From: Klebsiella terrigena
GTDB taxonomy: Bacteria > Pseudomonadota > Gammaproteobacteria > Enterobacterales > Enterobacteriaceae
Length of the DNA stretch: 54,707 bases
Direction: 5' to 3'
Assembly (NCBI RefSeq): GCF_006539725.1
Contig: NZ_BJNO01000029.1
Coordinates: forward strand, 1-54,707
Notes under the pieces: generated by a model
Seen by the model: only the letters and a program-made list of their open reading frames with translations
What the model was told of the DNA's origin: nothing
Database searches by the model: none
Part shown: piece after piece, positions 1 to 54,707 of the stretch
Layout: each line of letters opens with the position of its first letter
How positions within the stretch are numbered: position 1 is the stretch's first letter
Position numbers and translations under genes: made by a program

Positions 1-32
1 TCAGTTTGCCATCATCACGGTGATTTTATCCG

Positions 33-566
33 CTATTTGCTGTTCATTTGTGCGATCTCTCGCGCAAAATTAGCGACCTGCTGCCAGTCGGTATAGACCA
101 CTTCCTTACTGGTATCCGTTTCACCGCCGGTCATCTTCATAATCAGGCGGATCATTACGCGGTCGTACCAGCTATAGCGCGGATAGCGCAGCGCACCGGC
201 AAACACCGCGCTACGCTGCGGCTGCCACGGTGAACTAAGCAGGAACTTGCGCGTATAGCTATTGGTTTGCGGAGTACGCTTCTCAGGTTTACGCGCCACG
301 AGGTTAACCGAAAAAAACGCACCGGGCAGCGCGTTCAGCGACTGCAGGTGTTTCTTCACGAAGCGGTCAACCGCAGGATGAAAGTGGCCATAGCGAATGG
401 ATGCCCCAATCACCACGCGATCGTAGTCGTGCCATGCAACCGCATCGGCGCGGTTAAGGTTTAGGGTGTCCGCATCGACGCCCAGCTCTTTCAGCTCGGA
501 TGCCAGAAAGGAGGCAATTTCACGAGTCTGCCCATCACGGGTGGAAAATAGAATCAACGTTTTCAC
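33..566 (-). CDS. hemG: Menaquinone-dependent protoporphyrinogen IX oxidase
   Basis: Oxidises protoporphyrinogen IX to protoporphyrin IX, the penultimate step of haem synthesis, passing electrons to the quinone pool at the inner membrane. The 177-residue protein has a flavodoxin fold: the FMN phosphate loop [11 protein letters not shown] lies at about residues 8-18 and the [14 protein letters not shown] segment in the middle, as in E. coli HemG (about 181 residues). The start is GTG with GGAG six bases upstream. It is the last gene of a leftward run pepQ-yigZ-trkH-hemG, 11 bases behind trkH. In E. coli an rRNA operon follows hemG; the window ends before that could be seen. Identity is secure from sequence and position. 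Confidence 0.95.
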
Positions 567-577
567 AAATACTCCAG

Positions 578-2029
578 CTATTCACGCCAGAAAGTGGGAG
601 TAAACAGCACCAACAGGGTGAACACTTCCAGACGACCAAACAGCATATTAGCAATCAGGATCCATTTTGCGACCGGATTCATCGTCGCAAAGTTATCCGC
701 CACGACCCCCAGGCCCGGCCCCAGGTTGTTTAAGGTTGCGACGACCGAAGCAAATGCGGAGAAGTCATCGACACCGGTAGCAATAATCGCCAGCATACTA
801 ATGATAAACACCAGCGCATAGGCGGAGAAGAATCCCCATACTGCTTCGAGGATGCGTTCCGGCAGCGCGCGGTTGCCCAGCTTAATGCTGTACACCGCAT
901 TCGGGTGTACCAGACGTTTCAGCTCGCGGTTCCCCTGCTTAAAGAGCAGCAGGATACGAATAACCTTCAGACCACCGCCCGTCGAACCGGCACAGCCGCC
1001 GATAAATGCCGAGCACAGCAGCAGCACCGGAAGGAACAGCGGCCAGCGTGCAATGCTATCGGTGGTGAAGCCCGCCGTCGTGGCCATTGAGACAACCTGG
1101 AAGAACGCCTGGTTCAAGGTGGTTAACGCGGAGCTATAGACATCATGCAGCCACAGCACCAGCGTACAAATCACCACCAGCGTCAGCTGTACGCCAATAA
1201 ACATGCGGAATTCGGGGTCACGCCAGTACACCTTCAGGCTTCGTCCGCTGAGTAATGAAAAGTGCAGGCCGTAGTTACAGCCGGAGATCAGCAGGAAGAC
1301 CGCGATAATCGAGTTAATCGTCGGACTGTCAAAGTAGCCGACGCTGGCGTCATGCGTGGAGAAGCCGCCAATAGCGATGGTCGAAAAGCTGTGACCGATG
1401 GCGTCAAACGCCGGCATCCCGGCAAACCACAGCGCCAGCGCGCAGGCGATGGTTAGCAGAACGTAGATAAGCCACAGCGTTTTTGCCGTTTCGGCAATTC
1501 GCGGGCGCATTTTGTTATCCTTCAGCGGCCCGGGCATCTCCGCCCGGTACAGCTGCATCCCACCGACGCCGAGTATCGGCAGGATCGCGACCGCCAGCAC
1601 AATGATCCCCATACCGCCAAACCACTGCAGCATCTGGCGATAGAAAAGGATGGCATGGGGCAGCGAGTCGAGGCCAACCAGCGTGGTTGCGCCCGTGGTG
1701 GTGAGGCCAGAGAAGGATTCAAAAAACGCATCGGTTACCGTCAGGTTTGGCTGCTCGGCGAAGATAAACGGTAGCGCACCGACGCTGCCCAGCACGGTCC
1801 AGAAGAGGACGACAATCAAAAAGCCCTCGCGGGATTTCAACTCACCCTTTTCACGGCGGTTCGGCCACCATAATAGAGAGCCAATAGCTAAAGCGGCGAA
1901 AAAGGTCTGGGTAAACGCCCGCCCGGCACCATCACGGTATATCAGGGCCACTAATCCCGGGAGGATCATGGTCCCCGAAAATAAAATGACCAGCAGTCCA
2001 ACGATTCGGGTAATCGCGCGAAAATGCAT
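578..2029 (-). CDS. trkH: Trk system potassium uptake protein TrkH
   Basis: Inner-membrane K+ translocating subunit that works with the NAD-binding TrkA, which is encoded elsewhere. The protein has 483 residues, the E. coli length, and is rich in membrane helices. Four pore-loop repeats are visible through their glycine-containing filter segments ([36 protein letters not shown]). The start [11 protein letters not shown] at 2029 is preferred over an in-frame ATG 17 codons upstream because it matches the family N-terminus and leaves 40 bases after yigZ. It sits between yigZ and hemG on the same strand. Confidence 0.96.
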
Positions 2030-2069
2030 CTCTGGCGCTTCCTTTGATATGCAAAAAATCAGGTGGGGA

Positions 2070-2684
2070 TTATTCGTCAATCTTCAGTAATTGCAACGAG
2101 CCACGGCTAAAATCAGCCAGTTTTGCTGAAAATGACGCCACTTCAGCTTGAGGAAGCGCAACACGCAGCTGGACGAACGCCTGATATTCGCTTTCGACAA
2201 TGTGCCCTGCGAACTGGGCCAACAGCGCTTCAACACCGGCTAATTGCCCGTATTCACACTGCAAAGTATATGCGGTCAGCGGCGTCTTGCGCTGCGTTGT
2301 CAGCTGAGCAAGCGCCTGGTGTACGCCACCGCCATAGGCCTTCACCAGACCACCGGTACCCAGCAGAATACCGCCGTAGTAACGCACTACGACGGCAGTT
2401 ATCTCACCGACACCGCTGCCCATAAGCTGTGCCAGCATCGGTTTACCTGCCGTTCCCGCCGGTTCGCCATCGTCGGAGAAACCCAGCTGTTGTGAATCAT
2501 TCGGCGGCCCGGCCACCCACGCCACGCAGTGGTGGCGAGCGTCCGGGTGATCCGCTCTTACTGATTCAACAAACGCCTTTGCCGCCATTACGCCATCGGT
2601 ATGCGCCAGTAGCGTAATAAACCGGCTCTTCTTAATCTCTTCGACAAAGCGCACCGGCGCGGCCGGTATCAACCAGCTGTCCAT
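2070..2684 (-). CDS. yigZ: IMPACT-family (UPF0029/DUF1949) protein YigZ
   Basis: A 204-residue protein of the YigZ/IMPACT family, of uncertain biochemical role; homologues have been linked to translation or nucleic-acid binding. The N-terminal domain carries the family signature SDDGEPAGTAGKPML followed by VVVRYYGGILLGTGGLVKAY (about residues 75-115), and the C-terminal part fits the ferredoxin-like DUF1949 domain. The start overlaps the pepQ stop by one base (TGATG), so translation is probably coupled. No sign of truncation; E. coli YigZ is about the same length. Confidence 0.92.
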   Translation of the reverse strand: MDSWLIPAAPVRFVEEIKKSRFITLLAHTDGVMAAKAFVESVRADHPDARHHCVAWVAGPPNDSQQLGFSDDGEPAGTAGKPMLAQLMGSGVGEITAVVVRYYGGILLGTGGLVKAYGGGVHQALAQLTTQRKTPLTAYTLQCEYGQLAGVEALLAQFAGHIVESEYQAFVQLRVALPQAEVASFSAKLADFSRGSLQLLKIDE

Positions 2685-4015
2685 CAGGCCAGTTTCAGAT
2701 CACGCGTCATATTTTCGACACTGCTTTCATGGATAACGACGTTATCTTCGATACGAATGCCGCCAAACGGTTTTAGCGCTTCAATTTTCTGCCAGTTGAA
2801 GTGCTTGCTGAACTGCCCTTCGCGCCACGGCACCAGCAGGGATTCAATAAAGTAGATACCCGGCTCTATGGTCAGCACCATACGCGGCTGGATCACGCGC
2901 GTGCAGCGCAGGTACGGATATTTAGACGGCGCCGCCAGATGTGTACCGGCATCATCCTGCATAAAGCCGGCGACATCATGCACCTGCAGGCCCAGCGGGT
3001 GGCCGATGCCGTGAGGCATAAACGGCCCGGTCAGGTCGTTTTCGACCATCGCCTCTTCGCTCATGTTGGTGACGATCTGATGTTTACGCAGCAGCTTAGC
3101 AATGCGCTGATGGAACTGGACGTGGTAATCCACGTAGCTGGTGCCGACTTTCAGCGTGCTAATCAGCGCCAGCTGCTCGTCATTAACGTCCTTAATCAGC
3201 TGGGCAAAGTCGCTATCGCCGTGCGCGGCCCAGGTACGCGTGAGATCCGCCGCATAGCCGTTATATTCCGCACCGGCATCGAGCAGGAAGCTGCGCGCTT
3301 CCGCCGGCGCTCGGTGATCCAGTTTGGTGTAGTGCAGCACGGAGGCGTGCTCATTGATCGCCACGATGTTGCTGTACGGTACATCGGTATCGCGGTGGCC
3401 GGTCGCGGTCAGATAGGCCTGGTTGATATCGAACTCGCTCATCCCGGACAGGAAGGCTTCATGCGCCGCCCGATGACCGTTGATCGCTGATTTCTGCGCT
3501 TCGCGCATGCAGGCCAGCTCGTAATCCGTTTTATAGGAGCGGTAGTAGTGCAGATAGTCGATAACCCCTTTCGGGTTGATTTTATCCGCGGCTATCTCTA
3601 ACCCCAGCGCGCGCTCAGGGACCGGGCCGATATAGCCGATGTTGCCGCGCGCCGCCGGGAGCTGGCTACCGATACCATCCGCCTTCGGCAGCGCAATCAC
3701 GTCTACCTCTTCGGTCCAGAATGAAGTCGGCAGCGGCTCAACGTTATGCCAGTAATCAACCGGCAGGTAGAACCACAGCTTCGGCTTATTGACGCCATCC
3801 ACCAACAGCCAGCAGTTAGGAACCTGCGTGACGGGCACCCACGCTTTAAACTGCGGATTGACCTTGAACGGGTAGGGATGATCGTCAAGAAAAACGTTAA
3901 CCAGCTCACCGGAGTGAATCAGTAAGGCATCGAGCTTAAAGCGAGATAAAACATCACGGGTACGTTCTTGTAGGGTAGCAATATGGTTTTTATAGAGCGC
4001 GGCTAGTGATTCCAT
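2684..4015 (-). CDS. pepQ: Xaa-Pro dipeptidase
   Basis: Cytoplasmic metallopeptidase that cleaves dipeptides with C-terminal proline. The 443-residue length equals E. coli PepQ. The C-terminal pita-bread domain (M24B) shows the dinuclear metal ligands: [17 protein letters not shown] (two Asp), [14 protein letters not shown] (His), LTIEPGIYF (Glu) and [10 protein letters not shown] (Glu). A good ribosome site (AAGGATA) precedes the ATG. It is divergent from fadB, with the FadR operator in the 192-base gap, and is first in the run towards yigZ, trkH and hemG. Confidence 0.96.
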
Positions 4016-4164
4016 CTATTTATCCTTTGATTTTATTAGATCGTGACTCTCCGCATCTTAGCACATCGACTTCAGGCAGGGCGATTTCCGCCGGGTGTGA
4101 TCCAACCAGCATTTATTTAAAGACTTGTTTGCAATTCTTTAACATAAATCCCACACTCCGACTC

Positions 4165-4181
4165 ATCTGGTACGACCAGAT
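4165..4181 (+). promoter_or_regulatory. FadR operator upstream of fadBA
   Basis: ATCTGGTACGACCAGAT is a near-perfect palindrome identical, as far as I recall, to the E. coli fadB FadR operator. It lies 26 bases upstream of the fadB ATG, where bound FadR would block transcription until long-chain acyl-CoA releases it. Confidence 0.93.
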
Positions 4182-4207
4182 CATATTGCTGGATTCAGGA
4201 GACTGAC

Positions 4208-6397
4208 ATGCTCTACAAAGGCGACAACCTGTACCTCGACTGGCTGGAAGATGGCATTGCCGAACTGGTGTTCGATGCCCCCGGCTCGGTGAACAAGCTC
4301 GATACCGCAACCGTAGCCAGCCTCGGCCATGCGCTGGACGTGCTCGAAAAGCAAACAGATCTTAAAGGGCTGCTGCTGCGCTCTGAAAAAGCGGCCTTTA
4401 TCGTCGGTGCCGATATAACCGAATTTCTCTCCCTGTTCCTGGTCCCACAGGAGCAGCTGAGCCAATGGCTGCATTTTGCCAATAGCGTTTTCAACCGCCT
4501 CGAAGATTTACCGGTGCCCACCGTTTCAGCGGTCAACGGCTATGCGCTGGGCGGCGGCTGCGAGTGCGTGCTGGCAACGGACTATCGTCTGGCTACGCCG
4601 GACCTGCGCATCGGCCTGCCGGAAACTAAGCTGGGCATCATGCCGGGCTTCGGCGGTTCAGTGCGTATGCCGCGTCTACTCGGCGCCGATAGCGCGCTGG
4701 AAATTATCGCCGCCGGCAAAGACGTCGGTGCAGATCAGGCTCTGAAAATCGGTCTCGTCGACGGCATCGTCAAGCCAGAGAAACTGCGCGACGGCGCGCT
4801 CAGCATTTTACGCCAGGCCATTAGCGGCGATCTCGACTGGCAGGCGAAGCGCCAGCCGAAGCTGGAGCCGCTGAAGCTCAGCAAAATCGAAGCGACCATG
4901 AGCTTCACCATTGCGAAAGGCATGGTTGCCCAGACCGCCGGGAAACACTATCCGGCGCCGATGACTGCCGTCAAAACCATCGAAGCTGCCGCCCGACTCG
5001 GCCGTGATGAGGCGCTGAAGCTGGAAAATCAAAGCTTCGTCCCGCTGGCGCACACCAAAGAAGCCCGCGCGCTGGTCGGCATCTTCCTCAACGATCAGTA
5101 CGTCAAAGGCAAAGCGAAGAAGCTCACCAAAGACGTTGAAACCCCGAAACAGGCCGCCGTGCTGGGCGCCGGGATTATGGGCGGCGGTATCGCCTATCAG
5201 TCTGCCTGGAAAGGCGTGCCGGTCATCATGAAGGATATTAACGACAAATCGCTGACGCTCGGCATGAATGAAGCCGCCAAGCTGCTTAACAAACAGCTTG
5301 AGCGCGGCAAGATTGACGGCCTGAAGCTGGCTGGCGTCATCGGCACCATTCAGCCAACGCTGGACTACTCTGGCTTTGAGCGCGTGGACGTGGTCGTTGA
5401 AGCCGTTGTCGAAAACCCGAAAGTGAAAAAAGCGGTGCTGGCTGAGACCGAAGGCAAAGTGCGCCCGGATACGGTGCTGGCTTCCAACACCTCAACGATC
5501 CCGATCGGTGAACTGGCGGACGCTCTGCAGCGTCCGGAGAATTTCTGCGGTATGCACTTCTTTAACCCGGTGCACCGTATGCCGCTGGTTGAAGTGATTC
5601 GCGGCGAAAAAACCTCGGACGAGACGATTGCCAAAGTGGTGGCCTGGGCCAGCAAGATGGGCAAAACGCCGATCGTGGTTAACGACTGCCCCGGTTTCTT
5701 CGTCAACCGCGTGCTGTTCCCCTACTTCGCCGGCTTCAGCCAGCTGCTGCGCGATGGCGCGGACTTCCGCAAAGTCGATAAGGTCATGGAGAAGCTGTTC
5801 GGCTGGCCGATGGGCCCGGCGTACCTGCTCGACGTGGTCGGCATCGATACCGCTCACCACGCGCAGGCGGTGATGGCCGCCGGCTTCCCGCAGCGCATGC
5901 AGAAAGATTATCGCGATGCGATTGACGCCCTGTTCGACGCAACCCGCTTCGGCCAGAAAAACGGCCTTGGCTTCTGGCGCTATACCCAGGACAGCAAAGG
6001 CAAACCGAAGAAAGAAGAGGACGCGGTCGTTGACGGCCTGCTGGCGGACGTAAGCCAGCCAAAGCGCGACTTCAGCGACGAAGAAATTATCGCCCGCATG
6101 ATGATTCCCATGGTCAACGAAGTGGTGCGTTGCCTGGAAGAAGGCATTATCGCCAGCCCGGCGGAAGCGGATATGGCGCTGGTTTATGGCCTCGGCTTCC
6201 CTCCATTCCACGGCGGAGCCTTCCGCTGGCTGGATACGCTGGGCAGCGCAAAATATCTCGATATGGCACAGCAGTATCAGCACCTCGGCCCGCTGTATGA
6301 GGTGCCGGAAGGTCTGCGCAGCAAAGCACGCCATAACGAACCGTATTATCCTCCGGTAGAACCAGCCCGCCCGGCGGGTGTTCTGAAAACGGCTTAA
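4208..6397 (+). CDS. fadB: Fatty acid oxidation complex alpha subunit (enoyl-CoA hydratase / 3-hydroxyacyl-CoA dehydrogenase)
   Basis: Multifunctional alpha subunit of aerobic beta-oxidation, with hydratase, isomerase, epimerase and dehydrogenase activities; assembles with FadA. The 729 residues equal E. coli FadB. The N-terminal crotonase domain shows [25 protein letters not shown] and [15 protein letters not shown]. The Rossmann motif [16 protein letters not shown] begins the dehydrogenase part at about residue 315, and [16 protein letters not shown] carries the catalytic His. Ribosome site AGGAGA precedes the ATG. fadA follows nine bases later. The FadR operator just upstream indicates induction by long-chain fatty acids. 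Confidence 0.98.
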
Positions 6398-7570
<1,173 letters not shown>

Positions 7571-7595
7571 TTACAGAGTTAATCCCTGAATAATT

Positions 7596-7705
7596 CTTGC
7601 GGCATCGCGGCGGTAACCAGGTAAATCCCCGGCAGCATAGATAACTATGTGACCGGGGTGAACAAGGCCAGCCAACAAAGAGACCGCGCGAATTATGACG
7701 GGGAG
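7596..7705 (+). repeat. ERIC-like element
   Basis: Between fadA and fre, AATCCCC(GG)AGCATAGATAAC..GTGACCGGGGTGAACAAGG..AGCCAAC..TATGACGGGG follows the order of the ERIC consensus (centre AATCCCCAGGAGCTTACATAAGTAAGTGACTGGGGTGAGCG) with substitutions. Boundaries are approximate. Confidence 0.7.
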
Positions 7706-7724
7706 GGGTTTAGTTGCCGTTCTT

Positions 7725-7749
7725 CCCGCCTGTCAGGGGCGGGTTTTTT
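7725..7749 (+). terminator. Intrinsic terminator of fadBA
   Basis: CCCGCC / GGCGGG stem with a seven-base loop, followed by six T on the plus strand, 155 bases behind the fadA stop and after the ERIC-like element. Confidence 0.85.
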
Positions 7750-7803
7750 ATTTCTGCAATTCACCATCAGCCGCCCCTTCCCGCAAGAACGGGGCGCCGA
7801 TAA

Positions 7804-8505
7804 TCAGATAAACGCGAAGGCATCGCCAAACAGGCGATCTTCACGCGCCTGGCGCTCGTTACAGAACAGGTCGCGGGCAATTTTAGCCATCTCGAAGCGA
7901 CCGGCGATGTAGATATCATGCTCCGCCAGAGTGCCGTAATCCTGCAGCACCGCGGTCAGCACGGTCCCGGAACGTCCGCGCCACTCCTCTTCCGGCTGTT
8001 CAACAACCGGCTCGATGCGCAGGCCAGGATGCTCAATGCTCAGCGCTTCCAGCTCAGACAGATCGTAGAGGTGCTTCGCCTCGCGGCCGCCCCAGTAGAT
8101 GGCAATATCACGATTCGGATTGCGGGCCAGAGCCGTTAACAAAATGGAACGCACGTATGAAAAACCGGTTCCCCCGGCAATGAGAATGAGCGGACGATCC
8201 TCATCTTCACGCAGCCAGGCTTCGCCATGCGGGATATCAACCTCAATTTCACGCTCTTTCAGGATGCGATCCATGACCGCCATCGCATACAGGTTTAGCT
8301 CAGAAGCGCCGATATGCAGTTCAATAAACTCCTGTTCCGCTGGCGTAGAGGCCATAGAGAACGGACGCTTATCGCGCTCATCCATTACCACCATCAAATA
8401 CTGGCCGGCGCGGAAAGAGAAAGCCGCTTCTGGCACTAATCGAACGCGATACACGGTATCGGTAATCGCCTCCACCGAGGTCACTTTACAGCTTAAGGTT
8501 GTCAT
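7804..8505 (-). CDS. fre: NAD(P)H-flavin reductase
   Basis: Reduces free FMN, FAD or riboflavin with NAD(P)H; the reduced flavin serves ferric-siderophore reduction and the activation of ribonucleotide reductase. The 233 residues match E. coli Fre. The flavin isoalloxazine motif KRPFSMAS is in the N-terminal beta barrel, and the nucleotide-binding motif [15 protein letters not shown] begins the second domain at about residue 110. It lies 55 bases behind ubiD on the same strand and converges with fadA. Confidence 0.95.
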
Positions 8506-8560
8506 GCGTCCCCTCTGTCGGGTCTATAGAGCAAAACAGCGGCGTTAGCCCCGCTTACTG

Positions 8561-10030
8561 TTATTTAAAGATAGCCAGCTCGTCCCAGATGGCGTCGACG
8601 CGCGCCGTCACCTCAGGATCTTTTTTGATTGGGCGACCCCATTCTCGCTGGGTCTCGCCTGGCCATTTGTTTGTGGCATCCAGCCCCATTTTTGAACCCA
8701 GGCCGGAAACCGGCGAGGCAAAATCCAGATAATCAATTGGCGTATTTTCTACCAGTACCGTATCACGAGCCGGGTCCATCCGGGTAGTAATCGCCCAGAT
8801 CACATCGTTCCAGTCGCGCGCGTTAACGTCATCATCGCAGACAATAACGAATTTGGTGTACATAAACTGGCGCAGGAAGGACCATACGCCCATCATCACG
8901 CGTTTAGCATGTCCGGCGTACTGTTTCTTCATCGTGACGACCGCCAGGCGGTAGGAGCACCCTTCCGGCGGCAGGTAGAAATCGACAATTTCCGGGAACT
9001 GCTTTTGCAGAATCGGCACAAAGACTTCGTTTAGCGCCACGCCTAATACGGCAGGCTCGTCGGGCGGTCTTCCGGTGTAGGTCGAATGGTAAATGGCATC
9101 TTCGCGTCGGGTGATATGGGTCACCGTAAACACCGGGAAGCTGTCCACTTCATTGTAATAGCCGGTATGATCGCCATACGGCCCTTCCGGCGCCATTTCA
9201 CCTGGCTCAATATACCCTTCCAGCACAATTTCAGCGCTGGCGGGCACTTCCAGATCGTTAGAAATACACTTCACGACTTCCGTTTTCGTTCCGCGCAGCA
9301 GGCCGGCGAAAGCGTACTCTGAAAGGGTATCGGGAACCGGCGTCACTGCCGCAAGGATGGTCGCCGGGTCGGCGCCAAGCGCCACGGAGACCGGGAAACG
9401 CTCTCCCGGATGCGCCGCACACCACTCCTGGAAATCCAGCGCGCCGCCGCGATGGGATAGCCAGCGCATAATCAGCTTATTTTTGCCAATCAGCTGCTGG
9501 CGATAGATGCCCAGGTTCTGCCGCTCCTTATGCGGGCCGCGGGTGACCGTCAGCCCCCACGTAATCAGCGGCGCGGCATCATCCGGCCAGCAGGTCATAA
9601 TCGGGATCTGCGTCAGGTCGACGCTCTCGCCTTCGATAATTTTCTGCTGACAGGGAGCGCCGCGCAGGCGCTTAGTCGGCATGTTCAGTACCTGCTTGAA
9701 CTGCGGCAGCTTATCGAAGAGATCGCGAAAGCCTTTTGGCGGCTCAGGTTCTTTGAGGAAAGCTAACAGCTTGCCCACTTCCCGCAGCGAGCTAACGTCT
9801 TCCTGCCCCATGCCCATCGCCACGCGCTTAGGCGTGCCAAACAGATTACACAGCACCGGCATGGTGTAACCTTTAGGATTTTCAAATAGCAGAGCCGGGC
9901 CGCCGGCACGTAAAGTGCGATCGGCAATTTCGGTGATTTCCAGATGAGGATCGACCGGCAGGGATATCCTTTTCAGTTCCCCCTGCTGCTCCAGTAATGT
10001 CAGAAAGTCGCGTAGATCGTGGTATTTCAT
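8561..10030 (-). CDS. ubiD: 3-octaprenyl-4-hydroxybenzoate decarboxylase (prenylated FMN)
   Basis: Decarboxylates 3-octaprenyl-4-hydroxybenzoate in ubiquinone synthesis, using the prenylated FMN made by UbiX. The 489-residue protein starts [20 protein letters not shown], typical of the family, and is slightly shorter than E. coli UbiD (about 497). Conserved segments include [22 protein letters not shown], in which the Glu and Asp near the prFMN/Mn site are expected, and [11 protein letters not shown]. It is followed by fre on the same strand and is divergent from rfaH. Confidence 0.96.
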
Positions 10031-10139
10031 GGAGTTGTTATTGACCTCTATACAGGCGGCTGATTATACGGTGTTCGCCGGTGCCATGCTGTACTTTTGT
10101 TAAATTAGCGTGAAAGAATATAGAATTTTAGTTTTCACT

Positions 10140-10145
10140 TATAAT
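10140..10145 (+). promoter_or_regulatory. Probable -10 box of the rfaH promoter
   Basis: A perfect TATAAT lies 63 bases upstream of the rfaH ATG in the 177-base ubiD/rfaH gap. No convincing -35 hexamer is visible at 16-18 bases, so the assignment is tentative. Confidence 0.4.
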
Positions 10146-10207
10146 GGCTTTCGCGATCGCTCCAGGCTTTTGTTATGCTTGCTACTAATCGAGTGGAAAG
10201 AGTTATT

Positions 10208-10696
10208 ATGCAAGCCTGGTATTTACTGTATTGCAAGCGTGGGCAGCTTCAGCGCGCCCAGGAACATCTCGAACGGCAGGCGGTCAATTGCCTGATGCCG
10301 ACGATCGCACTGGAAAAAATCGTCCGCGGTAAACGCACTACGGTCAGCGAACCCCTGTTCCCTAACTATCTGTTTATCGAATTCGATCCGGAAGTTATCC
10401 ATACCACGACCATTAGCGCTACGCGCGGCGTGAACAGCTTCGTTCGCTTTGGCGCCCAGCCGGCTACCGTACCGTCGGCGGTTATCCATCAGCTCTCTAT
10501 CTATAAACCGGAAGGCATTACGGATCCGGAAACGCCGCATGGCGGCGATAGCGTGCTGATTACCGACGGCGCGTTCGAAGGCCTGCAGGCAATCTTCAGC
10601 GAGCCGGATGGCGAAACTCGCTCTATGCTGCTGCTGAACCTGCTTAACAAGCAGGTGCTGCAGAGCGTCAAAAATACCGATTTCCATAAAATCTGA
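10208..10696 (+). CDS. rfaH: Transcription antitermination protein RfaH
   Basis: NusG-family factor recruited to ops sites in long surface-polysaccharide, LPS-core and haemolysin operons, where it suppresses Rho-dependent termination and promotes translation. The 162 residues match E. coli. The N-terminal NGN domain reads [20 protein letters not shown] and [14 protein letters not shown]; the C-terminal domain refolds from alpha hairpin to KOW barrel in known RfaH. The start at 10208 is chosen over an ATG 11 codons earlier because TGGAAAGAG precedes it and the family begins MQ-WYLLYC. It converges with tatD, leaving only eight bases and no visible terminator. Confidence 0.96.
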
Positions 10697-10704
10697 CGGC
10701 GCGG

Positions 10705-11487
10705 TTAAAAGCGAACGCCAAAGAGCGTTCTGGCGTTGGCGTCCGTCACCTCCTCCAGCCGCTGAGCCTCCTCGCCGCGCCAGCCCGCAACTCGGGTCAG
10801 AATGTGCGGCAGGTGCACGGGCTCATTGCGCCGGGAATTGGGTTTAGGGCTCAGGTCTCGCGGCAGCAGATAGGGCGCATCGGTCTCAATCAGCAGGCGA
10901 TCGGCCGGGATTTCCGTCAGCAGATTGCGCAGCTCGAGGCCGCGACGCTCGTCGCATACCCAGCCGGTGATCCCGATATACAAACCTCTCTCCAGACACG
11001 CGCGTACTTCATCACGACTGCCGGTAAAGCAGTGCAGCACGGCTCCGGGCAGCTTATCCAGCCACGGCGCGAGCAGCGTCAGAAAGCGCTCGTGGGCGTC
11101 GCGGCAGTGCAAAAATACCGGCAGAGAAAGCTCGGCCGCCAGCGCCAGCTGGGCGCTAAACGCCGCTTCCTGCTCCGCCGGAGTCGAAAAGTTGCGGTTG
11201 AAATCGAGGCCGCATTCACCGATTGCCACCACTTCCGGCCTGCGTGCCAGCTCGCCGATCGCCACCGCGACCGACTCCGTCCAGCTGCTGCTGTCATGCG
11301 GGTGCACGCCTGCGGTTGACCAGCAGCGGGAATAGCGCCGCGCCATCTGCTGCGCCTGTTCGCTTTCATGAAGATTGGTACCGGTCAGCAGCATGCCGGT
11401 CACGCCGGCTGCCTGAGCGCGGGCAACGACCTCATCACGATCGCGAGAAAACTGTGAACTGGTCAGATTTACGCCAATATCAAACAT
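10705..11487 (-). CDS. tatD: TatD metal-dependent hydrolase / 3'-5' DNA exonuclease
   Basis: Cytoplasmic TIM-barrel metalloenzyme with 3'-5' exonuclease activity in E. coli, co-located with but not required for Tat export. The protein has 260 residues. Metal-site motifs are [29 protein letters not shown] and [14 protein letters not shown]. The N-terminus [13 protein letters not shown] lacks the HxH of the wider family, as is normal for TatD itself. The start at 11487 is preferred because the codons just upstream (GGGAGGGGCG) form its ribosome site. Last gene of the tatABCD cluster. Confidence 0.95.
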
Positions 11488-11504
11488 CGCCCCTCCCATA
11501 TGAC

Positions 11505-11524
11505 AACCGCCCTGACGGGCGGTT
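11505..11524 (-). terminator. Hairpin between tatC and tatD
   Basis: AACCGCCC / GGGCGGTT is an eight-base perfect stem with a four-base loop directly after the tatC stop. There is no T run on the minus strand, so it may attenuate or stabilise the message rather than end it. Confidence 0.45.
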
Positions 11525-11526
11525 AG

Positions 11527-12300
11527 TTACTCTTCTTTACTGCCCGCCTCTTCGGCGGCGGCATCTTCATCGCGCGTCAGGCGTTTTCCGGTGTAGAAGC
11601 GGGCGAAGAAGACCCCAACTTCAAACAGGCAGTACATCGGAATCGCCAGCAGCGTTTGCGAGAATACGTCCGGCGGCGTCAGCAGCATACCCACAACGAA
11701 GGCGCCGACCAGCACATAGGGCCGTTTCTTGCGCAGATCGTCCGGCGTGGTGACGCCCATCCAGCACAGCAGCACGATGGCCACCGGCACTTCAAACGAG
11801 ACGCCAAAAGCGATAAATAACGCCATGACGAAGTCGAGATAGCTGCGGATATCGGTGGAGACCTGCACGCCTTCCGGCGCCGCGTGCGTCAGGAAGCCAA
11901 ACGCCAGCGGGAACACCACAAAGTAGGCGAAGGCCATACCGATGTAGAACAGCAGCGTGCTGGAGATCAGCAGCGGCATCACCAGCCGGCGTTCATGCTT
12001 ATACAAGGCCGGCGCCACAAACGCCCAGACCTGATAAAGAATGACCGGCACCGACAAAATGACCGAGACCATAAATGTCAGCTTGATCGGCGTAAAGAAA
12101 GGAGAGGCTACGTCCGTGGCGATCATCGTCGCGCCAACCGGCATCTGCCGGATAAGCGGGGCCGAAACCAGCTGATAGATGTCGTTGGCAAAGTAAACCA
12201 ACGCCAGAAAAATCACCAGAATCGCGAGAATGCTGTTGATCAGACGCTTACGCAGCTCAATCAGATGCGAAATTAGCGGTTGAGTATCGTCTACGCCCAT
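11527..12300 (-). CDS. tatC: Sec-independent protein translocase TatC
   Basis: Polytopic inner-membrane core of the Tat translocon; with TatB it binds twin-arginine signal peptides. The 257 residues match the E. coli length (258). Conserved N-terminal [16 protein letters not shown] and the cytoplasmic-loop segment [16 protein letters not shown] are present, with six predicted membrane helices and a short acidic tail. It starts two bases after the tatB stop, so the genes are probably translationally coupled. Confidence 0.97.
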
Positions 12301-12302
12301 GT

Positions 12303-12839
12303 TTACGGTTTATCACTCGATGCGGGGGAGGAATCGGTAGCTTTTACGGCAGCCTTTTCTTTGGCTTCAGGAAGCTCACTCGACGGCGTCAGCGGCTCAT
12401 CGACAGCGCTGGCTGGCGCATGAACCGGTGCGCTGGCCTGGTGTTCAGCCGTCGCTGGCGTGATGTCCTGGCGCTGTTCTTCGCTGCCTTTCACCACCGG
12501 GTTATGGATAGTGTTCGCTTCGTCGCTGGCTTTCTCAGGATCGTGCGCGGAATAGGAGCGTTTCATGGATTCGGCGGCTTCACGCAGCTCGTCCATTGAG
12601 GCCTTCAGCTCAGGCGTCAGGTTATCCAGGCTCGCCTTTTCGACTTTCTTCAGGCTTTCCTGAAACTCCTGCAGTTTTAGTTCCTGAGTGATCTCATTTT
12701 GCACGGTGGCCGCCAGCGACCGCAGCGTGCGGATCCAGCTAGCCACCGTTTTTACCGCTACAGGCAGTCGCTGTGGCCCCAGTACGATGAGGCCAATCAC
12801 AAACACCAGCAGTAGTTCACTAAAACCGATATCGAACAC
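12303..12839 (-). CDS. tatB: Sec-independent protein translocase TatB
   Basis: Single-span partner of TatC in the Tat receptor complex. The 178-residue protein has the N-terminal membrane helix [20 protein letters not shown], the hinge GPQRLP and an amphipathic helix. A long polar C-terminal tail follows, rich in Ala, Pro, Ser and charged residues, the least conserved part of the family. It lies three bases after tatA and two before tatC. Confidence 0.95.
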
Positions 12840-12842
12840 GAA

Positions 12843-13094
12843 TTACACCTGCTCTTTGTCGTGGCGTTTTGTCTCGTCTTTTTTCGCATCATCCTGCTTG
12901 TCAGCGATAGATTTCGCCGCAAAATCCGCGTCCGGAGTTCCGTTTTCAGGCTTTTCATCATCACTCATCGCCTTTTTAAAGCCTTTGATTGATGCGCCTA
13001 AATCCGACCCCAGCGAGCTCAGCTTTTTTGTCCCAAAAAGCAGAACGACGATGACGACAACAATTAATAACTGCCAGATACTGATACCACCCAT
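12843..13094 (-). CDS. tatA: Sec-independent protein translocase TatA
   Basis: Pore-forming or membrane-weakening subunit of the Tat system; oligomerises at the TatBC receptor. The 83-residue protein has the N-terminal helix [19 protein letters not shown], the FGTKKL hinge, an amphipathic helix ([16 protein letters not shown]) and a charged tail. An ATG two codons upstream would sit against its GGGGA ribosome site with no spacing, so the ATG at 13094 is preferred. First tat gene of the cluster, behind ubiB on the same strand. Confidence 0.95.
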
Positions 13095-13225
13095 ACACAT
13101 TCCCCTATGACAGATGATGAATTAATGGGACGCATTATACACGTCATCCTGCGGGCTGCCTCTTCGTCAGGCCGCTCGCATGACTTCGCGCAAGAACGAA
13201 TGCGCCGTGATGGAGGCCATACCGC

Positions 13226-14866
13226 TTAGCGCGTTTTCCGCCAGCCAATCAGCCAGGTCACAACGCCACCGGCCATTAGCCAGCCGGGCATCAGGCCCCA
13301 CTCCGGCCGGTGGATAAATAACAGCGTACCGCTGAGTAACAAAACGGCGCCTATACCAAACAGATAACGGGACTCTCCCTGGCGAGCGTGTCGCACCTGG
13401 ATGTCGCGGACAATCGTATCAACGCTGTGCTGCAGCTGTTTGCTCTGCTGCAGGCTCTGGTACACCAGTTCCGGTATCTCCGGCATTCTTTCAATCCAGA
13501 ACGGCGCTTTTTCTTTAAACGCGCGTACCAGCGCCGGAATGCCGACCTGATCTTTAATCCACGACTCAAGGAAAGGCTTCGCCGTTTTCCACAAGTCTAA
13601 CTGAGGATAGAGCTGGCGACCTACCCCTTCTACGTAAAGTAATGTCTTCTGTAGCAATACCAGCTGCGGCTGCACTTCCATATTGAAGCGTCGGGCGGTA
13701 TTGAACAGGTTCAGCAGTACATGCCCAAAGGAGATTTCAGCCAGCGGCTTTTCGAAGATAGGTTCGCAGACGGTGCGGATGGCAAACTCGAACTCTTCAA
13801 CGTTTGTATCCGCAGGCACCCAGCCGGAATCGACGTGCAGCTCGGCAACTTTGCGATAGTCACGGTTGAAGAAGGCGATGAAGTTTTCCGCCAGATAGCG
13901 CTTATCTTCTTTATTCAGCGAGCCCACGATACCGCAGTCAATGCCGATATATTTCGGGTTCTCCGGATGCTCATAGCTGACAAAAATATTGCCCGGGTGC
14001 ATGTCCGCATGGAAGAAGCTGTCGCGGAATACCTGGGTGAAAAAGACCTGCACGCCCCGCTCTGCGAGCAGCTGCATGTTGGTGCCCTGAGCTTCCAGCG
14101 CCTCGACATCGGAAACCGGGATGCCGTAAATCCGCTCCATCACCATCATGCCTTCGCTACAGTAATCGGAGTAAACCTCCGGAACGTAGAGCATCGGGCT
14201 ATCTTCAAAATTGCGCCGCAGCTGGATGGCGTTTGCCGATTCGCGCAGCAGGTTGAGCTCGTCGAGCAGCGTCTTTTCATACTCGCGCACCACTTCCTGC
14301 GGGCGCAGGCGGCGGCCGTCGGGCAGCAGGCGAGGTACCCAGCGCGCCAGGCGATAGATAAGCTTCATATCCGCTTTGATAACCGGCACGATGTCCGGGC
14401 GGATAACCTTAATCACAATCTCTTTGCCGTTCTCTTTCAGGCGCGCGGTATGCACCTGAGCAATCGAGGCGGAGGCCAGCGGCTCAATCGAGAAATCATC
14501 AAACCAGGCATCAACCGAAAGGCCGCCCATCGCCTGCTCGATCTGCTTTTTAGCCAGCTGGCCATCAAACGGCGCCACGCGATCCTGCAGGAGCGCGAGC
14601 TGATCGGCAATTTGCGGAGGAAAGAGGTCGCGACGGGTTGACAGCATCTGGCCAAATTTGATCCACACGGGCCCCAGCTCCTGCAGCGCAAGGCGTAAGC
14701 GCTCGCCGAGAGGTTTGTCTTTGTGACGATTTGGCATCCAGAACAGCGTACGCCGCCAGATACGCAGCGGCAGCGTGATACGCATTTTGGGGATCAGCTC
14801 ATCGAGCCCGTAGCTCAAAAAGGTGCGGATAATAAGATACAGGCGCCGTAATTCTCCTGGCGTCAT
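13226..14866 (-). CDS. ubiB: Ubiquinone biosynthesis atypical kinase/ATPase UbiB
   Basis: Member of the ABC1/ADCK/UbiB atypical kinase family needed for ubiquinone synthesis, thought to act as an ATPase that supports extraction or handling of lipid intermediates. The 546 residues match E. coli. Motifs are the KxGQ-type segment [16 protein letters not shown], the Ala-rich loop ASASIAQVH that replaces a glycine loop, the lysine in [21 protein letters not shown] and GIDCGIVGS. Two C-terminal membrane helices end the protein. It overlaps ubiJ by four bases within the ubiE-ubiJ-ubiB run. Confidence 0.96.
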
Positions 14867-15468
14867 TTGCCCTCCAGCATTTCCAGCCGTTTTTCAAGCG
14901 CAGCCACGGCGCGTTCCACGGCGGCGGTCTCTTCCCCAAACCAGGCCATTTCCAGCGGGCCCGGCGCCAGACGCCACTCTTCGGTGAGCGCCTCAGCAAC
15001 ATACCGCTGCTGGCGCTGCGCGCCGTGCAGCAGGAAGCGAGCGCCGGTGCGGAATACTTTGCTGACGCCCTCGGCGACAATATCGCCGGTATACGGGGCC
15101 AGCAGCTCAGCGGGATCAAACTCCGCCAGATCGCACAGCGTCACCATATTCTGCACCACCTGCAGATCGCCCTGCACCTGCAGGTCACCGCTGCGGATAA
15201 GCGCGGTAAGCTGCTGACGATTGCGCAGCTGCGGCAGGACGCTCAGGCGGGTGATGACGGTACAGTCTGCTTCGCCTTCCCACGCGCCGAGCACATCGAT
15301 CTGGCGCTCGCTAAAGGCCAGAACCACCGGCGTCGCCAGCTCCTGCAGCTCCACGCGCAGCACTTTCCCTGACAGACGCTGACGCGCCGGTTTTAAGGCT
15401 TTATCACGCCAGAGAAAGGTATTCAGAACCGTCTCAATACCCGCAGTTACCAGTGGTTTGAAAGGCAT
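14863..15468 (-). CDS. ubiJ: Ubiquinone biosynthesis accessory factor UbiJ
   Basis: SCP2-like lipid-binding protein; in E. coli it scaffolds the soluble Ubi complex with UbiK and binds prenylated intermediates. The 201 residues carry an N-terminal SCP2 domain ([17 protein letters not shown] to about residue 115) and a helical C-terminus ending in a possible coiled coil ([20 protein letters not shown]). It overlaps ubiB by four bases and follows ubiE by 13. In E. coli the 3' half of this gene also encodes the sRNA EsrE; I could not delimit it here. Confidence 0.92.
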
Positions 15469-15481
15469 AGCGTCCCCCCTG

Positions 15482-16237
15482 TCAGAACTTATAACCGCGG
15501 TGTAACGCCACGATACCTGCCGTCAGGTTGTAGTAGTCGACGCTTTCAAAGCCCGCATCCTGCATCATGCCCTTCAGGGTGTCCTGATCGGGGTGCATGC
15601 GAATAGATTCCGCCAGATAGCGATAGCTTTCGCCGTCGCTGGCTACCAGTTCGCCCACGCGCGGCAGGATATGGAAGGAGTAGGCGTCGTACGCTTTGCT
15701 CAGCGGTTCAATAATCGGTTTTGAAAACTCCAGCACCAGCAGGCGTCCGCCCGGCTTCAGAACCCGGTACATAGAGCGCAGCGCTTTTTCTTTATCGGTG
15801 ACGTTACGCAGGCCGAATGAAATAGTAATGCAGTCAAAGGTGTTATCGGCAAACGGCAGCGCTTCGGCATTGGCCTGAACGTACTCAACGTTGCCGACGA
15901 TGCCGACGTTGCGCAGCTTTTCGCGGCCCATTTTCAGCATTGAATCGTTAATATCGGCGAGCATGACGCGGCCAGATTCACCGACCAGGCGGGAGAATTT
16001 TGCCGTCAGGTCGCCGGTGCCGCCGGCCAGATCCAGCACGGTCTGCCCGCGACGCACGCCGCTACAATCGATGGTGAAACGCTTCCACAAACGATGAATA
16101 CCAAACGACATCAAATCGTTCATCACATCATATTTCGCGGCCACAGAATGGAATACATGCGCAACCATGTCCGCCTTCTGCTCTTTGGCAACCGTCTGAA
16201 AGCCAAAGTGCGTCGTTTCTTGTGAATCCTCAACCAT
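15482..16237 (-). CDS. ubiE: Ubiquinone/menaquinone biosynthesis C-methyltransferase
   Basis: SAM-dependent C-methyltransferase acting on demethylmenaquinol and on the benzoquinol intermediate of ubiquinone synthesis. The 251 residues match E. coli. SAM-binding motif I is [15 protein letters not shown] and the family signatures [18 protein letters not shown] and [17 protein letters not shown] are present. The reading frame stays open 51 codons upstream, but [13 protein letters not shown] at 16237 matches the family N-terminus. First gene of the ubiE-ubiJ-ubiB run. Confidence 0.96.
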
Positions 16238-16307
16238 CTCAATGCCTGCTTGCTTATCAAGAAAATGTTCGCCGAGTGTAACAGATTTAGCGCATTTCCC
16301 ATACGGT

Positions 16308-17756
16308 TCAACGCGGCTGAGAACCCTCGCCCGCCATCGATGCGGCGGAAGGTTCGGATGAAAAACCGTTACTTTCCGATGGGTTATCATCGTCGTCCAG
16401 CCGGTATTCGTCGTCCTGGGCGGTTGCCTGTTCGACTAAGTCCGGATTAATCCCGCGCTTAACCTCCACCCCGAGGCCGCGAAAGGCTTCAGCCTGCACC
16501 AGCAGGTTGCCGCGACCGGAGGCCAGCTTTTTCATCGCCTGGCGGTAATTATCCTGCGCTTTGTCGAGGCTCTGGCCTATTGCGGACATGTCATCGACGA
16601 ACAGCCGCATCTTGTCGTACAGGCGGCCCGCGCGTTCGGCAATTTTCTGCGCATTGCGGCTCTGATGCTCATAGCGCCAGAGGTTGGCTATCGTGCGTAA
16701 CGCAACCAGCAGCGTGGTGGGGCTGACCAGCATAATATTGTGCTGCAGCGCTTCGCTGATAAGCTCTGGCTGGCGGTCTATCGCCAGCAGAAATGCGGGC
16801 TCAACGGGGATAAACATCAGGACATAGTCGAGCGATCGCAGCCCCGGCAGCTGCTGATAGTCTTTCCTGCCAAGCAGGCGGATATGGCTGCGCACCGAGG
16901 CAATGTGCTCCTGCAGCGCCGCCTCGCGGGCGTAATCATCTTCAGCGTTGAAGTAACGCTCATAGGCCACCAGCGTCATTTTGGCATCAATGACCACGTC
17001 TTTTCCCTGCGGCAAACGGACGATCACGTCCGGCTGCATCCGCGAGCGGTTTTCCGTTTCAATGCTGACCTGGGTCTGGTATTCGTAGCCTTCCCGCAGC
17101 CCGGAAGCCTCCAGCACGCGGGTTAAAACCACTTCCCCCCAGTTGCCCTGCGTTTTGTTATCGCCCTTAAGCGCGCGGGTCAGGTTCAGGGCTTCCTGCG
17201 CCATCCGGGTATTCAGCTGCTGCAGATTGCGGATTTCATGGGCCAGCGTGTGGCGCTCTCGCGCCTCCTGGCCGAAGCTGTCCTGTACCTGGCGACGAAA
17301 GCCGTCCAGCTGTTCACGCAGCGGCGTCAGCAGGCCGTGCAGGCTTTGTCGATTCTGCTCATCAACCCGGCGGTTGCTGTGCTCGAAAATGCGGTTCGCC
17401 AGATTTTCAAACTGCTCGCTGAGGCGCTGTTCGCTGTTCACCATCTGGCGAACTTTCTCTTCCGCATTTAGCCGGGTGGATTCGAGGCGGGTGGTGACTT
17501 CACGGAGGTCAGCCTCCAGCGAGCTATTGATATCGCGCAGGCTGCGCAGCTCATTATTCAGCAGCTCGCACTCATCGCGCCAGTGGGCCGCCTGCACCAG
17601 CTGCTGGCGGGCCGAGCTCAGCTCAATATCCAGCTCGCGCCGCTCTTCGATGAGGTCGGCACGCGTTTGATCGGCAGCGGCCTTCGTCGCCAGCCAGCCG
17701 ACGACCAGCCCTACGACCAGCGCCGCGATGGCACTTATAATAATTGAGATATCCAC
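16308..17756 (-). CDS. rmuC: DNA recombination protein RmuC
   Basis: RmuC limits inversions between short inverted repeats in E. coli and contains a domain related to restriction endonucleases. The 482-residue protein has an N-terminal membrane helix (about residues 3-24), a long coiled coil to about 150, then the conserved core with [39 protein letters not shown] and [15 protein letters not shown]. The acidic, Ser-rich tail differs from E. coli (475 residues), as expected for this region. It stands alone between udp and ubiE. Confidence 0.93.
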
Positions 17757-17851
17757 AACGCCCCCTGCTACTGCAACCGCCTACGGCACAAAAATAGAAT
17801 TGTGCTGTACAAACGTCCAGTTTAAAAGGAATTTCCTGCGAGGCGCAGCGC

Positions 17852-17879
17852 AAAAAAGAGAGGCCGGGCGAGCCGGCCT
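17852..17879 (-). terminator. Intrinsic terminator of udp
   Basis: AGGCCGG / CCGGCCT stem with a five-base loop, followed on the minus strand by TCTC and six T, about 20 bases behind the udp stop. Confidence 0.85.
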
Positions 17880-17897
17880 TCACGATAAGGGGAGGAA

Positions 17898-18659
17898 CTA
17901 CAGCAGACGGCGGGCCGCTTCAACGACAATTTTCACCGCATGGCTTTCGGTTTGCTTCATGGTTTCGGCGTTAGGAATTTCCTGCTGGGTACGGTTAACG
18001 ATAACCCCGGCAACCATCCCGGCACGCAGGCCCTGGCTGGAGCACATGGTCAGCAGCGTGGCGGATTCCATTTCGTAGTTCATGACGCCCATCGCCTGCC
18101 ACTCTGCCATCGAGCCTTTAAAACGGCTCACCACGCGACCGGAAACGGTGTCATAGCGCTCCTGGCCCGGATAGAAGGTGTCGGAAGAGGCGGTCACGCC
18201 AATATGGGTCGTTGCGCCGATTGATTTAGCCGCTTCCACCAGCGCGGTGGTGCAGGCAAAGTCAGCGACGGCCGGATATTCCATTGGCGCAAAGTGCAGG
18301 CTCGCGCCGTCAAGGCGCACGGATGCCGTGGTCACCAGCACGTCGCCAACGTTGATATTCGGCTGGATGGCGCCAGTGGTGCCGATACGCAGGAAGGTAT
18401 TGATTCCCAGCTGAGCCAGTTCTTCAACGGCAATCGACGTCGACGGGCCGCCGATACCGGTAGAGCATACGATCACCGGCTTGCCGTCAAGCTCGGCGCG
18501 CCAGGAGGTAAATTCGCGGTGCGATGCCAGCTTGACCGGCTTATCCATCAGCGCGGCGATCTTTTCCACACGCTCCGGATCGCCAGGGACGATAGCCAGC
18601 GTAGCCCCTTGTAAATCGTTTTTGGTGAGGCCGAGATGAAAAACATCAGACTTAGACAT
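17898..18659 (-). CDS. udp: Uridine phosphorylase
   Basis: Converts uridine and phosphate to uracil and ribose 1-phosphate in pyrimidine salvage. The 253 residues match E. coli. Phosphate and nucleoside site segments [44 protein letters not shown] and [13 protein letters not shown] are intact. The start [10 protein letters not shown] at 18659 is preceded by GAGGAG six bases upstream, so an in-frame upstream ATG is rejected. Two CRP-like sites 52 bp apart upstream fit CRP/CytR control as in E. coli. Confidence 0.97.
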
Positions 18660-18731
18660 AAAAAACTCCTCTGTGGGTCGAATTATCAGCAGAAGCAAAA
18701 CGGTACTTTACAGAAGCCATCCGCTTAATTT

Positions 18732-18799
18732 TGTGACACCAATCACCATGAATGAAAATCATTGCAACAATATTCCATTAAATAGTGAGTTACGTCACA
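18732..18799 (-). promoter_or_regulatory. Tandem CRP sites of the udp promoter
   Basis: TGTGACACCAATCACC (18732-18747) and AGTGAGTTACGTCACA (18784-18799) both fit TGTGA-N6-TCACA. Their centres are 52 bp apart, the spacing of CRP1 (-41.5) and CRP2 (-93.5) in E. coli udp. With CRP1 at -41.5 the start would be near 18698, and TAAAGT at 18710-18705 would be the -10. CytR probably binds between the two sites, as in E. coli. Confidence 0.8.
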
Positions 18800-18926
18800 T
18801 TAACAAGTTATATTCACCGTGCCTGAACAAAAGATAGCCTGTTTCGGGCACTGTGATTTGTTAACGTCCGGTCTTAAGAGTCTATAGTTATCGATGCGCT
18901 AATAAATTAAGGGTACGGAGAATACC

Positions 18927-19739
18927 ATGACCACAACCAAGCAACCCGGCTTTGCACCTGCAGCCACCCCGCACGCTTCTACCGCCGTTTATACGCCGGA
19001 AGAGAGCATTACCGCTGGAGAAACCTCGATCCCTTCTCAGGGCGAGAACATGCCGGCGTACCATGCCCGGCCGAAAAATAGCGATGGCCCGCTTCCGGTG
19101 GTGATCGTGGTGCAGGAAATTTTCGGCGTCCATGAGCACATCCGCGACGTCTGCCGTCGTCTGGCGCTGGAAGGCTATCTGGCGATCGCCCCAGAGCTGT
19201 ACTTTCGCCAGGGCGATCCGAACGAGTACACCGATATCCCGACGCTATTCCAGGAGCTGGTCAGCAAAGTCCCGGACTCGCAGGTGCTGGCAGACCTTGA
19301 TCATGTCGCCAGCTGGGCGGGACGTCACGGGGGCGATGCTCATCGCCTGCTGATCACCGGTTTCTGCTGGGGTGGACGCATTACCTGGCTCTATGCCGCG
19401 CATAACCCGCAGCTGAAGGCCGCCGTCGCCTGGTACGGCAAGCTGGTCGGGCAGAAAACGCTGAACTCCGCGAAGCATCCGGTGGACGTCGCCGTCGATC
19501 TTAACGCCCCGGTGCTGGGACTTTACGGCGCGAAGGATGACAGCATCCCGCAGGATACGGTAGAAACCATGCGCCAGGCGCTGCGCGCCGCCAACGCGAC
19601 GGCAGAGATCGTGGTCTACCCGCAGGCCGGCCACGCGTTTAATGCCGACTATCGTGCCAGCTACCATGAAGAGTCGGCGCAGGACGGCTGGCAGCGCATG
19701 CTGGCGTGGTTTGCTCAGTATGGCGGGAAGCGCACCTAA
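18927..19739 (+). CDS. dlhH: Dienelactone hydrolase family protein
   Basis: Alpha/beta hydrolase of the dienelactone hydrolase family, the position and length of E. coli YsgA (DlhH, 271 residues); physiological substrate unknown. The catalytic triad is visible: Cys in TGFCWGGRI (about residue 150), Asp in GAKDDSIP and His in QAGHAFNADY. The first 45 residues are a variable extension before the hydrolase core. GGAG precedes the ATG. It is divergent from udp and converges with the sulfatase operon, where a 10-bp inverted repeat follows its stop. Confidence 0.92.
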   Translation: MTTTKQPGFAPAATPHASTAVYTPEESITAGETSIPSQGENMPAYHARPKNSDGPLPVVIVVQEIFGVHEHIRDVCRRLALEGYLAIAPELYFRQGDPNEYTDIPTLFQELVSKVPDSQVLADLDHVASWAGRHGGDAHRLLITGFCWGGRITWLYAAHNPQLKAAVAWYGKLVGQKTLNSAKHPVDVAVDLNAPVLGLYGAKDDSIPQDTVETMRQALRAANATAEIVVYPQAGHAFNADYRASYHEESAQDGWQRMLAWFAQYGGKRT

Positions 19740-19858
19740 ACCGCTCTTGATTGCCGATTATGACAGTTAATCATTTCGGCAATCATCCCGTCCTCCAGCC
19801 GTGTTGTCAGGCCGCGAAGAATAAATTCATAATGCTCTGCCTGTTGCGGAGCGCACAT
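19736..19858 (-). CDS. Possible small protein of 40 residues downstream of the maturase
   Basis: An ATG at 19858 with GAAAGG four bases upstream opens a 40-codon frame beginning MCAPQQAEHYEF and ending NCHNRQSRAV, with a TAG that overlaps the dlhH stop on the other strand. It starts 13 bases after the maturase stop, in the same direction, and its codon use resembles coding sequence. Its last third contains a 10-bp inverted repeat. I do not recognise it. It may be a seventh operon gene, the remnant of a longer gene, or chance. Confidence 0.35.
   Translation of the reverse strand: MCAPQQAEHYEFILRGLTTRLEDGMIAEMINCHNRQSRAV
19748..19785. terminator. Inverted repeat between dlhH and the sulfatase operon
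   Basis: TGATTGCCGA (19748-19757) and TCGGCAATCA (19776-19785) form a 10-bp perfect stem with an 18-base loop, eight bases behind the dlhH stop. It could serve both converging transcription units. No strong T run follows on either strand. Confidence 0.5.
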
Positions 19859-19871
19859 AACGCCTTTCAGG

Positions 19872-21164
19872 TTATGTCCCGCAGCATTTTTTATACTTTC
19901 GCCGACTTCCGCACGGGCAGGGATCGTTTCGACACGCTGCCGCTAACGTCTGTTGCTCCTCTTCGGCCAGCCACTGCATGATCGCCGATGACGGGTAGCC
20001 GCTTTCCAGAAGCTGCTGCCAGACATTCATATAAGGCGTGATGTGTTTGAAAAAATGCTTATAGCCCGCACACAAATAGTTGTGACCAGGATGACCGCCC
20101 GGCGACACCGCAAAACGATGTTTTGGGCAGCCGCCATGACATACTGGCCGGAATTCGCAGCGACGACAATCCGCCGTTAACGTCGTTTCTTTCGCCTCGC
20201 CAAAAGCGATCGCCCGTTCGCTATGATTAAGCTCATGGATACTGTTCTGATGAATATTCCCCAGCTTATGTTCCGGGTAAACATAGTGATCGCAGTTGTA
20301 GAGATCGCCGTTTGATTCCAACGCAAAAGCGTGTCCGCAGGTTGCCGAATGAACGCATAGCACGGGCGGTTGCCCGGTCCAGGCCGCCAGCGCGACGTCA
20401 AACATCTGTACCGAGACTCGCTCAACATCACGTCGTATCCATACATCGAAAATCTGGCGAAGAAAATCACCAAACTGCCACGAAGGTACACTCCAGGGCG
20501 CGAGCTTTGCAGCACTTTCACCGGGCAATACCAGCTGTAACGACGACGATGAGTCGCTGCTAAGACGCTCTACCAGAGGTATAAATTGCATGTAGCGCGA
20601 ACCCGCAGCCAGCAGGAACTCATAGACCTCGCGGGCATGCTCAACGTTATGTTTACCGACAACGGTTAGCGTATTGAACTCAACATGATGTGCCTTCAGT
20701 AACGACATCGCCGCCATCACCCTTTCATGAGTGCCCTTTCCCGCGCGATTAACACGATACTGATTATGTAATTGCGCGGGACCATCTATCGACAGCCCCA
20801 CCAAAAAACGATGTTCGGCAAAAAAGCAGGCCCACGACTCGTCAAGCAGCATTCCGTTCGTCTGCAGCGCGTGCGTTATTTTTTTCCCGCCGGCATATTC
20901 GTTACATATTTCGATGACGCGATAAAAAAACGGCAGCCCCATCATCGTCGGTTCTCCCCCCTGCCAGGCAAACGTAACCGAATCACCCGACTGGGCTTCA
21001 ATATGCTGACGAATATAATTTTTCAGCGTCTCATCGGACATACGCCAGTTCGCATTACGCTCCGGGTAAAGTGCTTCTTTCTCAAGATAAAAACAGTAGG
21101 CACAATCGATATTACATACCGAACCCGTGGGCTTCGCCATCACGTGACAGCCGCTTATCGCCAT
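19872..21164 (-). CDS. Anaerobic sulfatase-maturating enzyme (radical SAM, SPASM) with C-terminal SEC-C motif
   Basis: Radical-SAM enzyme of the anSME/AslB family, which oxidises the active-site Cys or Ser of sulfatases to formylglycine. The 430-residue protein shows the CxxxCxxC cluster at Cys17, Cys21 and Cys24 (VCNIDCAYCFY), a SAM-binding segment (TFAWQGGEPTMMGL) and a SPASM region for auxiliary clusters (CGHAFALESNGDLYNCDHYV, CRRCEFRPVCHGGCPKHRF). The last 20 residues form a SEC-C zinc motif (NDPCPCGSRRKYKKCCG), not part of the core family. It is the last recognised gene of the six-gene operon, 16 bases behind a DUF202 gene, and its obvious target is the Cys-type sulfatase upstream. Confidence 0.9.
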   Translation of the reverse strand: MAISGCHVMAKPTGSVCNIDCAYCFYLEKEALYPERNANWRMSDETLKNYIRQHIEAQSGDSVTFAWQGGEPTMMGLPFFYRVIEICNEYAGGKKITHALQTNGMLLDESWACFFAEHRFLVGLSIDGPAQLHNQYRVNRAGKGTHERVMAAMSLLKAHHVEFNTLTVVGKHNVEHAREVYEFLLAAGSRYMQFIPLVERLSSDSSSSLQLVLPGESAAKLAPWSVPSWQFGDFLRQIFDVWIRRDVERVSVQMFDVALAAWTGQPPVLCVHSATCGHAFALESNGDLYNCDHYVYPEHKLGNIHQNSIHELNHSERAIAFGEAKETTLTADCRRCEFRPVCHGGCPKHRFAVSPGGHPGHNYLCAGYKHFFKHITPYMNVWQQLLESGYPSSAIMQWLAEEEQQTLAAACRNDPCPCGSRRKYKKCCGT

Positions 21165-21180
21165 GTCAGAAAAATCCTTG

Positions 21181-21513
21181 TTATTGCAGTCTGAGAAATA
21201 TCGGGAATACCAGCGACAGCGCTATAAGGCTGAGAATAAAACTCAGCAGCCGTTTAATCTGAACCGAAGAACGTGTTGTTAACTCCTCATCCCGCACCGT
21301 TTTTTTCTGCCGATAATACGAGATAACCACCAGTGCCAGGGCCAACCCTGATGCGAGGCTCCCAAGACCTGCGACTACCGCATCTCCACGGGAGAAACCG
21401 CCACGACTCACGGCCAGCGCAAGGATCAAAACGCAAAATGTCGTTCTTTGCCAGGAAAGAGCCGTTCGCTCAGGCTGAAGCCCCGGGTCGCGGAGACGTC
21501 GTCTCGTCGTCAT
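21181..21513 (-). CDS. DUF202 membrane protein (YidG-like)
   Basis: A 110-residue protein with about three membrane helices and the DUF202 entry signature PGLQPERTALSWQRTTF. It resembles E. coli YidG in size and N-terminus; function unknown. It overlaps the preceding DUF202 gene by four bases (ATGA) and is followed by the maturase. The pair is equivalent to YidG-YidH, which in E. coli also lie beside a maturase-related gene (yidF) and a sulfatase (yidJ), so a role linked to sulfatase substrates is inferred from context only. Confidence 0.82.
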   Translation of the reverse strand: MTTRRRLRDPGLQPERTALSWQRTTFCVLILALAVSRGGFSRGDAVVAGLGSLASGLALALVVISYYRQKKTVRDEELTTRSSVQIKRLLSFILSLIALSLVFPIFLRLQ

Positions 21514-21854
21514 AGCAGAAGTAATATTGCCTGGGTAAGTAATATGGTCACCGCCAGCCCGCTACTGAGCCAGACCAGCACTCCGGGATAGGCTAAATCA
21601 GTACCTTCACGCATCGCGCGCTCGTTACCCGACCAGCGGCGATAGGCGTACCAGGAAAGCAGGGCTGCCGTGAGACTCAACACGCCCACCAGCAGCTCAC
21701 GCACATTAGAGGAAGCGAGATTTTCCGCGAACTGGTCGACAGCAATAGCCATTGCCATAAACGCCAGCGCGGTACGAATCCAGGCCAGAAACGTGCGTTC
21801 ATTCGCCAATGAAAAACGGTAGTCAGGCGCTTTGCCCTCGCTTATCCATTTCAT
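21510..21854 (-). CDS. DUF202 membrane protein (YidH-like)
   Basis: A 114-residue inner-membrane protein with three predicted helices and the family signature APDYRFSLANERTFLAWIRT, nearly identical to the start of E. coli YidH (115 residues). Function unknown. It overlaps the GntR gene by four bases upstream and the second DUF202 gene by four bases downstream, so the three are almost certainly translated together. YidH was chosen over YidG as the nearer match because of the N-terminal block and the single-residue difference in length. Confidence 0.85.
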   Translation of the reverse strand: MKWISEGKAPDYRFSLANERTFLAWIRTALAFMAMAIAVDQFAENLASSNVRELLVGVLSLTAALLSWYAYRRWSGNERAMREGTDLAYPGVLVWLSSGLAVTILLTQAILLLL

Positions 21855-22576
21855 CGGCTATTCTCGACGATATACTGGTAGCAGCTGGCGATATGCTTAG
21901 CGATACCAAACTCCACCAGTTCCCCTCGCTCGTTATAGCCTCGGCGGTTTTTTACCAGCAGAGGCTCTGACGCGCTGATTTGCAGAATTTCACTATCGCT
22001 TTCCGTGGGAAGCTCCGCGGTAATAATGTCCTGGAAGCTTTCAATATTTTCGTTATTTTCCTCCAGCATGCTGTACAAGCCGCCGTCAAATGCCTCCAAC
22101 GTCAATTGACCCAGACGCGGGGTTAGCCAGATATAGTTCACCTGTGCAGGCAACTCATTTTGCCGGAAGATTGTCCTGGTCAGCCGATAGATCATGGTTC
22201 CAGCATTCAGATCGAACTCGCGTGCGATCGGCTCCGGCGGCAACAGCCGCTCCAGCTTCAGGTTATTACGTGAAATAGGATGCTGCTGTTGCCCATCCAC
22301 TAATCGAATTCGAGTTTTCACCCCCTGTTTCTCAGAGGTGCTGATAACCATCGTACCAATGCCCGCCTGGCGTTTTACCAACCCTTTCGCCACCAGCTCG
22401 GCCAGCGCCCGCCGAGCCGTAATGCGGCTCACACCAAACAACTCTTCAAACTCCGCTTCAGTCGGCAGCACATCATTTTTTTTGTAGGTGCCGGTTTTCA
22501 ACCTCTTCAGCAGAATGTCGTATAGTTGGGCGTATAAAGGTTTCGCACCACGAGAATAATCCAGCTCTTCTTTCAT
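21851..22576 (-). CDS. GntR-family (HutC/UTRA) transcriptional regulator
   Basis: A 241-residue repressor-type regulator. The N-terminal winged helix spans about residues 10-78 (PLYAQLYDILLKRLKTGTY, LPTEAEFEELFGVSRITARR, LAELVAKGLVKRQAGIGTMV), and the C-terminal UTRA effector domain ends the protein (RRGYNERGELVEFGIAKH). HutC-type regulators usually sense a sugar phosphate or related metabolite. It lies third in the sulfatase operon behind GGAGTGAG and overlaps the DUF202 gene by four bases. The 14-bp palindrome over the operon promoter at 25832-25845 is its likely operator. Confidence 0.9.
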   Translation of the reverse strand: MKEELDYSRGAKPLYAQLYDILLKRLKTGTYKKNDVLPTEAEFEELFGVSRITARRALAELVAKGLVKRQAGIGTMVISTSEKQGVKTRIRLVDGQQQHPISRNNLKLERLLPPEPIAREFDLNAGTMIYRLTRTIFRQNELPAQVNYIWLTPRLGQLTLEAFDGGLYSMLEENNENIESFQDIITAELPTESDSEILQISASEPLLVKNRRGYNERGELVEFGIAKHIASCYQYIVENSR

Positions 22577-22619
22577 AAACTTCTCACTCCGTTACCCCGG
22601 CCTCAGCCGGGGATACCAC

Positions 22620-24365
22620 TCAATCAAGTCGCATTTCTAACGCCATCTTATAGTACACACTCTGATGCTGCTCCTCCGGAACCTCGTTCTGTACGAAGGT
22701 CCACAGATTTTCGCGAGTCCATTCAGCTTCGCAGGTAGCCCGTAGTTTTGCCGCCAGCGCCTGCTGACCGCTCCCCTCCAGATGCTGGAACAACGCAAAC
22801 AGGCCATAGCGCACCTGCGGTTCAAAGTCGGCCAGTTCTGGCAACAGATGCGGGTCCAGCCCCAACAGCGGGCTCTGTTTATCATCCAGGCCATAGCGCA
22901 CGTACAGTTCACCGGGCGTATCGTTTTCCTGCATGATCCTAATCATATTTTCTCGCAGCCTCTGTGCCGCTTGTTCATCACGGCACTGGGTTTGCTGCGT
23001 CGGGTCGGTCTCTAAATCATATAAACGGTGGCCAAAGCGATCGACGCTGCGAGTCATCACCGACTCGACGGGGATTTTCATTACCGGACAGCCTTTGGTA
23101 AAACGAAACGGTGGATGCAGGGTCGTTTCACGTAGTTCCTGCGGCGTAAAGCGGCGATTGATACGGGTCGGCATCAGGGTATATTCGAACAGGCCATCAA
23201 TGCCCCTCTCAACGGGCGAGCGCATATAAACATAGCGCCCATCGGTAATATTGATATGGCAACCATGATAGCCAAACAGGGCATAGTCGCGTACCGGCGT
23301 ATCATCGCGCAGCACGGGAAGCAGCGACATGCCCTGCATATCCGCCGGTTTATCGACACCGAAACAGTCGAGAAGCGTTGCGGGAATATCGATAGTTTGC
23401 GCCAGCGCCTGGCGGGACTCCCCCGCGCCGCCGTACTGCGGATGCCAGATAAAGCAGGGTATATCCGCGACTTCGTTATACAGCGGCATAATATTTTTCC
23501 CCCACCATTCGTGCTCGCCGAGCAGAAAACCGTGGTCGGTGTTGACGATAAGCATGGTGTCGCGCCACAGATCGTAACGATCCATATAATCCAGAACTTT
23601 GCCAACATACGTATCCACCATAGTCAGCAGCGCCATATAATACTTTTGGATGACACTCTTACGTTCGGCAGTTTCGGTGACAAAATAGTAGGGCGGCCAG
23701 CCGTCGAACTGCGCAGGATCATCAATGCCGTACATCTTCAGGTACTTTTCCGGCACGAAAAACGGCTCATGCGGATCGAAACACTCCAGCTGCAAGAACC
23801 AATTGTCGCTGGCATGGTTGGTATCAATAAACTCAAGCCCCTTGCCGATCGTCCTCGCCAGATGGTGGTCTTCTTCGTTCTGCATAAACTGCACGTTAAT
23901 TTGGTGCTGCACCCGGCTGGCGATTCGTCGCTGCTTAATCTCATTCGGTTCACCCGATTCGTAGCGGTATTCTGGTTTCTTCACGACCCCCTTCCAGGCG
24001 TCGCCCTCCTGCCCGCGCACGAACTCAAAAGAACTGTAGCGCGAATGATAGGTCGCCCCGCCATCTCGCCAGTAGTGCTTATGGTCCGTCACCAGGTGAG
24101 TGTGAATACCCTTTTTCTTCAGTATTTCCGGGACAGAATCATCGAATGGCTCGAGCGGCGACCAGCCACGATGGAGAAAATTGTAGCGCCCGGTATGCAA
24201 CTCTCTACGGGCAGGCATACACGGCATGCTGCCAACGTAAAAGTTATCAAAACGCACCGTGCGCTCCCGCAGTCGCTGAAAATTCGGCGTGATCGCCCGA
24301 TCGCTGCCGTAAGCTGACAACAGACGTTTGTTCAGCGAATCAAACATCAACATAATCGCTTTCAT
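22620..24365 (-). CDS. Cysteine-type sulfatase, cytoplasmic
   Basis: A 581-residue type I sulfatase. The formylglycine signature C-x-P-x-R is CMPAR at residues 49-53, followed by RELHTGR, so it needs a maturase. Metal-site segments include MLMFDSLNKRLLS at the start and NTDHGFLLGEHEWWGKN in the middle. There is no signal peptide, so it should act in the cytoplasm; AslA-type enzymes are periplasmic. AAGGAG precedes the ATG, 21 bases behind the PTS gene. The substrate is unknown. Pairing with a PTS transporter suggests an imported sulfated sugar or sugar phosphate. Confidence 0.9.
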   Translation of the reverse strand: MKAIMLMFDSLNKRLLSAYGSDRAITPNFQRLRERTVRFDNFYVGSMPCMPARRELHTGRYNFLHRGWSPLEPFDDSVPEILKKKGIHTHLVTDHKHYWRDGGATYHSRYSSFEFVRGQEGDAWKGVVKKPEYRYESGEPNEIKQRRIASRVQHQINVQFMQNEEDHHLARTIGKGLEFIDTNHASDNWFLQLECFDPHEPFFVPEKYLKMYGIDDPAQFDGWPPYYFVTETAERKSVIQKYYMALLTMVDTYVGKVLDYMDRYDLWRDTMLIVNTDHGFLLGEHEWWGKNIMPLYNEVADIPCFIWHPQYGGAGESRQALAQTIDIPATLLDCFGVDKPADMQGMSLLPVLRDDTPVRDYALFGYHGCHINITDGRYVYMRSPVERGIDGLFEYTLMPTRINRRFTPQELRETTLHPPFRFTKGCPVMKIPVESVMTRSVDRFGHRLYDLETDPTQQTQCRDEQAAQRLRENMIRIMQENDTPGELYVRYGLDDKQSPLLGLDPHLLPELADFEPQVRYGLFALFQHLEGSGQQALAAKLRATCEAEWTRENLWTFVQNEVPEEQHQSVYYKMALEMRLD

Positions 24366-24386
24366 GCTTTACTCCTTGTTTTTCGT

Positions 24387-25802
24387 TCACGCCGTTTCTT
24401 TATCGTAACCACGTATTTTTCCGACGATATATGTCAGCACGAAGGCTGCGGCACAGCCGGTTAACCACGACATGATGTACTGTAAATATTTACCGTCTGC
24501 GATGAGAGGCAGTGCGGACAGTCCGGCCGCCCCGATGCCATTAGTCGAAACGCCCAGCAGCACCACCATCATCCCGCCGAAGCCCGCCCCAATAGAACCG
24601 GTAATAAAAGCGAATCCGGCCGGAATATTGACGCCGAAAATAGTCGGTTCACCGACAGCCAGGATGGAGGTCGGGATCGCCCCTTTGGCTATTTTCTTCA
24701 TCATCGGGTCACGCGTCAGCAGCAGTACCGCCGTCGCCGCACCAACCATTCCGGCGTTGGACATAATCTGGATGGCGAACAGCGGCGCGTGGCCGGTGGC
24801 GTTAATCATTTCAATATGAATAGGAAACAGGCCATGGTGCAGGCCAAGAGAGATTAAAAACGGGAAGAGTGCAGAGAGAACAAAGCCTGCAGCGATACCG
24901 CCGCCAGCAAGCAGGCCGTTCAGGCTATGAAGAATGCCGTCGGAAACGACTCCGGCAACGGGCATGATTACGAACAGCAACGCCGCCGCCATCACCACCA
25001 GAACAATGGTCGGAGTCACCACGACATCAACAATATCCGGGACAAAGCGGCGGACCTGTTTTTCCAGCAGACACATCAGCCAGGCGCAAAGAATGACGCC
25101 AACCAGCCCACCTTGCCCCGGGATCAGCCCCAGCGCGGTAATTTGCGGCACGATGGTGATCGCCCCCAGCAGGCCGCCCATCACCGCGTTGCCATCAAAC
25201 TCCTTCGCCGCCGTCACGCCGGTATAGATGGAGAGGAAACCAAACAGCGCCTTAGAGACGATATCAAGGAACTGGCTGACGCCCAGCATGTGCCGCTGAT
25301 CGAGCACCACCTGAGTTGGCGACAGATCGCCCAACGCCGCCACATGATGTGCCAGCGCCCAGGAGGCGGCAGAGTTCGACAGCATGTTGTTAATGCCCAT
25401 CAGGATACCGGCAGCAATCAATGACGGCAGGATGGGCACGAATATATTGGCGATATGTTTGAGAATGATTTTAGTCCGGGTCTGCTTTTTCGCCTTTTCC
25501 CGCGCCTGCTTAGCTTTTAGCTCGACGGCGCTGAGCGGGGTATCATCCGCCGGTTGCCCCTTGAGCCGGTCGTTAATCACATTGGCAACCTTCGACGATT
25601 TACCCGGCCCGACGATAACCTGCAAGGTGTCGTCCTCCACCACGCCGAGCACGCCTGCAATACTTTTAAGCGCGGTGATATCCACGAGTGATTGGTCACC
25701 GATAGTTATCCGCACGCGGGTCATACAGTTAGTGACATGCAGCAAATTGGATAAGCCGCCACAGTGCTTCACAATCGCGTTTCCCACCTGGTTGTAGTCC
25801 AT
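24387..25802 (-). CDS. PTS EIIBC permease of the sucrose/trehalose/MurNAc type
   Basis: A 471-residue sugar phosphotransferase permease. The EIIB domain is N-terminal with the phosphorylated Cys26 in TNCMTRVRI, resembling the GNCMTRLR of MurP. The EIIC domain (about residues 105-465) is polytopic and has the sugar-site motif VGEPTIFGVN. No EIIA domain is fused and none is encoded nearby, so it probably takes phosphate from the general EIIA-Glc, as MurP does. First gene of the sulfatase operon, with AAGGAA before the ATG and a CRP-like site plus palindrome upstream. Substrate unknown; a (sulfated) amino sugar or disaccharide is plausible. Confidence 0.9.
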   Translation of the reverse strand: MDYNQVGNAIVKHCGGLSNLLHVTNCMTRVRITIGDQSLVDITALKSIAGVLGVVEDDTLQVIVGPGKSSKVANVINDRLKGQPADDTPLSAVELKAKQAREKAKKQTRTKIILKHIANIFVPILPSLIAAGILMGINNMLSNSAASWALAHHVAALGDLSPTQVVLDQRHMLGVSQFLDIVSKALFGFLSIYTGVTAAKEFDGNAVMGGLLGAITIVPQITALGLIPGQGGLVGVILCAWLMCLLEKQVRRFVPDIVDVVVTPTIVLVVMAAALLFVIMPVAGVVSDGILHSLNGLLAGGGIAAGFVLSALFPFLISLGLHHGLFPIHIEMINATGHAPLFAIQIMSNAGMVGAATAVLLLTRDPMMKKIAKGAIPTSILAVGEPTIFGVNIPAGFAFITGSIGAGFGGMMVVLLGVSTNGIGAAGLSALPLIADGKYLQYIMSWLTGCAAAFVLTYIVGKIRGYDKETA

Positions 25803-25827
25803 ACAGAGGTTCCTTTATTATTTTGGC

Positions 25828-25877
25828 GGCAATTGTTATAACAATATAATGTTATCATGTTTGTGAAGGGTGTCATA
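25828..25877 (-). promoter_or_regulatory. Control region of the PTS-sulfatase operon: CRP-like site, -10 and palindromic operator
   Basis: On the minus strand, TATAAC (25840-25835) is a good -10 box. TGTGAAGGGTGTCATA (25862-25877 on the plus strand) fits the CRP consensus, with its centre exactly 41.5 bases before a start at 25828, the class II position. ATTGTTATAACAAT (25832-25845) is a 14-bp perfect palindrome lying over the -10 box and is the likely site of the operon's GntR regulator. Confidence 0.65.
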
Positions 25878-25913
25878 AAGGCGAATTAACGATCGCTATT
25901 GGGGGAAGAAACG

Positions 25914-25935
25914 AAAAAGGAGGCCGAAGCCTCCT
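25914..25935 (-). terminator. Intrinsic terminator of metE
   Basis: AGGAGGC / GCCTCCT stem with a four-base loop, followed on the minus strand by five T. It lies 188 bases behind the metE stop, after a REP-like stretch. Confidence 0.8.
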
Positions 25936-25964
25936 GAAGTAGATGTGGGATATTGGGCTGGCAT

Positions 25965-26045
25965 TACCCGGGTCGCGCTGCGCTTGGCTGGGCTACCGTC
26001 GCCCGAATCTCTGCCGGATGGCGCCTGACCTACCGCCTAAAAACT
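25965..26045. repeat. REP/BIME-like palindromic stretch
   Basis: ACCCGGGTCGCGCTGCGCTTGGCTGGGCTAC is replaced here by its key parts: CCCGGGT, CTGCGCT and GGCTGGGCTAC form one imperfect hairpin, and GCCGGATGGCG..GACCTACCG beside it resembles half of an enterobacterial REP unit. It fills part of the gap between metE and its terminator. Limits are approximate. Confidence 0.45.
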
Positions 26046-26123
26046 GCAATATCAATGGATTATGCGATTCCCGTGGGCCGATGCAAGCGCCGCACCGCCG
26101 AGCAACTTCTTGCGAGCGCTACA

Positions 26124-28385
26124 TTACGCCTGACGCAGGTTCTGCGCGGCTTTGACCATGTTCGCCAGCGCCGCACGGGTTTCCGGCCAGCCGCGAGTCT
26201 TCAGTCCGCAGTCCGGGTTAACCCACAGACGCTCCGCCGGGATGCGCTGAGCGGCCTTCTCCAGCAGGGCTTCAATCCACGCCACGCTCGGGACGTTAGG
26301 CGAGTGGATGTCATACACGCCCGGGCCGATTTCGTTCGGATATTCGAACTCCTCGAACGACTCCAGCAGCTCCATGTCGGAACGCGAGGTCTCAATGGTA
26401 ATCACGTCCGCATCCAGCGCGGCGATAGAATCCATGATGTCATTGAACTCGCAGTAACACATATGGGTATGGATCTGGGTATCATCCTGCGCCACGGCGG
26501 CGTTGATACGGAAGGCTTCCACGCCCCACTGCAGGTATGCATCCCAGTCGCTCCGCTTCAGGGGCAGGCCTTCTCGCAGCGCCGGTTCATCAATCTGGAT
26601 AATGCCGATACCGGCCGCTTCCAGATCCGCCACTTCGTCACGCAGCGCCAGCGCAATCTGCTTCGCGATGGTTTCGCGGCTGACGTCTTCGCGGGGGAAT
26701 GACCAGCACAGGATCGTCACCGGACCGGTGAGCATGCCTTTCACCGGCTTGTCGGTAAGAGACTGCGCGTATTTCGCCCACTCAACGGTGATAGCTTCCG
26801 GGCGGCTGACGTCGCCAATCACCACCGGCGGCTTGACGCAGCGCGAACCGTAGCTCTGCACCCAGCCGTTTTGCGTAAAGATAAAGCCGTCGAGGTGCTC
26901 ACCGAAATACTCCACCATGTCGTTACGCTCGGCTTCACCGTGCACCAGCACGTCGAGACCTAAACGCTCCTGCTCAACGATCGCCTGCTTAATATGCTCC
27001 GCGATGCCGGTACGGTAGTTATTAGCGTCGAGATTGCCTTTCTTGAAGTCCAGGCGCAGGCCGCGAATTTCGGTGGTCTGCGGGAAAGAGCCGATGGTCG
27101 TGGTCGGCCACGCCGGCAGGTTAAAGCGGCTGCGCTGGGCCTGGGCACGCTCTGCGTACGGGCTGTTGCGCTGGCTGTCCCGGGCGGTAATGGCCGCCAG
27201 ACGTTTTTCCACCGCGGCGTTGTGTACGCGAGTTGAGTGACGGCGGGCCTGAATCGGCGCGCTCCACGCCTCAATGGCGCCGGTATCGCCGCTGTTCAGC
27301 GCATCGCGCAGCAGCGCCAGCTCGGCGCATTTTTGCAGAGCGAAGGCAAACCAGCTTTTCACCTCCGCATCCAGGCGGGTTTCCACGCTCAGGTCGATCG
27401 GGCTGTGCAGCAGGGAGCAGGAGGAGGCGACCCACAGCTGACGTTTGCCGACGATCTCTTTAATTTGCGCATATTTCTCGGTGAGATCTGCACGCCAGAC
27501 GTTACGACCGTTGACCAGGCCCGCGGAGAGCAGCCAGTCTGACGGCAGGCGCGCGTGCAGCCCGGCAACATCATCTTTACCGTGAACCAGGTCAACGTGC
27601 AGACCCTGCACCGGCAGCGCGGTGATGACGTCGAGGTTGGCGCTAACCCCTTCAAAATAGGTGGTCAGCAGCAGCTTAACCTGGCCCTGCAGCGCGTCGT
27701 ATGCCGGCTTGAAGGCATCCAGCCACGCCTGCGGCAGCTCCAGCACCAGCGCCGGCTCATCAATCTGCACCCACTCAACGCCGCGTTTTGCCAGCTCAGC
27801 CAGCACCTGCTGATAGACCGGCAGAATGTCATTCAGCAGCGCCAGGCGATCGAACTGCTCGCCCTTCACTTTACCCAGCCACAGATAAGTAACCGGGCCA
27901 AGCAGCACGGGCTTCACCTTATGGCCCAGCGCCAGCGCTTCGTCAACTTCGTCCAGCAGCTGGGTCCAGGTCAGTTTGAACGCCTGACCTTTCACAAACT
28001 CCGGCACCATGTAGTGATAGTTGGTGTTAAACCATTTGGTCATTTCCGCCGCTGCCGCCGGCTCACCGGTCGGCGCGCGGCCGCGGCCAATGCGGAACAG
28101 CGTATCGATATCGACGGAGCCGTCTTTGTTCTGATGACGAGCCGGCACGTTGCCCAGAAGCAGGCTGGTAGTCAGAACATGGTCGTACCAGGCGAAATCG
28201 CCCACCGGCAGCAGATCGATACCCGCCTGCTTTTGCTGATCCCAGTGGCGAGCGCGCAGCTCACGGCCCGCTGCCAGCAGCTCTTCACGGGTTGCGTTAC
28301 CCGCCCAGTAGCTCTCTTGCGCTTTTTTCAGCTCGCGGCGAAGACCAACGCGAGGGAAACCGAGGGTGTGATTGATAATTGTCAT
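26124..28385 (-). CDS. metE: Cobalamin-independent methionine synthase
   Basis: Transfers the methyl group from 5-methyltetrahydrofolate-triglutamate to homocysteine. The 753 residues equal E. coli MetE. Zinc and homocysteine ligands are visible: His641 and Cys643 in [11 protein letters not shown], Glu665 in [10 protein letters not shown] and Cys726 in [10 protein letters not shown]. The start [12 protein letters not shown] at 28385 is preferred over an in-frame ATG 19 codons upstream because GAGG precedes it and it matches the family. Divergent from metR, which activates it. Confidence 0.98.
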
Positions 28386-28429
28386 TTTTTGAGCCTCATG
28401 ATGTGCCAATCCTAAGGATTTTAAATTCA

Positions 28430-28530
28430 GAGAAGGCGGCAAGTTTGCTCATCCCCGGGAGATTACATAAGTAAGTGACCGGGGTGAGGAAGTGCGGCCA
28501 ACGCACCATAAATTCGAAAGATAAAGGATT
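28430..28530. repeat. ERIC-like element in the metE-metR gap
   Basis: CATCCCCGGGAGATTACATA and AGTAAGTGACCGGGGTGAGG at 28451-28490 are close to the conserved ERIC centre, followed by GCGGCCAACGCAC as in the consensus. The outer edges are uncertain. It lies between the metE start and the Met boxes. Confidence 0.8.
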
Positions 28531-28531
28531 T

Positions 28532-28547
28532 AGACGTCCAGATGTTT
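28532..28547. promoter_or_regulatory. Tandem MetJ (Met) boxes between metE and metR
   Basis: AGACGTCC followed directly by AGATGTTT matches two tandem eight-base Met boxes (consensus AGACGTCT), seven and five matches of eight. A third weaker copy may follow. Position fits MetJ-SAM repression of metR, and possibly metE. Confidence 0.7.
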
Positions 28548-28606
28548 ACACATCCATAATTGGCGGTTACTGTATATTCCTCAAGCGCAAATTATTCATG
28601 CCGAAG

Positions 28607-28619
28607 TGAAGGACTTTCA
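28607..28619 (+). promoter_or_regulatory. MetR-type site overlapping the metR ribosome site
   Basis: TGAAGGACTTTCA fits the MetR consensus TGAA-N5-TTCA perfectly. It contains the AAGGA ribosome site of metR and its last base is the A of the metR ATG. Confidence 0.6.
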
Positions 28620-29572
28620 TGATCGAAATTAAACACCTGAAAACGCTGCTGGCGTTGCGGAATAGCGGTTCACTCGCGGGCGCTGCGGCGGCCCTGCACC
28701 AGACCCAATCCGCCCTGTCCCACCAGTTCAGCGATCTGGAACAGCGCCTTGGCTTCCGTCTGTTTGTGCGTAAAAGTCAGCCTTTGCGCTTCACCGCGCA
28801 GGGCGAAATTTTGCTGCAGCTAGCACACCAGGTGCTGCCGCAAATCACCCGCGCCCTGCAGGACTGTAACGAGCCGCAGCAAACCCGGCTGCGCATCGCC
28901 ATTGAGTGTCATAGCTGCATACAGTGGCTGACGCCGGCGCTCGAGAGCTTCCGCGCCAGCTGGCCGCACGTTGAGGTTGATTTCCAGTCCGGGGTGACCT
29001 TTGACCCGCAGCCCGCGCTCCAGCAGGGCGAGCTGGATCTGGTGATGACGTCCGATATTCTGCCGCGCAGCGGGCTGCACTATTCGCCGATGTTTGATTT
29101 TGAAGTGCGCCTGGTGCTGGCGCCGGATCATCCGCTGGCCTTGAAAACGCGGATTGTGCCGGAAGACCTGGCCGCAGAGCTGCTGCTGATTTACCCGGTG
29201 CAACGCAGTCGCCTGGATATCTGGCGCCACTTTCTGCAGCCGGCAGGTATCAGCCCGCAGCTGAAGAGCGTCGATAATACGCTGCTGCTCATTCAGATGG
29301 TTGCCGCGCGGATGGGCATCGCGGCGCTGCCGCACTGGGTGGTGGAGAATTTTGAACGCCAGGGTCTGGTGGTCACCAAAACCCTGGGTGAAGGCCTGTG
29401 GAGCCGGCTATACTCCGCCGTGCGCGACGGCGAGCAGCGTCAGCCGGTTACCGAAGCATTTATTCGCTCAGCGCGGAACCACGCTTGCGATCATCTGCCG
29501 TTTGTCCGGAGTGCGGAGCGACCCAATGGCGATGGACCCACAGCGAGGCCAGGATCACCAGAGCCCCGATAA
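28619..29572 (+). CDS. metR: LysR-type regulator of methionine genes MetR
   Basis: Homocysteine-responsive LysR regulator that activates metE and others and represses itself. The 317 residues equal E. coli. The N-terminal helix-turn-helix is [20 protein letters not shown] and [20 protein letters not shown]; the effector domain begins around residue 90. It is divergent from metE. Its last 113 bases overlap the 3' end of yigM on the other strand. The final 25 residues, encoded in the overlap, remain similar to the E. coli tail. Confidence 0.97.
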
Positions 29573-30359
29573 TAAAGCTCGGCCAGTGGGGCTGTTCCTG
29601 CCAGATGGCAAGGTTAACCAGCAGCCCGGCTGGAACATGGACGTTATTCATGATGCCCAGCGTTCCGGCATCCACCTGCGTCGCCCCGTAGTTCCACATA
29701 AAGTACCCCAACCCTGAAGCCACCACGCCAAGCCATACCAGAATGCTCCACTGCACCGTGGTCGTCGGCAGCCTGTGCGGGTTGCCCAGCATAAGCCAGG
29801 CCGCTACCGCCACCAGTAGCGCTCCCATATAGAACCACGCAAAAGCGTTGTGCTGGGGCATCGGCCGCAGCTCCATCAGGCGTTTGTAGCCCACCATGCC
29901 GATGGCAAAGCAGATATTCGACAGCTGAACCAGCAGCAGCCCGGTCCAGAAATGATCGCTCACTTTATCGTAGCGAATAATGGCCGCCCCCAGCACCGCC
30001 AGCCCGGCGCTGAGCAGATAGCCCCAGCGCAGCCTGCGCCCGCTGATCAGGTCATAAATCAGGGTGATATAGAGCGGCGTAAACACCGTAAACAGCAGAA
30101 ATTCGGAGACCGTCAGGTAGAGGTAAGCGCGGAACGCCAGCAGATACATGATGCCAAGCTGCATGGCCCCTACCAGCATATACAGCACGATAGTCCGCGG
30201 CGACTGCCCGCGGGTGCGCAAAAACGGCAGGAATACCAGCGCCGCCAGCCCAACGCGCATCAGCACCGAAAAATAGCTATCAACGCTGCCCGCCAGGTAC
30301 TCGCCGATCAGGCTAAAGGAGAAGGCCCACAGGATGGTGGTAATAATCAGTAGCGCCAC
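29460..30359 (-). CDS. yigM: Biotin importer YigM (EamA family)
   Basis: Inner-membrane carboxylate/biotin transporter of the drug/metabolite (EamA) superfamily; in E. coli YigM is the biotin importer. The 299 residues equal E. coli, with ten predicted helices in two EamA repeats (start [20 protein letters not shown]). The C-terminal tail after the last helix (about 33 residues) is encoded by the segment that overlaps metR. The upstream neighbour yigL lies on the same strand 88 bases away. Confidence 0.92.
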
Positions 30360-30447
30360 AATGAATGTCTCTCAGGAGGAAGAACGCTCATTGTAGCGAA
30401 GAGTCAGGTTGACAACTGGATAATAAATCGCCAGTCGTCAATCTTTA

Positions 30448-31248
30448 TCAGGAGAGATAGAGCCTGCGCAGATAGTGCGGCACCGCGTCGTCAGCGTTGC
30501 TGCCAATCACCTCCAGCTCGGGGTGAAGATCTTTCAGGCGCTGGTGTGCATTCAGCATAATGCAGCCCTTGCCCGCCATCGACAGCATCTCTGCATCGTT
30601 CATGCCGTCGCCAAAGGCGATACAGTCCTTCAGGGCGTAGCCCTGCATTTTGGCAACCGCTTCGAGGGCATGACCTTTCGATACGCCGCCCGCCATCACT
30701 TCCAGACAGGTCAGCGTTGAGAAGCTGACGTTCACGCGATCGCCCCAGCGGGCGTTGATCGCCTGCTCCAGCGGCAGCAGATGCTGATGATCCTCGCAGG
30801 TGAAAAACACCTTGCTGATCCCCTGGGAATCAAGCTCGCCGGGCTCGTACAGCTTGTAGTTAAACACCGCCTCTTTGAAAAAGCGCATCTCTTCCGGGCG
30901 GTGGCGGTTCATGTACCATTCGTCTTCGCGATAGACGTTGGTGACGACCAGCGGATCGCTGCGCATCATCTCAAACAGATCGCTGGCAATATCGCGATCG
31001 AGGTTATGGGCGAATATCTGATTGCCCTCGCTATCGTGCACGCGCGCGCCGTTGGAGGTGATCATGTAGGACTTAATGCCGAGATTATCGCGAATCTGCC
31101 CGACGTCGATGTAATGACGGCCGGTAGCAAAAACAAAGTTGATGCCGCGAGCGGTCAGCAGCTGCAGCGTCTCTTTCGCGTAGGGGTTTAGGGTGTGATC
31201 GGGGGAAAGCAGCGTGCCATCTAAGTCAGACGCAACAACCTGGTACAT
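30448..31248 (-). CDS. yigL: HAD-superfamily phosphatase YigL (pyridoxal phosphate / sugar phosphatase)
   Basis: Cof-type (IIB) HAD phosphatase. E. coli YigL removes phosphate from pyridoxal 5'-phosphate and sugar phosphates and is up-regulated by SgrS during glucose-phosphate stress. The 266 residues equal E. coli. Motif I is VASDLDGTLLSPDH at the N-terminus and motif IV AFGDGMNDAEML near residue 215; the cap lies between. In E. coli it follows pldB closely, and SgrS acts on the pldB-yigL message. Here a palindromic repeat of about 146 bases separates the two genes. Confidence 0.93.
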   Translation of the reverse strand: MYQVVASDLDGTLLSPDHTLNPYAKETLQLLTARGINFVFATGRHYIDVGQIRDNLGIKSYMITSNGARVHDSEGNQIFAHNLDRDIASDLFEMMRSDPLVVTNVYREDEWYMNRHRPEEMRFFKEAVFNYKLYEPGELDSQGISKVFFTCEDHQHLLPLEQAINARWGDRVNVSFSTLTCLEVMAGGVSKGHALEAVAKMQGYALKDCIAFGDGMNDAEMLSMAGKGCIMLNAHQRLKDLHPELEVIGSNADDAVPHYLRRLYLS

Positions 31249-31295
31249 AAAAATTTTAACCTCTAAGCAGGGCGACGAGAGTCTTCGTCGGATTA

Positions 31296-31441
31296 AGGGC
31301 CTATCCCATCAGGCTATTTTATTTGCCATTGCGGACCTGGGCAGTGCTCACAATCCTCACGTACGACCTGTACGCTCCGGTTGTTCCGCGCTGACCGTGC
31401 CCCACTGGCGGCAACAATTGACACCTGCGGGGATAGGCTCT
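31296..31441. repeat. Palindromic repeat element (MITE-like) between pldB and yigL
   Basis: The element begins AGGGCCTATCCC and ends GGGGATAGGCTCT, so its ends are inverted repeats with one mismatch in 12. The interior is also an imperfect palindrome: GCCTATCCC, CAGG, TTGCC, GGGCA and ACGTAC on the left recur in order in the reverse complement of the right half, centred near 31367. The whole could fold into one long hairpin. The right end supplies the pldB stop codon. No coding capacity is seen. Confidence 0.65.
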
Positions 31442-32432
31442 AATTGTGTCGAGTGAAAAAATCGACGATGGCATTTAGCGCGACTGAGCGCATGGCGTCC
31501 TTTTCAAAAAGGATCTCATGGTATGCCCCTTCTATAACAAGCGGCTTATTACCTTCGCAGGGATGGCCCGCCGCAGCGCGGAGTTCGCAGTAGCGCTCGT
31601 GCATACGGTTGTCGACCACGCGTTCTTCTTCAGCCTGCAACAACAGCGTGGGGGTAATATCTTTTTCTACGCCAGCCAGCGCCTCTTCGCCCGCGAGGAT
31701 CCCCTCGCGCACCCAGTGGTACGTTGGCCCGCCCACCCGCAGCTGGGGTTCGTCCGCATAAAAGCGCAGGTTGCGCCGGTAGCGCTGGCGGCTATGCGTC
31801 AGGACGTTGACCGAGAAGGGCAGCGCCCGCCAGCGGCCGGTGCCAATGGCGTACTCTTCTCGAATGCGCTGATAGCCCTCAGCCCAGTCGAGAATATGGC
31901 GCACCATCCAGTCCGGAAAGCGCATGACTATCCCGAACATCGGCGCGCACAGCGCGATGGCATCACAATGCTGCTGGTGGCGTTGCAAAAATAAGGTCGC
32001 GATTGCGCCGCCCATTGAGTGAGCCAGTATAAAGCGTTTTCGCCAGTGGCCTGGCGCAACTTCCTGCTGCCAAAGCGCAGCAAGATCGTCAACATAATCG
32101 CTAAAGTTGACGACGTGGCCACGGTGGCTGTCGGTTAATATGCGCCCCGATCGCCCCTGTCCGCGATGATCGATAATCATCACATCGAAACCGCTGTGGA
32201 ACAGATCGTAGGCCAGCTCGGCGTACTTCACGTAGCTTTCGATACGCCCAGGGCAGATAACCACCACCCGGTCGTGTTGTTTGGCGCAGAAGCGAACAAA
32301 GCGGACCGGGATACTGTCGACGCCCGTAAATTCCGCTTCTTCCCGCTGTCGCCAGAAATCGGTCAGAGGCCCCATAGTGAAAGCCGCAAACGCGTTTTCT
32401 CGTGTGTCCCAATCCTTTTGCTGCCAAAACAT
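31440..32432 (-). CDS. pldB: Lysophospholipase L2
   Basis: Alpha/beta hydrolase that removes the acyl chain from 2-acyl lysophospholipids at the inner membrane. The nucleophile elbow is LAHSMGGAI (Ser about 140). Start FWQQKDWDTRENAFAAF and the block ILFEKDAMRSVALNAIVDFF match E. coli PldB. The protein has 330 residues, about 10 fewer than E. coli (340 as I recall), and stops at TRHN where the repeat element begins, so its C-terminal tail has been replaced by the element's end. The catalytic core is intact. Confidence 0.94.
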   Translation of the reverse strand: MFWQQKDWDTRENAFAAFTMGPLTDFWRQREEAEFTGVDSIPVRFVRFCAKQHDRVVVICPGRIESYVKYAELAYDLFHSGFDVMIIDHRGQGRSGRILTDSHRGHVVNFSDYVDDLAALWQQEVAPGHWRKRFILAHSMGGAIATLFLQRHQQHCDAIALCAPMFGIVMRFPDWMVRHILDWAEGYQRIREEYAIGTGRWRALPFSVNVLTHSRQRYRRNLRFYADEPQLRVGGPTYHWVREGILAGEEALAGVEKDITPTLLLQAEEERVVDNRMHERYCELRAAAGHPCEGNKPLVIEGAYHEILFEKDAMRSVALNAIVDFFTRHN

Positions 32433-32541
32433 CGGGTTTACACCCCTGTTAACCGCCAGAAATCGTTTTTTTACCGTGTATCACACAAGGCTTACACAAT
32501 AGCGTATTGTGGCATAAAAACAGACAACCAGGGAGTTTCTC

Positions 32542-33162
32542 ATGACGTTCGAGTGGTGGTTCGCCTATCTGCTGACATCGATTATTCTCAGCCTGTCCCC
32601 GGGTTCAGGGGCGATTAATACCATGACCACCTCAATCAGCCACGGCTACCGCGGGGCAACGGCCTCGATTGCCGGCCTGCAGACCGGGCTGGCGATTCAC
32701 ATCGTTCTGGTGGGTATTGGCCTGGGAACGCTGTTTTCCCGCTCGGTGCTGGCCTTTGAAGTATTGAAATGGGCGGGTGCGGCCTATCTTATCTGGCTGG
32801 GCATTCAGCAGTGGCGGGCCGCGGGGGCAATCAACTTGACCACCCTGGCTAAGGCGCAAACCCAGGGGAAATTATACCAGCGGGCGGTTTTCGTTAATCT
32901 GACCAACCCGAAGAGCATCGTGTTCCTCGCGGCCCTGTTCCCGCAGTTTATCGTGCCGCATCAGCCCCAGGTGATGCAGTATCTGGTTCTGGGGGTCACC
33001 ACCATTGTGGTCGATATCATCGTGATGATCGGCTATGCCACCCTGGCACAGCGCATTGCGGCATGGATTAAGGGGCCGAAGCAGATGACGGCGTTGAACA
33101 AGGTCTTTGGATCGCTGTTTATGCTGGTTGGCGCGCTGCTGGCTTCGGCACGCCACGCCTGA
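32542..33162 (+). CDS. rhtB: Homoserine/homoserine lactone exporter RhtB
   Basis: LysE/RhtB-family exporter of homoserine and its lactone at the inner membrane. The 206 residues equal E. coli, with six predicted helices and family segments [20 protein letters not shown] and [18 protein letters not shown]. Divergent from pldB and convergent with rhtC, its paralogue. Confidence 0.95.
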
Positions 33163-33173
33163 GGTGAATAACT

Positions 33174-33194
33174 CCGCCAGGCGCAGCCTGGCGG
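33174..33194. terminator. Hairpin between converging rhtB and rhtC
   Basis: CCGCCAGGC / GCCTGGCGG is a nine-base perfect stem with a three-base loop in the 42-base gap between the two stops. It is symmetrical and may act on both strands; T runs are weak. Confidence 0.6.
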
Positions 33195-33204
33195 GTCTTC
33201 GGAC

Positions 33205-33825
33205 TTAGCGTGAAATAATCAGGTGAATGCCAAACCCGGTGAAAAGCGCGCCGGCCACGCCGTCAATCCACTTCGCCATCCGCTGGTAGCCGCGGCGCAT
33301 CGCCGGCAGCGCAAACAGGCTGGCCACGACCGCAAACCACGCCAGCGTTTCCAGGACGATCAGCAGGAAAATACCCCAGCGCTCGCCCGCGCCGACGTCA
33401 TCGCCAACAAACAGCGAGAAAACCGAGCCGAAGTAGATAATCGCTTTCGGGTTAGCCAGGTTGGTGAGCAGCCCTTTGAGGAAACTACGCCCGCTGCGGG
33501 CCAGTTCAACCTGCGGTTCTGCGGCAGGTGCCTCGCTCTTTTTCAGCGCGCCGCGCAGCATCTGATAGCCCATCCAGCAGAGATAGAGCCCGCCGCCGAC
33601 CATAATAATGGTGTGCAGCCAGGCCATTTTTTCAATAATCAGGTGCAGACCGAGCAGCGCCACGCCCGCCCAGACCATGACCCCGCAGGTGATCCCGAGT
33701 ACGCCCATCATCGCCTCTTTGCGCGAGCGGCTGACGGCAGTTTGCGAAACGAAGAAGAAGTCCGGGCCCGGACTCATCAGCGCGATGATGTGCACCAGCG
33801 CGACGGTAAGAAAAAGCATCAGCAT
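33205..33825 (-). CDS. rhtC: Threonine exporter RhtC
   Basis: LysE/RhtB-family exporter of threonine. The 206 residues equal E. coli. The family signature near the first helix (ALMSPGPDFFFVSQTAVSRS) and NLANPKAIIYFGSVFSLF are present. It lies on the minus strand facing rhtB; the 160-base gap to recQ holds an ERIC-like remnant. Confidence 0.95.
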   Translation of the reverse strand: MLMLFLTVALVHIIALMSPGPDFFFVSQTAVSRSRKEAMMGVLGITCGVMVWAGVALLGLHLIIEKMAWLHTIIMVGGGLYLCWMGYQMLRGALKKSEAPAAEPQVELARSGRSFLKGLLTNLANPKAIIYFGSVFSLFVGDDVGAGERWGIFLLIVLETLAWFAVVASLFALPAMRRGYQRMAKWIDGVAGALFTGFGIHLIISR

Positions 33826-33879
33826 AGTTAACCCACTGGAATAGAGTGATCAAGATGCGTCAGGGTGACAAATGAGGAC

Positions 33880-33958
33880 ATTCCCAGGCGCGAAAAACAG
33901 CCGGCGACGAGGGTGAGTGAGCGCAGTCAACGCAGAGCAGCTTGAAGGATGAAGAGAA
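33880..33958. repeat. ERIC-like remnant between rhtC and recQ
   Basis: GGGTGAGTGAGCGCAGTCAA and CGCAGAGCAGCTTGAAGGAT (33911-33950) follow the right half of the ERIC consensus (GGGGTGAGCGAGCGCAGCCAACGCACCTGCAGCTTGAAG is the expected order) closely. The left half, from ATTCCCAGG at about 33880, is heavily altered. Confidence 0.65.
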
Positions 33959-33985
33959 CATCCTGGCACCTTTTCGCCCGCCTGA

Positions 33986-35812
33986 CTACTCCTCTTCACC
34001 ATCAACATGCGCGCGGATCAGCGCCATAAACTCTTTACCGAAGCGCTCCAGCTTGCGCGTACCGACGCCGTTGACGCTGAGCATCTCGCCGGCGGTAATC
34101 GGCGATTGCTCGGCCATTTCGATAAGCGTCGCATCGTTAAAGACGACATAGGGCGGGATATTCTCTTCGTCGGCAATGGCTTTACGCAGCTTACGCAGCT
34201 TGGCAAACAGCTTGCGGTCGTAGTTGCCGCCAAATGATTTTTGCATCGCTTTCGGCTTCAGCGCCACGATGCGCGGCACCGCCAGCTGTAGCGGAACTTC
34301 GCCGCGCAGCACCGGGCGAGCGGCTTCGGTGAGCTGCAGCGCCGAGTGCTGGGCGATATTCTGCGTCACCAGCCCGAGGTGGATCAGCTGGCGAATCACG
34401 CTCACCCAGTGCTCGTGGCTCTGATCGCGACCAATACCGTAAACCGGCAGCTTATCGTGGGCCATATCGCGAATACGCTGGTTATTGGCGCCGCGCAGAA
34501 CCTCCACCACGTAGCCCATCCCGAACCGCTGGTTGACGCGATAAATCGTCGACAGCGCCTTGCGCGCATCCATTAACGCGTCGTACTGCTTCGGCGGGTC
34601 AAGGCAGATATCGCAGTTGCCGCACGGCTCCTGACGCCCTTCGCCAAAGTAGTTCAGCAGCACCAGGCGGCGGCAGGTTTGCGCCTCGGCAAAGGCCCCC
34701 ATGGCGTTCAGCTTATGGCGTTCAATATCCAGCAGCGGCCCGGCGGGCTTCTCCTCAAGGCAGCGGCGCAGCCACGCCATATCGGCCGGATCGTAAAACA
34801 GCATTGCCTCCGCCGGCAGGCCATCACGCCCGGCGCGGCCGGTTTCCTGATAGTAGGACTCAATGTTACGGGGAATATCAAAGTGCACCACAAAGCGGAC
34901 GTTCGGCTTATTGATGCCCATTCCGAAGGCCACCGTCGCCACCACGATTTGTAGGTCATCGCGCTGGAACTTCTCCTGCACATCGGCACGGACCTGATGC
35001 TCCAGCCCGGCGTGGTAGGCCGCCGCGCTGACGCCGCGGCTTTGCAGGCGCGCGGCGGTATCTTCTACTTTCGAGCGGCTGTTGCAGTAAATAATGCCCG
35101 ACTTGCCGCGCTGGTCCTGCACGTAGCGCATCAGCTGGTCCAGCGGCTTAAATTTTTCCATCAGCATATAGCGGATGTTGGGGCGATCGAAGCTGCTGAC
35201 CTGAATCAGCGGGTCGTTCAGCCCCAGCAGGCGAACGATATCGCGACGGGTGGTGTCATCGGCGGTGGCGGTCAGCGCCATAAACGGGATTTGCGGCATC
35301 CGCTGACGCAGCTGCCCCAGGGCGGCGTATTCCGGACGGAAATCATGCCCCCACTGGGAAATGCAGTGCGCCTCATCCACCGCCAGCATCGACAAGTTCC
35401 AGTGGCTGAGATGCTCGAGGAAATTATCCAGCATCAGGCGTTCAGGGGCGATGTAGAGCAGGCGAATCTGTCCGCTGCGGCAGCCGGCCATGACCTCCTG
35501 CTGCTGCTCGCGGCTCTGGGTTGAGTTCAGGCAGGCCGCCGACACGCCGTTCGCCAGCAGCTGATCGACCTGATCTTTCATTAGCGAGATCAGCGGCGAT
35601 ACCACCACCGTCAGGCCGCCCAGCACCAGCGCCGGCACCTGATAGCACAGCGATTTGCCGCCGCCGGTTGGCATCACGACCAGGCAATCACGCCCTTGCA
35701 GCGCCGTGTCGATAATGGTTTCCTGACCCGGGCGGAACTGCTGGTAGCCGAAGGTTTCCTGTAAAACCTGCTTTGCCAGCAATGTTTGATTCAATACTTC
35801 CGCCTGTGCCAC
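33986..35812 (-). CDS. recQ: ATP-dependent DNA helicase RecQ
   Basis: 3'-5' superfamily 2 helicase of the RecF pathway and of illegitimate-recombination control. The 608 residues are one short of E. coli. Walker A is MPTGGGKSLCYQ (about residue 50), the DExH box and aromatic loop are AVDEAHCISQWGHDFRPEY, zinc ligands are CRRLVLLNYFGE and CGNCDICLD, followed by the winged helix and the C-terminal HRDC domain. It lies 68 bases behind pldA on the same strand, with the pldA terminator between. Confidence 0.97.
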   Translation of the reverse strand: MAQAEVLNQTLLAKQVLQETFGYQQFRPGQETIIDTALQGRDCLVVMPTGGGKSLCYQVPALVLGGLTVVVSPLISLMKDQVDQLLANGVSAACLNSTQSREQQQEVMAGCRSGQIRLLYIAPERLMLDNFLEHLSHWNLSMLAVDEAHCISQWGHDFRPEYAALGQLRQRMPQIPFMALTATADDTTRRDIVRLLGLNDPLIQVSSFDRPNIRYMLMEKFKPLDQLMRYVQDQRGKSGIIYCNSRSKVEDTAARLQSRGVSAAAYHAGLEHQVRADVQEKFQRDDLQIVVATVAFGMGINKPNVRFVVHFDIPRNIESYYQETGRAGRDGLPAEAMLFYDPADMAWLRRCLEEKPAGPLLDIERHKLNAMGAFAEAQTCRRLVLLNYFGEGRQEPCGNCDICLDPPKQYDALMDARKALSTIYRVNQRFGMGYVVEVLRGANNQRIRDMAHDKLPVYGIGRDQSHEHWVSVIRQLIHLGLVTQNIAQHSALQLTEAARPVLRGEVPLQLAVPRIVALKPKAMQKSFGGNYDRKLFAKLRKLRKAIADEENIPPYVVFNDATLIEMAEQSPITAGEMLSVNGVGTRKLERFGKEFMALIRAHVDGEEE

Positions 35813-35830
35813 ATTGACCCCGTCTGCCTG

Positions 35831-35860
35831 AAAAGAAAAACAGGCGCTATTTTCAGCGCC
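35831..35860 (-). terminator. Intrinsic terminator of pldA
   Basis: GGCGCT / AGCGCC stem with a six-base loop, followed on the minus strand by TGTTTTTCTTTT, about 20 bases behind the pldA stop. Confidence 0.82.
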
Positions 35861-35880
35861 CGTGAGCCAGAGTGCAACGA

Positions 35881-36753
35881 TTAAAACAGATCGTTGAGCG
35901 TCACGCCGACGCCGACGCGCGTCTGGTTAAAGTTATAGTCGATGAGCGACTCGCCATAGCCGCTGTAGACCTGGGTATAAAAACGCACGTGGCGGGTAAT
36001 CGGATAGCTGACGCCAACCTCTGCGCCGCCGTAGCCGGTATTCCAGTTATATTGCCCCTGCGCGCTGAGGATGGCATCGCCTAGCTGATAGCCAACTTTG
36101 AGCCGGTAATAGCCCATATATTTGGTGATGTCCGGATTATCATCGGTGCTGCCGATAACGTACCAGGGCTTCACTTCCACCAGCCAGTTGCCGTTTTGCG
36201 CCATCAGGCGGGTATACAGGCGATTCCAGCTGCGGGAGGTGGGATCGGAGCGGCCGTTGGAGTCGTGGTTATAGCCTACCTCAATATCGCGCAGCGTCCA
36301 GCCGGCAAGCCGATAATCCGTCGCAAAGCCGAGGAACAGCTGCGGCTCATAGTTCGTTTCGCGAAACGGTGCAGACTCCTTGCTGTTTGAGAGCTGCCAC
36401 CAGGATTTCTGCGTATAGGAAGCACCGAGCAGCGAATTATCACCGAGGATCCCCCGCCACAGCGGGAAGGCGAGGCTGAGCTGGAACTTCACCTCATCCT
36501 TGCGGGCATTTTCGGCCCAGTCATAGCTGGAGATCGCTTCCTTGTTGATATCGCTGCTCCACGTATAGAGCAAATAGTTGCTCTCATAGGGATAGAGCAG
36601 GAACGGATTATCATGATCCTGCAGCAGGTTAGCGATAATGCTACCGCGCACCGCGGGAGTATCGTGGATCTGATGATTAATCGGCGCGTCCTGCGCCAAA
36701 ACGCCGGCCGGGAGCGCAACCAGCGCCAGCAGCCAGGCCAAAGAGATACGCAT
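35881..36753 (-). CDS. pldA: Outer-membrane phospholipase A1
   Basis: Ca2+-dependent outer-membrane phospholipase that destroys mislocalised phospholipids in the outer leaflet. The 290-residue precursor has a 20-residue signal peptide (RISLAWLLALVALPAGVLA before QDAP). The catalytic segment NHDSNGRSDPTSRSWNR carries the expected His142, Ser144 and Asn156 (mature numbering). The alternating pattern and the C-terminal Phe (GVTLNDLF) fit a 12-strand barrel assembled by Bam. It has its own terminator before recQ and is divergent from yigI. Confidence 0.96.
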   Translation of the reverse strand: MRISLAWLLALVALPAGVLAQDAPINHQIHDTPAVRGSIIANLLQDHDNPFLLYPYESNYLLYTWSSDINKEAISSYDWAENARKDEVKFQLSLAFPLWRGILGDNSLLGASYTQKSWWQLSNSKESAPFRETNYEPQLFLGFATDYRLAGWTLRDIEVGYNHDSNGRSDPTSRSWNRLYTRLMAQNGNWLVEVKPWYVIGSTDDNPDITKYMGYYRLKVGYQLGDAILSAQGQYNWNTGYGGAEVGVSYPITRHVRFYTQVYSGYGESLIDYNFNQTRVGVGVTLNDLF

Positions 36754-36909
36754 TACTGTTCTCCTGAAAGAGTGATTTTTATTTCTATTTTACACCGGGC
36801 TTATTTTACCTGTTTATCGACTCCCTGCTCGGTTATCCGTTCCGAAAGTGGAAATCAATATTTTAGAGGCATAAAATCAACATCTCATTAACGAATGGAT
36901 ACACCCGCT

Positions 36910-37374
36910 ATGTCTGAACTCACTTCCGAAGCCGCCCTAAAGCTGGTGGGAGAAATTTTTGTCAACCATATGCCGTTTAACCGCGCCTTAGGCCTGAAGC
37001 TGGAGCGTTACGAAAAAGAGTTCGCCCAGCTGAGCTTTAAAAACCAGCCTATGATGGTCGGCAACTGGGCGCAAAGCATTCTGCACGGCGGCGTGATCGC
37101 CTCGGCGCTGGACGTTGCCGCCGGCCTGGTGTGCGTCGGCAGTACGCTGACCCGCCATGAGACCATTAACGAAGAAGAGCTGCGCCAGCGCCTGTCGCGT
37201 ATGGGCACCATCGACCTGCGCGTCGACTACCTGCGGCCGGGGCGCGGAGAGCACTTCACCGCCACCAGCAGCCTGCTGCGCGCCGGGAATAAAGTGGCGG
37301 TCGCCCGCGTAGAATTACATAACGAAGATCAGGTTTATATCGCCAGCGCCACGGCGACGTATATGGTGGGTTGA
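36910..37374 (+). CDS. yigI: Hotdog-fold thioesterase-like protein YigI
   Basis: A 154-residue hotdog-fold protein, probably an acyl-CoA thioesterase; E. coli YigI is 155 residues. The core [20 protein letters not shown] and the strand [17 protein letters not shown] are typical of the PaaI-like thioesterases. An ATG five codons upstream (36895) is also possible; 36910 is chosen because E. coli begins MS and no ribosome site distinguishes them. Confidence 0.88.
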
Positions 37375-37423
37375 TCGGCGTAAATCGAGTAACATCGCTG
37401 TTTTGGCGTAACGGATTTTACCG

Positions 37424-38317
37424 ATGGATGCAAAACAAACGCGGCTTGGCGTTATTCTGGCTCTTGCCGCCTATTTTATCTGGGGTATTGCACCCGCATA
37501 TTTCAAGCTTATCTACTACGTTCCCGCAGATGAAATTCTGACTCACCGCGTGATCTGGTCCTTCTTCTTTATGCTGGCGCTTATCAGCCTTAGCCGCCAG
37601 TGGCCGCAGGTGAGAAAGCTGCTGCAGACGCCAAAAAAGGTGCTCCTGCTGGCGCTGTCGGCGGTGCTGATTGGCGGCAACTGGCTGCTCTTCATCTGGT
37701 CGGTGAATAACCACCATATGCTGGAAGCCAGCCTGGGTTACTTTATTAACCCGCTGGTCAACATTGTGCTGGGGATGCTTTTCCTCGGTGAACGTTTTCG
37801 CCGCATGCAGTGGCTGGCGGTATTGCTGGCGTTCTGCGGGGTGCTGGTGCAGCTATGGACCTTTGGCTCGCTGCCGATAATTGCCCTCGGACTGGCGTTT
37901 AGCTTTGCCTTCTACGGGCTGGTGCGCAAGAAGATTGCCGTTGATGCCCAAACCGGGATGCTGTTTGAAACCCTGTGGCTGCTGCCGGTTGCCGCCCTTT
38001 ACCTGTTCGGTATTGCCGATAGCCCCACCAGCCATATGGGCCAAAACCCGTGGTCGCTGAACCTGCTGCTGATGGCTGCCGGCGTCGTGACCACTATCCC
38101 GCTGCTGTGCTTTACCGGCGCGGCCACCCGCCTGCGCCTCTCCACGCTGGGCTTTTTCCAGTACATTGGCCCAACGCTGATGTTCCTGCTGGCGGTGCTG
38201 TTTTACGGGGAAGTTCCGGGGGCAGATAAGATGGTCACCTTCGCCTTTATCTGGGTCGCGCTGGCGGTATTTATCGTCGACGCGCTGTACACCCAGCGCC
38301 GGCTGCGTCGGGCTTAA
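37424..38317 (+). CDS. rarD: EamA-family transporter RarD
   Basis: Inner-membrane protein with ten predicted helices in two EamA repeats; annotated historically for chloramphenicol sensitivity, real substrate unknown. The 297 residues match E. coli (296). Typical segments are GVILALAAYFIWGIAPAYFK, LEASLGYFINPLVNIVLGM and TLGFFQYIGPTLMFLLAV. It lies 49 bases behind yigI and has an intrinsic terminator that reaches into the stop codon of the facing gene. Confidence 0.93.
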   Translation: MDAKQTRLGVILALAAYFIWGIAPAYFKLIYYVPADEILTHRVIWSFFFMLALISLSRQWPQVRKLLQTPKKVLLLALSAVLIGGNWLLFIWSVNNHHMLEASLGYFINPLVNIVLGMLFLGERFRRMQWLAVLLAFCGVLVQLWTFGSLPIIALGLAFSFAFYGLVRKKIAVDAQTGMLFETLWLLPVAALYLFGIADSPTSHMGQNPWSLNLLLMAAGVVTTIPLLCFTGAATRLRLSTLGFFQYIGPTLMFLLAVLFYGEVPGADKMVTFAFIWVALAVFIVDALYTQRRLRRA

Positions 38318-38335
38318 CGTCGTCGCGCCCGCATC

Positions 38336-38377
38336 ACGCGTCGGCCTCTCATCCACAGAGGCCGGCGCGTTATTTTT
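38336..38377 (+). terminator. Intrinsic terminator of rarD
   Basis: ACGCG, GGCCTCT / AGAGGCC and GCGT form an interrupted stem, followed by TATTTTTA on the plus strand. The T run overlaps the stop of the converging gene. Confidence 0.8.
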
Positions 38378-39278
38378 ACTGCTCGGTGAGCTCCAGCTCG
38401 GCAATCAGGGGTAAATGATCGCTGGCGGATGACCAGGCAAAGGCCGGCGAGTTATGCGGCACCTCGATTTTTTTCACATTCCATTTTTGCCCCTTGAAGG
38501 TAAAAATATGGTCAATATCGATTGCCGGGTTAACCGCGGGCCAGGTGCGGTAATCCGTCCCCTGCTTCATTACGGGGTTAAAGAAATAACCCACCTCTTT
38601 TAACGGCTGCTCATCGTGCGTGGAGTTAAAATCACCCGCGAGGATTTTGATCGATGAGGCGATATCTTTAAAGTCGGATGGGGCATCGCCGATGCTCACG
38701 TCCAGAAGATGGCGAACCTGCTCCACGCGCATCGTCGGATCCTTCTGCCAGTCGAGATGGGTCACCATCACCAGCACCGGGCTGTCAAAGCCGGGAACGG
38801 CGATTTGCGCCAACAGCGCGATTCGCTGCTCGGCATCCCCCGACGGCAGCTTAATCACCTGGGTGTGGTCAATTTTATATTTGGACAGAATACCGACGCC
38901 ATATTCTCCGCCGTCGAAATCCAGCGCCTTGCCGAAGGCATAGTAATAATGGTTGGCGTCCGCGATAGTTTTTAGCTGATCGATCTTTTGGCTTCTGGCG
39001 GTTTTATTATCGACCTCCGGAACCGCAATAATATCGGCGCCAATGTGCTTAATCGCTAAATTGAGTGAGGTAAAATCCGCCGCGTTATCGGAAGCTTCAT
39101 TCTTGCCGATGTTATAGGTCGCAATCTTCAGCTGAGGATAATTCTCGGCGTAGACCTTATCCGCAACGCCGCCTTTTTGAACCGCAAGAATCTCATTACC
39201 AGCAAGTTTTTCAACAGCGTGTGCATTAAGGGAGAGGCAGGCAAGGGCCAGGAAGGGTAGTGTAAAGATACTTTTCAT
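38376..39278 (-). CDS. Periplasmic endonuclease/exonuclease/phosphatase-family protein
   Basis: A 300-residue member of the EEP (DNase I-like) superfamily with a signal peptide (KSIFTLPFLALACLSLNAHA, cleavage before VEKL), so it should be periplasmic or secreted. Metal and catalytic motifs are in order: ATYNIGKNE, IIAVPEVDN, GGEYGVGILS, VTHLDWQK, LAGDFNSTHD, DIDHIFTF and SASDHLPLIAE. Substrate could be nucleic acid, a phospholipid or an inositol phosphate; it cannot be told from sequence. It occupies the slot between rarD and corA where E. coli has yigF/yigG. AGGTGAAA precedes the ATG. Confidence 0.85.
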   Translation of the reverse strand: MKSIFTLPFLALACLSLNAHAVEKLAGNEILAVQKGGVADKVYAENYPQLKIATYNIGKNEASDNAADFTSLNLAIKHIGADIIAVPEVDNKTARSQKIDQLKTIADANHYYYAFGKALDFDGGEYGVGILSKYKIDHTQVIKLPSGDAEQRIALLAQIAVPGFDSPVLVMVTHLDWQKDPTMRVEQVRHLLDVSIGDAPSDFKDIASSIKILAGDFNSTHDEQPLKEVGYFFNPVMKQGTDYRTWPAVNPAIDIDHIFTFKGQKWNVKKIEVPHNSPAFAWSSASDHLPLIAELELTEQ

Positions 39279-39442
39279 TCTAAAATTTCACCTTTTTTTT
39301 ATTGGGAATATTGCGATGGTAACAATTATCCCTCAGCCGTTATGTGACTTATTGCCCACACTTATGATGCGTAGAGAATTAAGTCACTCGCGATAATCAC
39401 AGCCTGTTTCCGTTCTCCGGCGCGGCGGCTGACATAAAGGCG

Positions 39443-39474
39443 AAAAAAAACGGCCACCTTATAAGGCAGCCGGT
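39443..39474 (-). terminator. Intrinsic terminator of corA
   Basis: CGGCTGCCTT / AAGGTGGCCG stem (two G-U pairs) with a two-base loop, followed on the minus strand by eight T, about 20 bases behind the corA stop. Confidence 0.88.
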
Positions 39475-39493
39475 TTTGATATAATTTATTGTT

Positions 39494-40444
39494 TTAAAGC
39501 CAGTTTTTACGCTTAAAGTAGAGGTATGGCGCCAGGCCGGCCAGCATCATAAAGACGATCGCCCCCGGATAACCAAAGCTCCAGTGCAGCTCAGGCATAA
39601 ACTCAAAGTTCATCCCATAGCTTGATGCCACCAGGGTTGGCGGCAGGAAGACCACGGAGACCACCGAGAAGATCTTGATGATGCGGTTCTGCTCGATGTT
39701 GATAAAGCCCATCGCCGCCTGCATCAGGAAGTTCACCTTCTGGAACAGCGATTCGTTATGCGGCAGGAGCGATTCGATATCTCGCAGGATCTCACGCGCT
39801 TGCTCCAGCTGGCCCGCCGGCAAGCGCGCCTTGCGCACGAGGAAGTTCAGCGCCCGCTGGGTATCCATCAGGCACAGGCGCACCTTCCAGCCGATATCTT
39901 CCTGTTCCGCCAGGGTAGAGAGCGCGTCATCGTACTCGTCGCCCTGGCGACCTTCCATAATCACCCGGCTCAGCTTTTCCAGGTCGCTGTAGATATTTTC
40001 AATTTCATCCGCCAGCTGTTCGATTTTTGTTTCGAACAGATCGAGCAGCAGCTCGTAGGCGTTACCATCAACCATTGACTGGTTGCGCACGCGCATGCGG
40101 TAGAGACGGAATGCGGGTAGCTCACGCTCGCGCAGGGTAAAAAGGCGCCCTTCGCGGATGGTAAACGCCACCGTGGAGTTACCGGCGTGATCCTCTGCAT
40201 CTTCAAAGAAGAAAAATGAGTGAATGTGTAAACCGTCTTCATCTTCGAAGAAACGCGCCGACGCTTCGATATCTTCCAGCTCCGGACGGGTTGCCAGGTT
40301 CTGACCCAGTTCCGTCTGCACGCGGCTACGTTCTTCATCGTCAGGCTCGACCAGATCGACCCACACCGAGCTGGCAAGGTGCTTGATCTCGTCGGCTTCC
40401 AGGCGCGTCAGACGATTATTTTCCAGTTGAAATGCGCTCAGCAT
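39494..40444 (-). CDS. corA: Magnesium/cobalt/nickel transporter CorA
   Basis: Pentameric inner-membrane Mg2+ channel. The 316 residues equal E. coli and Salmonella CorA. The large cytoplasmic domain precedes two C-terminal helices; the selectivity motif [15 protein letters not shown] joins them, and the basic end is YFKRKNWL. The start [12 protein letters not shown] at 40444, with GGGAG upstream, is preferred over an in-frame ATG 16 codons earlier. A leader of about 230 bases with a corL-like ORF and a strong hairpin precedes it. Confidence 0.97.
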
Positions 40445-40565
40445 GACCGGGACTCCCAATGCAAAAAAATTATCGGACAGTTCGGTGGGCACACAGAAAC
40501 AAAAGGGGTTTCAGACCATTAAGCCTGACTCAGAGCGACGGGAATGACGGGTCGCTGACAACCGC

Positions 40566-40595
40566 TAAGGCTATCAGCATAAGAGGATAGCCTTA
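40566..40595 (-). promoter_or_regulatory. corA leader hairpin
   Basis: TAAGGCTATC and GATAGCCTTA form a perfect 10-bp stem with a 10-base loop in the corA leader. The upstream arm of the RNA contains the stop codon of the corL-like ORF, so a ribosome finishing that ORF would open the stem. Confidence 0.75.
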
Positions 40596-40649
40596 GGAGT
40601 TGTTCCTGACGGACAGGAAGTTGAGCCAGCATCTACTGGGTGTGTCCAA
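40593..40649 (-). CDS. corL: corA leader peptide (corL-like), 18 codons
   Basis: A TTG at 40649, with AGAGGA eight bases upstream, opens an 18-codon frame reading (M)DTPSRCWLNFLSVRNNS and ending TAA at 40593. It begins about 26 bases into the corA transcript. In Salmonella a short leader ORF, corL, couples its translation to Rho-dependent termination in the corA leader. The position, ribosome site and overlap of the stop with a strong hairpin fit that. Identity with corL is inferred from position; I could not align it. Confidence 0.6.
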   Translation of the reverse strand: MDTPSRCWLNFLSVRNNS

Positions 40650-40681
40650 GGCGAATGTCCTCTTAGCGTAATCGTGCGCGC

Positions 40682-40710
40682 ATGTTACGCCAGCGCAAAA
40701 ACGGCGTCAA
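40682..40710 (-). promoter_or_regulatory. corA sigma70 promoter
   Basis: TTGACG (40710-40705) and TAACAT (40687-40682) with a 17-base spacer on the minus strand. It would start a leader of about 230 bases in front of corA. Confidence 0.7.
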
Positions 40711-40723
40711 CACGCAACGAAAC

Positions 40724-40750
40724 GCTAAAGAGCAAATCCTGCCCTTTAGC
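40724..40750 (-). terminator. Probable uvrD terminator
   Basis: GCTAAAGGGCA / TGCTCTTTAGC forms an 11-bp stem with one G-U pair and a five-base loop, 48 bases behind the uvrD stop. The following GTTTCGTT is only a weak T run. Confidence 0.6.
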
Positions 40751-40797
40751 ATATAAGGCTAGCAGATTATTACAAAAAAACGATACTTTTCTTACTG

Positions 40798-42960
40798 TTA
40801 CACTGTTTCCAGCCGCGCATAGGCCGCCACCAGCCATTTGATGCCCTGCCCCTGGAAAGCCACCTGCAGACGGCTATGCTCGCCGCTGCCTTCCAGATTC
40901 ACGATGGTGCCTTCACCGAATTTCGGATGGCGCACGCGCTGACCCAGTTTGTAGCCGGTATCGTTCTCCGCCATCGGCGTGCCCATGCGCTGATGGCTCA
41001 CTGGACGACTCACCGTGGCGCGCAGGCGCACCTCTTCCACGCACGCCTCCGGCAGCTCGCCGATGAAACGCGACGGACGATGGTAAACCTCTTTGCCGTA
41101 CAGGCGACGGGTTTCGGCGTAGGTCAGCGTGAGCTTCTGCATCGCGCGGGTTACGCCCACGTAGGCAAGACGCCGCTCTTCTTCCAGGCGTCCGCCCTCG
41201 TCGAGCGCCATCTGGCTCGGGAACATCCCCTCCTCCACGCCGACGATAAACACCTGCGGGAACTCCAGACCTTTCGCCGAGTGCAGGGTCATCAGCTGGA
41301 CCGCATCCTGCCAGGTATCAGCCTGCCCTTCGCCCGCCTCCAGCGCGGCATGAGAAAGGAACGCCTGCAGCGGCATTAAATCCTCATCTTCATCGTTGTA
41401 GCTAAACTGGCGCGTTGCCGTCACCAGCTCTTCTAAGTTCTCGATACGCGTCTGGCCTTTTTCGCCCTTCTCCTGCTCGTACATGATGCGCAGGCCGGAA
41501 TCTTTAATCACCCGGTCGGTCTGAACGTGCAGCGGCATATCCGCCGTCTCCTGCGCCAGCGCGTCGATCAGCTCCATAAAGCGCTGCAGGGCGCTGGCGG
41601 CGCGGCCCGCGAGGGCTTTATCTTTCAGCAGCTCGCGGCACGCCTGCCACAGCGTCAGCTGGCGGTCGCGCGACGTTTGGCGCACCACGTCCAGGGTGCG
41701 ATCGCCGATGCCGCGGGTCGGCGTATTGACCACGCGCTCAAACGCGGCGTCATCGTTGCGATTGGCAATCAGGCGCAGGTAGGAGAGCGCATCTTTGATC
41801 TCCTGACGTTCGAAGAAGCGCATGCCGCCGTAAATACGGTACGGCATGCTGGCCTGCAGCAGCGCTTCTTCCATCACGCGCGACTGGGCGTTGCTGCGGT
41901 AAAGGATGGCGCACTGCTCCAGCGCCCCGCCGTTTTCCTGCCAGGTTTTAATCCGGTTAACCACGAAACGCGCTTCGTCGAGATCGTTAAAGGCGCAGTA
42001 CAGGGAGATCGGTTCGCCGTCGGCGCCGTCGGTCCACAGCTTCTTGCCCAGACGTCCGCTGTTATTTTCAATCAGGGCGTTGGCGGCGCTGAGGATATTG
42101 TTGGTTGAGCGGTAGTTCTGCTCCAGGCGAATGGTCTCAGCGCCGGGGAAATCGGTCAGGAAGCGCTGGATATTCTCAACCTGCGCGCCGCGCCAGCCGT
42201 AGATCGACTGGTCATCATCGCCGACGATCATCACCTTGCCGCTATCGCCCGCCAGCAGACGGATCCAGGCATACTGAATATTGTTGGTATCCTGGAATTC
42301 GTCGACGAGGATATTGGTAAAGCGTTCGCGGTAGTGCTGAAGAATATGCGGCTTGTTGAGCCACAGCTCGTGCGCGCGCAGCAGCAGCTCGGCAAAATCC
42401 ACCAGCCCTGCGCGATCGCAGGCTTCCTGGTAGGCCTGATACACCTTCTGCCAGGTCTGCTCCACCGGATTGCCGTAGCTCTGGATATGGTGCGGGCGCA
42501 GCCCCTCATCTTTTTGGCTGTTGATGTACCACATCGCCTGGCGCGGCGGCCACTGCTTCTCGTCGAGGTTCATCGCTTTGATCAGCCGCTTCAGCAGGCG
42601 CAGCTGATCTTCGCTATCGAGGATCTGGAAATCCTGCGGCAGCCCGGCATCAAGATGGTGGGCACGCAGCAGACGGTGCGCCAGGCCGTGGAAGGTGCCT
42701 ACCCACATGCCGCCCTGGGTGGTGCCCATCAGCTGGCCGATACGATGGCGCATTTCCGCCGCCGCTTTGTTGGTAAAGGTCACCGCCATAATGGAGTAGG
42801 GCGAACAGTTTTCTACGCTGATAAGCCAGGCAATGCGATGCACCAGTACGCGGGTCTTACCGCTGCCCGCTCCAGCCAGAACCAGCATATTGGTGCGCGA
42901 GGCCGCGACGGCTTCACGCTGTTTATCATTAAGGCTGTCGAGCAGGTAAGAAACGTCCAT
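40798..42960 (-). CDS. uvrD: DNA helicase II (UvrD)
   Basis: 3'-5' superfamily 1A helicase of nucleotide excision and mismatch repair. The 720 residues equal E. coli. Walker A is VLAGAGSGKTRVLVHRIAWL (about residue 30), motif II LVDEFQDTNNIQY, motif III VGDDDQSIYGWRGA, motif IV EQNYRST and motif VI VGVTRAMQKLTL; the C-terminus GQRVRHPKFGEGTI is the RNA-polymerase-binding Tudor-like domain. The start MDVSYLLDSLN at 42960 is the family start. A LexA box lies 51 bases upstream. Confidence 0.98.
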   Translation of the reverse strand: MDVSYLLDSLNDKQREAVAASRTNMLVLAGAGSGKTRVLVHRIAWLISVENCSPYSIMAVTFTNKAAAEMRHRIGQLMGTTQGGMWVGTFHGLAHRLLRAHHLDAGLPQDFQILDSEDQLRLLKRLIKAMNLDEKQWPPRQAMWYINSQKDEGLRPHHIQSYGNPVEQTWQKVYQAYQEACDRAGLVDFAELLLRAHELWLNKPHILQHYRERFTNILVDEFQDTNNIQYAWIRLLAGDSGKVMIVGDDDQSIYGWRGAQVENIQRFLTDFPGAETIRLEQNYRSTNNILSAANALIENNSGRLGKKLWTDGADGEPISLYCAFNDLDEARFVVNRIKTWQENGGALEQCAILYRSNAQSRVMEEALLQASMPYRIYGGMRFFERQEIKDALSYLRLIANRNDDAAFERVVNTPTRGIGDRTLDVVRQTSRDRQLTLWQACRELLKDKALAGRAASALQRFMELIDALAQETADMPLHVQTDRVIKDSGLRIMYEQEKGEKGQTRIENLEELVTATRQFSYNDEDEDLMPLQAFLSHAALEAGEGQADTWQDAVQLMTLHSAKGLEFPQVFIVGVEEGMFPSQMALDEGGRLEEERRLAYVGVTRAMQKLTLTYAETRRLYGKEVYHRPSRFIGELPEACVEEVRLRATVSRPVSHQRMGTPMAENDTGYKLGQRVRHPKFGEGTIVNLEGSGEHSRLQVAFQGQGIKWLVAAYARLETV

Positions 42961-43010
42961 TGGCACCGCCGGAAATGAGCAGCCCGGCAGCGCTTAGCCT
43001 GGCGGGCATA

Positions 43011-43026
43011 CTGTTAATATATACAG
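43011..43026. promoter_or_regulatory. LexA (SOS) box of uvrD
   Basis: CTGTTAATATATACAG fits the SOS consensus CTG-N10-CAG, including the AT-rich centre. It lies between yigB and uvrD, as in E. coli. Confidence 0.93.
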
Positions 43027-43038
43027 AACTAATGGTGA

Positions 43039-43755
43039 TTATATCAGCGAGGTCAGAGATGCCAACCGCGAAATTTCAATGTGCGGCAGCAGCCGGCTGT
43101 CGGTGGTGTGCATCAGGTCGGCGCCCTGGGGCTTAATCCAGCAGGCCTGCATGCCGCAGCGGATAGCGCCCGCCACGTCGGTGGTCAGGTCATCGCCGAC
43201 GTGGAGTATCTGCCCCAGCGGCAGCGCCAGACGCTCCGCCGCCAGATGATACATATCGGCAAACGGCTTAGAACGCCCGTCCGGCCCGGCGCGAAGCACA
43301 AAGCGGAAATAGTCGCTCAGGCCGAACAGTTCCGGCTGCGCATTGCCGTTAGTCACCGCCACCAGCGGCCACTTCTCCGCCAGCGCGGCCAGGGTATCGT
43401 GGGTTTCCTGCGGTACGTCAATCAGGCTGCGCCAGTGGGCAAAGTTCGCCATCGCCGCATCGGCGCCGGATTCGGCCTGCGCGGCAGAGAGTCCGGTGTT
43501 CATCATCCCCAGCACCAGAGCACGCCGTCGCCATTCGGTCACGTCGTGGTAAATATCCGGCTCGGTCTCCAGCAGCGTCTGGCGCAGCTGCTGCAGGTGA
43601 TGGGCGTCGAACTGGCTCAGCGAAGGGTGGTAGCTGCGCACGAAGGCCAGCGACTCGTGCAGCGTCCGGTCGATGACCGGGCGGTTGTCGTAAAGGGTAT
43701 CGTCCAGGTCAAACGTCAGTGCTGAAATCTGGCCCAGAGGTCGGTAAAAACGCAT
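43039..43755 (-). CDS. yigB: HAD phosphatase YigB (FMN phosphatase)
   Basis: HAD-superfamily phosphatase; E. coli YigB dephosphorylates FMN in riboflavin metabolism. The 238 residues equal E. coli. Motif I is [15 protein letters not shown], motif [11 protein letters not shown] and motif [18 protein letters not shown]. It overlaps the xerC stop by one base and is the last gene of the dapF-yigA-xerC-yigB run before the uvrD promoter. Confidence 0.94.
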
Positions 43756-44657
43756 TATTTCCCCCGTTTGGCGCGCGGATGCGCCGCATCGTACACCGAG
43801 GCAAGGTGTTGAAAGTCAAGATGGGTATAGATTTGAGTGGTGGAGAGATTGGCATGGCCCAGCAGCTCCTGCACGCCGCGCAGATCGCCGCTCGATTCCA
43901 GCATATGCGTGGCAAAGGAGTGGCGCAGCTTGTGCGGATGAACGTGGCTGTTCAGCCCCTGCTTAATTCCCCACTCGGCAAAACGTTTTTGAACATTGCG
44001 CGCGGAGATGCGTTTGCCAAGCTTCGACAAAAACAGCGCATCGTCATCGGTGCCGAAGAGGCCGCGTAGATCCAGCCAGTGCTCAATCCACGCCACCGCG
44101 CTGCGGCCAATCGGCAGGCGGCGCTCTTTGCTGCCTTTCCCCATCACCCACACCTCTCCTGACTCCAGGTCGAGGTGCTTAATGTCGAGGTTCACCAGCT
44201 CAGAAAGACGCAGGCCCGCGCCGTACATCACTTCCAGCATCGCCCGGTCGCGTACCGCCAGCGGATCGTTCAGATCGATATCCAGCAGGCGGTTAACGTC
44301 GTCGACGTCGATATTTTTCGGTAAATGGCGCGGTATTTTAGGCGCCGAAATTCCTTTTGCCGGGTTGGCGGTCAGCTCGCCCTGCGCCACCAGCCAGTCA
44401 AAGAAGCTGCGCAACGCCGAGAGGCGCAGCGCCAGGCTTGCCGGGCCCAGCCCCTGTTTTCGACTCCGCACCGCCAGACCGCGCACCTGAGCCGCATCGC
44501 ACTGCTGCCAGCTTTTCAAGCCGGCGTTTTCAGCCAGCGCCACCAGCGCATCAAGCTGTCGTCGGTAGTTAAGCAGCGTAATCGGGCTAAGCTGACGCTC
44601 CACGCCAAGATAGCGCAGGAAGCGGGCAACGGCGGTAAACAGCGGAGAGTCGGTCAT
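43755..44657 (-). CDS. xerC: Tyrosine recombinase XerC
   Basis: Site-specific recombinase that, with XerD, resolves chromosome dimers at dif. The 300 residues are two longer than E. coli. The N-terminal SAM-like core-binding domain is followed by the catalytic tetrad: Arg in [13 protein letters not shown], His and Arg in [13 protein letters not shown], His in [13 protein letters not shown] with the nucleophilic Tyr in [13 protein letters not shown]. It overlaps yigA by four bases upstream and yigB by one downstream. Confidence 0.97.
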
Positions 44658-45361
44658 GCGCGTTCAACCCAGCGCTCCAGCAGGCCTGGCAGCATCAGGG
44701 CAATTTCCTGAAGCAGCTGTGTGCCCTGCCCCTGCTGATAGTGCTGCGCATCGCGGCTGCTGAACAGCATAACGCCGGGCGCATCATCGCCGCCCAGCAG
44801 CGACATCGCCACCGAGCCGATGGCTTTCGCCTCCGGCAGCACCACCAGCAGCTCCGGTCCGTTCAGCGGACCGAGGTAGTGGCGCTCCTGCCTGAGACGC
44901 TGAATGCGCACAGGTTCAAAGGCCTGTCGGGTCAACGCAAGGTGGGTGAATTTTGAGGGCGCGCCGAGCCGCCAGCTGTCGGGGAACAGGCGCACCGTCG
45001 CGCCGGCCAGGCCGAGCTCGCGGGCCCAGCGATGAAAGCGATTGAGCATCTCATCGAGGCTTTCTGCCGCCGCCAGCCGCGTCTGCAGATGGAGGAGCCG
45101 CTGAAACAGGCTTTCGTTGGCCGTCGCCTGCTCCATCAGCAGCGACATGTTCTCTTCCAGCACGTTGATATGATTACGTGCGCGTGCCATGTGCCACTCG
45201 ACCAGCGAAACCGTCCCCCGAACTGGGTGAGGAACCTGCATGTGCTCCACAAGAGCGGCATTACGAATAAAGAATTCAGGATGTTGCAACAGATAGTCCA
45301 CCACCGCACGGTCATCCAGCGCGCCGATCGTATCCTGCTGTTCTTCCCCGAGTTGTTTCAT
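44654..45361 (-). CDS. yigA: DUF484 (GAF-like) protein YigA
   Basis: A 235-residue DUF484 protein, a GAF-like fold of unknown function always found between dapF and xerC in enterobacteria. The start [20 protein letters not shown] and the block [20 protein letters not shown] are typical. It overlaps dapF and xerC by four bases each, so all three are translationally coupled. Confidence 0.93.
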
Positions 45362-46182
45362 AAATGAATAAATCCGTCGTAGACGTGTGCCGCCGGGCCA
45401 GTCATAAACAACGGTTGACCCGGGCCTTTCCAGGCGATATCAAGACGCCCGCCTGGTAATTCCACGCGTACTTCCTCGGCCAGCAGCCCCTGTTGGATAC
45501 CGACCGCGACCGCCGCACAGGCGCCGCTGCCGCAGGCCTGGGTCTCGCCCGCGCCGCGTTCAAAGACCCGCAGGCGAATGCGATGACGCTCGACTATCTG
45601 CATAAAACCGATGTTCGCGCGTTCCGGGAAGCGTTCGTGGCTTTCCATCACCGGGCCAAGCGTTTCCACCGCCGCGGTTTCCACATCATCGACCTGGATG
45701 ACGCAGTGCGGGTTCCCCATTGAGACCACGCCGCACAATACTGTCTGCTCAGCGACGCGCATAATATAGGTCTTTTCCGCTTTGTTCGCGCGGAACGGGA
45801 CCTGGGACGGCTCGAAGTTCGGCTCGCCCATATTCACGCGCACCAGATCGTCTTCCGTTACGCTTAATACCATACGACCGTTCGCCGTGCTGACGCGGAT
45901 ATCACGTTTATTGGTCAGGCCTTTCAGACGTACAAACCGCGCAAAGCAACGCGCGCCGTTGCCGCACTGCGACACTTCGCTGCCGTCAGCGTTAAAGATG
46001 CGGTAATGAAAATCCAGATCCGGATCGTAGGGCGGCTCGACAACCAGCAGCTGATCGAAGCCCACGCCAAGATGCCGGTCTGCCAGCCGGCGAATCAGCT
46101 CCGGAGAGAAAAAAACATTCTGTGTTACCGCGTCAACGACCATAAAGTCGTTACCCAGGCCATGCATCTTAGAAAACTGCAT
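45358..46182 (-). CDS. dapF: Diaminopimelate epimerase
   Basis: Interconverts LL- and meso-diaminopimelate for lysine and peptidoglycan. The 274 residues equal E. coli. The two catalytic Cys are in [14 protein letters not shown] (about 73) and [14 protein letters not shown] (about 217). Two Met codons stand together at the start; the second (46182) gives the E. coli length. It is 64 bases behind lptM and overlaps yigA by four bases. Confidence 0.97.
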
Positions 46183-46246
46183 CATCTGTACTCTAACTAA
46201 TTTGCGTTTCAGGAGGACGGCAGGCCGTTCGTCCCGGGGAGTAGCG

Positions 46247-46450
46247 TCAGTAGTCTACCTGGGTCGGGCCACCGCTATCGCCGCGATCGTTACGATCCGG
46301 CGTCGCGCTCTGGATACCGCTATCGACCGGTTTAGTCGGCGGCGGTGCCGTTTTATCCGCCGGTGGGAAATAGAGCGGCCCCTTCAGACCACAGCCGGTG
46401 AGGCTGAAGATCGCCAGCAGAACGGCAAGCGTAGGAAAAACGTTTTTCAT
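46247..46450 (-). CDS. lptM: LPS-assembly lipoprotein LptM (YifL)
   Basis: A small lipoprotein which in E. coli associates with the LptDE translocon and promotes LptD oxidative maturation. The 67 residues equal E. coli. The signal ends in the lipobox LTGC (Cys at about 19), followed by the conserved [10 protein letters not shown] that binds LptD. The C-terminal tail is polar and Pro-rich. Start [10 protein letters not shown] at 46450. First gene of the run into dapF; divergent from cyaY. Confidence 0.93.
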
Positions 46451-46588
46451 TGATAGTTGCCCGTGAGTCATTCTTTCTGCTTTCTATCATCGCAGGAGAA
46501 GACGTAAAAGCAAGCGTTTAGCATCCGACTGCGCGCGCTTTTGTTTCGCGCTATACTGCCGCCATCTTCAAAAAAGCAGGGTAGAACC

Positions 46589-46909
46589 ATGAATGACAGT
46601 GAATTCCATCGCCTGGCCGACAGCCTGTGGATGACTATCGAAGAGCGCCTGGACGAGTGGGACGGCGATAGCGATATCGATTGTGAAATTAACGGCGGCG
46701 TGCTGACCATTAGCTTTGAAAACGGCAGCAAAATCATTATTAACCGTCAGGAACCGCTGCATCAGGTCTGGCTGGCGACCAAGCAGGGCGGCTACCATTT
46801 TGACCTCAAAGGCGACGAGTGGATCTGCGATCGCAGCGGCGAAACCTTCTGGGATCTGCTGGAGCAGGCGGCAACGCATCAGGCAGGCGAAGCGGTGAGC
46901 TTCCGTTAA
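46589..46909 (+). CDS. cyaY: Frataxin-like protein CyaY
   Basis: Bacterial frataxin that binds iron and IscS and slows Fe-S cluster assembly. The 106 residues equal E. coli. The acidic first helix ([19 protein letters not shown]) and the beta-sheet segment [20 protein letters not shown] are typical. The start [11 protein letters not shown] at 46589 is preferred over an in-frame ATG 16 codons upstream, which would lie in the promoter. It converges with cyaA. Confidence 0.95.
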
Positions 46910-46935
46910 AGCGGGCTAGCTGGCTACGCTCATCG

Positions 46936-46968
46936 GTATCCCCGGTACGCTGCGCGCAGCCGGGGAAT
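46936..46968. repeat. REP-like hairpin between cyaY and cyaA
   Basis: TATCCCCGG..CTGCGCGCAG..CCGGGGAATA is a strong imperfect palindrome in the 83-base gap between the converging stops. It could act as a bidirectional terminator or REP-type unit. Confidence 0.65.
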
Positions 46969-46992
46969 ACTTCGCGATATCAGGACGCGATA

Positions 46993-49545
46993 TCAGGAGT
47001 AGTGCTGCTGGAGCATCGGCGACGCCGCGGCATCCTGATTGACCGGTGCCGTCACGGCGCCGATGGCCTGGCTACGGAAGGGAATGACCTGCGGCCGGCC
47101 GTCAACGTCAACGATCTGATAGAACTGCGGCAGGTTGAAGTTGATAAAGCTGGAGCCGTAGGTGAACCGGTCGTGCGAGGAGGAGTAGAAGCGGCTAACG
47201 TCACGCACCAGCTCCTCTTTACTGCCTTCACAGTGATGGTAAACCTCGGCGCGGTTGCTCTCGTCGAGAATATAGATATTAAACCCGCTGTCGTTATCCG
47301 CCTCTTCAAAGAAGAACTGAATAATCCCTTCGCTGGCAAAGCCATCCACCACCTGCGGCAGCCTGACGTGGTTGGTTTCTACCTGAACCGACAGACCGTG
47401 CAGCTTGTTGTGCGAGATAGCGCCATAGAATTCAATGGCATTTTCCAGCTTCTGCACCGAGACGTTAAGACGTTCGAAGAACAGGCCCCACGTCTGCCCT
47501 GAGACGCGCAGCGCCTTGAAGCGGCCGGTGTCCTGACGGGTACTGGAGAGGCGTAGCTCAACGCACTCGGAGACCAGCTGCTGCACGCGAGTGCGGATGA
47601 GCCCGCGCAGATGCTGGCTGTAGCAGAACACTTCAACGCTATCCGGCGGCGCCGCGTCCTGGTGCATTTTGCCCAGAATGGTCTTCAGCGCTTCGATCAT
47701 CGCCTGCTCGCCGTTGAAGTGCAGGGTTCGCACTTCGTTCCACGAGTTGCGATACAGCAGATCCACGCTGCCTATCAGGCACTTCTGCTCTTCGCCAAAG
47801 CTAAATACGTCCAGCTTGCGGAAGTCAAAATGCACTACCTGATTGCGGAACGCGGCGGTCGGATCGTATTCAAGGTTAACGATAATCGCCAGATGGCGGA
47901 TTTCGCAGGGGCTATACAGCGCTTTCGGCGTAGGCGAAGGCAGACGCAGCGGGAAGTGGTGAGAAACATCGGCCACCATCTCCTGCAGCTTCGCCAGGTC
48001 GACAATGCCGTTGCCCTTAATAAACAAGCGGGTGCGCGACGTCAGCAGGCCGTTAAACCACGCCCATGCCACCAGCTTGTTCAGATAGCGGTTATATTCC
48101 AGCGGCTGATGGCTAACGATCGATTCCATATCCGGCGCGCGGTTATAGACATACCATCCGGTGCGGTTAGCGCGGCCCGGCGGCACGTGGATAAAGGTCA
48201 GATTCGGTTCGGAGAGATCCGGCGATATCTGCGGGTTCACCAGGGTCACTTTCCCCGGCAGCGCTTCAAACGCCGCGTACAGCTTGCGGGTCAGCACGCC
48301 AATATCCTGCGGGCTGGCGGAAACGCTGAGGTTGTTGCGACGCGCAAACCGAATCAGGTTGCGGTAGCTCTGCATCATCGCATCAAGCAGTTCGTTGTGC
48401 GCTTTGCGTACTTCGTCGATCTTCCAGTTGGCCCGGTTGTCCAGCATCGCCAGACGCTTTTCATCCCAGCCCCACTCTTTCACCAGGTGGCTCACCACCT
48501 CGCGACGCCAGCCCACGCAGGCGCGCTCGCGGCTCAGCTTTTCGCATACTTTCAGGTAGAAACAGCGGCGTACCAGGTCGAGGCGCGTCTCGTCCTCGAT
48601 GGCCTGCAGGTAGATCGTGACGCGTTCCAGCATCATGCAGTAGGGATCGAGACCGAAGGAAACGATCTCGCCGTCGTGCAGGCGCTGTTTAATATCTTTC
48701 GCCAGCAGGCGGTTATTGGGGTATTCCCAGGAATAGGCTTCCAGCAGCAGCGTTTTCAGCACCGCTTTATAAGGCGAATCAATGCTTTTATACAGCTGCC
48801 ACAGGCTGGCGCCGAAGTACTCTTCCGCCGACAGCGAGCTCAGGCCGCCGAGATCCATCCATTCGTTCGGCGTCAGCACGCCCTGCGCGTAGAGGCTCAT
48901 GACGTAATCGTCATAGTGCTCTTCTTCGTCGCACGGCACCATGTTCCACAGAATACGCTTGCCGGCAAGGCGCACGGCGGTGCGGTAAAATTCGTCCAGC
49001 AGCAGGATATGCTGCGTGGAGCCGCAGTCTTCGCCGCCCAGGCTGCCGCTTTCGTTATGGCGGAAGCGGTTTTCATCGATCAGGAAGAAGCTGACTTCCA
49101 CGCCAAGCGACGCCGCCCAGCTCTCCAGCAGGCTGCATTTACGCTGCAGCAGCTGGCGCTCGTCGGTATCGAGCCAGGCCTGGTGGCAAACCCAGATATC
49201 AAGGTCGGAAGAGCAGCTTTGGCCGACGGATGAGGTGCTGCCCATGGAGTAAACGCCGGTAATCGGCAGCTCGCCTTTCGGCGGCTCCTGCGTCAGCATT
49301 CCGCGGTTTAGCTCAAGCTCGTCAAGGTAGTGGCGTTGGGTTTCATCAGGCGTGTAAAGGCAAATGCCTCGGGGAACGTTACCGTCAAGGTAACCCGGCA
49401 TCAACGGGTGATGATAATGTAGTAATGTCGGCAGTAGACTGTAAACCTGCTGAAAAGCGGGTCCCATGGCAGCAAGCGCGCGATCTACGCGCAGTTGGTT
49501 GATGGCATCCAGTCTCTGTTTCAGTGTCTCAATATAGAGGTACAA
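46993..49545 (-). CDS. cyaA: Adenylate cyclase, class I
   Basis: Makes cyclic AMP for CRP control, stimulated by phosphorylated EIIA-Glc. The protein has 850 residues against 848 in E. coli. The N-terminal catalytic half shows [19 protein letters not shown], the nucleotidyltransferase motif; the C-terminal half is the glucose-sensing regulatory domain. The start is TTG at 49545 ([10 protein letters not shown] follows), as in E. coli, where the weak start limits expression; an ATG seven codons upstream is possible. Divergent from hemC, with a CRP site over its promoter. Confidence 0.97.
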
Positions 49546-49671
49546 GACATATCGCCTGATGTTCAAAAACCCGACGTACCATAGCCAGTACCGGGTTTCA
49601 GTATTTCAACAAAAACCGTCACCATTCGTCGTCGGTGTGGTTGTGATGAACTGCTGACGGACAAATGGTTT

Positions 49672-49711
49672 AAAACGTGATCAATCTAACACCTTGCTGA
49701 TTGACCGTAAA
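49672..49711 (-). promoter_or_regulatory. cyaA promoter with overlapping CRP site
   Basis: TTTACG (49711-49706) and TAGATT (49688-49683) with a 17-base spacer form a sigma70 promoter on the minus strand. AGGTGTTAGATTGATCACG (ending at 49672 after TTTT) differs by one base from the E. coli cyaA P2 CRP site as I recall it, and covers the -10. CRP-cAMP would therefore repress cyaA. Confidence 0.85.
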
Positions 49712-49825
49712 GAAAGATGCGCTACATACAAGTGTAGCACCGTTTACTGCGTGTAAATTCCTCTCTACGGTTCGGCAACCGGTATGCGCATAAAAGGCCA
49801 ATAAAGAGATGGCCAAGGCCCTGAC

Positions 49826-49872
49826 CCACAAAACTAACATCCATAAGACAACAATGTTAGGATGGTTTGTGG
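49826..49872 (+). promoter_or_regulatory. Imperfect hairpin in the hemC leader
   Basis: CCACAAAACTAACAT (49826-49840) pairs with ATGTTAGGATGGTTTGTGG (49854-49872) leaving a four-base bulge. The CTAACAT arm is also complementary to the hemC start region ATGTTAG at 49894-49900. Confidence 0.55.
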
Positions 49873-49893
49873 TCGACAATGACGGTAACAAGC

Positions 49894-50835
49894 ATGTTAG
49901 ACAAAGTTTTGAAAATTGCCACAAGGCAAAGCCCACTTGCGCTATGGCAGGCGCATTATGTGAAAGAGCGCCTTGAGTCCTGCCATCCGCAGCTCAAGGT
50001 TGAACTGGTGCCAATGGTCACTCGCGGCGACGTGCTCCTTGATACACCCCTCGCAAAAGTGGGTGGCAAGGGCCTGTTTGTCAAAGAGTTAGAGCTTGCC
50101 ATTATGGAAGGGCGCGCCGATATCGCCGTCCATTCTATGAAGGATGTTCCCGTCGAGTTTCCCGAGGGCCTCGGGCTGGTAACGATTTGTGAGCGAGAAG
50201 ATCCGCGCGACGCTTTTGTCTCAAATCACTATGCCTCTATTGACGCGTTGCCTCAGGGCAGCATCGTTGGCACATCAAGTTTACGCCGCCAGTGTCAACT
50301 GGCCGCACGGCGCCCGGATCTGCAGATTCGTTCCCTGCGCGGTAACGTCGGTACCCGTTTGGGCAAACTGGATAGCGGTGAGTATGACGCGATTATTCTC
50401 GCCGCGGCGGGGCTGCTACGCCTCGGGCTCGAAGCGCGTATTCGCCAGCCGTTAAGCCCAGAACAATCTCTCCCCGCCGTCGGGCAGGGCGCAGTCGGCA
50501 TTGAGTGCCGCCTTGACGACGAGTGGACGCAGGCGCTGCTGGCGCCGCTGAACCATACGCCAACGGCGATACGGGTTCGCGCCGAGCGGGCGATGAACAC
50601 CCGCCTTGAGGGCGGCTGTCAGGTGCCGATCGGCAGCTACGCCGAGCTTATTGACGGCGAGCTGTGGCTACGCGCGCTAGTCGGCGCGCCGGACGGTTCA
50701 CAGCTGGTTCACGGCGAACGCCGCGGGCGCCCTGAAGACGCCGAGCGCCTTGGCGTCTCTCTGGCGGAAGAGCTGCTGGATAACGGTGCCCGGGAGATCC
50801 TGACCGCCGTTTATGCTGGAGAAGCACCACGATGA
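49894..50835 (+). CDS. hemC: Porphobilinogen deaminase
   Basis: Polymerises four porphobilinogens to hydroxymethylbilane in haem synthesis. The 313 residues equal E. coli. The dipyrromethane-carrying Cys242 is in [14 protein letters not shown]; substrate-binding segments are [26 protein letters not shown] and [11 protein letters not shown]. The start [20 protein letters not shown] at 49894 matches the family. It overlaps hemD by four bases and heads the hemCDXY operon; divergent from cyaA. Confidence 0.98.
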
Positions 50836-51572
50836 GTATCCTGGTCACCCGTCCGCTGCCGCAGGGCGAAGAGCTGGTCAGCCGCCTGCGCGGGCTGGGA
50901 CGCGTGGCCTGGAGCTTTCCACTGATTGAATTTACGCCCGGCCGCGAGCTGCACACGCTCGGCGACCGGCTGGCGGCCCTCTCCGCGGGCGATCTATTGT
51001 TCGCCCTCTCGCAGCACGCCGTGGAGTTTGCCCACGCTCACCTGCAGCAGCAGGGCCTGCGCTGGCCGCTGGCTCCCGGCTATTTTGCCATTGGCCGCAC
51101 CACGGCGCTGACCCTGCATAAGGTCAGCAGCCAGAATATTCGCTACCCATTAGATCGGGAAATCAGCGAAGTCTTGCTACAATTACCTGAATTACAAAAC
51201 ATTGCTGGTAAGAAGGCCCTCCTGCTTCGCGGCAACGGCGGCCGGGAATTACTCGGCGAAACGCTCCGCGAGCGCGGCGCTGATGTCACTTTTTGTGAGT
51301 GCTATCAACGTTGTGCAAAGCATTATGATGGTGCAGAAGAAGCAATGCGCTGGCAGTCTCGCGGCGTCTCCACGCTGGTCGTCACCAGCGGTGAGATGCT
51401 GCAACAGCTTTGGACGCTGATCCCGCAATGGTATCGAGAACGGTGGCTCCTCCGCTGTCGCATTTTAGTTGTCAGCGAGCGCCTGGCCCAGCAGGCACGG
51501 GAATTGGGCTGGCAGGATATCCAGGTTGCCGAAAGCGCCGACAACGATACGCTGCTACGCGCATTACAATAA
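50832..51572 (+). CDS. hemD: Uroporphyrinogen-III synthase
   Basis: Cyclises hydroxymethylbilane with inversion of ring D. The 246 residues equal E. coli. The family is poorly conserved; recognised segments are [20 protein letters not shown] at the start, [24 protein letters not shown] and [13 protein letters not shown]. It overlaps hemC by four bases and is followed by hemX 21 bases later. Confidence 0.95.
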
Positions 51573-51593
51573 CTCTCAACATTGGAAGCCATA

Positions 51594-52781
51594 ATGACGG
51601 AACAACAAAATCAATCCGCCGTGGTTGAAGAGACCAGGGAGGCCGTGGAAAAGACGCCACAGCCAGAGAAAACCGGGAAGGAAAAGGGCGGGAATAAAAC
51701 CAGTCTTGTTTTGAGCGCGGTCGCTATCGCTATTGCCCTCGCCGCCGGCGTGGGTCTGTACAGCGTGCACAAGCAGCAGCTATCCCGACAGAACGCGGCC
51801 AGCTCAGCATTAGCCGCGCAGATTGCGGCCCTGCAGAAATCGCAGGAAGGCCAAAAAACCGAACTCGAAGGCATCATCAGGCAGCAGGCTGACCAGCTGA
51901 CCGCAGCCAAAAGTCAGCAGGATGCGCTGGCGAAGCAGCTGGAAGAAGTGCAGCAGAAAGTGGCCGTTATCTCCGGCAGCGACGCTAAAACCTGGCTGCT
52001 GGCGCAGGCTGATTTCCTGGTGAAAGTTGCCGGACGCAAGCTGTGGAGCGATCAGGACGTCACCACCGCCGCCGCGCTGCTCAAAAGCGCCGATGCCAGC
52101 CTCGCCGACATGAACGACCCCAGCCTGATTGGCGCCCGCCGCGCCATCACCGACGATATCGCCTCGCTCTCGGCGGTAAGCCAGGTCGACTACGACGGCA
52201 TCATTCTCAAAGTGAATCAGCTCGCTAATCAGATAGACAATCTGCGTCTGGCGGATAATAACGACGACGACTCCCCGATGGATTCCGACAGCGAAGAGCT
52301 GTCCAGCTCAATCGGCGAGTGGCGCATTAACCTGCAGAAGAGCTGGCAGAGCTTTATGGACAGCTTTATCACCATCCGCCGCCGCGATGAAACGGCAGTG
52401 CCGCTGCTGGCGCCAAACCAGGACGTCTACCTGCGCGAGAATATTCGCTCCCGCCTGCTGGTCGCCGCGCAGGCGGTTCCGCGCCACCAGGAAGAGACGT
52501 ACAAGCAGGCTCTGGAAAACGTATCGACCTGGGTTCGCGCCTATTACGATACTGACGATGCCACCACCAAAGCCTTCCTTGAGGAAGTCGATAAGCTGAG
52601 CCAGCAGAGCATCACCATGAGCGTACCGGAAAATCTGCAGAGTCAGGCCATACTCGAGAAGCTGATGCAGACGCGAGTGCGTAACCTGATGGCACAACCC
52701 GCCGTCGCGCAGAGCGGTGCTCCGGCTCCCGCCCCGACGCCAGCCGTGCCGGCACCAGCCCCTGCGCCACAAGGAGAGTAA
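51594..52781 (+). CDS. hemX: HemX (uroporphyrinogen-III C-methyltransferase-like membrane protein)
   Basis: Inner-membrane protein in the hemCDXY operon; despite the old methyltransferase annotation its role is unproven. About 395 residues. An N-terminal cytoplasmic stretch is followed by one membrane helix (about residues 40-62), a coiled coil (QSQ- and [14 protein letters not shown] repeats to about 130) and a periplasmic domain. The tail is an Ala-Pro repeat ([16 protein letters not shown]). The ATG at 51594 with GGAAG upstream is chosen over a TTG four codons earlier. Confidence 0.93.
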
Positions 52782-52784
52782 CGC

Positions 52785-53981
52785 ATGTTGAAAATTCTCT
52801 TACTCTTCGCACTGCTGATCGCCGGGATCGTTATCGGTCCGATCATTTCTGGCCATCAGGGCTACGTGCTGATCCAAACCGATAACTACAACATTGAAAC
52901 CAGCGTCACCGGTCTGGCGATCGTACTGATCCTCACAATGGTGGTGCTGTTTGCCATCGAATGGCTGCTGCGGCGTATTTTTCGCACCAGCGCCCATACT
53001 CGCGGCTGGTTCGTAGGACGTAAACGCCGCCGCGCGCGCAAGCAAACCGAGCAGGCGCTGCTAAAACTGGCGGAAGGCGACTATCAGCAGGTTGAAAAGC
53101 TGATGGCCAAAAATGCCGATCATGCCGAGCAGCCGGTGGTTAACTATCTCCTGGCGGCGGAAGCGGCCCAGCAGCGCGGCGATGAAGCCCGCGCCAATCA
53201 GCATCTTGAGCGCGCAACGGAGCTCGCCGGTGACGATCTGATCCCGGTAGAGATTGCCCGCGTGCGCCTGCAGCTGGCGCGCAATGAAAATCATGCGGCG
53301 CGCCACGGTATTGATAAGCTGCTGGAAATCACTCCCCGCCATCCTGAAGTCCTGCGTCTCGCGGAGCAGGCCTACACCCGCACCGGCGCCTGGCACTCGC
53401 TGCTGGACATCATCCCGTCGATGGCCAAAGCCAACGTCAGCGATGAAGAGCATCGCGCCGCGCTGGAGCAGCAGGCGTGGATTGGATTAATGGATAAGAC
53501 GCTGGCCGATCGGGGCAGCGAAGGCCTGCGCGAATGGTGGAAAAACCAAAGCCGCAAAACGCGTGGCCAGGTCGCGCTGCAGGTGGCGATGGCCAATCTG
53601 CTCATCGAGAGCGATGACCACGATACCGCGCAGCAGATTATTATCGACGGTCTGAAAAAGCAGTATGACGATCGCCTGGTGATGCTTATCCCGCGCCTGA
53701 AGACCAACAATCCGGAACAGCTGGAAAAAGTGCTGCGCCAGCAGATCAAAGCCGTCGGCGATCGTCCGCTGCTGTGGAGTACGCTGGGGCAATCGCTGAT
53801 GCGTCATGGCGAATGGCAGGAAGCCAGCATCGCGTTCCGCGCCGCCCTGAAGCAGCGCCCGGATGCGTTTGACTACGCCTGGCTGGCCGATACGCTCGAC
53901 CGGCTGCACCAGCCGGAAGAGGCCGCCACTCTGCGCCGCGATGGCCTGCTGCTAACCCTGCAGAACAATACGCCGCAGTAG
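52785..53981 (+). CDS. hemY: HemY, TPR-containing inner-membrane protein
   Basis: A 398-residue protein of the haem operon with two N-terminal membrane helices (LKILLLFALLIAGIVIG and LAIVLILTMVVLFAIEWLL) and a cytoplasmic tetratricopeptide region from about residue 85 to the end. It is not the oxygen-dependent oxidase of the same name in other bacteria. Function is unclear; suggested as an assembly factor. It follows hemX by three bases and is ended by a hairpin at 53992. Confidence 0.94.
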   Translation: MLKILLLFALLIAGIVIGPIISGHQGYVLIQTDNYNIETSVTGLAIVLILTMVVLFAIEWLLRRIFRTSAHTRGWFVGRKRRRARKQTEQALLKLAEGDYQQVEKLMAKNADHAEQPVVNYLLAAEAAQQRGDEARANQHLERATELAGDDLIPVEIARVRLQLARNENHAARHGIDKLLEITPRHPEVLRLAEQAYTRTGAWHSLLDIIPSMAKANVSDEEHRAALEQQAWIGLMDKTLADRGSEGLREWWKNQSRKTRGQVALQVAMANLLIESDDHDTAQQIIIDGLKKQYDDRLVMLIPRLKTNNPEQLEKVLRQQIKAVGDRPLLWSTLGQSLMRHGEWQEASIAFRAALKQRPDAFDYAWLADTLDRLHQPEEAATLRRDGLLLTLQNNTPQ

Positions 53982-53991
53982 CCGTCCCTGC

Positions 53992-54030
53992 CGCTGTCGC
54001 CTCATCCGGGGCGACAGCGCTCTTCTCTCT
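53992..54030 (+). terminator. Probable hemCDXY terminator
   Basis: CGCTGTCGCC / GGCGACAGCG is a ten-base perfect stem with an eight-base loop, 10 bases behind the hemY stop, followed by the pyrimidine run CTCTTCTCTCT. Confidence 0.7.
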
Positions 54031-54083
54031 GCACGCCGCCTTCTCCGTTTATCCCCTGCCCTTTTCTTACCAGCCCCTGAAAG

Positions 54084-54297
54084 AAAAAAACGCCCGCACT
54101 GATAATCAGGGCGGGCGTTAAAACAGGTCTGTTTGACAACAAATTGGGTGCTTCACTCAACGTCGTGTCCATGGTGTTTGATGAGACCAGATAATGGCGA
54201 CATCTGTCAGTGGACGATAAGCACCGTAAACGGCTCTGCGTCATTCCTGAGTTTATGAGGCCCTAAGGCGAACATAAGAGATGGAATGAGCATCTAC
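54084..54297 (-). ncRNA. glmZ: Small RNA GlmZ
   Basis: The minus strand begins GTAGATGCTCATTCCATCTC and continues with GGAATGACGCAGAGCCGTTT, CGTCCACTGACAGATGTCGC, ACCATGGACACGACGTTGAG and TGAAGCACCCAATTTGTTGT, in the order of E. coli GlmZ (about 207 bases). It ends in the terminator AACGCCCGC..GCGGGCGTT with seven T at 54090-54084. GlmZ activates glmS translation with Hfq and is cut by RNase E guided by RapZ. GATAAT at 54309-54304 is well placed as a sigma70 -10. Location beside hemY is that of E. coli. Confidence 0.95.
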
Positions 54298-54443
54298 CCG
54301 TTTATTATCGCACAGGTTCTGTGGAGATGACATCTCCCCTGAGGGTGAATTGGGAGTTTTCTGGACAAATAATAGTGGTAGAAGCAGGGAGGTTTTATTT
54401 TTTAAATCAGGGAGATACGAGGATTTTTTGCGATATCAGAAAA

Positions 54444-54468
54444 CAAAAAACCCCGCCGAAGCGGGGTT
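54444..54468 (-). terminator. Terminator of the tRNA operon
   Basis: AACCCCGC / GCGGGGTT stem with a four-base loop, followed by TTTTTTG on the minus strand, directly behind the proline tRNA gene. Confidence 0.9.
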
Positions 54469-54474
54469 CAAAAT

Positions 54475-54551
54475 TGGTCGGCGAGAGAGGATTCGAACCT
54501 CCGACCCACTGGTCCCAAACCAGTTGCGCTACCAAGCTGCGCTACTCGCCG
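54475..54551 (-). tRNA. proM: tRNA-Pro (UGG)
   Basis: A 77-base cloverleaf with encoded CCA. The acceptor pairs CGGCGAG with CTCTCGCCG; the anticodon arm CTGGTTTGGGACCAG holds TGG and the T arm reads GGAGGTTCGAATCCTCT. Matches E. coli proM. It is the last gene of the argX-hisR-leuT-proM operon in E. coli order. Confidence 0.97.
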
Positions 54552-54593
54552 ATATACTGCTTTTTGAATTTTTAGTTCAATTCTTTAAAGTCG

Positions 54594-54679
54594 TGGTGCG
54601 AGGGGGGGGACTCGAACCCCCACATCCTAAGGACACTAACACCTGAAGCTAGCGCGTCTACCAATTCCGCCACCTTCGC
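54594..54679 (-). tRNA. leuT: tRNA-Leu (CAG)
   Basis: A class II tRNA gene of 86 bases with encoded CCA. It begins GCGAAGGTGGCGGAATTGGT; the anticodon arm CTAGCTTCAGGTGTTAG carries CAG, and there is a long variable arm (TGTCCTTAGGATG) and a GGGGGTTCGAGTCCCCC T arm. It lies 42 bases upstream of proM. Further genes of the operon (hisR, argX) would lie beyond the window. Confidence 0.97.
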
Positions 54680-54707
54680 ACAGTGCGAGCGATATCTACG
54701 TGGATGA

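Follow-up and report, generated by a model that had tools for sequence, protein, structure and literature searches.

What might an enteric bacterium gain from joining a sugar phosphotransferase system (PTS) carrier, a sulfatase, a sulfatase maturase and two small membrane proteins in one operon, and how did this operon come to lie between dlhH and metE? Gut mucin and algae commonly contain sulfated sugars. The operon consists of six open reading frames, all reading leftward within positions 19872–25802 of Klebsiella terrigena contig NZ_BJNO01000029.1 (54,707 nt, the whole stretch analysed and here called the window). Our reading, which we give a probability of roughly two in three, is that the operon is mobile and self-regulated and lets the cell use a sulfated sugar as carbon source, with the released sulfate most likely exported by the pair of DUF202 proteins (listed in Pfam as a domain of unknown function).

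Gene families and the predicted pathway

The original prediction described six leftward genes with tight gaps or four-base overlaps, and the coordinates agree (Table 1), with distances of 21, 43, −4, −4 and 16 bases from the EIIBC gene to the maturase gene. The family assignments made at that time (EIIBC, CMPAR sulfatase, GntR/UTRA regulator, two DUF202 proteins and a radical SAM maturase) were likewise borne out by Pfam and NCBIfam scores.

Table 1. Features in and around the dlhH–metE interval of the window, by position
Feature	Position	Strand	Details
dlhH	18927..19739	+	left flank
Gene remnant	19760..19858	-	roughly 34 codons from the 3′ end of a solute-binding-protein-like gene; 47% identity, E 1.6e-5
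anSME radical SAM maturase	19872..21164	-	TIGR03942; C-terminal SEC-C motif (PF02810, 36.6 bits)
DUF202b, small membrane protein	21181..21513	-	YidG-like (33% to YidG); PF02656, 45.5 bits
DUF202a, small membrane protein	21510..21854	-	YidH-like (49% to YidH); PF02656, 63.1 bits
GntR/UTRA regulator	21851..22576	-	HutC-type; PF00392, 62.8 bits; PF07702, 77 bits
Sulfatase, formylglycine-type	22620..24365	-	581 aa; C49-M-P-A-R53; predicted cytoplasmic
PTS EIIBC	24387..25802	-	Glc superfamily, sucrose/MurNAc/beta-glucoside-like; without IIA domain
Candidate GntR operator	25832..25845	.	perfect 14-bp palindrome ATTGTTATAACAAT, upstream of the EIIBC gene
CRP-like box	25862..25877	-	TATGA-N6-TCACA; 17 bp upstream of the 12-bp operator core
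Terminator-like hairpin	25918..25935	-	3′ of metE, parting metE from the operon
metE	26124..28385	-	right flank; listed ORF extends to an upstream TTG at 28442

The EIIBC belongs to the Glc family, with both of its domains above the Pfam cut-offs (PTS_EIIC PF02378, 97.1 bits vs 30.7; EIIB PF00367, 39.8 bits vs 27), and has at residue 25 the motif NCMTRVR, of which the Cys is presumably the phospho-cysteine. Its top NCBIfam match, the sucrose PTS IIBC model TIGR01996, scored 257.6 bits, below the curated cut-off of 559.3, and a sucrose assignment was rejected. The sulfatase matches the Pfam Sulfatase family (PF00884, 115.7 bits, cut-off 25) and has an alkaline-phosphatase-like sulfatase fold, and within its CMPAR sequence at residues 49–53 the positions C49, P51 and R53 are invariant in an alignment of 15 sequences; we take C-x-P-x-R to be the maturation motif that defines formylglycine sulfatases. 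Its C-terminal part (about residues 495–581) is missing from relatives of ~490 aa. The maturase scored 501.5 bits against the anaerobic sulfatase maturase (anSME) model TIGR03942 (cut-off 349.45), combines Radical_SAM, SPASM (37.2 bits) and SEC-C domains, has the anSME structures 4k36/4k37 as its closest solved structures, and carries at residues 17–24 the CX3CX2C radical SAM motif as C17NIDCAYC24. No signal peptide was found in the sulfatase by hydropathy, which, with a carrier and a maturase in the same operon, supports the earlier proposal of PTS uptake and cytoplasmic desulfation.

In the predicted pathway, the EIIBC would be served by the cell's own EIIA-Glc and would import and phosphorylate the sulfated sugar, the anSME would generate formylglycine from Cys49 of the sulfatase, and this enzyme, located in the cytoplasm, would then take the sulfate off the already phosphorylated sugar. 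A glucose-type phosphate would remain and feed glycolysis, while the freed sulfate would most likely leave through a small, Vtc1-like anion pore made by the DUF202 pair. The favoured substrate is a glucose-type sugar or glucoside. Counting against this pathway, there is no phospho-glycosidase among the six operon genes.

The layout upstream of the EIIBC gene can be read directly from the DNA. The palindrome contains TATAAC, a candidate −10 element, and TTATATTGTTATAACAA is present in all 16 upstream regions compared, with one exact site in the K. terrigena genome, where the operator 17-mer has a single exact site. The CRP-like box is exact in 13/16 of these regions, and its 17-bp spacing is found in 16/16 with a relaxed pattern. 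This shared combination of palindromic operator and CRP-like box suggests that the operon is self-contained and probably under carbon control, in which the GntR protein would repress a CRP-activated promoter via the palindrome overlapping the −10 element. A hairpin similar to that behind metE is also present in the empty dlhH–metE site of a close relative.

Sulfatases in general can serve sulfur scavenging, and the operon might on that ground be thought to free sulfate for cysteine synthesis instead of providing sugar as carbon source. This is unlikely, as the CRP-like box and the PTS carrier indicate carbon control, the six genes include none for cysteine or sulfate assimilation, and exporter-like partners would waste the sulfate. 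Slightly less probable again is that the enzyme is instead one of the phosphodiesterases or phosphonate monoester hydrolases that belong to the superfamily of the sulfatases. Its top NCBIfam match is PehA (114.6, far below the cut-off of 900), and phosphonate monoester hydrolases score similarly and come out next to sulfatases when sequences and folds are compared, but the best PDB sequence match is the N-acetylglucosamine-6-sulfatase 5g2v, and relatives and other cytoplasmic members adjoin TauE exporters and sugar genes.

Relatives of the operon and its genomic site

The gene-neighbourhood search proposed in the original prediction, which a lack of co-occurrence of these families elsewhere would have refuted, found the complete six-gene order in 12 of the 19 loci examined (the window counted among the 12), and the arrangement is thus beyond chance. 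One full-order locus is on a conjugative plasmid of Serratia entomophila. Counting against our reading, the DUF202 pair is absent from 4/19 local sets, and locus L082 has the first three genes only. In a tree of 90 sulfatases, a PTS transporter lies no more than 3 kb away for 53 of the 55 rows in the branch of the window, and exchange of the transporter was seen inside this sulfatase family. Relatives with sugar enzymes have a 6-phospho-beta-glucosidase with a beta-glucoside-type IIABC, a GH4 enzyme, or an aldose epimerase with a GlcB-like IIBC. The last combination marks the type B loci (Atlantibacter, Citrobacter, Kluyvera, Vibrio and others), which have a sulfatase of the same family (50–60% identity) and, within 6.5 kb, an anSME in 17/21 and DUF202 in 17/21, but differ from the operon in this carrier and epimerase and in an RpiR-type regulator. 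Bacillota (type C) loci share the sulfatase family (47–53%) and a PTS, and differ in having, in various members, a formylglycine-generating enzyme as maturase, TauE, a GH1 or GH4 glycosidase and an RpiR or BglG regulator; no DUF202 was seen in type C loci. An accessory island of pneumococci described in PMC3283741 similarly unites a PTS, a putative sulfatase and a sulfatase-modifying factor in one region, but its PTS is of the cellobiose type and its regulator a ROK protein, and the passages on the island name hypothetical proteins without mentioning DUF202.

In E. coli K-12, dlhH and metE are indeed neighbours, 49 bp apart, as the original prediction stated, and a 'near' DNA search of 20,395 E. 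coli records gave no match. A relative of ~95% identity also has an empty site, and the claim of an accessory insertion holds relative to E. coli and to this relative. The site has a longer history, as seen from its variable occupancy and from the gene remnant, which argues against one simple insertion: the corresponding gene is full length between maturase and dlhH in K. oxytoca (PF00497, 47.3 bits) and others. Conceivably the operon is ancestral at this site and was lost repeatedly, a possibility that we consider open to doubt but worth keeping in mind. It is consistent with the remnant gene common to the window and K. oxytoca, and with an operon in the same interval in 4/20 genomes of the window's genus as well as in Phytobacter, Tenebrionibacter and Enterobacter sp. 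kpr-6, two of which carry additional genes next to it. Against it are the absence of the operon from this interval in the remaining 16/20, its GC content of 0.51–0.56 next to 0.59–0.62 in the flanking genes, and its presence in other genera at other sites and on a plasmid.

The E. coli yidK-yidJ-yidH-yidG-yidF locus also joins a cytoplasmic sulfatase to a DUF202 pair and an anSME or its remnant, and YidF, earlier described as maturase-related, is a truncated anSME. The core common to both is DUF202a-DUF202b-anSME; the sulfatase, carrier (YidK, of symporter type according to the original prediction), regulator (YidL, as opposed to GntR/UTRA) and genomic site all differ. YidJ is 24% identical to the operon sulfatase over 374 residues, and YidJ-type sulfatases form a separate cluster down to 35% identity, which places YidJ by sequence in a different subfamily and not as an ortholog. 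The suggestion of an exchanged transporter stands within the operon's own sulfatase family, but that the E. coli module itself swapped its symporter for a PTS is improbable: the two systems have homologous DUF202a, DUF202b and anSME proteins, and yidK-yidJ-yidH-yidG occurs with a full-length anSME in other Enterobacteriaceae (loci L161, L162, L165, L173 and L175), but the sulfatase subfamilies and regulators differ, and a second contig of the K. terrigena genome carries its own yidHGF set, which lacks yidJ.

DUF202 proteins beside cytoplasmic sulfatases

We surveyed the neighbours within 6 kb in 103 anSME–sulfatase loci, related to each other, of which 36 have cytoplasmic and 67 secreted sulfatases. 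DUF202 was restricted to the cytoplasmic group (26/36 vs 0/67), as was the presence of DUF202 and/or TauE (31/36 vs 0/67). After collapsing loci at 35%, 45% and 60% sulfatase identity, DUF202 was found in 3/5 vs 0/11 (p 0.018), 3/5 vs 0/19 (p 0.005) and 6/10 vs 0/26 (p 0.0001), respectively. On the opposing side, DUF202 was also present in 5/21 anSME loci without a usable sulfatase and in 95/246 family genomes, and it occurs without a sulfatase, as in the yidHG genes of K. terrigena, which adjoin an alpha-glucoside PTS and a GH4 gene. TauE/SafE sulfite exporters (PF01925), an unrelated protein family, are similarly located near cytoplasmic-sulfatase/anSME sets, with 5/6 of these lacking DUF202; TauE and DUF202 occur together in L251 and L267, so neither simply replaces the other. 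As TauE was found in 8/8 genomes and 14/14 control genomes searched, only adjacency is informative.

An alignment profile of DUF202a gave a weak match to yeast Vtc1 (E 2.7e-4 to 6.8e-4, positions 17–111), and the single sequence gave E 0.26 and above; DUF202a thus appears to be distantly homologous to this polyphosphate-channel subunit. Its R20, the arginine of NERT in TM1, aligns with Vtc1 R31, which PMC9911596 places at the narrowest point of the channel. R13 is opposite Vtc1 K24, which like R31 is a basic residue lining the channel, only if the alignment is extended by one residue, and both R13 and R20 are invariant in 23 DUF202a sequences. Unlike DUF202a, Vtc1 is part of a eukaryotic vacuolar complex with a polymerase and moves polyphosphate (PMC9911596).

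We tentatively propose, at somewhat less than even odds, that paired DUF202 proteins of the YidH/YidG type form a dedicated sulfate-efflux pore for bacteria that desulfate in the cytoplasm, resembling the Vtc1 channel and a counterpart of TauE, with E. coli yidFGH as leftovers kept despite the truncated maturase. YidH overexpression scored in a screen for D-alanine exporters but left intracellular D-alanine no lower (PMC10299036); we count this result against sulfate export. Apart from that paper, none of 12 open-licence papers retrieved seems by title to treat this subject. Two that contain both DUF202 and sulfatase concern, by title, iron deficiency in Bacteroidetes and Mycobacterium phylogenomics, two combine two of yidH, yidG and DUF202, and the one matching at least three of yidJ, yidG, yidH, yidF and sulfatase is a genome announcement in which sulfatase does not occur. 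The pair may instead act as a scaffold in the membrane, recruiting the cytoplasmic sulfatase to the transporter, or as a maturation helper, which is a serious competitor although we would not bet on it. Of the 22 family loci that combine DUF202 with a cytoplasmic sulfatase, 19 have the nearer DUF202 gene ≤113 bp from the anSME gene, and in the other 3 (type B) the distance is ~5.2 kb; in the yeast VTC complex the Vtc1 N-terminus couples enzyme to channel (PMC9911596). On the other side, TauE is near anSME in some loci without DUF202. Secreted sulfatases share the same anSME family and have the pair nearby in none of their 67 loci, making a general maturation role unlikely.

The operon offers a concrete system for testing PTS-mediated use of sulfated sugars by enteric bacteria. 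It raises the question of what becomes of sulfate when food is desulfated inside the cytoplasm, and suggests a testable function for DUF202 and an origin for yidF, yidG and yidH of E. coli.

Composition and genomic site of the operon

The interval between dlhH and metE contains six leftward genes, in the order PTS EIIBC, sulfatase, GntR/UTRA regulator, DUF202a, DUF202b and radical-SAM sulfatase maturase (anSME), with intergenic gaps of 21, 43, -4, -4 and 16 bases; this confirmed the gene families and spacing of the original prediction. The sulfatase has the sequence CMPAR at residues 49–53 and no signal peptide by hydropathy, and the maturase combines CX3CX2C at residues 17–24 with a SPASM domain. 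A SEC-C zinc motif (PF02810) was found in the maturase, and by eye a similar tail is also present on the maturases of three loci fetched for comparison (L073, L085 and L075). The genome assembly (5.51 Mb, 54 contigs) has eight sulfatase matches, three anSME matches above the cut-off and two DUF202 pairs. Its L154 locus contains two secreted sulfatase-anSME pairs separated by genes that are MoxR/VWA-like by eye. An Rfam scan of window positions 17000–30000 gave no match above gathering scores.

A sulfatase match at E ≤ 1e-100 was present in 38 of 392 Enterobacteriaceae genomes, with at least 77% identity in seven of the 38 (the window's own included), and the nearest named sulfatases are those of Klebsiella spallanzanii (92%) and K. 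oxytoca (91%). The expected co-occurrence of these families elsewhere was borne out, as 12 of the 19 loci compared against the full set of reference genes (the window counted among them) had all six genes in the same order. The DUF202 pair alone was missing in four (K. spallanzanii, K. oxytoca, Tenebrionibacter and Enterobacter sp. kpr-6), the Thaumasiovibrio locus had the first three genes only, and two Providencia loci had DUF202 on the opposite side of EIIBC. All six genomes checked that have a type A or B locus (types defined around the window-family sulfatase) lacking a local DUF202 pair encode a pair elsewhere, as do both other genomes searched alongside them.

Within the genus, dlhH was present in 20/20 genomes, and the dlhH-metE interval contained the operon in four, measured 68–97 bp in five, and measured 841–909 bp in eight, where a solute-binding-protein-like gene was matched over its full length; in three, metE lay beyond the roughly 11 kb fetched. 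Genome G402 has an interval of only 97 bp, and its two flanks are 95.1% (4371 bp) and 96.6% (1334 bp) identical to those of the window. Because the intervals vary and the window retains a remnant of the solute-binding-like gene, gains and losses at this site have involved more than one element. The operon is accessory, as had been proposed, but a single clean insertion is too simple.

Features discussed in the text (window positions unless a locus is named)
Feature	Position	Remark
Solute-binding-like gene remnant	19760-19858	about the last 34 codons
Maturase with SEC-C motif	19872-21164	motif at C-terminal end
Sulfatase C-terminal part	22620-22883	residues about 495-581
Palindrome ATTGTTATAACAAT	25832-25845	between metE hairpin and EIIBC start
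CRP-like box	25862-25877	between metE hairpin and EIIBC start
Hairpin after metE	25918-25935	metE in same direction as operon
Facing sulfatase-anSME pairs	L154:4510-17435	window's own genome (G000:C18), about 13 kb end to end
Truncated yidF, E. coli K-12	L039:5115-5612	lacks radical SAM half
Truncated YidF	L153:8124-8627	lacks radical SAM half
Rhamnose-type locus	L251:4531-13461	RhaA, FGGY kinase, rhamnose mutarotase, cytoplasmic sulfatase, anSME, DUF202, TauE, cyclic-nucleotide-binding-domain regulator

The upstream sequence was compared in 16 related regions, excluding Thaumasiovibrio, both Providencia loci and any second copy from a genome already represented. All 16 contained TTATATTGTTATAACAA, and the spacing to the CRP-like box was 17 bp in 16/16 with a relaxed CRP pattern, which was loosened only after the sequences had been inspected; the box was exact in 13/16. 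The operator 17-mer has a single mismatch-free site in the whole window genome, and the promoter layout moves with the cassette, including onto a Serratia plasmid (L040). In class II geometry CRP is centred at -41.5, and with that centre the -10 hexamer would be TATAAC, located inside the palindrome, so that a GntR protein bound there would be expected to block RNA polymerase.

Sulfatase relatives, carriers and the yid genes

Scanning named genomes yielded 355 stretches that encode a relative of the sulfatase, and the 80 best were retained. A FastTree phylogeny of 90 sulfatases has several long branches. Transporters were assigned as nearest-neighbour labels, with 20/90 rows receiving none. 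The window falls in a branch of 55 rows, and in 53 of these a PTS transporter lies no more than 3 kb away: EIIBC in 23, GlcB-like IIBC in 21 (one clade), beta-glucoside-type IIABC in seven (one clade) and another IIC in two. Rows outside this branch have ABC, IIC+IIB or GPH neighbours, with none seen for 18. Since the branches differ in their neighbouring transporters, the tree indicates that carriers were exchanged inside this sulfatase family. The original prediction placed such an exchange between the E. coli yid module and the window operon, and this simple version was rejected, as the window sulfatase and YidJ belong to different subfamilies.

Its suggestion that yidF is maturase-related did hold. 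The 165-aa YidF of E. coli aligns with positions 160–245 of the 363 in the anSME model at 75 bits, a second matching piece lies within the C-terminal half of the window maturase, and a full-length anSME follows yidK-yidJ-yidH-yidG in L161, L162, L165, L173 and L175 (467 bits for L161). This partial match, together with the full-length anSME at the corresponding position in other genera, identifies YidF as what is left of a maturase. The window genome also has a similar truncated YidF-like copy, and the truncated form is retained beside yidGH in both Escherichia and the window's genome. Another yid locus (L062, genome G009) unites an aryl-sulfate sulfotransferase-like gene, sulfatase, full anSME, YidG and YidH in one region, with a GPH-like carrier, GH4, an alpha-glucoside PTS and GntR.

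The C-terminal part of the window sulfatase occurs in long, mostly PTS-linked sulfatases and is absent from relatives of ~490 aa; it may help the enzyme to recognise the phosphorylated sugar or the carrier. The link to PTS has exceptions: L041, L042, L058 and L059, the sulfatases linked to IIC+IIB, are short, and L060, with a GPH-family carrier, and L122 are long with no PTS seen. L041 (NZ_CP077309.1, 607 kb) and L042 (CP088669.1, 730 kb) are plasmid-labelled records with chromosomal-looking runs such as ibpAB-dgo or pot-art, and may be pieces of chromosome.

Among type B loci (Atlantibacter, Citrobacter, Kluyvera, Vibrio and others) one carrier scores 543.5 bits as GlcB-like, against a cut-off of 591.8, and is accompanied by an aldose 1-epimerase, a Gracilibacillus carrier is a beta-glucoside IIABC (755.7, cut-off 614.7), the Shouchella locus has a 6-phospho-beta-glucosidase (693.6, cut-off 639) and the Amphibacillus locus a GH4 enzyme. 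What these loci share would be a glucose-type sugar that is phosphorylated as it enters the cell; sulfated glucose, sulfotrehalose, glucosinolates and sulfated hexosamines are conceivable substrates for the window's operon. Sugar sulfatases, arylsulfatases and phosphonate hydrolases could not be told apart by their folds, so that the fold comparison has no bearing on the substrate. The gene content of L251 looks like a locus for the cytosolic use of sulfated rhamnose.

Association of DUF202 with cytoplasmic sulfatases

Maturases serve both secreted and cytoplasmic sulfatases, and thus provide a natural control for the DUF202 association. We examined 124 anSME loci (64 of the 69 family matches listed, and 60 of 97 outside the family but within the Enterobacterales), 103 of which had a sulfatase of at least 350 aa within 5 kb. 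DUF202 was present within 6 kb of anSME in 26/36 cytoplasmic versus 0/67 secreted cases, TauE in 6/36 versus 0/67, and either or both in 31/36 versus 0/67. For DUF202 the counts were 22/26 versus 0/33 in the family and 4/10 versus 0/34 outside it. The loci are related to one another; in clustered counts, at 45% identity DUF202 was found in 3/5 versus 0/19 (p 0.005) and DUF202 or TauE in 4/5 versus 0/19 (p 0.0005), and at 35% identity DUF202 in 3/5 versus 0/11 (p 0.018). The YidJ-type cluster had DUF202 in 16/16 loci.

Location was assigned by a crude hydropathy rule, with seven rows set from their N-termini by eye; this reclassed only L264, a YidJ-type locus with a mechanical ORF start placed too early, and the unaided rule, with L264 as secreted with DUF202, gave 25/35 versus 1/68. 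An alternative rule gave 26/40 versus 0/61 with two left unclear, and labelled L255, L256, L275 and L301 cytoplasmic despite visible signal sequences. The 21 loci without a sulfatase of at least 350 aa within 5 kb, including the fragment L249, were excluded; five had DUF202 (L243, L244, L257, L267 and L298) and three TauE (L267, L284 and L296). The DUF202 profile, derived from the loci of this survey, may overlook distant members, and was applied alike to both classes.

The distribution fits DUF202 proteins that deal with what desulfation in the cytosol releases, rather than ones that take part in maturation. Against export by the DUF202 pair, these genes are also found without sulfatases, and overexpressed YidH, as described in PMC10299036, passed a screen for D-alanine export without lowering intracellular D-alanine. 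TauE, described as a sulfite exporter (PMC12421959), would here move sulfate; its strict substitution for DUF202 is weakened by L251 and L267, which carry both. TauE genes were present in every genome searched, and genome-wide presence is therefore uninformative. In the family set, DUF202 lies next to anSME in 19/22 and not in every case, which slightly lowers our confidence in the explanation of the operon as a whole, put at about two in three.

A PDB search with one DUF202a sequence returned, up to E 10, only four chains of Vtc1 (E 0.26–0.45), and a 23-sequence profile matched Vtc1 at 2.7e-4 to 6.8e-4 over positions 17–111. The VTC structure has a channel built of five TM1 helices, lined by Vtc1 K24 and R31 and narrowest at R31 (PMC9911596). 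R31 aligned with R20 of the window DUF202a, and K24 lies opposite R13 only if the alignment is stretched by one residue; R13, R20 and R27 are invariant in the 23 DUF202a proteins.

Pneumococcus is already known to carry a PTS-sulfatase island that includes a modifying factor (PMC3283741), and the operon is thus a variation on a known theme, with the putative function of DUF202 as the part that would be new and testable.
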